Source of the DNA: Rikenellaceae bacterium
GTDB lineage: Bacteria > Bacteroidota > Bacteroidia > Bacteroidales > Rikenellaceae
NCBI GenBank assembly: GCA_015060065.1
Contig: SUZF01000007.1
Coordinates: 29,787 to 93,786, forward strand
Length of the DNA: 64,000 nt
Reading direction: 5' to 3'
A program made the position numbers and the translations under genes. Positions 1-64,000 of the stretch are shown piece by piece. The notes beneath the pieces were generated by a model. That model searched no databases. It was not told the DNA's origin and saw nothing but the letters and a program-made list of their open reading frames with translations. Every line of letters begins with the position of its first letter. Position 1 is the stretch's first letter.

Positions 1-348
1 GGCGAGGTTGTGGCGTACATCCTCATCTCCGGGCGAGAGTCGCAGGGCGCGTTTGTAGTAGAGTATAGCCTTGCCCAACTCGTTCTGCTTGAAGCAGGCA
101 TTGGCAAGGTTGAAGTAGAGTTTCAGGGAGTGTTTATCGTCTGCGACAATTCGTTCATACAACTCTTCGGCACGAGCAAACTCTCCGGCAATGTAGGCTT
201 CGTTTGCAGCACTCCACGCCTGTTCGGGCGAGTACGAAGGCTCCAATTCTGCCTGCGTAAGCGGTTTCGTGGCGAGCGAGTCGGGGTTTTGTGCCGACAC
301 CGACACGGTGCAGAGCAGACCAAGCAATAATATCATAAAATTCTTCAT
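1..348 (-). CDS. TPR-repeat protein, BatE-like, truncated by window edge
   Basis: Reverse-strand reading gives MKNFMILLLGLLCTVSVSAQNPDSLATKPLTQAELEPSYSPEQAWSAANEAYIAGEFARAEELYERIVADDKHSLKLYFNLANACFKQNELGKAILYYKRALRLSPGDEDVRHNLA: signal peptide plus TPR. It lies directly downstream of a BatD-like gene. Confidence 0.75.
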   Translation of the reverse strand, partial: MKNFMILLLGLLCTVSVSAQNPDSLATKPLTQAELEPSYSPEQAWSAANEAYIAGEFARAEELYERIVADDKHSLKLYFNLANACFKQNELGKAILYYKRALRLSPGDEDVRHNLA

Positions 349-354
349 ATCTGC

Positions 355-2193
355 CTATTTTTTGATGTGCGACTCGATGTGTGAAACGATATTGATACCC
401 TCGGCATAGACCTCGTTCATCTGTGCTGATGCGATGGGCGAGTATTGAGCCTCGTCGCACTGCGAGATAATCGAGGTGTAGTGCGCAGCCTCTTCGGGAG
501 CGATGCCGCGCTTCTGCAACTCCTCGCGCACATACTCCTTGGTGAGATTTGCCACCGGTATATTGAACTTGTCGCTCATATAGCCCCACAAGGCTTTGAG
601 CATCTCCTCGTAGAAGGCGTGACGATTCTCCTCTTTCATATATCGCTCTGCTGCACGGAAACGCTGCACGGCGACCTTGTTGGCACGCTTACCTCGTACC
701 AAAACCACATTCTTGCGCTCGCGCTGACGACGAGCGATAATGATGTAGGCTCCCAGAGCAAGTGCCATCATCGATAAGAGTGCCACAAAGTAGCCGGTCG
801 AGAAGATTGCCGGCTTCTCGCTCGCGCGAAGTCCCGATTTGCCGAGTTTGATAAATCGGATGTCGTTCCCCAGCAGACGGACATCCTCCTTGGTTGTTCC
901 CTGCACGATTTTCGGGGCTGTGGAGCCACTCGCGTCGGGTGTGATATCAAAGGTAAACTCTGCCGACGAGAGCGTTATATACTTCTTGCGCTCCGGGTCG
1001 AAGTAGGAGAACTGCACGGGTTGCACGATGTACTCTCCCTCGGCACGAGCGATAAACGGGTACTCGAAGTTGCGGTAGCCCGAAGTTCCCGAACCGGAAT
1101 ATTTGAACGACTCGGTACTCTTTACCTGATACTGCTCAAAAGATGTGGGCAATGTGAGGGTCGGAGCCTGCACGAAGGCAAGGTTTCCCGAACCCGAAAT
1201 GCGCACGTTGAATGTCGATGCCGAGTTGGCGGCAAGTTGTGTTGTTGAAGGCTCTGCCTCCATACGGAATTTACCGACGGCACCCCCGAAACTTGCAGGC
1301 GCACCCGCAGGCAACTCATTGACCGTTACCGTCAGGCGTGGGGTTTTGAGTTCGCGACGGACATTGTAGATTTCGCGACCACCTCCGAAGAAGGGGTCGA
1401 ATCCCGAATTGTCCTGCACGATAACCTGCACCACTGCGGTAAGTTCCACGGGGTCGATGGTGAGCGTTCCCGACTGCTGGGGATAGAGCAGATACTCTAT
1501 AAGGTTATATACCTCATAGACTCTGCCCTCGTAGGTCTCGCGATAGGGGGCGCGCTCTGATTCGAGTTGCTGTGTCCAGAAACCGTTGAATGAAGGCATC
1601 TTCGAAACACTATAATCTGCCAGGCTGACTCTGTTATAGAGTTTTAGGGCTGCACGAATAGGCTCTCCCTTATATACCGACGAGCGTGATAGAGTCAGAC
1701 GCAAGAGTAGGTCTTCCTTTGAGATTTGTCCTTGCGCTTGCGACTCCATATCGTTACTGCCTTGGCCTCCTTGTGTCGCACTCTGTTGCGAGCCGCCCTC
1801 CTTTACCTCGATTTGGGTAGGCTGGGTGGTGTATCGCTTGCCATCGACCTCGATGGTGGCGACTCCGATGGGGAATGTTCCCTTGGTCTGCGGTAATAGA
1901 ACGTAGGTTATGGTGTAACTTACGCTCTTGGTCATATTGCCGTTGATGAACTGCACCGAGGAGCCTTGCGACGTGGCAGGGCCTGCCAGGACATCAAAAC
2001 CCTCGAACTCCGGAGCGGAGAAAGAGCCTTTGTCGGGCTTTGCATTCAGCGAAAACTCGACACGGAAGGCCTCGCCCACCGAGACAATCATCGGGGTATT
2101 GACCTCAAAGGATACCTTTTCGGCAGCAAACGCAGTGATGCCCACAAGGAGCATCACCAGCGTCAGAAGAGTGTTTCTGAAAATATTTTTCAT
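355..2193 (-). CDS. batD: BatD family protein (aerotolerance operon)
   Basis: Exported protein with VSFEVNTPMIVSVGEAFRVEFSLNAKPDKGSFSAPEFEGFDVLAGP..., C-terminal TM and cytoplasmic tail. Start chosen at MKNIFRNTLL. Confidence 0.8.
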   Translation of the reverse strand: MKNIFRNTLLTLVMLLVGITAFAAEKVSFEVNTPMIVSVGEAFRVEFSLNAKPDKGSFSAPEFEGFDVLAGPATSQGSSVQFINGNMTKSVSYTITYVLLPQTKGTFPIGVATIEVDGKRYTTQPTQIEVKEGGSQQSATQGGQGSNDMESQAQGQISKEDLLLRLTLSRSSVYKGEPIRAALKLYNRVSLADYSVSKMPSFNGFWTQQLESERAPYRETYEGRVYEVYNLIEYLLYPQQSGTLTIDPVELTAVVQVIVQDNSGFDPFFGGGREIYNVRRELKTPRLTVTVNELPAGAPASFGGAVGKFRMEAEPSTTQLAANSASTFNVRISGSGNLAFVQAPTLTLPTSFEQYQVKSTESFKYSGSGTSGYRNFEYPFIARAEGEYIVQPVQFSYFDPERKKYITLSSAEFTFDITPDASGSTAPKIVQGTTKEDVRLLGNDIRFIKLGKSGLRASEKPAIFSTGYFVALLSMMALALGAYIIIARRQRERKNVVLVRGKRANKVAVQRFRAAERYMKEENRHAFYEEMLKALWGYMSDKFNIPVANLTKEYVREELQKRGIAPEEAAHYTSIISQCDEAQYSPIASAQMNEVYAEGINIVSHIESHIKK

Positions 2194-2236
2194 TGTAAAT
2201 TGTTCGCTTGCCAACTAAACGCAAGAATTTACAAAT

Positions 2237-3847
2237 TTAGTGCTTAAAGTCTGCAAAAAAATCGTTGCCCTTGTCATCTACGATGATGAATGCGGGGAAG
2301 TTCTCGACGTAAATCTTGCGTACAGCCTCCATGCCGAGTTCGGGGAAATCCACCACCTCGACCGACTTAATCGAGTTCTTTGCCAAGACTGCTGCCGGGC
2401 CACCAATCGAGCCGAGGTAGAAGCCTCCGTTAGCCTTGCAGGCATCGGTAACCTCCTGCGAGCGGTTGCCCTTTGCAACCATCACCATCGAGCCTCCGTT
2501 CTTCTGGAACAAATCAACGTAGGGGTCCATACGACCTGCTGTCGTGGGGCCAAACGAGCCTGATGCCATACCTGCCGGAGTCTTTGCCGGACCCGCGTAA
2601 TATACGGGGTGCTTCTTGAAGTATTCGGGCATAGGCTTGCCTTCGTCAAGCATCTTCTTAATCTGTGCGTGTGCAATATCGCGAGCAACGATGAGCGTAC
2701 CCTTCAAGTTCAGACGAGTCTTGATGGGGTACTTCGTCAGAATTGCGCGAACTTTGTCCATACCCTCATCGAGGTCGATATCCACTGCGGGCGACATCGC
2801 GGGAGCCTCTGCCGGCAGGAAACGAGCCGGATTCTTCTCCAACTGCTCGATGAAGATTCCTTCGGGGGTAATCTTTGCCTTGATGTTGCGGTCAGCCGAG
2901 CAACTTACACCGATAGCCACGGGGCAAGAAGCAGCATGACGCGGAGCGCGGATTACGCGAACATCATGAACGAGGTATTTGCCGCCAAACTGCGCACCTA
3001 CACCGCTCTTCTGGCAAATCTCCTGAATCTTTGCCTCCCACTCCAAGTCGCGGAAGCAACGACCACCCTCATTGCCCGATGTGGGCAGATGGTCGAGGTA
3101 TCCTGCCGAAGCCTTCTTGACCGTTGCCAAGCACATCTCTGCCGATGTTCCACCGATGCAGACTGCGAGGTGGTAGGGCGGACAAGCCGATGTGCCGAGG
3201 TCTTTGATATGCTCTGTGATAAACTTGGTGAGAGACTCCTCGTTCAGAAGAGCCTTGGTCTGCTGATAGAGGAAGGTCTTGTTTGCCGAGCCGCCACCCT
3301 TGGTGATGAAGAGGAATTTGTACTCGTTGCCCTTGGTGGCGTAGAGGTCAATTTGTGCCGGCAGGTTCGTGCCGGAGTTCTTCTCGTCGAACATGGTGTA
3401 GGGGACAACCTGCGAGTAGCGAAGATTGCGCTCGTTGTAGGTATCATAGACACCGCGAGTGATGTACTCGGCATCATCAACGCCGGTATAGACATCCTCG
3501 CCCTTCTTGCCGATACAGATTGCCGTACCGGTATCCTGACAGGTCGGCAACTCGCCTTCGGCTGCGACACACTGATTCAGCAACATCGTGTAAGCCACGA
3601 ACTTGTCGTTATCGGTGGCTTCGGGGTCTTTGAGAATGTTGCTCAATTTTTCGAGGTGCGAAGCACGCAGATAGAACGAAACATCGCCGTATGCCTCCTT
3701 TGCCAGAAGTTCAAGACCCTTTGGGTCCACCTTCAAAATTTGACGGCCGTCACACTCCACGACCTTTACGTACTCCTTGGTCAAAAGGCGATATTCGGTA
3801 GTATCTGCCTCGATAGGAAAGGGTTCCTGATAGATAAATTCTGCCAT
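2237..3847 (-). CDS. fumarate hydratase class I
   Basis: 536 aa with class I fumarase signatures ([77 protein letters not shown]). Confidence 0.93.
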
Positions 3848-3886
3848 TTTCTTATATTTTTATGATTTACGTTGTCTCTTATCGGG

Positions 3887-3919
3887 CAAATTTAATAAAA
3901 AAGTCCGAGAGCCGTCAAA
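3887..3919 (-). promoter_or_regulatory. Bacteroidetes-type promoter for the fumarase gene
   Basis: Reverse strand: TTTG-N21-TAAATTTG, about 40 nt upstream of the ATG. Confidence 0.55.
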
Positions 3920-3952
3920 TTATATGCAAAAAAAATATCAAATGGGCTACGT

Positions 3953-3983
3953 TTTGTATTTTGAAAATAAGTTCTTAACTTTG
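3953..3983 (+). promoter_or_regulatory. Bacteroidetes-type promoter
   Basis: TTTG (3953-3956)-N19-TAACTTTG (3976-3983); exact match to TTTG-N19-TAnnTTTG. Confidence 0.7.
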
Positions 3984-3988
3984 TGATG

Positions 3989-4215
3989 CAATCTGCGGAT
4001 TGTGGACATATTATTAGTGAAAGTGTTTCGCTAATCCTTGATGATGAAATTTGGCGATTTTAAGGAGCGAGGATAAGCAATAACATTCATCACCGCGTAT
4101 GGGTATATCATTTGCGATATATACCAGCCGGTGTGGGGTGTTGTTTATTTGCTCCGAGGCTACGCCAAATGCCAATCATCAGATAAACGAACAACCTCAC
4201 ACTTTCTTGTTTTTA
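3989..4215 (+). ncRNA. candidate structured RNA, long imperfect hairpin (6S-RNA-like shape)
   Basis: Starts just after the promoter at 3953-3983. The arms pair over about 190 nt with bulges (gaaagtgt/acactttc, tgatgat/atcatca, atttggcg/cgccaaat, ggagc/gctcc). Terminal hairpin caccgcgtatgggtatatc...gatatataccagccggtg at 4091-4133. A T-run (ttgttttt) follows the closing arm. Confidence 0.45.
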
Positions 4216-4258
4216 TAAACCGCACGTGCGAGGTTGGCGGGCAAAAAACTTAAATCAA

Positions 4259-4735
4259 ATGAAAAAAATTAAATTGTTACTAGCAGTAGTAATGTTGGCT
4301 GCATCATGTTCGGCTGTTGCTCAATGCAGAACAATCGCTATTCCCGAAATTGTCGATAAGACAAGAGGTTTAGCCCCTGCCGTGAAGGCAATGTTGCGAA
4401 ACAGTTTTGCGGAAGCGGTTAATTCTATTCCGGGATACGCATCTTATGACCGAACATCAGACATTGATGCAATTCTTGACGAGCACATGTTTCAGCAGTC
4501 GGGACTTGTTAGTGAGTCTTCACGCAAAGAGTTGAGAATGACGGGAGCAAAGTATCTCCTTCTTGCAGAGGCTTCGGTATATGAGGGAAAATTGTTTGTT
4601 ACAGCAAAAATTGTGGATGTTGAAACTGCCCGAATTGTGGGAAAACCGCAGGATATATTCATGTACAATCATCCCATGGGTATCAAACAAGGTTGTACAG
4701 CATTAGCGCGACGTCTGCTTGGTATTGCGAGATAA
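4259..4735 (+). CDS. exported CsgG/LpoB-like protein
   Basis: MKKIKLLLAVVMLAASCSAVAQ signal peptide, then RTIAIPEIVDKTRGLAPAVKAMLRNSFAEAVN...ILDEHMFQQSGLV...AKYLLLAEASVYEGKLFVTAKIVDVETARI, similar in layout to CsgG/LpoB folds; family assignment by eye. Confidence 0.55.
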   Translation: MKKIKLLLAVVMLAASCSAVAQCRTIAIPEIVDKTRGLAPAVKAMLRNSFAEAVNSIPGYASYDRTSDIDAILDEHMFQQSGLVSESSRKELRMTGAKYLLLAEASVYEGKLFVTAKIVDVETARIVGKPQDIFMYNHPMGIKQGCTALARRLLGIAR

Positions 4736-4754
4736 TCACTAAATGGTTGTTATT

Positions 4755-5969
4755 ATGAATAAGATAAGATTCATATTAGTTGCCGTTTTGTTGTCTGTTT
4801 GTGCATCTGCTTTTGCGCAACTTAAAACTGTTGCAATATCAGAGATTATTGACAAGACACATCAGATTAACTACGAAACAAAACTTCGTTTAAGAACAAG
4901 TCTTACTGCGGCAATCAATAAAAAGCAGGGATATACAGCAATGACAAGAGCGGATATCTCCTCTATTTTGAATGAACAGGCTTTCCAAAACTCCGGACTT
5001 GTTGATGAATCGACAATCAAGAGACTTGGAGCAATGACTGGTGCCAGCCTGATTCTGATTACAGAGGCTATTAAAACAGATGGAGGTAGTAAGATTTATG
5101 TCGTTGTGAATCTGTTGGATGTTGAAACTGCACGTGTCCGTATGACCGAAAATCACACAATGCTGTTTAATGAAATCGAATCGGGCTGTGAAGTGTTGGC
5201 GAATAAGGTGCTTGGCATAAGCACCGCCTCTTCATCTGACAAGCCAGTTGTTTTGTATGGCTACTTGGCGGTTTATCCAAACGACATAGGAGAGTTCCGT
5301 TCTGCTCCGACCGCCATTATTAACCATTTCAACACTACAAAGACACATAATGATAATGGGTGGCGCCTGCCGACGGATGAAGAGTTGTCGGTAATGCGAA
5401 ATATGGCTTCTCAAATTCCCGGATTTCGTAATACGCGCTACATGACCTCCAACCAGACATCCTACGAGCATCCGACCGCTGTACGATTGGTATCAACCAC
5501 TTATGTGGGCAGCGTTCAGCAGGCAAAAGTTGATGCGGAACAAGCAGAAAGACAAAGGGCGTACGATATAATCTACGATGGAGATGGAGATAATGGAGTT
5601 TATAAAATCGGTTATTATCATCGCGAAGGTGGCGTTGTTTTCAGTTTGTCAAGTGACGGCAGACATGGAAAAATTGTTTATGCAACAGGGATAACAGACT
5701 CTTATTATGACGCCGGAGACTGGAAACCTTCTGGGGGAGGTTGGCGTTTACCGTCTATAAACGAGTTGAAGGCAATATATCGCTATAAGCAAACTATCAA
5801 TGCCACCTTTTCAGAAAAAGGCATAAGTAGGTTGGAAAGTAGCAGGTATTGGTCGGGTAGTGCAAGTGGAAACAGGAAGGTCTGGCGTATAAATATGGCA
5901 GACGGCTATGTTAGTGATAATAATAATTTGAACGATTACTATCATCTTTGTTATGTCCTTGAATTTTAG
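4755..5969 (+). CDS. exported CsgG/LpoB-like domain fused to DUF1566/FISUMP-like C-terminal repeats
   Basis: N-terminal ~150 aa parallels the upstream protein (KTVAISEIIDKTHQ..., ILNEQAFQNSGLVDEST, VVVNLLDVETARV). The C-terminus has two NGWRLPTDEEL / GGWRLPSINEL units and a RYWSGSA motif. Confidence 0.6.
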   Translation: MNKIRFILVAVLLSVCASAFAQLKTVAISEIIDKTHQINYETKLRLRTSLTAAINKKQGYTAMTRADISSILNEQAFQNSGLVDESTIKRLGAMTGASLILITEAIKTDGGSKIYVVVNLLDVETARVRMTENHTMLFNEIESGCEVLANKVLGISTASSSDKPVVLYGYLAVYPNDIGEFRSAPTAIINHFNTTKTHNDNGWRLPTDEELSVMRNMASQIPGFRNTRYMTSNQTSYEHPTAVRLVSTTYVGSVQQAKVDAEQAERQRAYDIIYDGDGDNGVYKIGYYHREGGVVFSLSSDGRHGKIVYATGITDSYYDAGDWKPSGGGWRLPSINELKAIYRYKQTINATFSEKGISRLESSRYWSGSASGNRKVWRINMADGYVSDNNNLNDYYHLCYVLEF

Positions 5970-5991
5970 TGATTAGATTTGCTTCTATGAG

Positions 5992-6020
5992 GCGCAGACC
6001 GGTTTGGTCTGCGCTTTTTT
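5992..6020 (+). terminator. intrinsic terminator
   Basis: gcgcagacc-ggttt-ggtctgcgc followed by tttttt. Confidence 0.85.
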
Positions 6021-6143
6021 ATGACACATTATTTTGAGTCTCATTTTGTCATCTTGCCCACCGAAGAGTCGGTTGGAGTGGTGTTGTGGGGTTGGAGATG
6101 CGTTTTTATAAGAGAAAAATCTGTCGGAAGGAACAGTTCTTGA

Positions 6144-6173
6144 TTGTGAATTATAAATTGTTTAGTATCTTTG
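6144..6173 (+). promoter_or_regulatory. Bacteroidetes-type promoter upstream of the LysE-like gene
   Basis: TTG-N19-TATCTTTG. Confidence 0.55.
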
Positions 6174-6260
6174 TCCCTTGGAAGAGTTTTGCCCGGAGAG
6201 CGTAGGCGGAGTGCCGGCTCTGCGGAGTGAGATGTTGAGAGAAAACAAGAGAGAGAAGAT

Positions 6261-6941
6261 ATGCTCGGATTGGAGATTATCACATTGTTATTGCGCGGAT
6301 TTGCCGTGGGTTTGGCCGCATCGATTACGGTGGGACCTGTGGCTGTGTTGTGCATACAGCGCACGTTGAGCAAGAGCCGTCGCTCCGGCTTGGTGTCGGG
6401 TTTGGGCGTGGCGTGTGCCGATACGCTGATGGCAATTATCGCCTTCTTCTTCTACTCGATGTTGCAGGCTCAAATCGAGCAATACACCTCGCTGTTGAGT
6501 GTTGTGGGCGGAATATTCGTCGTGATTGTCGGAGTATATATCTTCTTCCAGAACCCCGTGCCACAGATTCGTAAAAATCGTGCCGGCAAGAGTTCGCTGT
6601 GGCAGGACTTCGTCTCGATGTTTGGCTTTACGATAGCCAATTTCGTGGTGGTGATTCCCTATATCCTCGCCTTCTTTGCGGTCTTCAATATCGGTACGGC
6701 AGAGAGTGCTGCTGCGGATGTGGCAATGCTCTTCCGCAGTGTGCTGATTATCATGGGATTCTTTGGTGGAGCAGCGATGTGGTGGATTATGCTCACCTCG
6801 CTAATCAATCTCTTCCGTCGCAAGTTCCGCCCGCGTCACATGCTTACCATAAATCATGTTGCCGGCATCGTCATCGCGTTGCTCGGAATATATACCATTA
6901 TCTCCTCATTTATCGTCATAATGCCCAATGGAGTACAATAA
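6261..6941 (+). CDS. LysE/RhtB family translocator
   Basis: Membrane protein with GFAVGLAASITVGPVAVLCIQRTLSKSRRSGLVSGLGVACADTLMAIIAFF. Confidence 0.85.
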   Translation: MLGLEIITLLLRGFAVGLAASITVGPVAVLCIQRTLSKSRRSGLVSGLGVACADTLMAIIAFFFYSMLQAQIEQYTSLLSVVGGIFVVIVGVYIFFQNPVPQIRKNRAGKSSLWQDFVSMFGFTIANFVVVIPYILAFFAVFNIGTAESAAADVAMLFRSVLIIMGFFGGAAMWWIMLTSLINLFRRKFRPRHMLTINHVAGIVIALLGIYTIISSFIVIMPNGVQ

Positions 6942-7647
6942 GAAACCAAAGAAAATTATCATTGCCGTGGATGGCTTCTCGTCGTGCGGTAAGAGTACAT
7001 TCGCAAAGGCGATAGCCGCAAAACTTGGCTATATATTCATCGATACGGGTGCGATGTATCGTGCCGTGACGCTCTACGCGCTCGAACACGGAGCAATTCG
7101 CTCCGGTGTGGTTGATGAAGATGCTGTGGTTGCATCGCTCAAAGATATATCCATCGATTTCCGCTTTAATCCGGCTCGTGGAGCCAGCGATATCTATGTG
7201 AATGGCGATTTGGTCGAGGGTAAGATTCGCACTATCGAGGTCAGCAACTGCGTAAGCCCCGTGAGTTCGATTCGCGAGGTGCGCGAAAAGTTGGTGGCGA
7301 TGCAGCAGCAGATGGGCCGCAAGAGGGGTGTCGTGATGGACGGCCGCGATATCGGTACGGTGGTATTCCCCGATGCCGAACTCAAAATATTTATGACTGC
7401 CGACCCGCATATCCGCGCATTGCGTCGTTATGACGAACTGCGTGCCAAGGGCGATGATGTGTCGCTCGAAGAGATTGAGCATAATGTCCGCTCGCGCGAT
7501 GAGGCGGATATGACACGAGCAATCTCGCCTCTGCGTCAGGCGGAGGATGCCATTGTCCTCGATAATAGTTTTATGACTATTCCCGAACAGATGGATTGGT
7601 TCATGGCGCGCTATCGAGAGGTTACGGAATCGACAATCAACAATTGA
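6928..7647 (+). CDS. cmk: cytidylate kinase
   Basis: IIIAVDGFSSCGKSTFAKAIAAKLGYIFIDTGAMYRAVTLYAL and GVVMDGRDIGTVVFPDAELKIFMTADP. Confidence 0.95.
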   Translation: MEYNKKPKKIIIAVDGFSSCGKSTFAKAIAAKLGYIFIDTGAMYRAVTLYALEHGAIRSGVVDEDAVVASLKDISIDFRFNPARGASDIYVNGDLVEGKIRTIEVSNCVSPVSSIREVREKLVAMQQQMGRKRGVVMDGRDIGTVVFPDAELKIFMTADPHIRALRRYDELRAKGDDVSLEEIEHNVRSRDEADMTRAISPLRQAEDAIVLDNSFMTIPEQMDWFMARYREVTESTINN

Positions 7648-7674
7648 TGGTTGTCGATTGTCAATTATAGGAGT

Positions 7675-8580
7675 ATGCGTGTCGAGATAGACGATAATTC
7701 GGGTTTCTGCTTCGGTGTGGTGAGAGCCATAGGCGAGGCGGAGCGGGCTTTGCAGAGTGGCGAGGTCTTCTCGCTCGGAGATATCGTTCATAACCGTATC
7801 GAGGTGCAGCGTTTGGAGCAACTGGGGCTGCGCACGGTGTCGCACGAGGAGTTGCCTGCGCTTGCCGGCTGTCGCCTGCTTGTGAGGGCGCACGGAGAGC
7901 CTCCCTCGACCTTTGAACAGGCTCGGTCGTTGGGTATGGAGGTTATCGATGCCACCTGTCCTGTGGTTGCCAAGTTGCAGGAGCGGGTTGTGAAGGCTCA
8001 CGCGAAGATGCGCGAGGTGGGCGGTCAGGTTGTGATTCTCGGAAAGCGCGGACATGCCGAGGTTGTGGGGCTTACGGGTCAGGTAGTCGAGCCGACAATC
8101 ATTGTTGAGCGGGTCGAAGATTTGGAGCAGATAGATTTCTCGCGACCCATATTTTTCTTGTCGCAGACCACGCAGAGCGTTGAACTCTTTGAGCGTTTGC
8201 GCGAGGAGATGCTCTCGCGCTTGGCTTCACCCGATATGCTTACGGCACATGATACGATATGCCGTCAGGTCTCTTCACGCGAGAAACACCTCGAAGAGTT
8301 TGCCCGTCGGCACGATGTGATAATCTTTGTGTGTGGCCGCAAGTCGAGTAATGGCAAGGTGCTGGCAGAGGTGTGTCGTGCGGCAAACCCTCGAACATAC
8401 AACATCGAGGAGGCGCAGGAGTTGCAAGAGGAGTGGTTTGTGGGTGCCGAGTCGGTCGGTATATGTGGTGCAACATCGACCCCGAAGTGGTTGATGAAGG
8501 AGATTGCGGAGGCGATTGAGAATTCACAATTCACAATTAACCCTCCTTTGGAGGCTTTTCCTCCTCGCGGCTCGGCATAG
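7675..8580 (+). CDS. ispH: 4-hydroxy-3-methylbut-2-enyl diphosphate reductase
   Basis: MRVEIDDNSGFCFGVVRAIGEAERAL...GDIVHN...ATCPVVAKLQERV...GICGATSTPKWLMKEI. The C-terminal NSQFTINPPLEAFPPRGSA is encoded by repeat-like DNA. Confidence 0.93.
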   Translation: MRVEIDDNSGFCFGVVRAIGEAERALQSGEVFSLGDIVHNRIEVQRLEQLGLRTVSHEELPALAGCRLLVRAHGEPPSTFEQARSLGMEVIDATCPVVAKLQERVVKAHAKMREVGGQVVILGKRGHAEVVGLTGQVVEPTIIVERVEDLEQIDFSRPIFFLSQTTQSVELFERLREEMLSRLASPDMLTAHDTICRQVSSREKHLEEFARRHDVIIFVCGRKSSNGKVLAEVCRAANPRTYNIEEAQELQEEWFVGAESVGICGATSTPKWLMKEIAEAIENSQFTINPPLEAFPPRGSA

Positions 8581-8629
8581 TGCAAACACGTTTGCTCTCT
8601 GCACTCGCTCCGCAGCGTCGGTTCACAAT
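8525..8629. repeat. intergenic repeat-like segment overlapping the 3' end of ispH
   Basis: Bounded by direct copies of ttcacaatt; contains ccctcctttggaggcttttcctcctcgcggctcggcatagtgcaaacacgtttgctctctgcactcgctccgcagcg. Confidence 0.45.
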
Positions 8630-8685
8630 TGATGGTATAGACATTTAGATCATTATCGACCACTCGAACAAAAAAACTTTAATTA

Positions 8686-8734
8686 TCAATTCTCAATTGT
8701 CAATTGTCAATTGTCAATTATCAATTATCAATTA
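8686..8734 (+). repeat. heptanucleotide tandem repeat (7 copies of TCAATTN)
   Basis: tcaattc tcaattg tcaattg tcaattg tcaatta tcaatta tcaatta, ending one base before the ATG at 8736. Confidence 0.95.
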
Positions 8735-8735
8735 T

Positions 8736-9209
8736 ATGAAATATATCGTTCGTTCTGTAAAATTTTTGGTAGCACTGCTCGTTCTATATGTGGCAGCGGT
8801 GTGGCTGATGTCTGCTATGGGAGCCTCGATGCTCTCGGTGCGTGACACGGTTTTTGTGATGTTTCAGACACTGCGAGGACAACTGCTCGTGGCTGCAATA
8901 GTGGTATGGGTGGCGATATACCCGAAAGTCGGCTATGTGAAGCGCGAGAGCAGTGCCGATTTCGATGCCGACAAGGAGCAGATTATGACAGCCTTTGTGG
9001 TGTCGGGATATGAACTTGCAGAGCAGAACGAGCAGGAGATGCGCTTTCGTGCCTCGAACTTCTTCCGTCGTCTGCGCCTACTCTTCGAGGATGAGGTGGT
9101 GGTGCGTCGCAGCGAGAGTGGAGGCATCGAGATTGAGGGTGTGCGTCGCACCGTGGCATTGGCAATGATGCGCCTGAATGGTTATTTGGAACACAAAAGA
9201 GATGAGTAG
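8736..9209 (+). CDS. hypothetical membrane protein
   Basis: MKYIVRSVKFLVALLVLYVAAVWLMSAMGASML..., two N-terminal TM segments; overlaps the start of the downstream S41 peptidase gene. Confidence 0.7.
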   Translation: MKYIVRSVKFLVALLVLYVAAVWLMSAMGASMLSVRDTVFVMFQTLRGQLLVAAIVVWVAIYPKVGYVKRESSADFDADKEQIMTAFVVSGYELAEQNEQEMRFRASNFFRRLRLLFEDEVVVRRSESGGIEIEGVRRTVALAMMRLNGYLEHKRDE

Positions 9210-10875
9210 GGTCAAAAGAGCGATAAAATATGTTGTAACGGCAGTCGTAATGGTTGCCGCAGCGGGTGTTTTTACGTTTGCGAGTCGTGACGATTTCGGT
9301 CTGGGACGTAATATGGAGTTGCTTGTCAATATGATGCGCGAGTTGGCGACCCACTATGTCGATAAACTCGACCCCGACAAGATGATGCGCGATGCCGCAA
9401 ACGGAATGGTCGGCAATCTCGACCCCTATACCGCCTACCTCTCGGAGGAGGATATGAAGGAGTTCGAGTTGGCGACAACCGGCAAGTATGGCGGTATCGG
9501 AGCCTTGATTCGTAAGCGTGGCGACTATATCGTCATTGCCGAGCCGTACAAAGGTTCGCCTGCCGACCGTGCCGGATTGAAGGCGGGAGATAAAATTGTC
9601 GCCATAGGTGGAGATGATGCCAAGGGATTTACGACCGAGCAGGTGAGTTCGCGACTGAAAGGCGACCCCAATACCAATGTGAAGGTAACAATCGAGAATC
9701 TCTTTGACGGGAAGCGTCGCACGCTCAATATCAAACGTGAGCGTATCGCTATTCCGGGTATCGCCTATGCGGGTATGTTGAACGACAGTGTCGGCTATGT
9801 TCGTCATGCAGATTTTACTGATGGATGTTACGACGATATGCGAGCAGCCATAGAGCGATTGCGTGCCGAGCAGGAGTTGAAGGGATTGGTTCTCGACTAC
9901 CGAAACAACGGAGGAGGGATCCTTCAAGAGGCGGTAAAGATTGTGTCGCTCTTTACCCCGAAGGGTACGGAGGTGGTTAGCACCAAGGGACGTGTCGAGA
10001 GCGAAAACAAGACCTTCCGCACCGAACTTGACCCGTTGTTGCCCGATGTGCCGATTGTGGTGCTGGTAAATGGAAATACGGCATCGTCGTCGGAGATTGT
10101 GGCGGGTGCATTGCAGGATATGGACCGTGCCGTAATTATGGGTCAGAAGAGTTTTGGCAAGGGTCTGGTGCAGAGTTCTCGCCCGATAGGTTACGATGCC
10201 TACGTGAAGATGACCACGGCAAAATATTACATCCCGTCGGGTCGCTGCATACAGAATATTGACTACTCGGAGCATCGCGAGAGTGGGCGTGAGGTTGCCG
10301 ACTCGCTTATTCGTGAGTTTAAGACCCGCAATGGACGTAAGGTCTATGATGGTGGGGGTATTATGCCCGATGTGTCGCTCGATGCGGAGTATATCAGCCG
10401 TTTTGCGCTGACGCTCTATGCTATGGGAATCATCGACGAGTTTGGCGATGAGTATATGAAGCGTCACCACGCCGATACGATAGATGTGCGTCGCTTCTCG
10501 ATAAGTGATGAGGAGTATGAGCGTTTTGTGGAGTTTGTGAAGGAGCGAAATGTAGCCTACACCTCCGAGACGCGCCTTGCCCTTGACCAACTTCGTCGTG
10601 CCGTCAAGGCCGACCGTTTCGAGCAGGATATGGAGAAGCATATAGCCGATATCGAGAGCGGGCTTAAAGATGATACCGAGAGTAACCTGCGCACCTACCG
10701 TGACGAGATTGTCGAGAGCCTGAACAGCCATATTGTACTGCGCTACAAATACTCGGAGGGTGCGGTTGAACACTCTCTGGAAGAAGATAAAGAGGTTGCC
10801 GAGGCGGTAAAACTGCTGGGCAATTTGTCCGAATATCGCGAGATTCTCTCGTCGCGCGATACCCGCAGAAAGTGA
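9202..10875 (+). CDS. S41 family peptidase (carboxyl-terminal processing protease)
   Basis: PDZ and protease core: YGGIGALIRKRGDYIVIAEPYKGSPADRAGLKAGDKIVAI, VVLVNGNTASSSEIVAGALQDMDRAVIMGQKSFGKGLVQ. Confidence 0.93.
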   Translation: MSRVKRAIKYVVTAVVMVAAAGVFTFASRDDFGLGRNMELLVNMMRELATHYVDKLDPDKMMRDAANGMVGNLDPYTAYLSEEDMKEFELATTGKYGGIGALIRKRGDYIVIAEPYKGSPADRAGLKAGDKIVAIGGDDAKGFTTEQVSSRLKGDPNTNVKVTIENLFDGKRRTLNIKRERIAIPGIAYAGMLNDSVGYVRHADFTDGCYDDMRAAIERLRAEQELKGLVLDYRNNGGGILQEAVKIVSLFTPKGTEVVSTKGRVESENKTFRTELDPLLPDVPIVVLVNGNTASSSEIVAGALQDMDRAVIMGQKSFGKGLVQSSRPIGYDAYVKMTTAKYYIPSGRCIQNIDYSEHRESGREVADSLIREFKTRNGRKVYDGGGIMPDVSLDAEYISRFALTLYAMGIIDEFGDEYMKRHHADTIDVRRFSISDEEYERFVEFVKERNVAYTSETRLALDQLRRAVKADRFEQDMEKHIADIESGLKDDTESNLRTYRDEIVESLNSHIVLRYKYSEGAVEHSLEEDKEVAEAVKLLGNLSEYREILSSRDTRRK

Positions 10876-10907
10876 GCCTCGAAATTGAGATTTGACCCGA
10901 ACAGACG

Positions 10908-12098
10908 ATGAAACGTATTGGTAAAATATTGTCTTTCCGTAACCGTGTGGTGGCTATTATCATAGGAGCCGCCATTGCCGGTGTGTCGTTGCTCTTCACG
11001 AATGATATGGCACGCCACCTGCGCGAGAAGGAGCAGCACGACGTCGAGTTGTGGGCGCGGGCGATGGAGAGGGTCAATCGCGATGCTATGGGGGACTATA
11101 TGGGCGACCCGCTGATTGCCAATATCGTCAATAATCGCAACAATATCCCCTTTGTCATTACCGACGAGAATCTGAATGTAATCTCGTCACACCTCGTACC
11201 CGACCACCTGACCGATAACCCTCAACGATTGCGCAAACTTCTCGACCGTTTTGCCGGAGAGAATACGCCTATTGTGGTGCGGTTTTGGTGGACTAACGAG
11301 CATAATCACATAATCTTCTATGGGCAGTCGCGATTACTTAAATCGCTCTATTACTTCCCTTATATCCAGATTATGGTTATCTTCGTCTTCTGTGTGATGA
11401 TATTCATAACCTTCCGCTCGACCAAGCAGGATGAGCAGAATAGGGTGTGGATAGGTTTGGCGAAGGAGACGGCACACCAACTCGGTACTCCGACTTCGTC
11501 GTTGCTCGGCTGGATAGAGTATCTGCGCTCGCAGGGTGTCGATCCCGATGCCGTGAATGAGATGCAGAAGGATTTGACCCACCTGATGAAGATTGTGGAC
11601 AGATTCTCGAAAATCGGCTCCGAGACAACCCTTGCCCCTGCCAATGTGAATGAGGTTGTGGGCGAATCGGTGATGTATTTCCGCAAACGCATACCGCGCA
11701 ACGTGACTCTGGACTATAACGGACTCGCTACTGCTCCCGTGCAGGCAAATCTCAATGTGGCACTCTTTGAGTGGGTGGTCGAAAATCTGATGAAGAATGC
11801 CCTCGATGCGTTGCAGGGGCATGGCAATATCGATGTCAGCATCGGCTCTGACCATAAGCGGGTGTGGATTGATGTGAAGGATACCGGAAAGGGTATTGCC
11901 AAGAATAATTGGAAACGTATCTTCGAGCCGGGATTTACAACCAAAACACGAGGCTGGGGTCTTGGACTGTCGCTCTCGCGACGTATCGTCGAGGAGTATC
12001 ACGGAGGCCGTATTGCCGTGACCGAATCGGAGATTGGCAAGGGAACTACTATACGTATAACACTCAAACGAACCTATGAAACAGTCGCTCGCGGATAG
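10908..12098 (+). CDS. sensor histidine kinase (orphan)
   Basis: ETAHQLGTPTSSLLGWIEYLR H-box-like motif; ENLMKNALDALQGHG, DTGKGIAKNNWKRIFEPGFTTKTRGWGLGLSLSRRIVEEYHGG ATPase motifs. No adjacent response regulator. Confidence 0.88.
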   Translation: MKRIGKILSFRNRVVAIIIGAAIAGVSLLFTNDMARHLREKEQHDVELWARAMERVNRDAMGDYMGDPLIANIVNNRNNIPFVITDENLNVISSHLVPDHLTDNPQRLRKLLDRFAGENTPIVVRFWWTNEHNHIIFYGQSRLLKSLYYFPYIQIMVIFVFCVMIFITFRSTKQDEQNRVWIGLAKETAHQLGTPTSSLLGWIEYLRSQGVDPDAVNEMQKDLTHLMKIVDRFSKIGSETTLAPANVNEVVGESVMYFRKRIPRNVTLDYNGLATAPVQANLNVALFEWVVENLMKNALDALQGHGNIDVSIGSDHKRVWIDVKDTGKGIAKNNWKRIFEPGFTTKTRGWGLGLSLSRRIVEEYHGGRIAVTESEIGKGTTIRITLKRTYETVARG

Positions 12099-12930
12099 CC
12101 TTGTACAGACTGCAATGCCCGATACGCTTGCGCAGTCAGTGGTCGGGGATGCTGCTCTGCCGATGCAGGCAGAGGGTGTCCTTATGCGTGAAGTTTCGAT
12201 TGCCGAGATGCTCGGCTCGCAGAGTGTTAATACAATACCTGCGGTATTGGTCGAGGAGGGTGGTACGCTGATAGATGATTGGTTTTTTCAGTTGTTGGCG
12301 CTACTCCTGCTGACAATCTTCATCTTCTTTATTGCTCGTCATAAGCACCAAATTTTTACAATGCTTGGCCGAATGTTGCGCGGTCGTCTGCCGGAGGATT
12401 ACTCTGCGGGACGGCGTGACGAGGTGCTGACACGCTCGTTCCTGCACTCCTCGTCTGTAATCGGGGTGCTGCTTGTGACTCTTCTGCTGACAAAATATGC
12501 GCCTCTGTGGTTGCCTGAAAGTTTTGATATCTCGGCAGGGTGGCAATCTACGGTGGCGGCGGCTTTGTCGGTGGCAGCAATCTTTGCCATAGGAGTTTTT
12601 GAGCAAGGGGTGCTTCGGATTATCGGAATTGTAACGCACAATGGAGATGTTGTGGGAACTATGCTCTACATAAAGAGAGCCTACTTTGCCCTTGCCGCAA
12701 TCGCTATGGCACCCATCTTTTTGCTCGGTATCCTCTCGGCAGAAAAGGTTACTGCCGGATGGAATATACTACTTGCCGCGGAGTGTGCTGTTTTGACACT
12801 TTTATTTATAAAAGAGACTCTTACATTCTTTATTGATAAAAAAATTCCGATTTTGCATTGGATTTTGTACCTTTGCACCGTCGAAGTGTTCCCGTTGTCG
12901 TTGATATGGGCTTTGACTACAAGAAGTTAA
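12076..12930 (+). CDS. DUF4271-type membrane protein
   Basis: Multi-TM protein immediately upstream of hemD; overlaps the histidine kinase gene. Confidence 0.65.
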   Translation: MKQSLADSLVQTAMPDTLAQSVVGDAALPMQAEGVLMREVSIAEMLGSQSVNTIPAVLVEEGGTLIDDWFFQLLALLLLTIFIFFIARHKHQIFTMLGRMLRGRLPEDYSAGRRDEVLTRSFLHSSSVIGVLLVTLLLTKYAPLWLPESFDISAGWQSTVAAALSVAAIFAIGVFEQGVLRIIGIVTHNGDVVGTMLYIKRAYFALAAIAMAPIFLLGILSAEKVTAGWNILLAAECAVLTLLFIKETLTFFIDKKIPILHWILYLCTVEVFPLSLIWALTTRS

Positions 12931-12953
12931 TAACATTATAAAGAGATAGAGAG

Positions 12954-13805
12954 TTGAAAATAGGCAAAATTTTAATTTCGCAGCCCCGTCCCGCAGTCGT
13001 CGAGAAATCTCCATTTTACGAGTTATCGCAGAAACATAAACTTCAAGTCGATTATGTGCCTCTGATTAAGGTCGTTGGCGTGTCGTCGAAGGAGTTCCGT
13101 AGCCAGAGAGTCGATATTCTGGCGCATACGGCTGTGATATTCACTTCGCGTACCACCATTGATAGTTTCTTCCGCATCTGCGAGGAGTCGCGTGTGGCAG
13201 TGCCGGAGACGATGAAGTATATCTGTACGACCGAGGCGATTGCGCTTTACCTTCAAAAATATATTGTCTATCGCAAGCGTAAGATTTCGTTTGCCGACGG
13301 CTCGTTTAAGGGACTTATCGAACTTATCGTTAAGCATAAAGACGAAAAGTTTATGCTGGCGTTGAGTGAGCCACATAAGCCGGAGTTGCCGGAGACGTTG
13401 AGTACGCTGAAAATCAACTTTACCCCGGCAATCTTGGCACGTACTGTGGCTGCCGATGTCGATGACCTCGATATCAGGGCATACGATATGTTGTTGCTCT
13501 ACTCGCCGTGGGATATTATGACCATCGTCGAGAAGTTCGGCACCGATTCGTTGCCTCTGATTGCAACCTTCGGTGAGGGAACTCTGCGCAAGGCTATCGA
13601 GAGCGGCATCGAAATCAGAGTCAATGCTCCCACCCCGGCAGCACCTTCGCTTGCCAAGGCTGTGGATATCTTTTGTGCAAAGGTGGCAAAGGGCGAGGAT
13701 GTCCCACCCGTGCAACTCGAAGAGGATAGTACCAAGGAGGAGTTTATCCGCAACCAGCAGAGCAAACTTGCAAAAAAGACCCGCTCGCGAGCAAAGTCTG
13801 TATAG
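12954..13805 (+). CDS. hemD: uroporphyrinogen-III synthase
   Basis: KILISQPRPAVVEKSPFYELSQKHKLQVDYVPLIKVVGVSSKEFRSQ...HTAVIFTSRTTIDSFFRIC; HemD layout, apparent TTG start. Confidence 0.8.
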   Translation: MKIGKILISQPRPAVVEKSPFYELSQKHKLQVDYVPLIKVVGVSSKEFRSQRVDILAHTAVIFTSRTTIDSFFRICEESRVAVPETMKYICTTEAIALYLQKYIVYRKRKISFADGSFKGLIELIVKHKDEKFMLALSEPHKPELPETLSTLKINFTPAILARTVAADVDDLDIRAYDMLLLYSPWDIMTIVEKFGTDSLPLIATFGEGTLRKAIESGIEIRVNAPTPAAPSLAKAVDIFCAKVAKGEDVPPVQLEEDSTKEEFIRNQQSKLAKKTRSRAKSV

Positions 13806-13813
13806 TTCAGAAT

Positions 13814-14185
13814 ATGCCGGATTTCACACTTCCACACGATGAAAGACTGCGCTCGTTTGGGGCAGTTCGTCGTCTCTTTCAGGAGGGACACGGTGGATTT
13901 GTCTATCCGTTTCGATATGTCGTGTATGCCGAGTATGACGACCGTTTCTCGGTTGAGGTACTCTTTTCGGTACCGAAGAAGAATCACAAGAGAGCCAATG
14001 TCCGCAATCTGTTGCGTCGTCGCACCAAGGAGGCTTACCGACTCAATAAATCTATTTTGCACGACAATGCCAAGAGTGCAAATGTCGATATGGCATTGAT
14101 ATATTCGTCAAAGGAGGTTGTTGATTACAAAACCATCGAAAATGCAATTCGCAAGATTCTCGCAACAGTTGTTGAAGATTTGTAG
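13814..14185 (+). CDS. rnpA: ribonuclease P protein component
   Basis: [23 protein letters not shown]...[27 protein letters not shown]. Confidence 0.9.
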
Positions 14186-14402
14186 GCGTATCGTGGCCCT
14201 GCCATTTATCCTGCTTATCCGCTTCTATCAGACCTGCATCTCGCCTCTGACACCGCCGGCATGTCGCTATACGCCCACCTGCTCGCAATATGGATTGGAG
14301 GCTCTGCGCAAATATGGACTTTTCAAGGGCGGCTGGCTGACCTTTAAGCGCATTATGCGATGCCATCCTTGGGGTGGCAGTGGCTACGACCCCGTGCCGT
14401 AG
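14142..14402 (+). CDS. yidD: membrane protein insertion efficiency factor
   Basis: [62 protein letters not shown]; start overlaps rnpA. Confidence 0.93.
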
Positions 14403-14419
14403 TAAGATATGGAGGAACT

Positions 14420-14451
14420 AAAAGGCTGACCCTTTCGAGGAACAGCCTTTT
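14420..14451. terminator. bidirectional intrinsic terminator
   Basis: aaaaggctg...cagcctttt between convergent genes. Confidence 0.75.
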
Positions 14452-14482
14452 GTATTAGGAGTGATAGATAGCAAAGCCGACT

Positions 14483-15112
14483 CTATCTCTTTTTTACACC
14501 TTTATATATAATGTAGGCGAGGGCCAATGCAACGACAGCGATGATGACGTAGCCGATTTCGTGGCTGTACTTGGTTACGGTCGAGATGAGTTGCTCCTCC
14601 GGTACTACCGATTCGAGGTAGTAGCCCATAGCCGCCAAGACGGCATTCCACAAGCCGGCGCCGAGTGAGGTAAAGAGCATAAACTTCGGCAGATTCATCT
14701 TTGCCAAACCAGCCGGAATCGAAATCAACTGACGAACTGCCGGCACCAGACGACCTACAAGAGTTGCCGATACTCCATATTTTATGAAGAACTGCTCTGC
14801 CTTCTCGACCTTTGCCTGATCGATAAGGCACATGTGTCCGAAGCGGCTGTTAGCGAATTTATAGACTATCGGCTTGCCGAGCCAGAGGGCAAGAGAGTAG
14901 TTTACAAGCGCACCTATCAAGGCTCCGAGGGTGGCAAAGAGAATCACCAACCAGATGTTCAACTCGCCCGTGGCAGCAGCCTTATAAGCAGCAGGCGGAA
15001 CGACAACCTCCGAGGGGAAGGGTATAAACGAACTCTCGATTGCCATCAGCAGGGTGATGGTCCAATAGTTGAGATTGTCAAGACACCATTGAATAAATCC
15101 GATAGACTCCAT
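14483..15112 (-). CDS. DedA family membrane protein
   Basis: ESSFIPFPSEVVVPPAAY, GRLVPAVRQLISIPAGLAKMNLPKF. Confidence 0.9.
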   Translation of the reverse strand: MESIGFIQWCLDNLNYWTITLLMAIESSFIPFPSEVVVPPAAYKAAATGELNIWLVILFATLGALIGALVNYSLALWLGKPIVYKFANSRFGHMCLIDQAKVEKAEQFFIKYGVSATLVGRLVPAVRQLISIPAGLAKMNLPKFMLFTSLGAGLWNAVLAAMGYYLESVVPEEQLISTVTKYSHEIGYVIIAVVALALAYIIYKGVKKR

Positions 15113-15229
15113 ATCTTACTCTTTTGCTACGTATGTAGTAGTGGTTTATATTCGTGGCAAATGTAGTAATAAATTTCGAGAAGTCGCTCTTCGATGCCGA
15201 TTTATGCCGTTATGAAACAATTTTGTATG

Positions 15230-17149
15230 TTACTTGACATAAAACTCTTTGAGCGGTGCGTAGCCGAGTTCTGTCATCAGGTTATCCCACTTGGCAGGGA
15301 GTTCTATGGCGATTGTTTTGTAACCTCCTCCGGGCATTGTCTGAATCTTGTTGCGGCTTGCATCTCCCGTAACCAAAAAGGCGGTCATACCCCTCTTCAT
15401 CGTGGGCAGAGTCATCATCTCGCTGTCGGACGAAGCGTGCCATACGGGCTTCGGAGTCAGTTCTGCACCCTCGGTGCGCGAGATGTGTGCCTTCCAACGC
15501 TGAATCGGGTGGCGACCTTCGGGCGAACTGCCGGGGTTGGCGTAGTAGTTGGCAAATACGCGCTCGTCAAGGGGGCGTCGTGCTGTGCGGATAAGGGCAT
15601 CTTCGAGTTTTTCGGGAGTCTTATATCCTGCGGCAAGGTTGCGTGCTACGGGAGGGGTCATCATCACAGTTCGGAAGGTGTGAGGGCGACCACTGCCGAG
15701 TGCAAACTGACAACGCTCCGAGATATCCCAAGCCAGAAGTTCCATAATGCGCTTGGGGTCGGTGGTCGAGGGCGCCATATTGTTGCCCCAAAGCAGTGTC
15801 GAGGTTGCTGTTATGGTGTTGTCGTTGAGGGCAAAGCCTGCGCGCACGTGGTAGGGTTTCCAGCCGATAGCAACACAAGCAGCCTCATCCTCTGCCAGAC
15901 ACCACGGTAGCGGATAGCCGAATGTTCCCATGCGATTATCGCCTACGTAGTAGCCCGCCAGATTCATCAATGCCAGATTCATAAAGCGACCTATCGACAC
16001 ATTCGCCTCTGCCGAAATCTCGCCCTCGCCCGACGAGATGCCGAGTTGTCGTGCCACGGGTCCGTTAAGCCAGCAGTACGGCACCCAAGCGTGCGTGCTG
16101 GCAATCGTGCGACGGAATTCGCCTGCACCGATAGCCTTTGTTAGTGCAATCAAAATGGGCATATACTCCGGCTTGCAGCCCGCCATTACGCCATTTACGG
16201 CTACGTGCCAAGCCGTCGTGTTGCGATGTGCCACGGGGAGTACGGCAACCGTCTCGTTCCATGCAAGGTCGGTGTAGCGCATAAATTCGCTTACACGTTC
16301 AAAGGTGGGCGGCACGATGGGCAATCCGTCAGACCAGCGTTGCTCGCGGAAGTGGTTCTGAATCTCGTCGATGGTGCCATAGAAGACATCGTCGCGGATG
16401 TCCCCCTTCTCGCGTTTGGTGTTGCCGGCAATCTCTTCGTCTGTAATGGGCGTGGTTAGAGCCTTTACGATTTGTTGCCATAGGATATCGCGGGTATTAC
16501 GTATAAGTTCTTCGTGAGTATGCGCAGCAAAGGCTCCCGGATACTCCGCTACGCGTGGCGCCGGCACTCCGTTGTTGAGCGAGGTGTAGAATACCTGACC
16601 CACGAATGTAGGGGCGGCAATTGCCACAGCAGGGATGCCTATATACTCGGCAGCGATGCACGAGCCGCACTCCTTGGGCGTGCAGAGGCCGCAGCCACAG
16701 TTGCCCGATATGACGGCATCAACCTTATGCTGACGCAGGCGGGCTTGGAACTCCTCCTTGGAGCGACGTACAACTCCCGGTGCAGGATAGACACCTGCCG
16801 AGCCTATTTCGTCGAGGAGTAGTACCTTTGCCGTTGGGTAGTGTTCAAGAATGAGCCGTTTGATTTCGGGGTGGGTAACCGATGCCATAAAACTACCTCC
16901 GACAACGGCTATGGTCTTGCCTTCGAGGGTTGTGAGGCGTGGTGCCTGCTGAATCATCTCGACCGTACCGCGCCCCACAGGCGATACAACGGCATAATTC
17001 ACTCCTGCGGAGGAGGAGGTTGCGCTTGGTGCGTTGCCCGAAGCCTCGCTCTTGCAGGTCTCGTCACAAATAATACGGCTGCTCTGTGCCGTTGCGGTAC
17101 CGTAAAGCAGTACAAACATTGCGGTAAAGGTGCAGATTACTCTCTTCAT
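15230..17149 (-). CDS. exported protein: UGSC-like N-terminal domain fused to a large C-terminal domain
   Basis: Signal peptide MKRVICTFTAMFVLLYGTATAQ; VISGNCGCGLCTPKECGSCIAAEYIGIPAVAI (Cys in place of Sec); YGTIDEIQNHFREQRWSDGLPIVPPTFERVSEFMRYTD in the C-terminal part. Confidence 0.6.
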   Translation of the reverse strand: MKRVICTFTAMFVLLYGTATAQSSRIICDETCKSEASGNAPSATSSSAGVNYAVVSPVGRGTVEMIQQAPRLTTLEGKTIAVVGGSFMASVTHPEIKRLILEHYPTAKVLLLDEIGSAGVYPAPGVVRRSKEEFQARLRQHKVDAVISGNCGCGLCTPKECGSCIAAEYIGIPAVAIAAPTFVGQVFYTSLNNGVPAPRVAEYPGAFAAHTHEELIRNTRDILWQQIVKALTTPITDEEIAGNTKREKGDIRDDVFYGTIDEIQNHFREQRWSDGLPIVPPTFERVSEFMRYTDLAWNETVAVLPVAHRNTTAWHVAVNGVMAGCKPEYMPILIALTKAIGAGEFRRTIASTHAWVPYCWLNGPVARQLGISSGEGEISAEANVSIGRFMNLALMNLAGYYVGDNRMGTFGYPLPWCLAEDEAACVAIGWKPYHVRAGFALNDNTITATSTLLWGNNMAPSTTDPKRIMELLAWDISERCQFALGSGRPHTFRTVMMTPPVARNLAAGYKTPEKLEDALIRTARRPLDERVFANYYANPGSSPEGRHPIQRWKAHISRTEGAELTPKPVWHASSDSEMMTLPTMKRGMTAFLVTGDASRNKIQTMPGGGYKTIAIELPAKWDNLMTELGYAPLKEFYVK

Positions 17150-17334
17150 AATTACTCTCTTTTTTATCTCTGTTTTTTTTGTTGATTTTCACCGGGGAAG
17201 GCTCGTGTGATAAAACGTCTGTACCACTGATAAGTTAAAATTGTGATAGCAAGAAAATCGAGAAAAAAGCCCCTGAAACAGCCCCCATCGAGTATTTTTT
17301 ATGGACAAAAAACTGTCAAAAATTGAAAACTTTT

Positions 17335-17365
17335 TTTGTTTTTCAAGTTTTCTACTGTATCTTTG
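17335..17365 (+). promoter_or_regulatory. promoter of the tetR-tolC-RND operon
   Basis: TTTG-N19-TATCTTTG, exact consensus. Confidence 0.75.
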
Positions 17366-17423
17366 CAACGTGAAAATAGGCGCAAGCCGACCCTTAAACC
17401 CATAAGACCCTAAAAACGAAGAT

Positions 17424-18041
17424 ATGACACAACGAGAACACATCATCGAGCGAACGAGCGAAATGTTCGTAATGCACGGCATAAAATCTGTGCGTATGGA
17501 TGATATTGCCCAGACCCTTGGTGTTTCGAAACGAACTCTCTATGAGATGTTTGGCGACAAGGAGGAGTTGCTCTATCTCTGTATGTCCTCATTTTTGGAG
17601 AAGCAGCGAATGAATGTGAATGAGCAGGTGAGAAGTGCGGCATCGATTCTTGAAAGTATTTTGCACGGATTTCTCAATATGATGCAATATTCCGATGTGA
17701 ATAATCGTATTATGAATAATCTGCAAAAGTTTTATCCGACCGTATTTCAGCGCATCCATAAGGAGTGTGGCGAGGTCGGCCGAACAAACTTTCGCAATGC
17801 AATACACAGGTGCGTAGAGGAGGGCTATCTCGACGAAAAATTTAATATGGATTTGGCAATCACGGTGTTGTACTATACCGCTATGGGTGTTGTAGCACGT
17901 CGTGATTTCCCCTATCCGGATGGTGTGTCGCCCCAGAAGGCGTTCCGCCATATCGTTATCTGCTTCTTCCGCGGAGTGGCGACGACGAAGGGGTTGGCGG
18001 TTATCGACAAGTTTGTTGAGGAGAACGAAATGGATATTTAG
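17424..18041 (+). CDS. TetR/AcrR family transcriptional regulator
   Basis: REHIIERTSEMFVMHGIKSVRMDDIAQTLGVSKRTLYEMFGDKEELLY. Confidence 0.9.
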   Translation: MTQREHIIERTSEMFVMHGIKSVRMDDIAQTLGVSKRTLYEMFGDKEELLYLCMSSFLEKQRMNVNEQVRSAASILESILHGFLNMMQYSDVNNRIMNNLQKFYPTVFQRIHKECGEVGRTNFRNAIHRCVEEGYLDEKFNMDLAITVLYYTAMGVVARRDFPYPDGVSPQKAFRHIVICFFRGVATTKGLAVIDKFVEENEMDI

Positions 18042-18065
18042 AGAATAAACATTTATATATAGGTT

Positions 18066-19379
18066 ATGAAGAAGTTATTTTTAACAGTGGGATTATTGAT
18101 GCTCGGAGTGGTATCGGGTGTGGCGCAGACACGTCTCACACTCGAACAGGCTCTCGAAATCGCTTTGAGCGAGAGCCCGACCATCAAAATTGCAGATCAG
18201 GAGATTGAAATCAAGCGTTATGCCAAGCAGGGTACCTATTCGTCACTCTACCCGAAGATTGACGCATCGGCAACCTATCAGCGCGTAATCGAGAAGCAGA
18301 CGATGAGTATGGACTTTGGAGGTCAGACCCAGACTATCAAGGTCGGCTCGGACAACTCGTTCAACGGAGGTCTTACAGCAGCGATGCCCGTAATCAATGC
18401 GCAGTTGTGGGCAAGTCTGAAAGTGTCGGCTCTCGATGTGGAGTTGGCAGTCGAGAAGGCTCGCTCGTCGCGTCAGGATATGGTGGAGCAGGTAACCAAG
18501 GCGTACTATACGGTACTGCTTGCCAAGGAGTCGCTGGCTGTCTATAAGAGAGTCTATGATAATGCGGTTGAGAACAACAAGAATGTTAAGATGCGATACG
18601 ATGTAGGCTCTGTTTCGGAGTTCGACTACATTTCGTCGAATGTGTCGGTGCAGAATGCCGAGCCGAATGTTTTTGAGGCGGAGAATAGCGTGATTCTTAC
18701 GTTGTGGCAACTCAAAGCCCTGTTGGGTCTGGATTTGCAGATGGATATCGACGTCGAAGGCTCGCTGATGGACTTTAAGTCGGCAATGGATAAGGCTTAC
18801 AACCTCTCGCAACTTGACTTGGCGGAGAATACCACTATGAAGCAGTTTGAGTTGCAGGAGCAGATGCTTGACAAGGCTCTGAAAATTACCAAATTGGCAA
18901 ATGTGCCGACCGTTTCGATTAACGCGGCATATCTCTATACGGCTCTCGGTAATGACGGCAAGTTCGGCGATAGCAAAGCGTGGAATCCCTACTCGTATGC
19001 AGGCGTTCAACTCAATATCCCGATCTTTGCGGGTAATGCGAAGCGTGCAGCGACACGTCAGGCTCGCCTGAATCTCTCGAACTTGCAGTTGCAGCGCGAG
19101 AATACCGAGCGACAGTTGAGAGTGGCGATGATTCAGTCGCTCAACTCGATGCAGACCAGCATCAAGCAGTTCAACTCGGCAGATGCCACTGTGGCACAGG
19201 CACAGCGTGGTTACGAAATCTCGGTTAAGCGTTACGAAGTCGGCAAGGGTACTCTGGTCGAAATCGACAACTCGCAGTTGGCGCTGACGCAGGCGGAGTT
19301 GAGCCGCAACTCGTCAATCTATAACTTCCTCACATCGAAGGTTGCTTTGGATAAGATTATCGGCAATTTGGAGTTTTAA
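18066..19379 (+). CDS. TolC family outer membrane efflux protein
   Basis: RLTLEQALEIALSESPTIKIADQEIEIKRY...; position in RND operon. Confidence 0.92.
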   Translation: MKKLFLTVGLLMLGVVSGVAQTRLTLEQALEIALSESPTIKIADQEIEIKRYAKQGTYSSLYPKIDASATYQRVIEKQTMSMDFGGQTQTIKVGSDNSFNGGLTAAMPVINAQLWASLKVSALDVELAVEKARSSRQDMVEQVTKAYYTVLLAKESLAVYKRVYDNAVENNKNVKMRYDVGSVSEFDYISSNVSVQNAEPNVFEAENSVILTLWQLKALLGLDLQMDIDVEGSLMDFKSAMDKAYNLSQLDLAENTTMKQFELQEQMLDKALKITKLANVPTVSINAAYLYTALGNDGKFGDSKAWNPYSYAGVQLNIPIFAGNAKRAATRQARLNLSNLQLQRENTERQLRVAMIQSLNSMQTSIKQFNSADATVAQAQRGYEISVKRYEVGKGTLVEIDNSQLALTQAELSRNSSIYNFLTSKVALDKIIGNLEF

Positions 19380-19439
19380 TCACAACCCCAAATCGAATAA
19401 ACATCGTAAAAATCAGAAAAAATATAAGACAGTAAGATT

Positions 19440-20462
19440 ATGAAAAGAGTTTTGAAGTCACTACTTATCGTATGTGCAGTAGCAGGTGTTGCCTGCTCCG
19501 GAAATGAGAAAAAGCAGCAGGCGGTAGAGGAGGTTCAGGAGTTGTCGAAAGTTTCGGTTGCTACCGCTACACGTCGCAATGTTACGCAGTCGGTGTCCTT
19601 TACCGGTACGGTCGAGGCGCAGGTTGTGAATAATATCGCATCACAGCAGCCGCTGCGAATTACCAAGATTTTGGTTGATGTGGGCGACCATGTTCAGGCT
19701 GGTCAAACCCTCGTAACTCTCGATAACTCGTCGCTCGTGCAGGCTGCGGCTCAACTCGAAAACTCGAAGAAGGAGTATGAGCGTGCCAAGGAACTCTACG
19801 AGTTCGGTGGTGCATCGAAGTCAGAGTATGATGGTCGCAAACTTTCGTACGAAGTGGCAAAGTCGGCTTACAACAATTTGGTAGAGAATACTACACTCGT
19901 TTCGCCCGTGTCGGGTGTTGTGTCGGCACGCAACTTTGATGTTGGCGATATGGCATCGGGTCTGCCGGTATTGGTTGTAGAGCAGATTCGCCCCGTGAAG
20001 ATTATGATTAACGTCTCGGAGTCGTTGTTCTCGAAGGTTAAGAAGGGTATGAAGGTGTATGTTACGCTTGATGCTTATGGCGACGAGAAGTTTGCAGGTC
20101 GCATCGCACGTATCTATCCCACAATCAACAACGCAACCCGCACGTTCCAAGTAGAGGTGTCGCTACCCAACAACGACGAGCGTGTGCGTCCGGGTATGTT
20201 TGCCCGCGTGACTCTGCCTTACGCTACCGTTAGCCGCGTAATTATCTCGGATAGAGCCGTGAATAAACTTATGGGTTCGGGCGACCGCTATGTGTTTATC
20301 TATAACCCTGCGGACAGCACTGTGCGTTACAGCAAGGTTGAACTCGGTCAGCACATGGACTATGAATATGAAGTGCTTTCGGGTGTGGAGAATGGCGACC
20401 ATGTGGTTGTTCGCGGTCAGTTGGGTGTTACCAGCGGCGAGAAAGTCGAACTTAATAAATAG
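19440..20462 (+). CDS. efflux RND transporter periplasmic adaptor subunit (lipoprotein)
   Basis: VAGVACSGNEKK lipobox; ILVDVGDHVQAGQTLVTLDNSSL; MFARVTLPYATV. Confidence 0.92.
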   Translation: MKRVLKSLLIVCAVAGVACSGNEKKQQAVEEVQELSKVSVATATRRNVTQSVSFTGTVEAQVVNNIASQQPLRITKILVDVGDHVQAGQTLVTLDNSSLVQAAAQLENSKKEYERAKELYEFGGASKSEYDGRKLSYEVAKSAYNNLVENTTLVSPVSGVVSARNFDVGDMASGLPVLVVEQIRPVKIMINVSESLFSKVKKGMKVYVTLDAYGDEKFAGRIARIYPTINNATRTFQVEVSLPNNDERVRPGMFARVTLPYATVSRVIISDRAVNKLMGSGDRYVFIYNPADSTVRYSKVELGQHMDYEYEVLSGVENGDHVVVRGQLGVTSGEKVELNK

Positions 20463-20485
20463 TCGTAATTTAACAACGAAGAGAA

Positions 20486-23400
20486 ATGAATATCTATAAA
20501 ACAGCCGTAAATAATCCGATTACGACGATTCTGGTCTTCGTCGCAGTCGCAATACTCGGTATTTTCTCGCTGGTAAAGTTGCCGATTGATATGTTCCCGC
20601 ATATCGATGCCAACACCATTCTGGTAGTTACGGCATACCCAGGAGCCAGTGCAGAGGATATTGAGGAGAATGTAACCAAGCCGCTCGAAAACAGCCTTAA
20701 CTCGGTTGAGGATTTGAAACACCTTACCTCGAAATCGAAGGAGAATATCTCGATGGTAATTTTGCAGTTCGAGTATGGTATCGATCCCGATGTCGCTACG
20801 GCAGATGTGCGCGACAAACTCGATATGGTTGTGCAGGCCCTTCCCGATGAGGTTAATAAGCCTATCATCATGAAATTCTCGCCCGACGAGATGCCTATTA
20901 TGATGATGTCGATTAAGGCGGATGAGAGTTGGAGCGGACTTGCAAAGATTATCGATGAGCAGGTTTCAACCCCGCTGGCCCGTGTTAAGGGTGTGGGAAC
21001 AGTGTCGGTTGCAGGTATTCCGGCACGTCAGATTCAAATCTACTGCGACCCCTACAAACTCGAAGCCTATGGTATGACCATCGAGAACATTGCGCAGATT
21101 ATCGCTGCCGAGAACCGCTCGATTCCGGGAGGTACGTTTGACGTTGGCTCGAACACCTACTCGCTGCGTGTCGATCAGGAGTTTACCGGTGCCAAGGAGA
21201 TGGAGAGTATCGTAATTGGCACCAGAGGCGGAGCGAACATCTATCTGCGTGATGTTGCAACCATTACCGATACGCAGGAAGAGCGTACACAGGAGGGTTT
21301 CAATAACGGAGAGCGTGCAGGTATGCTTATCGTTCAGAAGCAGAATGGAGCAAACACGGTCGATATCTCGCGTAAGGTGTTGAAAGAGTTGGAGAAGATT
21401 CGTCCGACCCTGCCGTCGGATGTCCGCATCGAGCCGTTTATCGACAACTCGGATAATATTATGGATACAGCGCAGTCGCTTATCGATACAATCCTCACGA
21501 CCTTTATTATCGTGATGTTTGTGGTGATGTTGATGCTCGGACGTTGGCGTGCAATGTTTATCATCATTCTGACCATCCCGATTTCGATGCTTTCGTCGCT
21601 TATCTACCTCTTGATGACAGGCTCGACTCTGAACATTATCACCATGTCGTCAATATCGATTTCAATCGGTATGGTGGTCGATAACGCAATCGTTATCCTC
21701 GAAAATATTACTCAACATATTGACCGAGGCTCGCGCGTTAAGCAGGCAGCAATCTTTGCTACCAAAGAGATGGGTATGTCGGTTATTGCCTCAACCCTCA
21801 CGACACTGGCGGTATTCCTGCCCTTGACGATGATTGAGGGTATGGCGGGTATTCTTTTCGGCCCGATGGGTTGGATGGTTACCATTACGCTTACAGTCTC
21901 GATGGCTGCGGCTTTGACATTCACACCGGTACTCTGCTCGCTTATCATGAAGCAGAATCCCAAAAAGTCGAAGATTCAGAAGTGGGTTGATAAGGGTATG
22001 GGCGGACTCGAAAACTTCTATGGCGCTGTGCTCAAATGGTGCGTAAATCACCGCAAGACCTTCGTTTTCGGAGCCTTGGCACTCTTCTTCGGAGTCATAT
22101 TGGGTATTGCTCCCCAAATCAAGACCGAGTTTGTTCCTGCGAATGATAATGCACGTATTTCGGTGAAAATCAAGTTGCCGATGGGTACTCGTCAGGAGAT
22201 TACTCGCGATTTGGCTCTTCGCATCGATAAGGAGTTCCGCGAGAAATATCCCGAAATCAAAACTATCGGTATGACCGAGGGTGTTGCCGACTCGGATAAT
22301 GCATTTGCATCTATTCAGGAGAATGGTACGCACTTTATCTCGATGAATATGCACCTGTTGAAAAAGACGGAGCGTGAGCGTTCTCTGACCGAGATTTGTG
22401 ACGGTATGCGTAAGGATTTGGAGAAGTATTCCGAGATTCGTACCTACGAAGTTATCGAGTCGGGACAGAAGGGTGGTGCCGGAGGTCAGTCTTCGGTAGA
22501 TGTCGAACTCTATGGCTACTCTCTCGATGAGACCGACCGTGTGGCAGCCGAAATCAAGGAGATGATGCTCGGATTTGAGAGTTGCTCGGAGGTTGTGATT
22601 TCGCGCGAGGAATATACTCCGGAGTTCCAAGTGGTATTTGACCGCGAGAAATTGGCAATGAATGGATTGAATGTGGCGACCGCAGGAACCTATCTGCGTA
22701 ACCGTGTGAATGGAGCCGTGGCATCCTACTATCGAGAGGATGGTGAAGAGTACGACATCCTTGTCCGCTATGCCAAGGAGTTCCGTGAGTCGAAGGAGGC
22801 GTTGGAGAATGTTACGATTTACAGCCCGACCACCGGAGGCGCTATCAAGGTGCGCGACCTCGGCACTGTAATCGAGACTGTTTCTCCTCCGTCAATTGAG
22901 CGTAAGGACCGTTCGCGTTATGTTAAGATTTCGGGCTCGGTTGCTCATGGATATGCTGTCTCGGATCTTGTTGCAGCGACGACTGCCGGATTGAACAAGA
23001 TGGATCTGCCCGCCGGTATTACGTGGGACTTTGGTGGCTCGTATGAGGATCAGCAGGATACCTTCCGCGATATGTTTATGTTGTTGGCGTTGATGGTTAT
23101 TCTGGTCTTTGTGATTATGGCATCGCAGTTCGAGTCATTGAGTTACCCCTTTATCATCATGTTCTCGCTGCCTTTCGCTGTGGTGGGTGTATTGCTCGGC
23201 TTGTGGATTTCGGGCACTCCGCTCAGCATTATGGGTCTGCTTGGTGTGTTGATGCTGGTAGGTATCGTTGTGAACAATGGTATTATCCTGGTCGATTATA
23301 CCCGCTTGTTGCAGGGCCGTGGTATGCCGGTGCTTGATGCAGCCGTGGCTGCCGGTCGTTCGCGTATGCGTCCTATTCTGATGACCACGCTTACCACTGT

Positions 23401-23593
23401 GCTCGGTATGGTGCCGATGGCAGTGGGTACGGGCGTCGGCTCCGAGATGTGGAACTCGCTCGGTATGACGGTGGCTTGGGGACTTTCGTTCTCGACATTG
23501 GTAACACTATTACTTATCCCTGTACTCTATTGTATCCTTGCGCTCCGCGAAGAGCGTAAGGCTGCAAAGAGACTTGCTAAACTTAATGCATAA
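20486..23593 (+). CDS. efflux RND transporter permease subunit
   Basis: 1035 aa; NPITTILVFVAVAILGIFSLVKLPIDMFPHIDANTILVVTAYPGASAEDIEENVTKPLE; SLPFAVVGVLLGLW. Confidence 0.95.
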   Translation: MNIYKTAVNNPITTILVFVAVAILGIFSLVKLPIDMFPHIDANTILVVTAYPGASAEDIEENVTKPLENSLNSVEDLKHLTSKSKENISMVILQFEYGIDPDVATADVRDKLDMVVQALPDEVNKPIIMKFSPDEMPIMMMSIKADESWSGLAKIIDEQVSTPLARVKGVGTVSVAGIPARQIQIYCDPYKLEAYGMTIENIAQIIAAENRSIPGGTFDVGSNTYSLRVDQEFTGAKEMESIVIGTRGGANIYLRDVATITDTQEERTQEGFNNGERAGMLIVQKQNGANTVDISRKVLKELEKIRPTLPSDVRIEPFIDNSDNIMDTAQSLIDTILTTFIIVMFVVMLMLGRWRAMFIIILTIPISMLSSLIYLLMTGSTLNIITMSSISISIGMVVDNAIVILENITQHIDRGSRVKQAAIFATKEMGMSVIASTLTTLAVFLPLTMIEGMAGILFGPMGWMVTITLTVSMAAALTFTPVLCSLIMKQNPKKSKIQKWVDKGMGGLENFYGAVLKWCVNHRKTFVFGALALFFGVILGIAPQIKTEFVPANDNARISVKIKLPMGTRQEITRDLALRIDKEFREKYPEIKTIGMTEGVADSDNAFASIQENGTHFISMNMHLLKKTERERSLTEICDGMRKDLEKYSEIRTYEVIESGQKGGAGGQSSVDVELYGYSLDETDRVAAEIKEMMLGFESCSEVVISREEYTPEFQVVFDREKLAMNGLNVATAGTYLRNRVNGAVASYYREDGEEYDILVRYAKEFRESKEALENVTIYSPTTGGAIKVRDLGTVIETVSPPSIERKDRSRYVKISGSVAHGYAVSDLVAATTAGLNKMDLPAGITWDFGGSYEDQQDTFRDMFMLLALMVILVFVIMASQFESLSYPFIIMFSLPFAVVGVLLGLWISGTPLSIMGLLGVLMLVGIVVNNGIILVDYTRLLQGRGMPVLDAAVAAGRSRMRPILMTTLTTVLGMVPMAVGTGVGSEMWNSLGMTVAWGLSFSTLVTLLLIPVLYCILALREERKAAKRLAKLNA

Positions 23594-23598
23594 CGATT

Positions 23599-23892
23599 AT
23601 GAAAGCGATATTTATAGCCTGCAATCAGGCACTTTATAATGAGGTACAACAAGAGATGGCGGCATTGGGCGTTCGGGGATATACCTCGTGGGAGGAGGTT
23701 ACAGGCTGTGGAATGACAACCGGGGAGCCTCACCTGGGCGATGCCGTATGGCCCACTCTTAACTCGGCTATAATCTCTATCACGGAGGATGATAAGGCAG
23801 AGGCTCTGCTCGCTGCCCTTCGCAAACTCGACGAGGAGAACTCTAAACTCGGTCTTCGAGCCTTCTGGTGGAGCGTAGGAGGTACAATTTAG
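23599..23892 (+). CDS. PII-like small protein in RND operon
   Basis: 97 aa: MKAIFIACNQALYNEVQQEMAALGVRGYTSWEEVTGCGMTTGEPHLGDAVWPTLNSAIISITEDDKAEALLAALRKLDEENSKLGLRAFWWSVGGTI; PII/ferredoxin-like alternation by eye. Confidence 0.6.
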   Translation: MKAIFIACNQALYNEVQQEMAALGVRGYTSWEEVTGCGMTTGEPHLGDAVWPTLNSAIISITEDDKAEALLAALRKLDEENSKLGLRAFWWSVGGTI

Positions 23893-23986
23893 GGCGTTTT
23901 CCGGCCGCGAGGTGTGTAGGGTTGGTTGAGTTGCTTTTTGTGTAATTTAACCCCTTAAAACGCCTCTGGCGAAATGGAGTTTTGAT

Positions 23987-24032
23987 AGTTGGGGCTGTCT
24001 GACTTTACGGTCGGACAGCCCCAACTGTTTTT
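23987..24032 (+). terminator. intrinsic terminator of RND operon
   Basis: agttggggctgtctgac-tttac-ggtcggacagccccaact followed by gttttt. Confidence 0.85.
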
Positions 24033-24043
24033 GGCGAATTTTC

Positions 24044-24481
24044 TTAATGTAGTTTTAGTCGAAAAACTGTGGTTGGAACCTCCTCGAATCCAACCTTGCA
24101 ATAGAGGGCGCGAGCCTCCTTGCGGGAGGGTCTTGATGTTAGATTTACATTGTCTGCTCCGCGCTCTTTTGCAATCTCCAAAGCGCGTTCGACAAGGGCG
24201 CGACCGATGCCCCGACCGCGATATGCGGAGTCGGTAATAACATCCTCAATCCAAGCCTTGCAATATGTTGGTATATCGAAGAATACGAGAGTTAGAACAC
24301 CTGCTATCGTGCCGTCTTCATCGGTGGCGGCAAGCAGGTGTGTTGTGTGCGATTCGACGATGCGTTGCAATCGCTCGGCTGTTGGAATCGGGGCGTCTTC
24401 CGAGAGTTGTGGAGTGAGCCTTTCAAAAGCCTTGATTAGGCTTTCGTCGCAATGTTCTATTTCGGCAATTTTTATGTTCAT
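24044..24481 (-). CDS. GNAT family N-acetyltransferase
   Basis: IEDVITDSAYRGRGIGRALVERALEIAKERGADNVNLTSRPSRKEARALYCKVGFEEV; start at MNIKIAEIEHCDE. Confidence 0.9.
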   Translation of the reverse strand: MNIKIAEIEHCDESLIKAFERLTPQLSEDAPIPTAERLQRIVESHTTHLLAATDEDGTIAGVLTLVFFDIPTYCKAWIEDVITDSAYRGRGIGRALVERALEIAKERGADNVNLTSRPSRKEARALYCKVGFEEVPTTVFRLKLH

Positions 24482-24584
24482 AAATTTTACGGTTTCTTGT
24501 TTGTTTGGGTTGTTTTTGCAAAGATAGGAAAAAAGAGGGGATTCCGAAAATTTCGGAATCCCCTCTCTCTGACATGCTATTTGG

Positions 24585-26402
24585 TTAGAATCCCCACTCC
24601 GCGGGGTTGTATGACTGCTTGACAGCATCGGGGACTTCGGGGAAGAAGTCAAACTCGTTGCCCGTAAGTGCTTCGATTTCAGCCACCGAGCGCAGGTGTT
24701 CCCTGCTCAATGTGGGGTTTGTCGAGCCGGTCTGCTCGTCGGTGTCGGAGTTCGAGAACCAGAAGCCTACCGCCTTCAACTCGCTTGCCGAACACTCCTG
24801 TATGGCTTTGCCCGTGGAGCCGCTCTTGGTGCGAAGTACAATCTTGTAGAAGTGTGTAGGTACGATGCAGGTCTTGCAGATGGTTGGCAGATAGTACATA
24901 TTACCGTCGATTGCTGTGGTCTGCTCGTTGGCAAAGTGCGCACCCGAAACCACGTAGAGCGTGTCGGCACAAATGTAGTTGTCCTGTATCTTCTTCTCGG
25001 CTGCTCCCCACAAAATCTGGAAGGCGCAGTCAGCATCCTCGTTTATGAGAGATTTGGCGCGCTGCGCAGCGATATTGCTCGAATAGAAGGTCTGCTTGTT
25101 TATCTCGGCAGGGTTGCTTGCATTACCACAGCCTCGATAACTTGATGCCAACATGTGACCACGACCCCACTGATAGTGGTCGGTGTATGTCTCATCGAAG
25201 TAGGTGCGCAACGAGCAGGTGCGGCCATCAACGGGGTAGATGATTGCCGATTCGTCGTTGGTAAGGTATGGGTCGCAAGCCCACGGGTCGCTGCTGGGAC
25301 GTGTTTTGCCTCCCTCCTCATATATTGCATGGTGCGGGTGTGCTATCCACATGGGCGAATGGCGACGAACATCATAGCAGTAGGAGTAGTTGCGTACTCG
25401 TTGGTTGCTTCTGACGGTGTTGCTCCAATGGGTGTGGTAGCGGTACTCTGTCTTGGTGGTTTTAGCGTCGGGAAGTTCTGCCCACTTGTAGTTCGCTTTG
25501 GTGCCGATTTCGATGCTCTGACCGCCTGCGGAGGTTTCGAGTCGCAGGTCGTCGATGTTGTAACCATAACTTACATTTGCGTCGGTTGGCTCGATGCGGA
25601 AACTTAACTTTGTAACATTGCCAACAAGCGAGAATGACGCCTTCGCCAATGTCCACTCATTATATGCCGACGAGGAGGTGTAATCCAACTCTATCCACGA
25701 CGAATCATCTCCCTTGACGTAGAGATTGCACTGCGAGGACATAAATGCTGCACCAAACGAGAACGTGAAGTCCTTCTCGCCATTTGTAGCGATGTTGCAA
25801 ACCTCCAAATATCGGGTTTCGCCCGATGGTGCAGAGACTCGGATATAACCCTTGCCGGATGCTCCGGTGTATTTGCTTGCAGAGCCGTAGTTGTCGTTGC
25901 GCACGTAGGCAGATCTGGTGTTGTAGGAGATGTTGCCTGCACCCTCGCCCGTGAAGTTCTGCCACGAGGTGTTCGAGTCCGCCCATCCGGTGTAGGAGGT
26001 GTTGCCGTCGAGGTTGTCGTAGTAGAGCGTTACAGCAGGTGTTGGAGTCGGGTCGTCGCCACTCTGGGGCGGGAGAACCTTGACTGTTGCTGATAGGGCA
26101 GTGTTGCCGGGGGTGCGTACCAGTAAGGTCTGCGGGGTGGTGGCAGTCATGGAGAGAATATATACGGTGGATATACCCTTCTCGCCATTCAACTGCGAGA
26201 GAGTGACGCTGCCGGAGGTGGTAATTGCCCACTTGCCGTCGGTCTCTATCTTAATCGCCTTTTTGACGTTGGCATCGAAGGTCAGTTCGCTCGGTGTTAC
26301 TTTGAGGTAGGTTGCTGCCTCTTCTTCGCCTTCGGGAAGGGGTCCGCATGCCACGTAGAGAAGTGGCAACAAAACAGCGCAGAAATAGAAAAACTTTCTC
26401 AT
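24585..26402 (-). CDS. lipoprotein DNA/RNA non-specific endonuclease with accessory N-terminal domains
   Basis: LLYVACGPLPEGEEE lipobox; YQWGRGHMLASSYRG nuclease motif with NKQTFYSSNIAAQ downstream; N-terminal BACON-like and jelly-roll-like segments. Confidence 0.75.
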   Translation of the reverse strand: MRKFFYFCAVLLPLLYVACGPLPEGEEEAATYLKVTPSELTFDANVKKAIKIETDGKWAITTSGSVTLSQLNGEKGISTVYILSMTATTPQTLLVRTPGNTALSATVKVLPPQSGDDPTPTPAVTLYYDNLDGNTSYTGWADSNTSWQNFTGEGAGNISYNTRSAYVRNDNYGSASKYTGASGKGYIRVSAPSGETRYLEVCNIATNGEKDFTFSFGAAFMSSQCNLYVKGDDSSWIELDYTSSSAYNEWTLAKASFSLVGNVTKLSFRIEPTDANVSYGYNIDDLRLETSAGGQSIEIGTKANYKWAELPDAKTTKTEYRYHTHWSNTVRSNQRVRNYSYCYDVRRHSPMWIAHPHHAIYEEGGKTRPSSDPWACDPYLTNDESAIIYPVDGRTCSLRTYFDETYTDHYQWGRGHMLASSYRGCGNASNPAEINKQTFYSSNIAAQRAKSLINEDADCAFQILWGAAEKKIQDNYICADTLYVVSGAHFANEQTTAIDGNMYYLPTICKTCIVPTHFYKIVLRTKSGSTGKAIQECSASELKAVGFWFSNSDTDEQTGSTNPTLSREHLRSVAEIEALTGNEFDFFPEVPDAVKQSYNPAEWGF

Positions 26403-26431
26403 AATACGATTTTTTCGAAAATTGATAATCA

Positions 26432-26462
26432 CAAAGTTACAAGTTTGTGTCGAATATGCAAA
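26432..26462 (-). promoter_or_regulatory. promoter of nuclease gene
   Basis: Reverse strand TTTG-N19-TAACTTTG, exact consensus, 30 nt from ATG. Confidence 0.75.
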
Positions 26463-26512
26463 ATTTCCGTGCTGAAAAGTAAAATCGCTACAAAATGTTG
26501 TAATATTCCGCG

Positions 26513-26551
26513 AAACATCCCGCCCCTTTTGTGTTGCGGAGCGGGATGTTT
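26513..26551 (-). terminator. hairpin terminator-like element
   Basis: aaacatcccgc...gcgggatgttt. Confidence 0.55.
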
Positions 26552-26555
26552 ATTC

Positions 26556-27131
26556 CTACAAATCCTTAAAGAACACCGAATAGCGGAAATAGTGGTCGGA
26601 GATACACTGATATTCGGGTGGTATGGTAAATTGCAAATCATCCAAGACATTCAGAAATCCGCATAATACCTCTGGTGGTATTTGACGGTAAATCGAAGGC
26701 TCCGCCCAAATTTTTACTTCTGTATTCAACACCTCTCCTGTCGAATCTGTGTGGAAAGCAATTCCAATTTGTCCCTTGCCATCAAAAGCAGATTTTAGCA
26801 GGTCGTGATATCCCGCAAAGCACGATTTTACACTGTTGTATATTGCGGTTTGAGAAGGCTTGGTGTATCTGGTCTTATCTACAATCCAGTCTCCATATTG
26901 ATTACGCTTAATTGTTGGGTCAGAGCAAGTTGAGGGTTCATGCTGGTTATAAACAGGCGTTGCTTGTGAATAGCACATATTTATATTGTAGATGTCCAAA
27001 ACAAATATCTGACCGACGCTTGTAGTTATTACGGAGCCTTTCGTATATTGATACAACTCTTGGGCGTTGGCATATACGGTGCTGAAAACCAACACAACTA
27101 ACGGCAAGAAGGGTTTTAATCCCATAAGCAT
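26556..27131 (-). CDS. hypothetical exported protein
   Basis: 191 aa with signal peptide (MLMGLKPFLPLVVLVFSTVYANA). Confidence 0.65.
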   Translation of the reverse strand: MLMGLKPFLPLVVLVFSTVYANAQELYQYTKGSVITTSVGQIFVLDIYNINMCYSQATPVYNQHEPSTCSDPTIKRNQYGDWIVDKTRYTKPSQTAIYNSVKSCFAGYHDLLKSAFDGKGQIGIAFHTDSTGEVLNTEVKIWAEPSIYRQIPPEVLCGFLNVLDDLQFTIPPEYQCISDHYFRYSVFFKDL

Positions 27132-27454
27132 AAATGTTTAAGTGGTTAAAAACTCTGGTTGTCGATTCTTCTTAAAATAACTCTCTCGCAATATAGTCAC
27201 AATAATCGAATTGTGCAAATTCTGCCTTGTTTGCACTTTTTTTTGAATGATGTGTGCCAAATGGCGCATTTTGTGTTTTTAAGGGTAAATTTTATGTGAA
27301 ATATATGTTGATAATCAGTGTGTTGCGATAAATGCAATAAGTGTAATTTATTATTTTGAAAATAAAATAAGAAAAAAGAATGAACAAAACCCCAAAATGG
27401 GCGTAAATCGTTGGGAAATCAAGCAAAAACGGCAAAAAAAAGTGCATATATATA

Positions 27455-27483
27455 TTGTGGAATCGAAAAAATGTGTACCTTTG
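27455..27483 (+). promoter_or_regulatory. promoter of str (rpsL) operon
   Basis: TTG-N18-TACCTTTG. Confidence 0.6.
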
Positions 27484-27565
27484 CAGTCCGATTGGAAGAT
27501 TAAAAACGAAATTTTGGGGTCGAAACCCCGTGAGTATTAACAATTAAAGGATAAAAAACGTTAAA

Positions 27566-27949
27566 ATGCCAACTATTCAACAGTTAGTAAGAAACGGTCG
27601 AGCAAAGATGGAGGACAAGAGTAAGTCCCCCGCGCTCGCAGCGTGTCCTCAACGTCGTGGCGTTTGTACCCGTGTGTACACAACGACCCCGAAGAAGCCT
27701 AACTCGGCTATGCGTAAGGTGGCACGTGTAAGATTGACCAATGGCAAGGAGGTCAACGCCTACATCCCCGGAGAAGGCCACAACTTGCAGGAACACTCGA
27801 TTGTATTGGTACGTGGCGGTCGTGTTAAGGACCTTCCCGGTGTTCGTTACCACCTTGTTCGTGGTGCGCTCGACTCGGCAGGTGTGGATGGTCGTCGTCA
27901 GCGTCGCTCGAAGTACGGTGCTAAACGTCCCAAGGCAGGTAAGAAGTAA
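27566..27949 (+). CDS. rpsL: 30S ribosomal protein S12
   Basis: [24 protein letters not shown]...[19 protein letters not shown]. Confidence 0.98.
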
Positions 27950-27983
27950 TCAACAAACAAACAGTTAAACAAGGAAAAGTAAA

Positions 27984-28460
27984 ATGAGAAAAGCAAAGCC
28001 AAAGAAGCGAATTCTACTTCCGGATCCGAAGTTCAATGACGTGGAAGTGACACGTTTTGTGAACAATCTTATGCTGGATGGTAAGAAGAGTATTGCCTAC
28101 GCAATTTTCTATGACTCGTTGGAGTTGGTAGGCAAGAAGATGAAGGATGCTGATAAATCTCCGCTGGAAATCTGGAAACAGGCCCTTGAGAATATCACAC
28201 CCCAAGTCGAAGTTAAGTCGAAGCGTATCGGTGGTGCGACCTTCCAGGTTCCTATGGAGGTTAGACCGGAGCGCAAAGTTTCGATTTCGATGAAAAACCT
28301 TATCCTTTACTCACGTAAGCGCTCGGGTAAGTCAATGGCAGAAAAGCTCTCAGGAGAGATAGTTGATGCCTACAACCAGATGGGTGCTGCCTTCAAGCGT
28401 AAGGAGGAGATGCACCGTATGGCAGAGGCCAACAAAGCATTTGCACACTTCAGATTCTAA
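27984..28460 (+). CDS. rpsG: 30S ribosomal protein S7
   Basis: [47 protein letters not shown]. Confidence 0.98.
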
Positions 28461-28475
28461 AAACAGGTACGTCAA

Positions 28476-30587
28476 ATGGCAAGAGATCTTAAATACACTC
28501 GTAATATCGGTATCATGGCTCACATCGATGCCGGTAAGACCACTACCTCGGAGCGTATTCTGTTCTACACGGGTAAAACTCACAAGATTGGTGAGACCCA
28601 CGAGGGTGCTGCAACTATGGACTGGATGGTTCAGGAGCAGGAGCGCGGTATCACGATTACTTCGGCTGCTACCACCGCTTTCTGGAACTACAAGGACCAT
28701 CAGTACCAGATTAACCTGATCGATACCCCGGGACACGTTGACTTTACTGTCGAGGTGGAGCGTTCGCTCCGCGTGCTTGACGGTGCCGTTGCTACATTCT
28801 GCGCCGTAGGTGGTGTGGAGCCGCAGTCGGAGACCGTATGGCGTCAGGCTGACAAGTACAATGTTCCCCGTATCGGTTATGTTAATAAGATGGACCGTAC
28901 CGGTGCCGATTTCCTCGCAGTTTGCTCGCAGATTAAGGAGCACTTCGGTGCAACTGCTCTGCCGGTAGTTCTGCCCATCGGTGTCGAGGATAAGTTCGAG
29001 GGTCTTATTGACCTTATATATAATAATGCGATCTACTACTACGACGACAAGACCGTTCGTGACAACTTCGAGTTGCGCGAGATTCCCGAAAATATGAAGG
29101 CAGAGGCTGCCGAGTGGCGTGCAAAACTCATCGAGGAGGTTGCTGCTACGGATGACGCTCTGATGGAGAAGTTCTTCGAGGATCCCGATTCGATTACCGC
29201 TGACGAGTTGATCGCTGCTATCCGCACAGCAACTATGAATATGTCGCTCGTGCCGATGCTCTGCGGTTCGTCGTTCCACAACAAGGGTGTGCAGAAGTTG
29301 CTCGACTACATTATGGCATTCCTCCCCTCGCCGCTGGATGTTCCCGCTGTTGAGGGTACCAACCCCAAAACTGATGAGGTAGAGACTCGTAAGGCAGATG
29401 TGAATGATCCGTTCTGTGGTTTGGCATTTAAGATTGCAACCGACCCCTTTGTAGGTCGTTTGGCATTCGTGCGCGTATATTCGGGTGCGTTGGATGCAGG
29501 TTCGTACGTTTTGAATGCTCGTAGCGGCAAGCGTGAGCGTATCAGCCGTATCTACCAGATGCACGCCAACAAGCAGAATCCTTTGGAGCGCGTAGAGGCT
29601 GGTGATATCTGTGCAGCAGTAGGTTTCAAGGAGATTCGCACCGGTGATACTCTTACCGCCGAGAATGCTCCGCTCGTACTTGAACAGATGACCTTCCCGG
29701 AGCCGGTTATCGGTTTGGCTGTTGAGCCGAAGACCCAGAAGGATCTCGATAAACTCGGCATCGCTCTCGCGAAGTTGGCAGAGGAGGATCCTACCTTCAC
29801 GGTTCGTACTGATGAGGAGAGTGGTCAGACTATCATCAGCGGTATGGGTGAGCTTCACCTCGATATTATCGTTGACCGTCTGCGTCGCGAGTTCGGTGTA
29901 GAGATCAATCAGGGCGCACCGCAAGTTAATTACAAGGAGGCTCTTACTACTACGGTTCAGCACCGTGAGGTATTCAAGAAGCAGACCGGTGGTCGCGGTA
30001 AGTTCGCAGATATCATCTTCGAAATCGGTCCCGCAGAGGAGGGTAAGGTTGGTCTTACGTTTGTTGACGAGGTTAAGGGCGGTAATATTCCGAAGGAGTT
30101 TATCCCCGCAGTCCAGAAGGGCTTCGAGTCAGCAATGGCAAACGGTGCTTTGGCAGGTTACACCATCGATGCAATGAAGGTTACCTTGAAGGATGGTTCG
30201 TTCCACCCCGTCGATTCGGACCAGTTGTCGTTCGAAATCTGCGCCCGTAACGGTTTCCGTCAGGCAGCACCCAAGGCAGGCTCGGTAATTATGGAGCCGG
30301 TAATGTCGGTTGAGGTTGTTACCCCGGAGGAGAATATGGGTGATATCATCGGTGACCTTAACAAGCGTCGTGGTCAGATTCAGGGTATGGAGTCGAAGGG
30401 TACGGCTCGTGTCGTAAAGGCAAAGGTACCCCTCTCGGAGATGTTCGGTTATGTAACCGTTCTCCGTACCATCTCGTCGGGTCGCGCAACGTCGTCGATG
30501 GAGTTCTCGCACTTCGAGGAGGTTCCTGCTAACTTGGCAAAGGAGATCATCGAGAAGTCGGCCGGTAAACGTAAGGATTTAGAATAA
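28476..30587 (+). CDS. fusA: elongation factor G
   Basis: [42 protein letters not shown]. Confidence 0.98.
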
Positions 30588-30601
30588 TACAAAGAAACGA
30601 T

Positions 30602-30907
30602 ATGAATCAGAAAATTAGAATTAAGCTTAAATCTTTCGACCACAACTTGGTTGATAAGTCGGCAGAGAAAATCGTTAAGACCGTAAGAAGCACCGATGCA
30701 ATGGTTAGCGGTCCGGTACCCCTGCCTACGAAGAAGCAGATTTTCACGGTAAACCGCTCGACCTTCGTAAATAAGAAGGCACGTGAGCAGTTCCAACTCT
30801 GCACCTTCAAGCGCATCATCGACATCTACTCTTCGACTCCGAAGACTATCGACGCTCTGATGAAGCTCGAACTTCCTTCTGGTGTTGAGGTAGAGATTAA
30901 GGTGTGA
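30602..30907 (+). CDS. rpsJ: 30S ribosomal protein S10
   Basis: [45 protein letters not shown]. Confidence 0.98.
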
Positions 30908-30944
30908 TAACCCGAAGCCCCAAGCAAGGAGGCTCGGATGGAAT

Positions 30945-30981
30945 GGCGAAGGAGTGAGGTGGGCAGAGTCCCACCCTCGCC
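30945..30981 (+). promoter_or_regulatory. hairpin in rpsJ-rplC spacer
   Basis: ggcga(aggagt)gaggtggg-cagagt-cccaccctcgcc. Confidence 0.35.
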
Positions 30982-31064
30982 CAAGCCGCAAAACAAAGTA
31001 CGTATATATATAATATAGGTATAACAGAATCACTTTTTTATTAACAAACGTAATTAGACAAAAA

Positions 31065-31679
31065 ATGTCAGGACTAATTGGAAAGAAAATCGGAATGACT
31101 TCCGTTTACAGTGCCGAGGGTAAGAACATACCATGCACTGTCATTGAGGCTGGTCCGTGTGTAGTTACGCAAATCAAGACTGTCGAGAAGGATAACTACG
31201 AGGCAGTTCAGATTGCCTATGACGACAAGAGTGAAAAGCACACCAGCAACAGTTTGTTAGGACACTTCAAGAAAGCCGGCACTACCCCCAAACGCAAGAT
31301 GGCTGAATTTAAGGGTATGCCCGAAGTGAACCTTGGCGATACGCTTACTGTCGAGATGTTCTCGGAGGAGGACTGGGTAGACGTAACCGGTATCTCGAAG
31401 GGTAAGGGCTTCCAGGGCGTTGTTAAGCGTCACGGTTTTGGTGGTGTAGGTGGTCAGACCCACGGTCAGCACAACCGCCAGCGTAAGCCGGGTTCGCTTG
31501 GTGCATCGTCTTATCCGTCGCGCGTCTTCAAGGGTAAGCGTTTGCCCGGCCAGATGGGTGGCGAGCAGGTTAAGGTTCTTAACCTCAAAGTATTAAAGGT
31601 AATCCCCGAAAACAATCTTATCCTTGTAAAGGGTTCGATTCCGGGGGCAAAAGGTGCTTATTTAACTATTGAGAAGTAG
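31065..31679 (+). CDS. rplC: 50S ribosomal protein L3
   Basis: [39 protein letters not shown]. Confidence 0.98.
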
Positions 31680-31680
31680 T

Positions 31681-32307
31681 ATGGAATTAGCTGTATTAAA
31701 CACACAAGGACAAGAGACAGGTCGTAAGGTAGTCCTTAACGACGCAGTCTTCGGCGTGGAGGCTAATGACCACGCTATCTACCTCGACGTTAAGCAGTAT
31801 TTGGCTGATCAGCGTCAGGGTACTCACAAGTCGAAGCAGCGCAACGAGGTTGCCGGCTCGACTCGCAAGTTGAAGAGACAAAAGGGTACAGGTGGCGCAC
31901 GTTGCGGTAGCATCAAGTCGCCGTTGTTCCCCGGTGGCGGTCGCGTATTTGGTCCCGTACCTCGCGATTACAGCTTCAAACTCAACAAGAAGTTGAAGCA
32001 ACTCGCTCGCCGTAGCGCACTCACTTACAAGGCACAGGCAGGTGCAATTACTGTGGTAGAGGCAATCTCGTTGGAGGCTCCCAAGACCAAGTCAGTAGTA
32101 GCACTTACAGAGGCTTTGAAAGTATCGGACAAGAAGGTATTGCTGGTTTTGCCGGAATCGAACCTCAACCTTCAGCTCTCGTGCCGCAACATCCCGTCGG
32201 TTAAACCGATTCTCGCTTCGAACCTCAATACCTACGAAGTGATGAATGCATCGGCTCTGGTGATGGTAGAGGGCGCAGAAAATGTATTGAATGTAATGTT
32301 AGCTTAA
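31681..32307 (+). CDS. rplD: 50S ribosomal protein L4
   Basis: [25 protein letters not shown]...[27 protein letters not shown]. Confidence 0.98.
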
Positions 32308-32320
32308 AAACGCAAGAAAA

Positions 32321-32611
32321 ATGGAAGTAATTATTAAGCCTATTTTGACCGAGAAGATGACGATTCAGGGCGAAAAACTGAACCGCTACGGTTTTATCGT
32401 TGACGTTAGAGCTAATAAGCTGCAAATCCGTAACGCCGTAGAGCAGATGTACAACGTGGTTGTAACCGACGTGAATACGGTGAATTATATGGGTAAACTC
32501 AAGAGCCGCTACACCAAGGCAGGTCTTCTTGAGGGTCGCGCTAACAACTTCAAGAAGGCATTCGTGACCTTGAAGGATGGAGATAAGATTGATTTTTACA
32601 GTAATATCTAA
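32321..32611 (+). CDS. rplW: 50S ribosomal protein L23
   Basis: MEVIIKPILTEKMTIQGEKLNRYGFIVDVRANKLQIRNAVEQMYNV. Confidence 0.97.
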   Translation: MEVIIKPILTEKMTIQGEKLNRYGFIVDVRANKLQIRNAVEQMYNVVVTDVNTVNYMGKLKSRYTKAGLLEGRANNFKKAFVTLKDGDKIDFYSNI

Positions 32612-32617
32612 TAAGAG

Positions 32618-33442
32618 ATGGCAGTAAGAAAGTTTAAGCCGGTAACTCCCGGTACAAGACATAAGATTATCGGTACGTTCGAGGAAGTAACCACGAACAA
32701 GCCCGAGAAGTCGTTGCTCAGCCCGAAGAAGAGCACAGGTGGACGTAACAACACCGGTAAGATGACTGTTCGCTACATTGGTGGCGGTCACAAGCAGATG
32801 TATCGTAACGTTGATTTCAAGCGCTCGAAGGACGGCATTGCTGCAACTGTAAAGACTATTGAGTACGACCCGAATCGTACTGCGCGCATTGCACTTGTTG
32901 TCTATGCTGACGGAGAGAAGAGTTATATCCTCGCTCCTAACGGACTTCAGGTAGGTCAGACTATCATGAGCGGTGCAGGCGTTGCACCCGAAGTGGGTAA
33001 CACGTTGTTCCTGAGCGAGATTCCGCTCGGTACGGTTATTCACGCAATTGAACTCTACCCCGGACAGGGTGCCGCAATGGCACGTTCTGCCGGCTCGTAT
33101 GCTCAACTTTTGGCACGTGAGGGCAAGTTTGCCATCATCAAGTTGCCTTCTGGTGAGACTCGTATGGTACTCGTAACTTGCCGCGCAACGGTAGGTGTGG
33201 TTTCTAACGTGGATCACAACCTCGAAAGCGATGGTAAGGCTGGACGTAAGCGTTGGCTTGGACGTCGTCCTCGCAACCGTGGTGTTGTAATGAACCCGGT
33301 AGATCACCCGATGGGTGGTGGTGAAGGCCGTGCGTCGGGAGGTCACCCGCGTTCGCGTAAGGGTCTGTTGGCAAAGGGTTACAAGACTCGCAACCCGAAG
33401 AAGACGACCGCTAAATTCATTATTTCACGAAAGAAAAAATAA
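32618..33442 (+). CDS. rplB: 50S ribosomal protein L2
   Basis: [25 protein letters not shown]...[24 protein letters not shown]. Confidence 0.98.
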
Positions 33443-33456
33443 TTAAATAGAGTACA

Positions 33457-33726
33457 ATGAGTCGTTCATTAAAAAAAGGACCGTTTATCGACCCGAAACT
33501 CGAAGCGAAAGTAATCGCACAGGCAGAGGGCAATAAGAAGTCTGTCATCAAGACTTGGTCACGAGCAAGTATGATTTCGCCTGACTTTGTAGGTCAGACG
33601 ATAGCTGTCCACAACGGAAATAAGTTTATTCCCGTTTACGTTACAGAGAATATGGTAGGTCACAAACTCGGTGAGTTCGCTCCTACGCGCAATTTCCGTG
33701 GTCACGCAGGTAACAAGAAAAAGTAG
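33457..33726 (+). CDS. rpsS: 30S ribosomal protein S19
   Basis: [19 protein letters not shown]...[16 protein letters not shown]. Confidence 0.98.
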
Positions 33727-33732
33727 TAAAAA

Positions 33733-34143
33733 ATGGGTGCAAGAAAATCAATAAGAGCCGAGAAATTAAAGGCTGAAAAGAAGCAGAAAGCTATCGCTAT
33801 TATGCGCGATTGCCCGACCTCGCCCCGTAAGATGCGTCTGGTAGCAGACATCATCCGCGGCGTTGAGATCAACAAGGCATTGGGTATCCTTCGCTACTCG
33901 AAGAAGGAGGCATCTATCAGAATGGAGAAGCTTCTCAAATCGGCAATCGCCAACTGGGAGGCAAAGAACGAAAACGAGCGTTTGGAGGATACCACTCTCT
34001 GTGTGAAAGAGGTATTCGTTGATGGCGGTCGTATGTTGAAGCGTATTCAGGCTGCGCCCCAGGGTCGCGCTCATCGCATTCGCAAGCGTTCGAACCACGT
34101 AACTATCGTAGTTGATAAAATGGTAATCGCAGAAAACAAGTAA
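33733..34143 (+). CDS. rplV: 50S ribosomal protein L22
   Basis: L22 core: [54 protein letters not shown]. Confidence 0.97.
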
Positions 34144-34146
34144 CAA

Positions 34147-34875
34147 ATGGGACAGAAAGTAAATCCAATAGCAAACCGTCTTGGTATCATCAAGGGTTGG
34201 GACTCCAACTGGTTTGGTGGTAAAGATTTCTCAGAGAAATTGGTAGAAGACGCGAAGATTCGTAAATACTTGAATGTCCGTTTGGCAAAGGCAAGTATTT
34301 CGAAGATTATCATCGAGCGTACGCTCAAACTCGTTACGGTAACCATCTCGACTGCACGTCCGGGTATCATCATCGGTAAGGGCGGTCAGGAGGTTGATAA
34401 ACTGAAAGAGGAGTTGAAGAAACTTACCGGTAAGGAGGTTCAAATCAACATCTTTGAGGTTAAGCGTCCGGAGGTTGATGCAATCATCGTAGGTCAGAAC
34501 ATCGCACGTCAGTTGGAGGGTCGTGTATCGTACCGTCGCGCAATCAAAACCGCCATTGCTTCGACAATGCGTATGGGTGCCGAGGGTATCAAGGTACAGA
34601 TCTCTGGTCGTGTAGGTGGCGCCGAAATGGCACGCTCGGAGACCATTAAGGAGGGACGTATTCCGTTGCACACATTCCGTGCAGACGTAGATTACTGCCT
34701 GACCGAGGCACTTACGAAGGTAGGTATCCTTGGTGTAAAGGTATGGATCTGCCACGGTACGGTATATGGCAAGCGCGATCTCTTTGAGATGCAGGGTGCA
34801 GCTTCGCAGCAGCACGGTCAGCAGCAGGGTCGCGGCGGTAAGGGCGCTCCCAAGAAAAGACGTAATAACAAATAG
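34147..34875 (+). CDS. rpsC: 30S ribosomal protein S3
   Basis: [35 protein letters not shown]. Confidence 0.98.
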
Positions 34876-34907
34876 TAAGTCGGACCTTTTAAGCGAAAAG
34901 AACAATT

Positions 34908-35336
34908 ATGTTACAGCCAAAAAAGACCAAATTTAGAAGAATGCAAAAGGGTCGTATGAAGGGTTTAGCTCAAAGAGGTAACCAACTTGCATACGGTTCA
35001 TTCGCAATCAAGGCTCTCGAATCGACTTGGATTACGGGACGCCAAATCGAGGCAGCGCGTCAGGCTATCACACGTTATATGAAGCGTGAGGGTCAGCTCT
35101 GGATCCGCATCTTCCCCGATAAACCGATCACGAAGAAGCCCGCCGAGGTACGTATGGGTAAGGGTAAGGGTAATCCGGAAGGATTCGTAGCGCCCGTAAC
35201 CCCCGGACGTATTCTCTTCGAGGCAGAGGGAGTACCCTTGGCAGTTGCACAGGAGGCACTGCGTTTGGGTGCACAGAAACTGCCTATTACAACGAAGTTT
35301 ATTGTACGACGCGACTATGTCGAGTCTAACATCTAA
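34908..35336 (+). CDS. rplP: 50S ribosomal protein L16
   Basis: [73 protein letters not shown]. Confidence 0.98.
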
Positions 35337-35354
35337 TCAAGGAGGAGTTAAGAT

Positions 35355-35549
35355 ATGAAAAGTGCTGAAATTAAGGATATGTCCGTTCAGGATTTGCAGG
35401 AGCGCATCGATGCAGAGAAGGCAAAGCTTTCGCAGCTGAAAGTGCAGCACACTGTGTCGCCTATCGAGAATCCTTCGATTATTAAGAAATCCCGCAGAGA
35501 TATAGCTCGTATGCTGACAATTCTGCGTCAGAAGAACCCTAAATGTTAA
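35355..35549 (+). CDS. rpmC: 50S ribosomal protein L29
   Basis: 64 aa, canonical position between rplP and rpsQ. Confidence 0.95.
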
Positions 35550-35557
35550 TTACTATT

Positions 35558-35812
35558 ATGGAAAGAAATCTTAGAAAAGAGCGTATTGGGGTCGTTGTCA
35601 GCAACAAAATGGAGAAGACCATTGTGGTTGCAGTAGCGCGTAAGGTTAAGCACCCGATTTACGGTAAGTTCGTCAACAAGACTACCAAGTTCGTGGCAGA
35701 GTGCCTCGATGAGACCTGCCGTGAGGGCGATACTGTACGCATTATGGAGACACGCCCGTTGAGCAAAACGAAGCGTTGGAGATTAGTAGAAATCATTGAA
35801 AGAGCTAAGTAG
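35558..35812 (+). CDS. rpsQ: 30S ribosomal protein S17
   Basis: [39 protein letters not shown]. Confidence 0.97.
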
Positions 35813-35814
35813 TT

Positions 35815-36180
35815 ATGATACAACAAGAAAGTAGACTCGTAGTAGCCGATAACAGCGGTGCAAAGGAGGTCCTCTGTATCCGTGTGCTCGGCGGCACAAA
35901 GCGCCGCTACGCATCTATCGGCGATAAAATCGTGGTAACCGTGAAGAGCGCAACCCCTTCGGGCGACGTCAAGAAGGGTACCGTATCGAAAGCGGTTGTC
36001 GTAAGAACAACCAAGGAGATTAGACGTGCGAACGGCTCTTACATTCGTTTCGACGACAATGCTGTAGTGCTTCTTAACAACCAAGGTGAAATGAGAGGTA
36101 CCCGTATCTTCGGTCCCGTAGCACGTGAGTTGCGTGACCAGTACATGAAGATCATCTCTCTGGCACCCGAAGTATTGTAA
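35815..36180 (+). CDS. rplN: 50S ribosomal protein L14
   Basis: [46 protein letters not shown]. Confidence 0.98.
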
Positions 36181-36205
36181 TGTAAATTAAAACCAGATTA
36201 CGAAT

Positions 36206-36529
36206 ATGTCAGTGAAATTACATATTAAGAAAGGGGATATGGTTTACGTTAATGCCGGCGACAGCAAGGGTCAGCAGGGAAAGGTCCTCAAAGTTGAGGT
36301 TTCCAAGCAGCGTGCAATCGTCGAGGGCGTGAACATCTGCAAGAAGGCTACCAAGCCCAATGCAAAGAACCCCCAGGGTGGTATCGTAGAGCAGGAGGCT
36401 CCGATTCACATCTCGAATCTGCAGGTAATTGATGCCAAGAGCGGCAAGCCGACAAAAGTTGGCCGCAAGGTTACCGCAGAAGGTAAAATAGTTCGTTACG
36501 CTAAAAAATCAGGAGAGGAGATCAAATAA
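36206..36529 (+). CDS. rplX: 50S ribosomal protein L24
   Basis: [38 protein letters not shown]. Confidence 0.97.
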
Positions 36530-37092
36530 TGGCAGCTTACATTCCTACACTCAAAACGCAGTATAAGGAGCAGATCGTTCCTGCCCTTATGAAGGAGTTC
36601 GGCTACACCAGCATCATGCAGTGCCCGAAACTCGAAAAGATCGTTATCAATCAGGGTATGGGTCAGGCTGTGGCCGATAAGAAACTTATCGACGTAGCAC
36701 AGGAGGAACTCACCCAGATTACGGGTCAGAAGGCTGTTCAGACGAAGTCTCGTAAGGATATCTCGAACTTCAAACTCCGTAAAGGTATGCCTATCGGTGT
36801 GCGCGTAACTCTCCGCTCGAACCGTATGTATGAGTTCTTGGAGCGTCTGATCGCGGTGGCTCTGCCCCGTATCCGCGACTTCAAGGGTATCAACGAGAAG
36901 TTCGACGGTCAGGGTAACTACACCCTCGGTATCACCGAGCAGATCATCTTCCCTGAAATCGATATCGACAAGATTACCAAGATCTTCGGTATGGAGATTA
37001 CTTTTGTAACCACGGCAAAGACCGATGAGGAGGGCTATGCACTTCTTCAGCAGTTCGGTCTGCCTTTCAAAAACGCTAAAAAGAACCAATAA
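36529..37092 (+). CDS. rplE: 50S ribosomal protein L5
   Basis: [28 protein letters not shown]...[22 protein letters not shown]. Confidence 0.97.
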
Positions 37093-37094
37093 GT

Positions 37095-37391
37095 ATGGCA
37101 AAAGAGTCAATGAAGGCACGCGAGGTTAAGCGTGCAAAGCTCGCACAGCGTTACGCTCACAAGCGTGAGGAGATCGCAGCGAAGGTAAAGAGCGGCGAAA
37201 TGGACCACGAGGAGGCTTGGATTGCTCTCTCGAAACTCCCCCGCAACTCGAATCCCATTCGTCAGCACAACCGCTGTATGCTTACGGGTCGTCCCAAGGG
37301 TTATATCCGCCAGTTCGGTATCAGCCGTATCCAGTTCCGCGAGATGGCTTCGAACGGCCTTATCCCGGGCGTGAAGAAGGCAAGCTGGTAG
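37095..37391 (+). CDS. rpsN: 30S ribosomal protein S14 (Cys-less type)
   Basis: [25 protein letters not shown]...[38 protein letters not shown]; no CxxC pairs. Confidence 0.97.
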
Positions 37392-37420
37392 TCGTTACAA
37401 AACGATAACAACTTTCAAAA

Positions 37421-37454
37421 AGATGTGTTCCTTTCGAGGAGCACATCTTTTTTT
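37421..37454 (+). terminator. strong intrinsic terminator directly after rpsN
   Basis: agatgtgttcct-ttcg-aggagcacatct (12-bp stem, one G-U) plus ttttttt. Confidence 0.9.
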
Positions 37455-37768
37455 GGTCAAAAATCGTTCTGATTGGCTCTTTTTGAGCCTTGCTGGCAAC
37501 TGTCGCTTTTCGAAAAAGGCAACGCAAAACCTCTCTTTTCGCACCTTTTAGAAAAAAGGTGCCCAAAACCTTTCGACCGAAACTGCGTTTCGGGGAGTTT
37601 GACAGTATAGATTTTTGTTTTTTGGTTTTATCGCGAGGGTTTGGTTGTCTGCGACAATAACACAAAACAACAATGGTAGCAGTCTGTAAGTAAACTTACA
37701 CTGCCACCATTATTATTTTGCACTATCCTTACGGATAGCCACAACCCCTCGAAAGAGCCAAAAATATC

Positions 37769-37872
37769 AAAGAGGCTGTCTAACAAGTCTTCAAAAATGG
37801 AAATCACCCTCGTCAGATGTACTTCCGGCAGGGGTGAAATCGCTAAAATTGGACTTGTTAGACAGCCTCTTT
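37769..37872. repeat. 104-bp MITE-like element with 21-bp perfect inverted ends
   Basis: aaagaggctgtctaacaagtc (37769-37789) and gacttgttagacagcctcttt (37852-37872). Confidence 0.6.
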
Positions 37873-37890
37873 ATAATGGGATTAAAGGTA

Positions 37891-38040
37891 GTGAGAGGCA
37901 GTTAAGGACAGTAAAGACCGGCAAATCAATTCCCTTTAATTGCCCTAAACTCTCTAAACTCTAACTCCCTCTAACTCACTTTAACTCCCTTTAACTCCCT
38001 TTAACTGCCATTCTCTGTCATTCGTTGCCATTAGATGCCA
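37891..38040. repeat. 10-bp-phased degenerate repeat array with inverted left copies
   Basis: Right array 37961-38040 in exact decamers: ctaactccct ctaactcact ttaactccct ttaactccct ttaactgcca ttctctgtca ttcgttgcca ttagatgcca. Left, inverted: gtgagaggca gttaaggaca gtaaagaccg (37891-37920). Confidence 0.75.
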
Positions 38041-38284
38041 TTCAGCACCGTAGGTGCGCCTGCCATTATTAGTCGCACTTGACAGCCCCCATAAAAATCC
38101 AATGGCTAATGGACGATGACTTCGACCCCTCCGGTCTTCAACTATCTCCCCTAAATCGGGGAGCGAGCAGGAGGTATGGAGCAGCCGTTGAAGTTCGCTT
38201 TTGGGTTGCGAAATGTTTCGGCAGGTGGGGCGTTTTATCCGCCATTTGCTACAATCGCTTTTGTTGGGAAAATAATCGTAATTA

Positions 38285-38316
38285 TTTGTTTGTGTGAGAA
38301 ATAATATCTATATTTG
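38285..38316 (+). promoter_or_regulatory. promoter for rpsH-rplQ part of the spc/alpha cluster
   Basis: TTTG (38285-38288)-N20-TATATTTG (38309-38316). Confidence 0.65.
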
Positions 38317-38322
38317 CAGGCT

Positions 38323-38592
38323 CGAAAGAGTGTGAAAGTCGCAAGACGGACACGATGTAAACAACTTCCGGCAGCGTTAAGTAATTGATGCTGTTGGGGT
38401 TATGGGTGTAATACTATGCGGTATTGTCATCCAAAATCGGGGTGCCGACGAAGGAGTGAAGACTCTGAAATTGGAGGCCGATGGAGGGTGTGAGAGGTGG
38501 AGTATGACACTTGAAAGTTGCGAAATCGGGATGTTGAGCGACGGAAACGTAAACTAATTTAATTAATTTTTAACTTTTAATTCTTTACAGTT
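38323..38592 (+). promoter_or_regulatory. long 5' leader of rpsH
   Basis: About 270 nt of GC-richer non-coding sequence between the promoter and the rpsH ATG. Confidence 0.4.
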
Positions 38593-38991
38593 ATGACAGA
38601 TCCTATTGCGGACTTTTTAACGAGAATTAGAAACGCAGTGAAAGCCAACCACAAGGTGGTTGAAGCTCCTGGCTCAAAAATTAAGCAGGAAATCACTAAA
38701 ATTCTCTACGAGCAGGGATATATCCTTGCTTACAAGTTTGACAATGATGAGAAGGGTCACCCGATCATCAAGATTGCTCTCAAATGGGACGCAGCCACCA
38801 AGACTAACGCTATCAAGAACTTGAAGCGTGTCAGCCGTCCCGGTCTTCGTCAGTATGCTTCGGTAGCAGATATGCCCCGCGTGCTGAACGGTCTGGGTAT
38901 CGCAATCCTTTCGACCTCGAAGGGTATTATGACCGATGCCAAGGCTCGCAAGGAGAATGTAGGTGGTGAGGTATTGTGTTACATCTATTAA
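38593..38991 (+). CDS. rpsH: 30S ribosomal protein S8
   Basis: [44 protein letters not shown]. Confidence 0.98.
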
Positions 38992-39009
38992 TGTTAAAAC
39001 TTAACTAAA

Positions 39010-39597
39010 ATGTCAAGAATTGGTAAATTACCTGTAAACTTGCCCGCCGGCGTCACCGTTGAGGTCGCTCCGGACAACACGGTAAGCGTGAAAGGACCAC
39101 TTGGAACACTGAGCCAGAAAGTTGACTCGGACATCAAAGTTGAGGTTGGAACACATAAAGAGAAGGACTCTGACAAGGAGATTCCCGCTGTTTTCGTGAC
39201 CCGTCCGACCAACCAGCCACGCCACCGTTCGCTGCACGGTCTCTACCGCGCACTTATTAACAACATGGTAGTCGGCGTATCGAAGGGCTACGAGATCAAG
39301 CAGGAGCTCGTGGGTGTCGGTTTCAAAGCCGAGGTTAAAGGCGATGTATTGGAGATGAGTCTTGGTTACTCGCACGATACATTCCTTAAATTGCCCCCAG
39401 AGGTTACTGCAACTGCTGTTACCGAGAAGAAGGGTGCGCCTATCGTAACTTTGAAGAGTATCGATAAGCAGCTCGTAGGTCAGGTTGCTGCAAAACTTCG
39501 CTCGCTGCGCAAGCCGGAGCCTTATAAGGGTAAGGGTATTAAGTTCGTAGGCGAGGTAATTCGTCGTAAGGCAGGTAAGTCTGCAAATGCTAAATAG
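39010..39597 (+). CDS. rplF: 50S ribosomal protein L6
   Basis: MSRIGKLPVNLPAGVTVEVAPDNTVSVKGPLGTLSQ. Confidence 0.98.
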   Translation: MSRIGKLPVNLPAGVTVEVAPDNTVSVKGPLGTLSQKVDSDIKVEVGTHKEKDSDKEIPAVFVTRPTNQPRHRSLHGLYRALINNMVVGVSKGYEIKQELVGVGFKAEVKGDVLEMSLGYSHDTFLKLPPEVTATAVTEKKGAPIVTLKSIDKQLVGQVAAKLRSLRKPEPYKGKGIKFVGEVIRRKAGKSANAK

Positions 39598-39615
39598 TAA
39601 AACAGAAGTCAAGTT

Positions 39616-39972
39616 ATGTCATTGAATAAGATAGAAAGAAGAGAGAGGATCAAGATGCGTATCCGCAAGATCGTTAGCGGTACGGCAGAGCGTCCCCGTA
39701 TGACTGTATTCCGTAGCAACAAACAGATCTACGTACAGTTTATTGATGACCTTGCAGGCGTTACTTTAGCAACCGCATCTTCGAAGGAGGTTGTGGCAGA
39801 AGCTGCCGGCAAGAATAAGTGTGAAGTTGCTGCTTTGGTAGGAGCGTTGGCTGCCAAGAAAGCCGCTGAAAAGGGTATTTCGGCTGTCGCTTTCGACCGT
39901 AACGGCTACCTCTATCACGGAAGAGTAAAAATGTTGGCTGACGCTGCACGCGAAGGCGGTCTTAAATTCTAA
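39616..39972 (+). CDS. rplR: 50S ribosomal protein L18
   Basis: [38 protein letters not shown]. Confidence 0.97.
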
Positions 39973-39978
39973 TGCGAT

Positions 39979-40497
39979 ATGTCAAATACTAACATAAAGA
40001 AAGTACGCACAAGCGACCTCGAATTGAAGGATAGACTCGTTGCTATCAATCGCGTTACCAAGGTAACCAAGGGAGGTCGTACATTCAGTTTCTCTGCCAT
40101 CGTGGTTGTAGGTAACGAGAACGGTGTCGTAGGCTACGGTCTGGGTAAGGCATCGGAGGTTACTTCGGCAATTGCGAAGGGTGTTGAGGATGCAAAGAAG
40201 AATCTCGTGAAGATTCCGGTAATCAACGGAACGATTCCTCACAAGCAGGAGATGCGCTTCGGTGGTTCGGTGGTTATGATTCGTCCGGCAGCTCCGGGTA
40301 CCGGTATCATCGCCGGTGGTGCAATGCGTGCCGTTTTGGAGTCGGTGGGCGTTAAGAACGTGCTTGCAAAGAGCAAGGGTTCGTCGAACCCCCACAACCT
40401 CGTGAAGGCTACGATTGGCGCACTCTGCGAGTTGCGTGATGCTTACAGCGTTGCACAGTTGCGCGGAATCTCACTCAATCAGGTGTTTAACGGTTAA
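39979..40497 (+). CDS. rpsE: 30S ribosomal protein S5
   Basis: [43 protein letters not shown]. Confidence 0.98.
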
Positions 40498-40511
40498 TTT
40501 TTGGAAAGACT

Positions 40512-40880
40512 ATGGCAACATTGAAGATTACACAAGTTAAGAGCCGCATTGGTGCGACAGCGCAGCAGTGCAAGAATCTTGATGCTCTCGGTCTGCGCAA
40601 AATCAACCGTACAGTAGAGCATAGCGACTCGGCAATCATTCTCGGAATGGTTGAGAAGGTAAAGCACCTCGTAAAGGTAGAGGTTGTCGAGACCAAGAAG
40701 GCTGCCAAGAAGGCAGTTGCAGCAGAGGTTGAGGCACCCAAGGCAGAGGTTGAGGTAAAGGCAGAGGAGAAGAAGGCTCCTGCAAAGAAGCCCGCAGCAA
40801 AGAAGACGGCTGCAAAGACCGAGGCTAAACCCAAGACGGCTGCCAAGAAAGTAAGTAAAACAACAAAGAAGGAGGAATAA
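40512..40880 (+). CDS. rpmD: 50S ribosomal protein L30 with Lys/Ala/Glu-rich C-terminal extension
   Basis: L30 core MATLKITQVKSRIGATAQQCKNLDALGLRKINRTVEHSDSAIILGMVEKVKHLVKVE, then about 64 aa of KKAAKKAVAAEVEAPKAEVEVKAEEKKAPAKKPAAKKTAAKTEAKPKTAAKKVSKTTKKEE. Confidence 0.95.
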   Translation: MATLKITQVKSRIGATAQQCKNLDALGLRKINRTVEHSDSAIILGMVEKVKHLVKVEVVETKKAAKKAVAAEVEAPKAEVEVKAEEKKAPAKKPAAKKTAAKTEAKPKTAAKKVSKTTKKEE

Positions 40881-40883
40881 TCA

Positions 40884-41330
40884 ATGGAACTCAATAATCT
40901 CAAACCCGCAAAGGGTTCGACTCATCACGACAAACGTATTGGTCGCGGTGCAGGTTCGGGCCACGGTGGTACTGCAACACGCGGTCACAAGGGAGCCCAG
41001 TCACGTTCGGGCTACTCTCGCAAATTAGGTTTCGAAGGTGGTCAGATGCCGCTTCAGCGTCGTCTTCCCAAGTTCGGTTTTACCAACATCAAGCGAGTAG
41101 AGTTCAAAGCTATTAACCTCTCGACGCTCGAAGACCTCGCAGCAAAGAAGAATCTTGCAGAGGTAAATCTCGATGCTCTCGTAGCGTCGGGCTTCGTATC
41201 GGCAAACGATAAGGTTAAGATTTTGGGCAATGGCGCAGTTACGAAGGCTTTGAAAGTTACTGCTCATGCATTCTCGAAGAGTGCAGAGGCAGCAATCGTA
41301 GCAGCTGGTGGTAGCGTTGAGAAATTGTAA
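40884..41330 (+). CDS. rplO: 50S ribosomal protein L15
   Basis: MELNNLKPAKGSTHHDKRIGRGAGSGHGGTATRGHKGAQSRSG. Confidence 0.98.
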   Translation: MELNNLKPAKGSTHHDKRIGRGAGSGHGGTATRGHKGAQSRSGYSRKLGFEGGQMPLQRRLPKFGFTNIKRVEFKAINLSTLEDLAAKKNLAEVNLDALVASGFVSANDKVKILGNGAVTKALKVTAHAFSKSAEAAIVAAGGSVEKL

Positions 41331-41350
41331 GAAACCTTAAAGCGATAATT

Positions 41351-42733
41351 ATGAATAGTTATCTTATTGTTGGTATTGTCTTTTTGGTAGTTATTGCCTT
41401 CTTGGCAGCCAACAAGAAACTTCGTGAAACGCTCAAGAATATCTACAAGATTGAGGAGTTGCGTAAGCGTGTAGGCTACACGCTCCTCCTTCTGTTGGTA
41501 TATCGCTTGGGCTGTTTTGTGGTGATTCCGGGTATCAACCCCAACCTCTTGGGTGAGGGTTCGGCACTGGCAAACCAGATGGACAGCAACAGCCTTCTCG
41601 GTCTGTTGAACGTATTCTCTGGCGGTGCATTTGCCAATGCAGCAGTATTTGCACTCGGAGTTATGCCGTATATCACCGCCTCGATTATCATCCAGTTGTT
41701 GGGAATGATGATTCCCTACTTCCAGAAGATGCAGAAAGAGGGTGAGAGCGGTCGCCGCAAAATGAACCAGTGGACACGTTTCCTGACTATTGGAGTTTTG
41801 ATGCTCCAAGGTCCGACTTACGTGGCTAACCTTTACAACCAGGTACCGCAGGCATTCGTCTATGGCAATACGCCGTTGTTCTATGCCTACGCAACCGCAA
41901 TTCTGATTGCCGGCACGATGTTCGTTATGTGGCTCGGTGAGAAGATTACGGATAAGGGTATCGGTAATGGTGTGTCGCTGATTATTATGATCGGTATCGT
42001 AGCACGCCTTCCGCACGCGCTCTTGGCAGAGGTCAATGCGCGCTTGAACACCTCGACCGGTAGTATCATTATGATTATCGTCGAGTTGGTTCTGCTCTTC
42101 CTGGTGTTTATGGCAACCATCGCAGTCGTTCAGGCTGTCCGCAAGGTTCCCGTACAGTACGCAAAGCGTATAGTGGGTAATAAGCAGTATGGTGGTGTTC
42201 GTCAGTACATTCCGCTCAAAATGAATGCAGCGAATGTGATGCCCATCATCTTCGCACAGGCGTTGATGTTTATTCCCATGTTGTTCGCAGGTGTTGCCCC
42301 CGGTTTTGCAGGAGCATTCTCCGACATGACCGGATTCTGGTACAACTTTACGCTTTCGGTGTTGGTAATTGTCTTCACGTTCTTCTACACGGCAATTATC
42401 ATCAATCCTCAAATGATGGCAGACGATATGAAGCGTAACGGTGGCTTCATCCCCGGAGTTAAGCCCGGAAAGGCAACCGTTTCGTATATCGATGGCATCA
42501 TTACAAGAATCACCCTTCCGGGTTCGATTTTCCTCGCTATCGTGTCGATAATGCCGGCACTCGCGATGAAATTCCTGAACGTTCAGCAGTCGTTTGCATA
42601 CTTCTATGGAGGTACATCGTTGCTGATTATGGTGGGTGTTGTTCTTGACACTCTCAAGCAGGTAGAGAGCTACCTTTTGATGCGTCACTATGATGGTCTT
42701 ATGAAGACAGGTCGCATTCAAGGTCGCTACTAA
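41351..42733 (+). CDS. secY: preprotein translocase subunit SecY
   Basis: ELRKRVGYTLLLLLVYRLGCFVVIPGINP...ALGVMPYITASIIIQLLGMMIPYFQKMQKEGE. Confidence 0.98.
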   Translation: MNSYLIVGIVFLVVIAFLAANKKLRETLKNIYKIEELRKRVGYTLLLLLVYRLGCFVVIPGINPNLLGEGSALANQMDSNSLLGLLNVFSGGAFANAAVFALGVMPYITASIIIQLLGMMIPYFQKMQKEGESGRRKMNQWTRFLTIGVLMLQGPTYVANLYNQVPQAFVYGNTPLFYAYATAILIAGTMFVMWLGEKITDKGIGNGVSLIIMIGIVARLPHALLAEVNARLNTSTGSIIMIIVELVLLFLVFMATIAVVQAVRKVPVQYAKRIVGNKQYGGVRQYIPLKMNAANVMPIIFAQALMFIPMLFAGVAPGFAGAFSDMTGFWYNFTLSVLVIVFTFFYTAIIINPQMMADDMKRNGGFIPGVKPGKATVSYIDGIITRITLPGSIFLAIVSIMPALAMKFLNVQQSFAYFYGGTSLLIMVGVVLDTLKQVESYLLMRHYDGLMKTGRIQGRY

Positions 42734-42760
42734 TAGTTTTAATAAGAGTTCATTTGTTAA

Positions 42761-43534
42761 ATGATATACCTTAAAACCAACGACGAGATAGAGTTGCTCC
42801 GCGAGAATAATATTCTTGTGAGTCAAACCTTGGCAGAGGTGGGAAGACACATCAAGCCGGGTGTTACGACCAAGGAGCTGGATCGAATCGCAGAGGATTT
42901 TATCCGCGCTCACGGAGCAATTCCATCTTGTCTTGGTTACGAGGGCTATCCTGCGGCGACTTGTATTTCGGTCAATGAGCAGGTAGTTCACGGTATTCCG
43001 TCGGATTACGTTATCAAAGAGGGCGACATAGTGTCGGTCGATTTGTGTACGTTTATGAAGGGGTTCAATGGTGATTCGGCATATACGTTTGCCGTTGGAG
43101 AGATTGATGACGATGTACGTCGTCTGTTGGAGGTCACCAAAGAGGCTCTTTACAAGGGTACGGCACAGGCGAAGGTCGGGAATCGCGTAGGCGATATTTC
43201 GGCAGCCGTGCAGGAGTACGCTGAAAGCTTCGGCTACGGCGTAGTGCGCGAGTTGGAGGGACATGGACTGGGACGAAAAATGCACGAGGCTCCCGGTGTT
43301 CCGAATTACGGCGCACGAGGCAGAGGCCCTCTCCTCAAAGAGGGAATGGTCATCTGCATAGAACCGATGATAACAATGGGCAACCGAGCGGTAGTGTTCG
43401 AGCGTGATGGCTGGACAGTCAGAACGCGCGACAGAAAGCCCGCGGCACACTATGAGTTTGCTGTGGCAATCCGCAAAGATGGTCCGGACGTGCTGACGGA
43501 TTTCGGTATAATCGAAAACGCACTTAACAACTAA
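42761..43534 (+). CDS. map: type I methionyl aminopeptidase
   Basis: GYEGYPAATCISVNEQVVHGIPSDYVIKEGDIVSVDL; ELEGHGLGRKMHEAPGVPN. Confidence 0.97.
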   Translation: MIYLKTNDEIELLRENNILVSQTLAEVGRHIKPGVTTKELDRIAEDFIRAHGAIPSCLGYEGYPAATCISVNEQVVHGIPSDYVIKEGDIVSVDLCTFMKGFNGDSAYTFAVGEIDDDVRRLLEVTKEALYKGTAQAKVGNRVGDISAAVQEYAESFGYGVVRELEGHGLGRKMHEAPGVPNYGARGRGPLLKEGMVICIEPMITMGNRAVVFERDGWTVRTRDRKPAAHYEFAVAIRKDGPDVLTDFGIIENALNN

Positions 43535-43543
43535 AAAAACTCT

Positions 43544-43762
43544 ATGGCAAAACAAGCTGCTATCGAAATGGACGGAACGATAATCGAGGCGTTGTCCAAT
43601 GCAATGTTCCGCGTTGAGTTGGATAACGGACACGTTATCACCGCCCACATCTCTGGAAAGATGAGAATGCACTACATCAAGATTCTTCCCGGAGATAAAG
43701 TAAAAGTGGAGATGACTCCTTACGATTTGAGTAAGGGTCGTATATCCTTTAGGTACAAATAA
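43544..43762 (+). CDS. infA: translation initiation factor IF-1
   Basis: [72 protein letters not shown]. Confidence 0.98.
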
Positions 43763-43781
43763 TCAAGATTGCTTGAAAATT

Positions 43782-43898
43782 ATGAAAGTAAAAGCATCAA
43801 TCAAGAAAAGAAGCGAGGATTGCAAAATCGTACGTCGTAAAGGTAAGTTGTACGTAATCTGCAAGAAAAATCCTAAATTCAAAATGCGCCAAGGGTAA
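43782..43898 (+). CDS. rpmJ: 50S ribosomal protein L36 (not in supplied ORF track)
   Basis: Direct translation: [38 protein letters not shown]. Confidence 0.97.
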
Positions 43899-43933
43899 AT
43901 GTTAAACGATTAAATTAAAGAAACAGAAAATTT

Positions 43934-44314
43934 ATGGCACGTATAGTCGGTGTAGATTTACCAAAGAATAAAAGAGGCGAGATCGGTCTGACCTACATCT
44001 ACGGCATTGGTCGTAGCACGGCACAGAAGATTCTCGACAAGTGTGGCATCAGCTACGATGTAAAAGTACAGGATTGGACCGATGATCAGGTAGGTGCTAT
44101 CCGCTCGGCAATCTCGGAGATGGGATTGAAGGTAGAGGGAGAGTGCCGCTCGGTGGTTCAGCTCAACATCAAGCGTTTGATGGATATCGGTTGCTACCGT
44201 GGTATCCGTCACCGTTTGGGTCTTCCGGTTCGTGGTCAATCGACCAAGAACAATGCACGTACTCGTAAGGGTCGTAAGAAGACAGTCGCAAACAAGAAAA
44301 AGGCAACGAAGTAA
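43934..44314 (+). CDS. rpsM: 30S ribosomal protein S13
   Basis: [34 protein letters not shown]. Confidence 0.98.
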
Positions 44315-44327
44315 TAATTAGAGAGTT

Positions 44328-44717
44328 ATGGCAAAGAAAACAGGAACAGTTAAGAAGAAGGTTGTTAAGGTTGGTGCCGTGGGTATGGCTTTCGTACACT
44401 CGACATTTAACAACGTTATCATCTCGATTACCAATGAGGTTGGCGAGGTTATCAGCTGGTCGTCGGCAGGTAAGATGGGATTCCGTGGTTCGAAGAAGAA
44501 TACTCCCTATGCAGCACAGACCGCAGCAGCAGATTGTGCAAAGGTTGCTTACGATATGGGATTGCGCAAAGTTAAGGTTTATGTGAAGGGTCCGGGTCAG
44601 GGTCGCGAGTCGGCAGTTCGTACCATTCACGGTGCCGGTATTGAGGTAATGGAGATTATCGATGTTACTCCGCTGCCGCACAATGGTTGTCGCGCTCCTA
44701 ACCGTCGTCGCGTATAA
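44328..44717 (+). CDS. rpsK: 30S ribosomal protein S11
   Basis: [46 protein letters not shown]. Confidence 0.98.
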
Positions 44718-44789
44718 TTTTTGCGTCTGAACGGATAAGGAAAGAAGACAAACTTAATTTTGACAAAGAATTATTAAAAAGTAAAAACA

Positions 44790-45398
44790 ATGGGAAGATA
44801 TATAGGACCTAAAACAAAAATCGCCAGAAAGTTTGGCGAGGCTATTTACGGTGCGGATAAGAGTCTCGATAAGAGAAACTATCCTCCCGGACAACACGGT
44901 CTTGCGCGCAAGCGTAAAAAGACTTCGGAGTATGGTTTGCAGCTGTCGGAGAAGCAGAAGGCAAAGTACACTTACGGATTGCTCGAAAAGCAGTTCTCGC
45001 GTACTTATGAGCAGGCAGCCCGTATGGGTGGTATCACGGGTGAGAACCTGTTGAAACTGCTTGAATGCCGTCTTGACAATGTTGTTTACCGTCTCGGTAT
45101 TGCTCCTACTCGTGCAGCAGCACGTCAGCTCGTTTCTCATCGTCACATCTGCGTAAATGGCGAGATTGTAAACATCCCGTCGTACTCGCTCAAAGTTGGT
45201 GATGTTGTTTCGGTACGCGAGAAGTCGAAGTCGTTGGAGGTTATCGTAGATTCGTTGGCAGGTGCTTCGAAGAGCCGCTACTCGTGGCTCGAATGGGATG
45301 GCGCAACGATGAGCGGTAAGTTCTTGCAGCGTCCAGAGCGCGAGGAGATTCCGGAGAATATCAAGGAGCAGTTCATCGTCGAGTTGTACTCCAAGTAG
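44790..45398 (+). CDS. rpsD: 30S ribosomal protein S4
   Basis: [21 protein letters not shown]...[35 protein letters not shown]. Confidence 0.98.
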
Positions 45399-45423
45399 TA
45401 ATCAATAACACACAAAATAAATT

Positions 45424-46416
45424 ATGGCAATATTAGCATTCCAAAGACCTGAAAAGGTTATTATGCTTGAATCGACTTCGTCGTTCGGAAAGTTTGAGTT
45501 CCGTCCGTTGGAGCCTGGGTTCGGTATGACTATTGGTAACGCTTTGCGCCGTATATTGCTCTCTTCGTTGGAGGGTTATGCAATTACGACCGTGAAGGTT
45601 GCCGGTGTTGACCACGAGTTTGCCGCTATTCCCGGTGTGATGGAGGGAATGATTGATATCGTTCTCAAATTGAAGCAGATTCGCTTCATCCGCACCGTAG
45701 ATAATCAGGATGCCGAGAAGGTGTCTATCAATGTTGCGGGTGTTACTGAACTTACGGCAGGATACATCTCGAACTATCTTTCGTTCTTCAAGGTTTTGAA
45801 TCCCGATTTGGTAATCTGCCATCTGGCTCCGGGTACGAAGATGCAGATGACGATTACGATTGGTAAGGGTCGTGGTTATGTGCCTTCGGAGGAGAATACT
45901 CCTGCGGATTGCGAATTTGGTACGTTGCCTATCGACTCGATTCACACTCCGATTAAGAACGTAAAGTATGCTATCGAGAACTATCGTGTTGAGCAGAAGA
46001 CCGACTACGAGAAGTTGAATTTGGAGATTACGACCGATGGCTCGATTCATCCGAAGGAGGCCCTCAAAGAGGCTGCAAAGATTCTGATTCAGCACTTTAT
46101 GCTCTTCTCGGATGAGAAGATTACCCTCAATATGGAGGATAATAGTGGAGCCGAGGAGTTCGATGAGGATATTCTCCACATGCGCCAACTGTTGAAGACC
46201 AAGTTGTCGGATCAGGATTTGAGTGTTCGCGCACTCAACTGCTTGAAGGCGGCAGAGGTTGATACGGTAGGTGATTTGGTTCGCCTCAATCGCAGTGATC
46301 TGCTCAAATTCCGTAACTTCGGTAAGAAGTCGCTGACTGAACTCGATGAGTTGTTGGCATCGCTGAATCTTAAATTCGGAATGGACGTATCTATGTACAA
46401 ACTTGATAAAGAATAA
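45424..46416 (+). CDS. rpoA: DNA-directed RNA polymerase subunit alpha
   Basis: [52 protein letters not shown]. Confidence 0.98.
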
Positions 46417-46418
46417 TT

Positions 46419-46991
46419 ATGAGACACAATAAGAATTTTAATCACCTTGGTCGTCAGGCGGGTCACCGCAAGGCTATGTTGTCGAACATGGCTTCGTCGC
46501 TGATTCTTCACAAGCGTATCGAGACGACGGTTGCCAAGGCAAAAGCAGTTAAGCAGTTCGTAGAGCCTCTGGTAACTCGTTCAAAGGAGGATACGACTCA
46601 CTCGCGTCGTGTAGTATTCTCGTACCTCAAACAAAAGGAGGCTGTTACCGAGTTGTTCCGCACGATTGCTCCGAAGATTGCAAATCGTCCGGGCGGTTAT
46701 ACCCGTATTTTGAAGACCGGTTTCCGTTTGGGTGATGGTGCCGATATGTGTATCATCGAGTTCGTTGATTTCAACGAGGCATACACTCTCGGTGTAACTC
46801 CCGCAGCGGCAACTGCCGAGGCTAAACCCAAGACTCGTCGTTCGCGCAAGAAGACGACCGATGCTGTTGAGGACGCTACCGTAGTAGCCGAGAAGAAGGC
46901 TGCTCCGAAGGCAAAGCCCGTACAGAAGGCTGCAAAGAACACCGGTGCAAAGGTGTCTAACGTTAAGACTAACGTTGGTAAGAAGATGTAA
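46419..46991 (+). CDS. rplQ: 50S ribosomal protein L17 with basic C-terminal extension
   Basis: [56 protein letters not shown]; tail [58 protein letters not shown]. Confidence 0.97.
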
Positions 46992-47020
46992 TAAGTCGCA
47001 AGACAGATATATCTTTACGA

Positions 47021-47052
47021 CCACCCGTTCCAAATGGAGCGGGTGGTTTTTT
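47021..47052 (+). terminator. intrinsic terminator after rplQ
   Basis: ccacccg-ttccaaatggag-cgggtgg followed by tttttt. Confidence 0.85.
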
Positions 47053-47144
47053 GCTTTATTTTCTTTAACCTCATTAAGTACTTTGCCTCACTCATCACCC
47101 CCCCCATCCACAAAAAAAGGTAATGATATAGGTAATGATGCAAG

Positions 47145-47180
47145 AAAAAAGACTGCCCGACCAAAAAGTCAGACAGTCTT
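47145..47180 (-). terminator. intrinsic terminator of glycogen operon
   Basis: Reverse strand aagactgtctgac-tttttg-gtcgggcagtctttttt. Confidence 0.8.
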
Positions 47181-47317
47181 GTCTATTCGATAGGAGGTGT
47201 TGGATACCCCGCCTATCCTCGGCATGGGCGTTGCCCCACCCCTCGGTAAGACGTGTCGGTTGCTTCCTCTCCGGCAAGGCCTGTTGGTTGTCCAGCCCTC
47301 CCCGATGATTTGCTCTG

Positions 47318-48538
47318 TTAAGCCTTCTTTGCAGTCTTCTTACGTGCCGCCTTTGCCTCCAAAGCCTTCTCAACCTCGATTTGGAAGTCCGAAAGTACGT
47401 TCATATAGTTGATGAACGCCTCATAAGAGGAGCCGTAGGGGTTGAAGTAGGAGTGTACATCACCGTCCGAGAGCCACTTTGTTGCCATATAGTAGAAGTG
47501 GTCCGAGGTCTGCATAAAGTTCCATACATAGTCGAAATCGGCACTTTTGAGGCTCTTAACCTTATCTTTCAAAGCGTAGAGTTTCGAGAATGCCTCGTTC
47601 TGCAACTCATTACCGAGCCAAGCCGTGATATCGCGCTCCTCATCAGCCCACGACATAACGTGCGGACAGTGGAGTACCGACACGGGCTGGTGCTTTGCCG
47701 CAGCCTTCGATACGGTCTCGAACTCCATATCGCCATGTGCCAAGACAGCCTTCGGCAGTGCTTTCATAAAGTCGAGGATGCCGGTCGAAGCCTTCTGGTG
47801 CTCGCCAAAGGTCTCGTAGTCCATAAAGAGGTTGATAATCTCGCCATTCTCGGCTGCCAGCCATGATGCGTACTTGTCGGCAGTGAGAGGATACTCCGCC
47901 CATCCCTGATTCGAGAAGCGGAAGGCGATATCGTCCGAGAGTTTATAGTTGCGCAGCAGCAGGCGCAGTTTCTGGTCCTCGGCATTAGCATATACGAAGT
48001 CGGGTGACTTCCATCCGAGGATATGCTTTGCACCCTCTGCCAACATCGTCTTGAAACCCATCTCGGCAACCATAGCACCGATGCCGTCCGAGTAGATTAA
48101 CTCTGTATTGCGGAAAGCGGTAGGCTTTTGACCAAACTCCTTCTTAATCATTGCTGTATGGAGTTTTACCTGCTCCACGAAATCCTCCTTCGATGCGAGA
48201 GCCGCCAACGAGTGCGAGTAGGTCTCGGCAAGGAACTCTACACATCCCGTCTCGGCAAGGGCCTTGAACGAGTCGAGTACTTCGGGTGCGTATGCGCGGA
48301 ACTGCTCGACAACCGTACCTGTGAGCGAGAACGAGCAACGGAACTTGCCCTTGTTCTCCTTGATAAGTTTGAGCAACAGTGCATTCATCGGAAGGTAGCA
48401 CTGGCGGGCAATCTTCTGCATAATCGCGCGATTAGTCAAATCGTCGAGATAGTTGTGGTCTTTGCCCATATGGAAGAATCGGTAGGTCTTCAAACGCCAG
48501 GGCTGGTGTACCTGAAAATATAAGCAAATAGTTTTCAT
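47318..48538 (-). CDS. glycoside hydrolase family 57 protein
   Basis: MKTICLYFQVHQPWRLKTYRFFHMGKDHNYLDDLTN...NLFMDYETFGEHQ; GH57 signatures. Confidence 0.88.
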   Translation of the reverse strand: MKTICLYFQVHQPWRLKTYRFFHMGKDHNYLDDLTNRAIMQKIARQCYLPMNALLLKLIKENKGKFRCSFSLTGTVVEQFRAYAPEVLDSFKALAETGCVEFLAETYSHSLAALASKEDFVEQVKLHTAMIKKEFGQKPTAFRNTELIYSDGIGAMVAEMGFKTMLAEGAKHILGWKSPDFVYANAEDQKLRLLLRNYKLSDDIAFRFSNQGWAEYPLTADKYASWLAAENGEIINLFMDYETFGEHQKASTGILDFMKALPKAVLAHGDMEFETVSKAAAKHQPVSVLHCPHVMSWADEERDITAWLGNELQNEAFSKLYALKDKVKSLKSADFDYVWNFMQTSDHFYYMATKWLSDGDVHSYFNPYGSSYEAFINYMNVLSDFQIEVEKALEAKAARKKTAKKA

Positions 48539-48552
48539 ATTGTGAGTTTTTG

Positions 48553-49863
48553 TTATTTCGCGTTATCGATGACTTCTTGGTAAATCTTCTTGATTTTTGC
48601 TGCCGCATTGTTCCATTTGAGGTTAGTAACCTCTTCAAGTCCCTTCTTGGCAAACATCTCGGCAAGCGCCGGATAGGTAATCAGACCGTAGATGGCATCT
48701 GCCATGGCATCCACATCCCAATAATCAACCTTCACAGCGTAGTCGAGAACCTCTGCAACACCGCTCTGCTTCGAGATGATGCTCGGCACATTCGAGCGCA
48801 TAGCCTCCAAGGGCGAGATTCCGAATGGCTCCGAAACCGAAGGCATGATATATACATCCGACAGACGGAACATCTTGTGTACGTCATCGCCACGCAAGAA
48901 TCCCGTGAAGTGGAAACGGTCGGCAATGCCGAGGCGTGCCACGCGACGGATGACATGGTTCATCATATCGCCCGAACCAGCCATTACGAAGCGTACATTA
49001 GGTACTCGTTTGAGAACTTTTGCCGCAGCCTCCACGAAGTAGTCGGGACCCTTCTGGTAGGTAATACGACCGAGGAAGGTTACAATCTTATCCTCGACAC
49101 CACGCTCCGGAGCCTCGTTCTCCTTCTCGGCAAAGCGCACGGCATTATGCACCGTTACAACCTTGTCTGCCGGAATGTTATACTTGTCGATGATGATGTT
49201 GCGCGTAAGATTCGACACTGCGATAACGCAATCCGCAGCAGCCATACCGGCACGTTCCATCTCATAGACGCGTGTATCGATATTATCTGCCGAACCGCGG
49301 TCGAACGATGTTGCGTGCATGTGGACAACCAATGGTTTGCCCGATACACGCTTTGCAGCAATACCCGCAAAGTAGGTGAGCCAGTCGTGTGCGTGAATCA
49401 CATCGAACTTACCTTCGAGGTCTTTTGCCACCTGTGCAGCGATAATAGCATAGCGGGCAACCTCCTCCATAAGGTTTGCTCCATACTTTCCGGAGAAGGT
49501 GTAGCGCTGACTCCAAAGGTCCTTGGTTTCCCAACTCTTTTTACCACTTTTGACATACTCGTCGTGGTAGGCGAGATACTCTTCGGGCGAGATGTAGGGG
49601 ACCATATTCGAGTCGATATGCACGAAAGAAATCTTGTCGATGATATCCTCTACGCCTCCGTCCACGTTGCCGAAAACGGCCTCCACGTCGCTTGCATTGA
49701 CAACATCAACGAAACGTTGGTCCTCGTCGCCCGATGCCTTCGGCATCACGAAAGTAACCTCCACATCGTTACGTGCCAATCCGCGCGTCATTCCGTAGCA
49801 AGCCGTGCCGAGGCCTCCTGCAATATGAGGAGGAAACTCCCAGCCGAACATTAACACTCTCAT
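48553..49863 (-). CDS. glycosyltransferase family 4 (glycogen synthase-like)
   Basis: MRVLMFGWEFPPHIAGGLGTACYGMTRGLARNDVEVTFVMP; FDVIHAHDWLTYFAGIAAKRVSGKPLVVHMHAT; PSVSEPFGISPLEAMRS. Confidence 0.9.
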   Translation of the reverse strand: MRVLMFGWEFPPHIAGGLGTACYGMTRGLARNDVEVTFVMPKASGDEDQRFVDVVNASDVEAVFGNVDGGVEDIIDKISFVHIDSNMVPYISPEEYLAYHDEYVKSGKKSWETKDLWSQRYTFSGKYGANLMEEVARYAIIAAQVAKDLEGKFDVIHAHDWLTYFAGIAAKRVSGKPLVVHMHATSFDRGSADNIDTRVYEMERAGMAAADCVIAVSNLTRNIIIDKYNIPADKVVTVHNAVRFAEKENEAPERGVEDKIVTFLGRITYQKGPDYFVEAAAKVLKRVPNVRFVMAGSGDMMNHVIRRVARLGIADRFHFTGFLRGDDVHKMFRLSDVYIMPSVSEPFGISPLEAMRSNVPSIISKQSGVAEVLDYAVKVDYWDVDAMADAIYGLITYPALAEMFAKKGLEEVTNLKWNNAAAKIKKIYQEVIDNAK

Positions 49864-49869
49864 CGCTTA

Positions 49870-51876
49870 TTATTTTTTCTTGTTGTTACTCTTTGTTGTT
49901 TTCGTTGCCTTGGCGGTCTTTGAAGACTTTGCCCTCTTTGCTCCCTTGGTTGCCTCGGTAATAATCTCGCTGATTTGGAGCAGTGCGCCCACACTTAACG
50001 CCGACGAGATGGCACCACGAGGTCCAAACGGCGGGTCGGCATCGAAATACTCTCCGACCGAGCCGATGCAGTAGGTCTGAATCTCCTCGTTGAAGGCAGT
50101 GATAATCTCGTGTGCAGTCTCGGCAAAGGCCTTGCCTCGCAGACGGAAACCACAACGTACATAGAATATCAGGGGCCAAACCCAAACCGCACCATTCATG
50201 CGAACTCGTGCTTGTTGCGACTCCTCGTCATTTGCCGTAGTGTCGTAGAGCGGGTTGCGTGGCGAAAGGGTTCGCAGACCGCGAGGGGTGAGCAGGTGCT
50301 GGCGAATTGTGAGTACTACATTTACCGTCTGCTCCTCGTTGAGCATCGTATAGTCCAGACCGCAAGCCACAATCATATTCGAGCGAATAGCGTGGTTTGA
50401 CTCCGTGTCATTCACATAGTCATAGAGGTAGTTCTCATCTGCATACCAGAACTTCTCGATGAACGATGCCTGCGTCTTTGCGGGCATATCTTTCCACTCG
50501 GCAACGAATGCTTTGTCGCCCTGCTTCTTTGCCAGAGCCAGAGCGTAGCATACGGCATTGTACCACAGAGCCTGAATCTCGACTGCGTAACCTGCACGCG
50601 GGAGTTGTACCTTGCCATCGATGGTGGTATTCATCCACGTCAGAGCCACATTCTCTGCCGCAGCCCACACAAGTCCGTTTTCGTGCAACTGCACACGGCC
50701 TCCGATACCACTGCGGTATGCCTCCAAAATAGACTTCATGACCTCGCCGTAGCGATTCCAAATCTCTGCCGCGCCAAGGTGCTTTTCGAGATTCTGCAAC
50801 GTCCAGAAGAACCACAGCGGAGCGTCCGCCTCGTTATATGCCGAAGCCGAGCCTGCGAAATCGCCATTGCGCATATCGCGAATCATCGTGTCGAGAATCT
50901 CGATGCAGTCCTCCTTGTATCCCTGTTCGAGTGTGATACCCGGCAATGCGATAAAGGTCGAGCGACCATCAACACCGAGCCACGGATAGCCGGCAATCAT
51001 CTCGGTACGACTCTCCGGGCGACGAACCACGAACTGACGTGCAGAGTGGTGCAGACAACTCAAAAAGTCGATTTTGTGGGTACGACGGGCGAGTGACGTG
51101 GCGTAGAACTCACGAATACTCTCGCACGAGTGCATCTCTTCGGTCGATGCCGAGAAGATGATGCTTTCGCCCTTCTTGATTTTGAGTTCGAAGTAACCCG
51201 TAGTCATCAAATCCTCATAGCCGTTGTAGCCACGCTTCAACTCCTGCTGATACTCGAAGTCGTAGTACCAGTCGGGTGCCGGGATAAACTCGGCATCGGG
51301 GCGGTCGGTTTGAAGGTATAGCCACGGATAACTCTCGTAGAGTCGGCACTTAACACCACAAGCCACGGGGTATGAGCGACCATTTGCATCCATATTTGCC
51401 TTCGTGAGTGCGTGCTTGTCGCGGAATGCGAAGAAGGGTCGCAAGCGCAACGTGGTCTCCGAGTGAGCATCAAGCAACGTGTAGCGAATCATCAGTTGTG
51501 TGCGCTTGTGAATCCACAACAACTCCTTCTGCAAGATGACGCCTCCCACACGATAGGTAATCGTCGGGCAGGGGGTGTACTTGAAGTCGGTGATGTACTT
51601 GTGCCCACGAGGCTCGTAAACTCCGTTGAAACGGTGCAGTGCGAGGTTGAACGATTGGTCGTGCTGAACGATAGTTTCGTCGAGCGACGAGAGCAATACG
51701 TGCGTGCGGTCACTGTTGTCGATGGGCGCAACCATCAGTCCGTGATACTTGCGAGTATTACAGCAGACGATGGTCGTACTCATATAACCATTGCGACGGT
51801 CGGTAGCCAACATCTCGCGTTGAAGCGAGTATTCGAGGTTGCCGAGTTCGCCCTTGTCGAATGTAAGTGCTGACAT
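49870..51876 (-). CDS. glycogen debranching enzyme (amylo-alpha-1,6-glucosidase)
   Basis: NGYMSTTIVCCNTRKYHGLMVAP; AGYPWLGVDGRSTFIALPGITL; DFAGSASAYNEADAPLWFFWTLQ. Confidence 0.92.
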   Translation of the reverse strand: MSALTFDKGELGNLEYSLQREMLATDRRNGYMSTTIVCCNTRKYHGLMVAPIDNSDRTHVLLSSLDETIVQHDQSFNLALHRFNGVYEPRGHKYITDFKYTPCPTITYRVGGVILQKELLWIHKRTQLMIRYTLLDAHSETTLRLRPFFAFRDKHALTKANMDANGRSYPVACGVKCRLYESYPWLYLQTDRPDAEFIPAPDWYYDFEYQQELKRGYNGYEDLMTTGYFELKIKKGESIIFSASTEEMHSCESIREFYATSLARRTHKIDFLSCLHHSARQFVVRRPESRTEMIAGYPWLGVDGRSTFIALPGITLEQGYKEDCIEILDTMIRDMRNGDFAGSASAYNEADAPLWFFWTLQNLEKHLGAAEIWNRYGEVMKSILEAYRSGIGGRVQLHENGLVWAAAENVALTWMNTTIDGKVQLPRAGYAVEIQALWYNAVCYALALAKKQGDKAFVAEWKDMPAKTQASFIEKFWYADENYLYDYVNDTESNHAIRSNMIVACGLDYTMLNEEQTVNVVLTIRQHLLTPRGLRTLSPRNPLYDTTANDEESQQARVRMNGAVWVWPLIFYVRCGFRLRGKAFAETAHEIITAFNEEIQTYCIGSVGEYFDADPPFGPRGAISSALSVGALLQISEIITEATKGAKRAKSSKTAKATKTTKSNNKKK

Positions 51877-51913
51877 ATTTTTGAAATTTTATTGATTCTC
51901 TTTGTGAAATTAT

Positions 51914-51953
51914 AAAAAAATCGGCAAAACGGCAAGTGTTTTGCCGATTTTTT
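51914..51953 (-). terminator. terminator/attenuator hairpin inside glycogen operon
   Basis: aaaaaaatcggcaaaac...gttttgccgatttttt, perfect stem of about 16 bp. Confidence 0.75.
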
Positions 51954-51959
51954 ACGGAA

Positions 51960-54900
51960 TTAAGCCCATTTAACCAGTGCAAAGTCCATGCGGTGTGGCA
52001 ATTTTGCGTTCTTCGGGAAGATTCGCAGTGCCACATCGAACATTCCCGTATTTTCAGGAACGTAGTCCAATGCGTAGGTTACAAGCGTGTCGGTAGCCTT
52101 CACGGGCAGCAACTCTACGGAGTGCTGTACGTTTGCGCCCTGACCGAACTCGATCTGCTTTGCCACTACCAACTCAACGCCGATATCCGACTTGTGGAGG
52201 TTGGCAATGTCGAGTGTAACCTCGAAGTGATAGGTTTCACCGACCATAATCGCCTCGGTATCGATACATGCTCGCTTAACATCGACGAGTTTTACGTTAT
52301 CCCACGCAGCCGAAACCTTACGCTTCCAAGCGGCAATCTCGCGAGCCTCCTTATAGTTGTCGGCAAGCAAGGTCTTCTTGCGAGCAGCAAGTTTGTTGTA
52401 GAAACGCTCCTCGTAGTCGATAAGCATGCGGTTGGTTGTGAAGTTCGATGCGATATCTGCGATACAACTCTTGACCGATGCTACCCACTCGTGCGGAATG
52501 CCGTCCTCGCCACGGTTGTAGTACTTCGGAACAATCTCCTCCTCGATGGTATTGTAAATCATCTCGGCATCGAGTTCATCCTGGAAGTGCTGGTCGGTAA
52601 AGGTGCGCTTCATAGGCAGAGCCCAGCCGGCTCCCTCCTTGTAGCCCTCGACCCACCATCCGTCGAGTACCGAGAACTGCATAACTCCATTCATCACACA
52701 CTTCTCGCCCGATGTTCCCGATGCTTCGAGAGGACGGGTCGGAGTGTTGAGCCATACATCGACACCCTGAACCATGCGACGAGCCAACTCCATATCGTAG
52801 TTCTGCAAGAAGATAATCTTACCCACGAACTCCGGCATTGCCGAAACCTCGACGATGCGCTTGATAAGGTCCTGACCCGGCTTGTCATTCGGGTGAGCCT
52901 TACCGGCAAAGATAAACTGCACGGGACGCTCCTTATTATTGACGATAGCCGACAGACGCTCCAAGTTTGTGAAGAGCAGGTATGCTCGCTTGTAGGTCGC
53001 GAAACGGCGTGCAAAACCGATAGTCAGCACATCGGGCTTGATGCTCTCGGTAATCTGTACCATCTGGCGAGGCGATTCGAGGCGTACCTTGCTGGGGTCG
53101 CTGTAACGCTCGCAGATAGTCTTGATAAGACGCTTCTTCAAGACCATACGCTCTGCCCACAACTCCTCGTCGGCAATGTTGTGAACCTTCTGCCATTCGG
53201 GGATGTTATAGACGTGGCCCTCGAAGCCCTGCGGGAAATATTTTGCATAGAGGCGACGCAAGTTCGATGCTGCCCAAGTCGGGAAGTGAACGCCATTGGT
53301 AACGTAACCGATGTGCAACTCGTTCTTGAAGTATCCGGGCCACATATTGCCGAGGATATCCTTCGATACCTCGCCGTGGAGCCACGATACACCATTAACC
53401 TCCTGCGAGAGGTTGCAGGCGAGTACCGACATCGAGAACTTCTGGTTCGGGTCATTCGGGTTGGTCTTACCAAGGTTGATGAACTGCTCCCACGTAATCT
53501 TCAAGACATCGGGGTAGTGCGACATATACTGACGAATCATCGATTCGGGGAATGCGTCGTGACCTGCCGGTACGGGCGTGTGGGTTGTGAAGAGCGACGA
53601 CGAGCGGATAACCTCCAAAGCCTCCGAGAACGACAGACGCTCACGGTCGATAAGGTTGCGGATGCGCTCCAAGCCGATGAATGCTGCGTGACCCTCGTTG
53701 CAGTGATAGACATCCTGTTTGATACCCATCTTTACGAGTGCGCGGATACCACCGACACCGAGCAGCAACTCCTGCTTCAAGCGGTTCTCCCAATCGCCTC
53801 CATAGAGGTGGTGGGTAACCTGACGGTCTTCGGGAAGGTTCGCCTCATAGTCCGCGTCGAGCAGGAAGAGGTCTGTACGACCCACCTGACACTTCCAAAC
53901 ACGTGCCGAGAGGGTACGACCGGGGAATGCCACCTGAACGGTAATCCAGTTGCCCTCCTCGTCACGAACAGGCGAAATGGGCAACTTAAAGAAGTTCTGT
54001 GCCTCGTATGCCGCCTCCTGTGCGCCCTGCGACGAGAGTCGCTGCGTGAAGTATCCGTAGCGGTATAAAAGACCCACCGCTGCCATCGGGGTATTCTTAT
54101 CCGAAGCCTCCTTCAAGTAATCACCTGCGAGGATGCCAAGACCTCCGGAGTAGATTTTGAGCGACGAGTGCAGGCCATACTCCATCGAGAAGTAGGCAAT
54201 CTTTGCACTCTTCGGGTCGGGCTTCTCCGACATATATGCCTTATAGTTCGCGTAGATAGCATCGAGTTTTTCGAGGAACTTCTGGTCCTGCTCCAACTCC
54301 TTCTGGCGCTCTACCGAGAGTTTGTCCAAGAGGACAATCGGGTTGCGATCAACCTCCTCCCACAACGCCTTATCAATCGACTCGAACAGGTCACGACCGC
54401 CCGATGTCCAGCACCACCACAGGTTTCGCGAAAGTTCCTCCAACGGGCGCAGACGAGCCGAAAGGTTCTTCTCGACCATCATACGCTGCCACGTCGGGCG
54501 CTCCGAGATGAGCTGCTGACGCACGAAGTTGATCTGCTCGTTTGACGAGCCTCCGTCGCCAAGGATTGCACGGTTGGTGCGCGAAATTGAACTCTCGACA
54601 GCCTTCGAGTAAGCCTCCTCATACTTCTCGAAGAGATTCGACCAGAGGGCGCGCTTCGAAATCTCGAATGCGGCATTGCGTACCTCCTTGACTCTCTCGG
54701 CCGAGAGGTTTGCAAAACGGATAATCGCATCAGCAATAGTCGTAACAGCCTCCTTGTCGTTGAAGTCGTTGCGCTCGACAACTACCACACCGTCGTTACC
54801 GCCCGACTTCTTAACCCACATACCGAAGCCTGCCAAGGTTGAGGTGATGGTCGGTACCGAGAATGCGACAGATTCGAGCGGAGTGTAACCCCACGGCTCG

Positions 54901-56210
54901 TAGTACGATGCAAAGACGGTCATATCCATACCTGCCAGCATCTCGTAGTAACTCTTGTTGAAGATACCGTCGTTGCCGTTCAAGTAGGTCGGAACGAAGA
55001 TGACCTTTACCTTCGACTCTGCGCGGTCGAGGTTGCTGCCGTTAATCGACTGTGCAATCTGGTCCCATGCGGCATTTTCGAGGGTATGGGTTGTGTATTT
55101 GTATTGGCTCGGATCGATTGCCTGCGACTTGTCGGCAAGGTGTGCCTTCAAGTCAAGACGCGCTCCGGTGATGCCTGCCGGCACCATCACGTATGCCAAA
55201 ATCTCGCGGTCGAGCGTAGACGATGCCTCAATGCGCTTCAAGGCGTCAAAAAGAATATCGATACCCTTGTTGCGGAACTCGTAGCGACCGCTCGTGCCGA
55301 TGATGAGCGGCTCCTTCTCGAACTTGTGACCCAAACAAGCCTCGGCAACCTCAATCATCGTCTTGCGAGCCTCGGCACGCTTGGTGTCGTACTCCTTGCC
55401 CGTCCAGACAAAGTCGTTCTCGAAGCCGTTGGGAGTAACGCCATCAACCTCTTTGCCGAGCAGATACTTGCACTCCTCGGCTGTGATGTCGCTCACGGTC
55501 AGGAATGCGTCGTGATACTTGGCAGCCATCTTCTCGATAGAGTGCTTTGCCATCACGTTGAACTGGTATGCCAAATCGTCGGCATTGAACTTCGTGAGGT
55601 CGTTATAGAGAGGCAGGCGGTTACCTGCGATGCAGCGGCCGATAACCGTTGCGTGGGTAGTGAGCAGCGTTGCAATGTAGGGGGCATGCTCACGCAGGTA
55701 AAGACCTCCCGATGCGGTCATCCACTCGTGGAAGTGTGCAGCAACCTTATCGTTGGTCGAGCAGAAGTTCTCGACGAAAGATTTGATGATAACGCCTGCG
55801 ATACGACCGAACAGCACAGGTTCTACATAATCCCACTGTCCCGAAATCGAATCTACGTGGTAACTCTCCCAGAGGTGTTTGAGAATCTCGTCCTTCTGTG
55901 CAAAGAGAGATGTAAAGTCGGCAAGAATCGCAATAGGCGAGCCTTCGATTTTCCAGCGTCCGATGCGGACACGTACTCCATCCTCGTAGAGTGACTGACG
56001 CCATTGTTTGAGAAGATTTACGTCCTCCTCGAACTCCGGAGAGGTGCTTTCGCCCGAAAAATCGGGTCCGATAACGATGTAGTGGTCGCCGAATTTTTCG
56101 CCTGCCGTCTTGGCTTTGGTAGCGATGACGGTGTGAATTCCGCCAATTTTGTTGCAAACCTCCCAACTTACCTCGAACAGGTAATTGGGGGCAAACTTGG
56201 TGTTGTTCAT
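51960..56210 (-). CDS. glycogen synthase (GT3-like)-alpha-glucan phosphorylase (GT35) fusion
   Basis: N-term FEVSWEVCNKIGGIHTVIATKAKTAGEKFGDHYIVIGPDF, YEPWGYTPLESVAFSVPTITS; C-term AYFSMEYGLHSSLKIYSGGLGILAGDYLKEASD, NPNDPNQKFSMSVLACNLSQEVNGVSWLHGEVS, TNGVHFPTWAASNL. Confidence 0.92.
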   Translation of the reverse strand: MNNTKFAPNYLFEVSWEVCNKIGGIHTVIATKAKTAGEKFGDHYIVIGPDFSGESTSPEFEEDVNLLKQWRQSLYEDGVRVRIGRWKIEGSPIAILADFTSLFAQKDEILKHLWESYHVDSISGQWDYVEPVLFGRIAGVIIKSFVENFCSTNDKVAAHFHEWMTASGGLYLREHAPYIATLLTTHATVIGRCIAGNRLPLYNDLTKFNADDLAYQFNVMAKHSIEKMAAKYHDAFLTVSDITAEECKYLLGKEVDGVTPNGFENDFVWTGKEYDTKRAEARKTMIEVAEACLGHKFEKEPLIIGTSGRYEFRNKGIDILFDALKRIEASSTLDREILAYVMVPAGITGARLDLKAHLADKSQAIDPSQYKYTTHTLENAAWDQIAQSINGSNLDRAESKVKVIFVPTYLNGNDGIFNKSYYEMLAGMDMTVFASYYEPWGYTPLESVAFSVPTITSTLAGFGMWVKKSGGNDGVVVVERNDFNDKEAVTTIADAIIRFANLSAERVKEVRNAAFEISKRALWSNLFEKYEEAYSKAVESSISRTNRAILGDGGSSNEQINFVRQQLISERPTWQRMMVEKNLSARLRPLEELSRNLWWCWTSGGRDLFESIDKALWEEVDRNPIVLLDKLSVERQKELEQDQKFLEKLDAIYANYKAYMSEKPDPKSAKIAYFSMEYGLHSSLKIYSGGLGILAGDYLKEASDKNTPMAAVGLLYRYGYFTQRLSSQGAQEAAYEAQNFFKLPISPVRDEEGNWITVQVAFPGRTLSARVWKCQVGRTDLFLLDADYEANLPEDRQVTHHLYGGDWENRLKQELLLGVGGIRALVKMGIKQDVYHCNEGHAAFIGLERIRNLIDRERLSFSEALEVIRSSSLFTTHTPVPAGHDAFPESMIRQYMSHYPDVLKITWEQFINLGKTNPNDPNQKFSMSVLACNLSQEVNGVSWLHGEVSKDILGNMWPGYFKNELHIGYVTNGVHFPTWAASNLRRLYAKYFPQGFEGHVYNIPEWQKVHNIADEELWAERMVLKKRLIKTICERYSDPSKVRLESPRQMVQITESIKPDVLTIGFARRFATYKRAYLLFTNLERLSAIVNNKERPVQFIFAGKAHPNDKPGQDLIKRIVEVSAMPEFVGKIIFLQNYDMELARRMVQGVDVWLNTPTRPLEASGTSGEKCVMNGVMQFSVLDGWWVEGYKEGAGWALPMKRTFTDQHFQDELDAEMIYNTIEEEIVPKYYNRGEDGIPHEWVASVKSCIADIASNFTTNRMLIDYEERFYNKLAARKKTLLADNYKEAREIAAWKRKVSAAWDNVKLVDVKRACIDTEAIMVGETYHFEVTLDIANLHKSDIGVELVVAKQIEFGQGANVQHSVELLPVKATDTLVTYALDYVPENTGMFDVALRIFPKNAKLPHRMDFALVKWA

Positions 56211-56254
56211 AGAAATATTGTTTTGTTTGTACATAAATTTCAGATTTTCAGCCG

Positions 56255-56286
56255 CAAAATTAGTGCTTTTGGATTGATAAACCAAA
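56255..56286 (-). promoter_or_regulatory. promoter of glycogen operon
   Basis: Reverse strand TTTG-N20-TAATTTTG. Confidence 0.65.
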
Positions 56287-56343
56287 CTTTTACAACCTCA
56301 TTTTCTGTAATTACTAAAAATATTTATTAAATTTAATAATTTT

Positions 56344-57462
56344 TTAACATTCTACATCAAAGAGGGCTTCGATGACCGCATCCGAGACCAACATTTTGTC
56401 GGGCGGAATACTGATTTTGCCGTTGCTGATTTCGACTGCAAACCCCTCGAATCGACGGCTCTCGTTTTCGAGTTTGGCGGCTCGTTCCGCACCGAACATC
56501 TTGGAAACTTGCGCTAAATCGATACCCTCGATACGTCGCAGTGATGTCATAATCATTTCGTTGTAACGGTCTGTGTCAGAGAGTCTTTCCTCCTCGTATC
56601 GACACCCCTCCACGTACTCTGCCACGGGCTGTTCGCACCAGCGTCGCACCTGCCCATTGAAGGAGTGTGCGCCTGTGCCGATGCCGAGGTACTCCACACC
56701 GAGCCAATATGATGAGTTGTGGCGAGAGCGATAACCCGGCAGGGCGTAGTTCGATACCTCATAGTGTTCGTATCCTGCATTTGTGAGCCGATTGTGCAGT
56801 AACGCAAACTCCTCTTCGCTCTGCTCCTCTGCTACTGCTCGAAATTCACCTCGTTCTACCATACGACCGAAGCGGGTCGAAGGCTCGATTGTCAAATGGT
56901 ATGCCGAAATGTGCTGCACTCCGAGCGAGAGCATCTGCTCTATATCGCGTTCGAGTCGCTCGGTGCCGAAGCCATCGATTCCGAAGATTATGTCGGTGGT
57001 GATGTTGGTGTAGCCCGCATCCTGCAAGCGTTTGACGGCATCTGCCGCCTCGGCTCCCGTGTGACGACGATTCATCAGCCGCAACGCTTCGTCATTGAAT
57101 GACTGCACTCCCAAACTTATGCGGTTGATATCGGTGTGGCGCAGTCTGGATACATACTCGGCTGTGATGTCGTCAGGATTCATCTCGGCCGTGATTTCGC
57201 TCACTTCGGAGAGGTCGAAAAGATTGCTTGCGTGGTCGATAAACTGTTGCAGTTCAATGGGGTCAAGCAACGAGGGTGTTCCACCTCCAAAATATATTGT
57301 GGCAATCCGCTTGTCGTGCAGAAAATTCGCTTCGGCATCCAACTCGCGGTGCATGGCCTCGATAGTGGAGTGTATAAGCCGCAAATCGGCGCATCGGTGG
57401 AAGTCACAGTATGCGCAGATTCGCTTGCAAAAGGGTATATGGAAATATAGACCCGACATCAT
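56344..57462 (-). CDS. hemW: radical SAM heme chaperone / coproporphyrinogen III oxidase-like
   Basis: GLYFHIPFCKRICAYCDFHRCAD...IYFGGGTPSLL...ISLGVQSFNDEALRLMNRRHTG. Confidence 0.93.
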   Translation of the reverse strand: MMSGLYFHIPFCKRICAYCDFHRCADLRLIHSTIEAMHRELDAEANFLHDKRIATIYFGGGTPSLLDPIELQQFIDHASNLFDLSEVSEITAEMNPDDITAEYVSRLRHTDINRISLGVQSFNDEALRLMNRRHTGAEAADAVKRLQDAGYTNITTDIIFGIDGFGTERLERDIEQMLSLGVQHISAYHLTIEPSTRFGRMVERGEFRAVAEEQSEEEFALLHNRLTNAGYEHYEVSNYALPGYRSRHNSSYWLGVEYLGIGTGAHSFNGQVRRWCEQPVAEYVEGCRYEEERLSDTDRYNEMIMTSLRRIEGIDLAQVSKMFGAERAAKLENESRRFEGFAVEISNGKISIPPDKMLVSDAVIEALFDVEC

Positions 57463-57518
57463 TACAAATATAATGAAAATTGGAGATTAAAACCCCAAAA
57501 TTCAAAATTATTTTCGCC

Positions 57519-58439
57519 ATGCACATAAAAAACATCTCGCGTGTGCGCGATATGGATAAAAAGTATTATCTTTATCGAAAGTTTTCCCCGATGCAGGCAG
57601 TGAAGTTTCATCATACCGCTCTCGTTACGGCCGCCATAGTTGCGGTCGGAGCCGTTGTCTCCGCGATCTTGCAGGTCGTGGCAGGGGATTTTCCGGTTGA
57701 GTTTTTTGCCTTCCCGATGAATGTGGTGGTGGCTGCGCTATGGCTATTGTCGCTTGTGGAGTTGTACCGTCGTCGTGGGGTGTCGCCCGTGGCTAAATAT
57801 ATGCTCTCGATGTGGGCTACATATCTCTCGCTGACACTTGCCGCAGTGTGCGGTGTGGTGGCAGGCATTATGGCGGAGTTGCCGACCCGAAAGTGGTGGT
57901 TTGTGGCAGCGATGCTCTTTGTGATGAGCCATCTGGTGCTGGTGACGATTCGCGGTTGGCGCAATGCGGAGGGTGTGAGGTGGCGTTTCCTGCTCAACCA
58001 TGCGGGTCTGCTCTTGGCTCTCGGTGCAGGCTTCTGGGGTGCGCCCGATGTTGAGGAGTTACGCATACCGCTCGTTGAGGGACGACCAACAATGGAGGCG
58101 TATGTGCGCGAGGGGAGAGGTGTGCCACTCGGATACGAGATGTCGCTACTCGACTTCGAGGCAGAGTATTACGATAGTGGTATGCCCTCGGAGTTTGCCG
58201 CGCGGGTGGATGTTGCGGGCGAGGAGATTGTGTTGAGGGTGAATAGCCCCTACCACTATCGCTGGGGTGAGGATATATATCTTGTGAATTACGAAAAAGA
58301 TCTCGCTGGTCGCACCCGCTGTATTGTGCAGGTGGTGCGCGACAGGTGGTGTGTGGTAGTGGCGATAGGTGTCGTGATGATGCTTGTCGGGGCTGCGTTG
58401 ATGTTTCTGCAAGGAGCAAGAAAGGGGGTGGCGCGATGA
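57519..58439 (+). CDS. cytochrome c biogenesis protein, ResB/CcsB-like
   Basis: Multi-TM protein with a large soluble loop, overlapping the start of a CcsA-like gene; start codon uncertain. Confidence 0.6.
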   Translation: MHIKNISRVRDMDKKYYLYRKFSPMQAVKFHHTALVTAAIVAVGAVVSAILQVVAGDFPVEFFAFPMNVVVAALWLLSLVELYRRRGVSPVAKYMLSMWATYLSLTLAAVCGVVAGIMAELPTRKWWFVAAMLFVMSHLVLVTIRGWRNAEGVRWRFLLNHAGLLLALGAGFWGAPDVEELRIPLVEGRPTMEAYVREGRGVPLGYEMSLLDFEAEYYDSGMPSEFAARVDVAGEEIVLRVNSPYHYRWGEDIYLVNYEKDLAGRTRCIVQVVRDRWCVVVAIGVVMMLVGAALMFLQGARKGVAR

Positions 58440-59224
58440 TGCTCGGTTGGTCGATACTGCCTTGGACTACGGCTCTGGTCGTGGCACTGTCGTTGGTGGC
58501 TGCCGTCGTTGCGGCAAGAGCGAAGGAACGCTCGGTTTGGGCGATAGTCTTGGCGGCTATGGCTGTGGTTGTGATGAGCGGATTTATTGCGCAATTGTGG
58601 GTTGTGCTTGACCGACCTCCGATGCGTACAATGGGCGAGACGCGACTATGGTATTCGTTTTGTCTGCTATGCGCAGGACTCTTCACATACGCAAGGTGGC
58701 GTTATCGTTGGATTCTCTCGTTCTCGACCCTGATGGCGACGCTCTTCCTTGTGATAAACTGCCTGCGTCCGGAGATTCACGACAGTTCGCTGATGCCGGC
58801 ATTACAGAGTGCGTGGTTTGTGCCACATGTTGCGGTATATATGTTCTCGTATGCACTGTTGGGATGCGCTATGTTGCTGGCTTTGTATGGATTTTGCAAT
58901 CGCAAGGCGGAGGTTGAAGGGGCTATCGAGCAGTTGCTCTATGGTGGTGTGGCATTCTTTACGGTCGGAATGCTGACGGGTGCGCTCTGGGCAAAGCAGG
59001 CGTGGGGATACCATTGGAGTTGGGACCCCAAGGAGGCGTGGGCTGCGGCAACGTGGATGATATACCTTGCTGCGATACATCTGCGCCTGCATAGACCCGA
59101 CTGCCGAGGCCTTTTCAAGGCTGTTGTGGTGGTGGGCTTCTGTGCGTTACAGATGTGTTGGTGGGGTGTGAATTACCTGCCGAATGTGGAGAGAAGTGTG
59201 CATACATATAATATAGATAATTAA
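58436..59224 (+). CDS. ccsA: cytochrome c biogenesis protein CcsA
   Basis: GALWAKQAWGYHWSWDPKEAWAAATWMIYLAAIHLRL (WxWD heme-handling motif). Confidence 0.88.
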   Translation: MMLGWSILPWTTALVVALSLVAAVVAARAKERSVWAIVLAAMAVVVMSGFIAQLWVVLDRPPMRTMGETRLWYSFCLLCAGLFTYARWRYRWILSFSTLMATLFLVINCLRPEIHDSSLMPALQSAWFVPHVAVYMFSYALLGCAMLLALYGFCNRKAEVEGAIEQLLYGGVAFFTVGMLTGALWAKQAWGYHWSWDPKEAWAAATWMIYLAAIHLRLHRPDCRGLFKAVVVVGFCALQMCWWGVNYLPNVERSVHTYNIDN

Positions 59225-59242
59225 CCCATAAATTAAACGCTT

Positions 59243-60622
59243 ATGAAAATCAGAAGACTACTTATTTTGGTTTTGACGCTGGTGGCTGTGCTGCTGGCTG
59301 TTTGGCGCATCTCGAATCGCGTACCGTCGTCGGAGTATCCGGAGCGTGCGCGTGTGGCGGCAATCTTTATTAAGGGTGGATGTTTGGAGTGCCATGTGGC
59401 AGAGCCGGATGTGCCTTTTTATGCAAAGTTGCCCGTGGCGGGAGATATCGTGATGCAGGATATCGATTCGGGCTATCGTGCCTTCGATATCACGCCTTTG
59501 ATGGAGGCTCTCGAAGCCGATGAACTCCCCTCGCCCGTAGATGTTGCCAAGGTCGAGAAGGTCGCTCTCGACAAGAGTATGCCCATGGCGAAGTACTACC
59601 TCGTACATTGGGGCAGCAAGATGACAAATGCCAAACGAGATATTATCCTCGAATGGGCAAAGAACTATCGCACGGCATATTACAACGATGGTCTGGCTGG
59701 TGACCGCGCAGGCGAGCCGGTACGTCCGATTGCAGAGTCGCTGCCCGTGGATGCCAAGAAGGTTGCACTCGGTATGGCGCTCTTCCACGACACTCGCCTT
59801 TCGGTGGATAATACCGTGTCGTGTGCAACGTGTCATGGTCTGAATACTGCCGGTGTCGATAACAAGCAGTTCTCGGAGGGTGTTGAGGGCTTGAAGGGAG
59901 GCGTGAATGCTCCGACCGTCTATAATGCTGTATATAACTTCGTGCAGTTCTGGGATGGCCGCGCTGTGACCCTCGCAGACCAAGCCGCAGGACCTCCGGT
60001 AAATCCGGTGGAGATGGCATCGCCGTCGTTTGACCTCATCGTCAGCAAACTCAAACGCGACCCCAAGATGGTGCGAGCCTTCCGCGAGTGCTATCCCGAA
60101 GAGGGTATTACGCAGGCAACTATCACTAATGCTATCGAGGAGTTTGAGCGCACTCTGCTCACACCGAACTCGCCATTCGACAAGTATCTGCGTGGTGACG
60201 ACACCGCAATATCCGAAGAGGCAAAGCAGGGTTACGAACTCTTCAAGAAGTACAACTGCGCAACCTGCCACGTGGGTCCCAATCTCGGTGGCGAGAGTTA
60301 TGAGTTGATGGGTCTGCGCGCTCACTACTTTGCAGAGCGTGGTCTGCCCCTTACCGAAGAGGATAATGGTCGCTTCAAGCAGACGGGCGTGGAGCGTGAC
60401 CGCCACCGCTTCAAGGTGCCGGGTCTGCGCAATGTAGCCCTCACGTGGCCGTACTATCACGACGGAACGCGCGAGTCGCTCCAAGAGGCGGTCTGCGCGA
60501 TGGGCACCTATCAGTCGGGCGTCGCTCTTACCGATGACGAGGAGTTGCTGATTGTCGAGTTCCTCAATTCGCTCACGGGCGAGTATCAGGGCAAACCCCT
60601 TACAAATGACAACTCGAAGTAG
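59243..60622 (+). CDS. cytochrome-c peroxidase, three CxxCH motifs
   Basis: CLECH, CATCHGLNTAG, CATCHVGPNLGG; NAPTVYNAVYNFVQFWDGRAVTLADQAAGPPVNPVEM. Confidence 0.9.
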   Translation: MKIRRLLILVLTLVAVLLAVWRISNRVPSSEYPERARVAAIFIKGGCLECHVAEPDVPFYAKLPVAGDIVMQDIDSGYRAFDITPLMEALEADELPSPVDVAKVEKVALDKSMPMAKYYLVHWGSKMTNAKRDIILEWAKNYRTAYYNDGLAGDRAGEPVRPIAESLPVDAKKVALGMALFHDTRLSVDNTVSCATCHGLNTAGVDNKQFSEGVEGLKGGVNAPTVYNAVYNFVQFWDGRAVTLADQAAGPPVNPVEMASPSFDLIVSKLKRDPKMVRAFRECYPEEGITQATITNAIEEFERTLLTPNSPFDKYLRGDDTAISEEAKQGYELFKKYNCATCHVGPNLGGESYELMGLRAHYFAERGLPLTEEDNGRFKQTGVERDRHRFKVPGLRNVALTWPYYHDGTRESLQEAVCAMGTYQSGVALTDDEELLIVEFLNSLTGEYQGKPLTNDNSK

Positions 60623-60660
60623 TGGGGATTGTCTGAAAAAGACAATTGTAGCGTAAATTC

Positions 60661-60710
60661 AAATCCCGACTCCGCAACATACTAAATGTATGTCAGGGGT
60701 CGGGATTTTT
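60661..60710. terminator. terminator-like hairpin between convergent genes
   Basis: aaatcccgactcc...ggggtcgggattttt with inner acatac/gtatgt stem. Confidence 0.7.
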
Positions 60711-60751
60711 GTGCTATTGCCTTATGTGGTTTTCGGGGTAATGACGTCGCT

Positions 60752-61777
60752 CTATTTGTGAAGAATACGCTCAACGCGCTCGACAATCATCCGGGGCGTG
60801 ATTGCGTGGATGCAGTGGTAGTCGCCATATTTGCACTTCTTGTTTCCGTAGGTCGAGCAGGGACGACACTTTATCTCCTCCTGCAACACGCCTTCGGGGT
60901 TGCATCCATAACCGAGGAATCCCAATTTGGGGTGTGTGGCTCCCCAAACCGATACGACCGGAGTCGCCATAAGGGAGGCCAGGTGCATAACGAGCGAATC
61001 CATCGAAACTACGCAGTCGAGATTCGAAATCAGATTCATCTCCTCGCCCAAGCCACCAACCTTGCCATTCACGGCAGTAACATTCGGATACTCGCGCTCC
61101 ATGGCAAGAGCGAACTCCGCCTCCTTGCCACCTCCGCTATGGATAAATACGCGGTCGTACTTCTCGGCAAGAAGTCGCACAGCCTCCTCGCGCAAGCCTT
61201 TGGGGTAGGTCTTGCCCTGATGTGCCGAGAAGGGAGCAAAGCCAATCCATACGCCCTCCTTTTTGCCCATGGGGTTGGGTCGCTCCTGTTTGAGCGCAGG
61301 CGATGGGTCGGGGAACACGAATCCTAAATCGCGGAAAACATCGCAATAGCGGATAACCGAGTGTTTGAGTGGCGCAACATTCGAGTTGCAGTAGCCTACG
61401 CGGAACCACTTTTCGATACGCCCCTTGCGTATCCACGCAACCCGTATTCCGTGTAGCCACAACCAGATGCGGACAAAGATGGTGCGCCACACTCCGTGGG
61501 TGTCGGCAAAGGCATCAATGCCCAACGCCCGCATCTTGCGTGACAAGTCACGGATGTTCTTCCAGCCATCATACTCGCGCTTCTCCACAGGCAAAAAACT
61601 AACATCAAGACCCTCAAAGAAGGGTTCGAAGAGTCTTCGCGTGGCGACAGTCACCTTGACATCGGGATATGCCGCTTTGAGCGCACGTATAGCGTGCGGT
61701 AGCATTGCGACATCGCCCATCGCCGAGAGACGAACTACGAGAATATGCTTGGGAAGTTTTTTATTTTTTATTGCCAT
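60752..61777 (-). CDS. glycosyltransferase family 9 (heptosyltransferase-like)
   Basis: HILVVRLSAMGDVAMLPHAIRALKAAYPDVKVTVATR...VVSMDSLVMHLASLMATPVVSVWGATHP. Confidence 0.9.
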   Translation of the reverse strand: MAIKNKKLPKHILVVRLSAMGDVAMLPHAIRALKAAYPDVKVTVATRRLFEPFFEGLDVSFLPVEKREYDGWKNIRDLSRKMRALGIDAFADTHGVWRTIFVRIWLWLHGIRVAWIRKGRIEKWFRVGYCNSNVAPLKHSVIRYCDVFRDLGFVFPDPSPALKQERPNPMGKKEGVWIGFAPFSAHQGKTYPKGLREEAVRLLAEKYDRVFIHSGGGKEAEFALAMEREYPNVTAVNGKVGGLGEEMNLISNLDCVVSMDSLVMHLASLMATPVVSVWGATHPKLGFLGYGCNPEGVLQEEIKCRPCSTYGNKKCKYGDYHCIHAITPRMIVERVERILHK

Positions 61778-62366
61778 ACAGAACCGGATTCAACGACGGG
61801 TCGTTATACATCTTCATCTGCTTGTAGGTCTTCATATATTTACGTCCAGCCTCGATATCCTCGATAAGTTCCTCGATTGCTGTTGAGAGGTCTTTCTGCT
61901 GTTCGAGCAGGGTGTTGAGTTTCTTCTGGCAAGCCTCGCGGTGCGATGGCTCGACGTCGGTGCGCAATACCTCCTGACGCATGTGGTAAATTTTGAGTTC
62001 GAGAATCGACAAGCGGTCTATCGCCCAAGCCGGTGTCTCGGTATTGATTTTTGCATCTGCCAAAGGCTTGATATCCTTGTACTTGTCGAGCAGATACGAA
62101 TCGATATACTCGACCATGTCGGTACGTACCTGATTCGATGCGTCGATGCGACGTTTGATTTTCAGAGCCTCGACCGGGTCGATATTGGGGTCACGAATAA
62201 TATCTTCGAGATGCCACTGTACGGCATCCACCCAATTCTTCTTATATAAAAGGTAATCAAGCGAACCTTCGGCAAAGGGGTTCTCCTCCGGATGATCCAC
62301 GTTGTCGTAGCGGTGATAATCCTCTACCGAGCGATTGAAAATTTGCATTGCATTGTTTGTAAACAT
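61761..62366 (-). CDS. DUF4254-type protein
   Basis: FNRSVEDYHRYDNVDHPEENPFAEGSLDYLLYKKNWVDAVQWHLEDIIRDPNIDPVEAL; adjacent to a GT9 gene. Confidence 0.75.
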   Translation of the reverse strand: MFTNNAMQIFNRSVEDYHRYDNVDHPEENPFAEGSLDYLLYKKNWVDAVQWHLEDIIRDPNIDPVEALKIKRRIDASNQVRTDMVEYIDSYLLDKYKDIKPLADAKINTETPAWAIDRLSILELKIYHMRQEVLRTDVEPSHREACQKKLNTLLEQQKDLSTAIEELIEDIEAGRKYMKTYKQMKMYNDPSLNPVLYGNKK

Positions 62367-62383
62367 ACTCTCACGTTTTTATG

Positions 62384-62414
62384 TTGTTAATTTCGTCAGA
62401 AAAGCATATCTTTG
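62384..62414 (+). promoter_or_regulatory. promoter of glucosaminidase gene
   Basis: TTG-N20-TATCTTTG. Confidence 0.6.
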
Positions 62415-62436
62415 CCTTCAACTAAATACAAAGATA

Positions 62437-63417
62437 ATGAATATTTTGAGAAAAACAATACTTTCTGCCCTTTTCTTGGCGATATTTGTGCTTTTTGCGG
62501 ATGCGCAGACGCAGACAACTCGTGAAGAGTATATCGAAAAGTATAAAAATATAGCCATCGCCCATATGGAACACTACGGAATCCCTGCAAGTATTACTCT
62601 GGCGCAGGGTATTCTCGAATCGAACAGCGGAAACAGCCTATTGTCGCGCTCGTCAAACAACCACTTCGGCATAAAATGTAAGAAGAATTGGACAGGCGAG
62701 AAGGTCTATCACGACGACGATGAGAAGGGCGAGTGTTTCCGTAAATACTCCTCGGTAGAGGAGTCTTATCGCGACCACGCGGAGTTCTTGGATAAGTCGC
62801 CACGTTACGATTCGCTCTTTGTCTATTCGTCGTCGGACTATCGCAGTTGGGCGCGAGGCTTGAAGGCTGCGGGATACGCTACGGCCCCCGACTATGCCGA
62901 GCGTTTGGTGCGTATCATCGAGGAGAATAAACTCTTCCTGCTCGACCGCGACGGAGGTCAGTCCCTCTATGCCGAGGCGCACGGAGCAACCCCTGCTGCC
63001 GAGACGGAGATGCCTGCCGTAGGGCGTGAGGATGGAGTGAATCCTGATGCCTATCGTGTGACGATAAATGCCCATAGGGGTTATAATGTCTATCGCACGA
63101 ACAATGTATGTTACGTGGTGGCAAAAGAGGGCGACCGATACGAGCATATCGCTTCGCTGTTCGAGATTTCGGCAAAGAGCCTGCGTCGATATAATGATGT
63201 TGCTGACGATGCTCAACCTACGAAGGGAGATATGGTCTTTATCGAGCGTAAGCGTAAGGCTTGGGAGGGAAATGTTCTGCTCCATACGGTGCGTCACGGT
63301 GAGAGTCTGTATGATATCTCGCAGGCGTATGGTATTCGTCTGCGCTCGCTGGCGAAACTCAATAGATTGAGCCTCGATGCGAAACTTGCCAATGGGCAAT
63401 CTTTGAAAGTGAGATAA
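62437..63417 (+). CDS. glucosaminidase domain protein with LysM repeats
   Basis: IAHMEHYGIPASITLAQGILESNSGNSLLSRSSNNHFGIKCKKNWTG; C-terminal LHTVRHGESLYDISQAYGIRLRSLAKLNRL. Confidence 0.93.
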   Translation: MNILRKTILSALFLAIFVLFADAQTQTTREEYIEKYKNIAIAHMEHYGIPASITLAQGILESNSGNSLLSRSSNNHFGIKCKKNWTGEKVYHDDDEKGECFRKYSSVEESYRDHAEFLDKSPRYDSLFVYSSSDYRSWARGLKAAGYATAPDYAERLVRIIEENKLFLLDRDGGQSLYAEAHGATPAAETEMPAVGREDGVNPDAYRVTINAHRGYNVYRTNNVCYVVAKEGDRYEHIASLFEISAKSLRRYNDVADDAQPTKGDMVFIERKRKAWEGNVLLHTVRHGESLYDISQAYGIRLRSLAKLNRLSLDAKLANGQSLKVR

Positions 63418-63442
63418 ACGATTGTTATGGTTGGAAGAAGAG

Positions 63443-63474
63443 AGGCATTACCGAGTTTGGGTAGTGCCTTTTTT
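63443..63474 (+). terminator. intrinsic terminator
   Basis: aggcattacc-gagttt-gggtagtgcc followed by tttttt. Confidence 0.85.
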
Positions 63475-63501
63475 GCGTCCGATTCGGAAGAAAAATATGA
63501 T

Positions 63502-63703
63502 TAATATATCACAGCTATACACTAAATTTCAGAGCTTTTAGATCTCGGTTATTAACTCACAATAATTTATATGATTATTCAAGTGAGTTATTCGCGCAAT
63601 GAGAGTTTATTTAGAACTCTTTGAGAATTCAGTTAAATTATTTAACTTTACACACGCTATTATATTATGGTAAGTGATTTTATTGCGCACCTGTGATATA
63701 TTA
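63502..63703. repeat. pair of 13-bp inverted repeats flanking a promoter
   Basis: taatatatcacag (63502-63514) and ctgtgatatatta (63691-63703), perfect inverted copies. Confidence 0.6.
63620..63650 (+). promoter_or_regulatory. promoter for lipoprotein gene, inside the inverted repeat
   Basis: TTTG (63620-63623)-N19-TAACTTTA (63643-63650), one mismatch to TAnnTTTG. Confidence 0.55.
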
Positions 63704-63831
63704 TTTATCCATATCTACTAATTATTACGGGTGGAAAATTTGTAACTTAAAGTAATTTACTACAATTTCAACTGTTTAATTTAACCTCTGGCATCTAATG
63801 GTGTCTTACGAAAATAAAAACCTCAATGACT

Positions 63832-64000
63832 ATGAAACAATTTACACTTCTTATCGTTACACTTTTTTGTATTGGCATTGCATGTTCAAACTCAACAGAT
63901 TCAGACAATACAAACAGCACCGAGCAACAACAACCTCCGCAAAACAACGACAATAACAACGACAATGGCAACAATAGCGAAGATAAAGGCGATGGTAACG
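63832..64000 (+). CDS. lipoprotein with Asn/Asp-rich linker, truncated by window edge
   Basis: MKQFTLLIVTLFCIGIACSNSTDSDNTNSTEQQQPPQNNDNNNDNGNNSEDKGDGN; lipobox IGIAC. Confidence 0.75.
   Translation, partial: MKQFTLLIVTLFCIGIACSNSTDSDNTNSTEQQQPPQNNDNNNDNGNNSEDKGDGN

Follow-up and report, generated by a model that had tools for sequence, protein, structure and literature searches.

Organisation of the rpsN–rpsH region

The S10-spc-alpha cluster is the long ribosomal-protein operon of most bacteria and is among the most conserved bacterial gene orders. In the window (the 64,000 nt stretch of Rikenellaceae contig SUZF01000007.1 analysed here), rpsN and rpsH are separated by a gap of 1201 bp (37391 to 38593). 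Gene order, hairpin, spacer and promoter motif can be read directly from the DNA, and the features of the region are as follows.

37095–37391, + strand: rpsN (S14), with which the upstream half ends (ORF list; tblastn in relatives)
37417–37454, + strand: intrinsic-terminator-like hairpin and T7 (16 nt arms, 94% complementary, TTCG loop)
37459–37485: start of a dispersed intergenic repeat (27 nt exact match at G000:C23)
37500–37765: dispersed repeat R1 (four long matches of 75–78% identity and two partial ones elsewhere in the genome)
37769–37872: MITE-like palindromic element with 21 bp perfect terminal inverted repeats
37959–38008: 10 bp tandem repeat (CTTTAACTCC-like units)
38099–38164: short dispersed repeat that forms a hairpin (CCCCTAAATCGGGGAG), with about 18 partial copies genome-wide
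38285–38316, + strand: putative Bacteroidetes-type promoter, TTTG-N20-TATATTTG
38316–38405, + strand: structured 5′ part of the predicted rpsH leader (P1, 38320–38331; P2, 38338–38347; P3, 38363–38401)
38406–38592, + strand: remainder of the leader, variable, ending in an AT-rich start region (AATTTTTAACTTTTAATTC)
38593–38991, + strand: rpsH (S8), with which the downstream half begins (ORF list)

There is no convincing gene among the ORFs of the window's gap, the longest of which (101 aa) is antisense and overlaps the putative rpsN terminator, and a gene hidden in the spacer was rejected on these grounds.

Hairpin following rpsN

The hairpin AAAAAGATGTGTTCCT-TTCG-AGGAGCACATCTTTTT (37417–37452) lies 25 nt past the end of rpsN and runs into a T7 tract, so that a stable hairpin followed by a U-run stands right past the gene end, as in an intrinsic terminator. 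The first 90 nt 3′ of rpsN have a folding z-score of −4.9. This agrees with the terminator that the initial annotation had placed within 30 nt of rpsN, and termination at this site is predicted from the sequence together with the comparison of relatives. A simple terminator scanner did not list the hairpin at 37417–37454; pairing of its T-run with the 5′ A-run is the probable reason.

Strong folding directly 3′ of rpsN is a common property of Alistipes spacers (z < −2 in 20 of 24; mean z −3.6), whereas deeper in the spacers folding is weak (z < −2 in 3–6 of 21–24; mean z −0.5 to −0.9). Compared by eye, the hairpins themselves vary widely in sequence between genomes and show little conservation. 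In many of them no clear T-run can be seen, which leaves room for weak termination and read-through in some cases. The T7 tract is found again in L056, and a hairpin-plus-T terminator is kept behind rpsN in the inspected genomes with separated halves.

Behind rpsN in L034, L044, L045, L048 and others, strong hairpins stand without a T-run, which suggests that a T-run is perhaps not always needed for termination in Alistipes. In two other Rikenellaceae loci (L059 and L060) the 112 bp rpsN–rpsH spacer is largely one long hairpin, an arm of which holds the −7 promoter element, so that terminator-like hairpin and promoter overlap.

Putative promoter of the rpsH half

The consensus of Bacteroidetes housekeeping promoters is TAnnTTTG at −7, with TTTG near −33 (PMC7366714). 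Both elements are present at 38285–38316, about 280 nt upstream of rpsH, and transcription of the rpsH half would be expected to start at about 38322. A new promoter with a long leader had been proposed from the window alone, and the motif and a predicted leader of about 270 nt bear this out. A simple promoter scan was uninformative here, as it uses a sigma-70 model, to which promoters of Bacteroidetes do not conform.

Upstream regions of rpsH in relatives carry the same signals. TAnnTTTG occurs in all 63 distinct regions against 11 expected (shuffled sequences: mean 11, maximum 14 of 63), and the −33 element in 46 of 63 against 3.8 expected. The regions also share a conserved block around TTGG...AAATAATGCGTATATTTGCGCGCTT.

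Gap width and separation of the halves in relatives

S8 and S14 were searched in 150 genomes of the family. In the genus of the window the rpsN–rpsH gap has a median of about 718 bp and ranges from 228 to 1342 bp (n = 56 genomes), the 1201 bp of the window being the second longest; in the other genera it is mostly 30–830 bp, with complete separation in some. Among named genomes the gap is 228–1945 bp in Alistipes compared with about 12–208 bp in other Bacteroidota, and with a slightly different definition of the ends the medians are 751 and 68 bp. Nearly all other junctions tested are tight in all groups (S5-L15 contains rpmD).

The spacer comparison proposed in the initial annotation thus found a long gap throughout the genus and a tight one in other Bacteroidota. 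That annotation had described a 1.2 kb insert breaking the operon in this genome, a description that does not hold: "insert" is a misnomer because the relatives also have a long spacer here, and a genome-specific insert is rejected by the same gene order and long spacer in 56 genomes of the genus. The split is genus-wide and is also present in other Rikenellaceae genera. The difference in gap width between the genus and other Bacteroidota suggests that it arose no later than the base of the genus.

In several relatives the halves have moved apart altogether. The gene rpsH follows rpoC in L054 (G138), recO in L055 (G137) and a glgP-like gene in L063 (G011) and L177. It lies beyond infC and behind an opposite-strand gene in L192 (G226), and is divergent from ybeY in L193 (G213) and from a polysaccharide gene in L171 (G013). 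A divergent neighbour implies that rpsH would need its own promoter there. The block S8-L6-L18-S5-L15-SecY remains together in L054, L055, L063 and L195. Most of the separated cases are fragmented MAGs, several of them with repeats at the junction, and may be misassembled; G013, from another genus, is a single 3.15 Mb contig free of that risk, and its rpsN and rpsH are 76.8 kb apart. When the genes around rpsN and rpsH in G013 and G011 were compared with those of congeners, neighbours were not matched or contigs were too short.

In L054, a tandem array of about 45 bp units (GGGTATCGAAAACGATACCTGTGTTGGTGTGGTGTCGCC...) occupies positions 2800–3700, between rpoC and rpsH. Directly after infC in G226 (L192:7237–7400) there is sequence like one end of the MITE-like element. 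The sizeable ORF that comes next runs in the opposite direction, which may mean that infC, too, is severed from rpmI-rplT in that genome.

Repeats in the spacer of the window

Copies of the spacer repeats were found by searching the spacer against the window's own genome. An inverted repeat pair of 21 bp, a 10 bp tandem repeat and many matches elsewhere in the genome were recovered, much as the initial annotation had depicted the gap. By eye, an 18 nt stretch of the repeat at 37459–37485 is also found upstream of rpsH in L055. The core of R1 (37634–37751) is an imperfect hairpin of about 118 nt whose stem covaries strongly between copies, with 14 pairs showing two-sided changes and 97% of cells paired (12 copies); it has no Rfam match. 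R1 is present in 7 of 180 genomes of the genus, with 1–8 matches per genome. Another site in the genome carries a partial, 79% identical copy of the MITE-like element. These dispersed repeats account for the gap of the window being the second longest in the genus, and it is the spacer's length and repeats alone, not the split, that are specific to the lineage of the window.

A candidate structured leader upstream of rpsH

The first 90 nt of the predicted rpsH leader form a three-hairpin fold common to relatives. The distal leader of one relative (L031) contains additional units of about 34 nt. A covariance model of the leader (E ≤ 0.001) matched 9 of 180 genomes of the genus, once in each, and all nine matches lie directly upstream of rpsH, even in genomes with rpsN elsewhere. 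Conservation of the leader throughout the genus was rejected, as just these nine genomes match. Paired positions make up 92% of cells in the fold, compared with 32–48% when the fold is slid along the alignment. In P3, 96% of cells are paired and two pairs show two-sided changes, CG/UA (columns 66–77) and CG/AU (columns 61–82). No Rfam family matched the window at its gathering score, and the sub-threshold hits were just miRNA-like and snoRNA-like chance matches.

The evidence for the structure is good for a small and related sample, within which a conserved structured RNA with covariation precedes a ribosomal gene, as expected of an r-leader. The RNA is a candidate autoregulatory leader, a function suggested only by its position. 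In the spc feedback of E. coli, S8 acts near rplE. In an operon split in this way, such control of rplE by S8 could not reach across. A tentative and rather doubtful suggestion is that 38316–38405 is a new r-leader, by means of which S8, or some other protein made from the half, would repress its own transcript and replace control of the E. coli type.

Two probable transcription units

Taken together, the comparisons make it very probable that the S10-spc-alpha cluster in the Alistipes lineage of the window comprises two transcription units. The upstream unit would end at the hairpin terminator just past rpsN, and the downstream unit, from rpsH to rplQ and including secY and rpoA, would be transcribed from its own housekeeping promoter at 38285–38316 with a leader of about 270 nt. 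The DNA between them would be a relaxed intergenic spacer that has gathered dispersed repeats. With each half autonomous, rearrangements could part the halves without loss of expression, as in several relatives. Separate transcription of S8 to L17, already put forward in the initial annotation, is strongly supported by the promoter motif in 63 of 63 regions, the folding after rpsN and the placement of rpsH beside unrelated or divergent genes.

Internal promoters are frequent in ribosomal operons, and the cluster could still yield a single transcript, with read-through past a leaky terminator supplying most of the rpsH mRNA and the promoter only adding to it. The many post-rpsN hairpins without a clear T-run would fit such an arrangement, but in L056, as in the window, the hairpin runs into a T7 tract, the rpsN hairpins of the separated genomes are alike in this respect, and rpsH stands alone in several genomes, where read-through is unnecessary. 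Read-through as the main source of rpsH mRNA is considered unlikely.

Far less probable is that a mobile element inserted in this genome alone and broke up an intact operon. The MITE-like palindrome and multi-copy repeats of the spacer would be its traces, yet a long spacer, the promoter and usually a hairpin are present in genomes across the genus, and the scarcity of R1 in the genus makes the split independent of that repeat. Insertion as an explanation of the split is refuted, although the extra length of the window's spacer may be its product. An assembly artefact is the least probable of these explanations: the genome is in 37 contigs and the spacer is rich in repeats, but identical gene order and a long spacer recur in 56 genomes of the genus. 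Two transcription units remain the preferred reading.

Comparison with known systems

In B. thetaiotaomicron the ribosomal operon BT_2700–BT_2731 is one transcript, among the longest of that species (PMC7366714). The gene order across the rpsN–rpsH region is alike in the two lineages, but the Alistipes cluster is interrupted at rpsN|rpsH, where a hairpin, spacer DNA and an additional putative promoter lie, and in some relatives the halves lie apart. The part consulted of a study of this cluster in Gammaproteobacteria and Bacilli (PMC8046335) deals with the movement of single genes, such as the exit from spc of rpsN in Leuconostocaceae and of secY in Bacillus selenitireducens, and that part does not describe a break at rpsN|rpsH or the Bacteroidetes. 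Both are cases of the evolutionary break-up of a conserved cluster; as far as that part of the study shows, single genes were moved or replaced in Bacilli, whereas in Alistipes the cluster appears divided into two long operons, always at the same place. No published rpsN/rpsH split in Alistipes was found in the open-access literature. The split is unusual, but operon break-up itself is known, and the candidate leader RNA, as yet unproven, is the newest part.

Ribosomal leaders described in Bacteroidia include those of S4 (rpsD-rpoA-rplQ) and L13 (PMC7247131), and that survey mentions no uS8/rpsH leader. The candidate rpsH leader would likewise be a structured leader ahead of ribosomal genes in the Bacteroidia, but is narrow in distribution (nine genomes).

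A genus with the cluster cut at a fixed point, and relatives in which the junction is tight, has spacers of 0.2–1.3 kb or has its halves tens of kb apart, makes it testable what keeps ribosomal operons together. It also makes testable how S8-type feedback survives once S8 leaves its classical target: as in E. coli, S8 would be encoded in the transcript that is controlled, but rplE, the E. coli target region, would lie in the other, upstream transcript in Alistipes.
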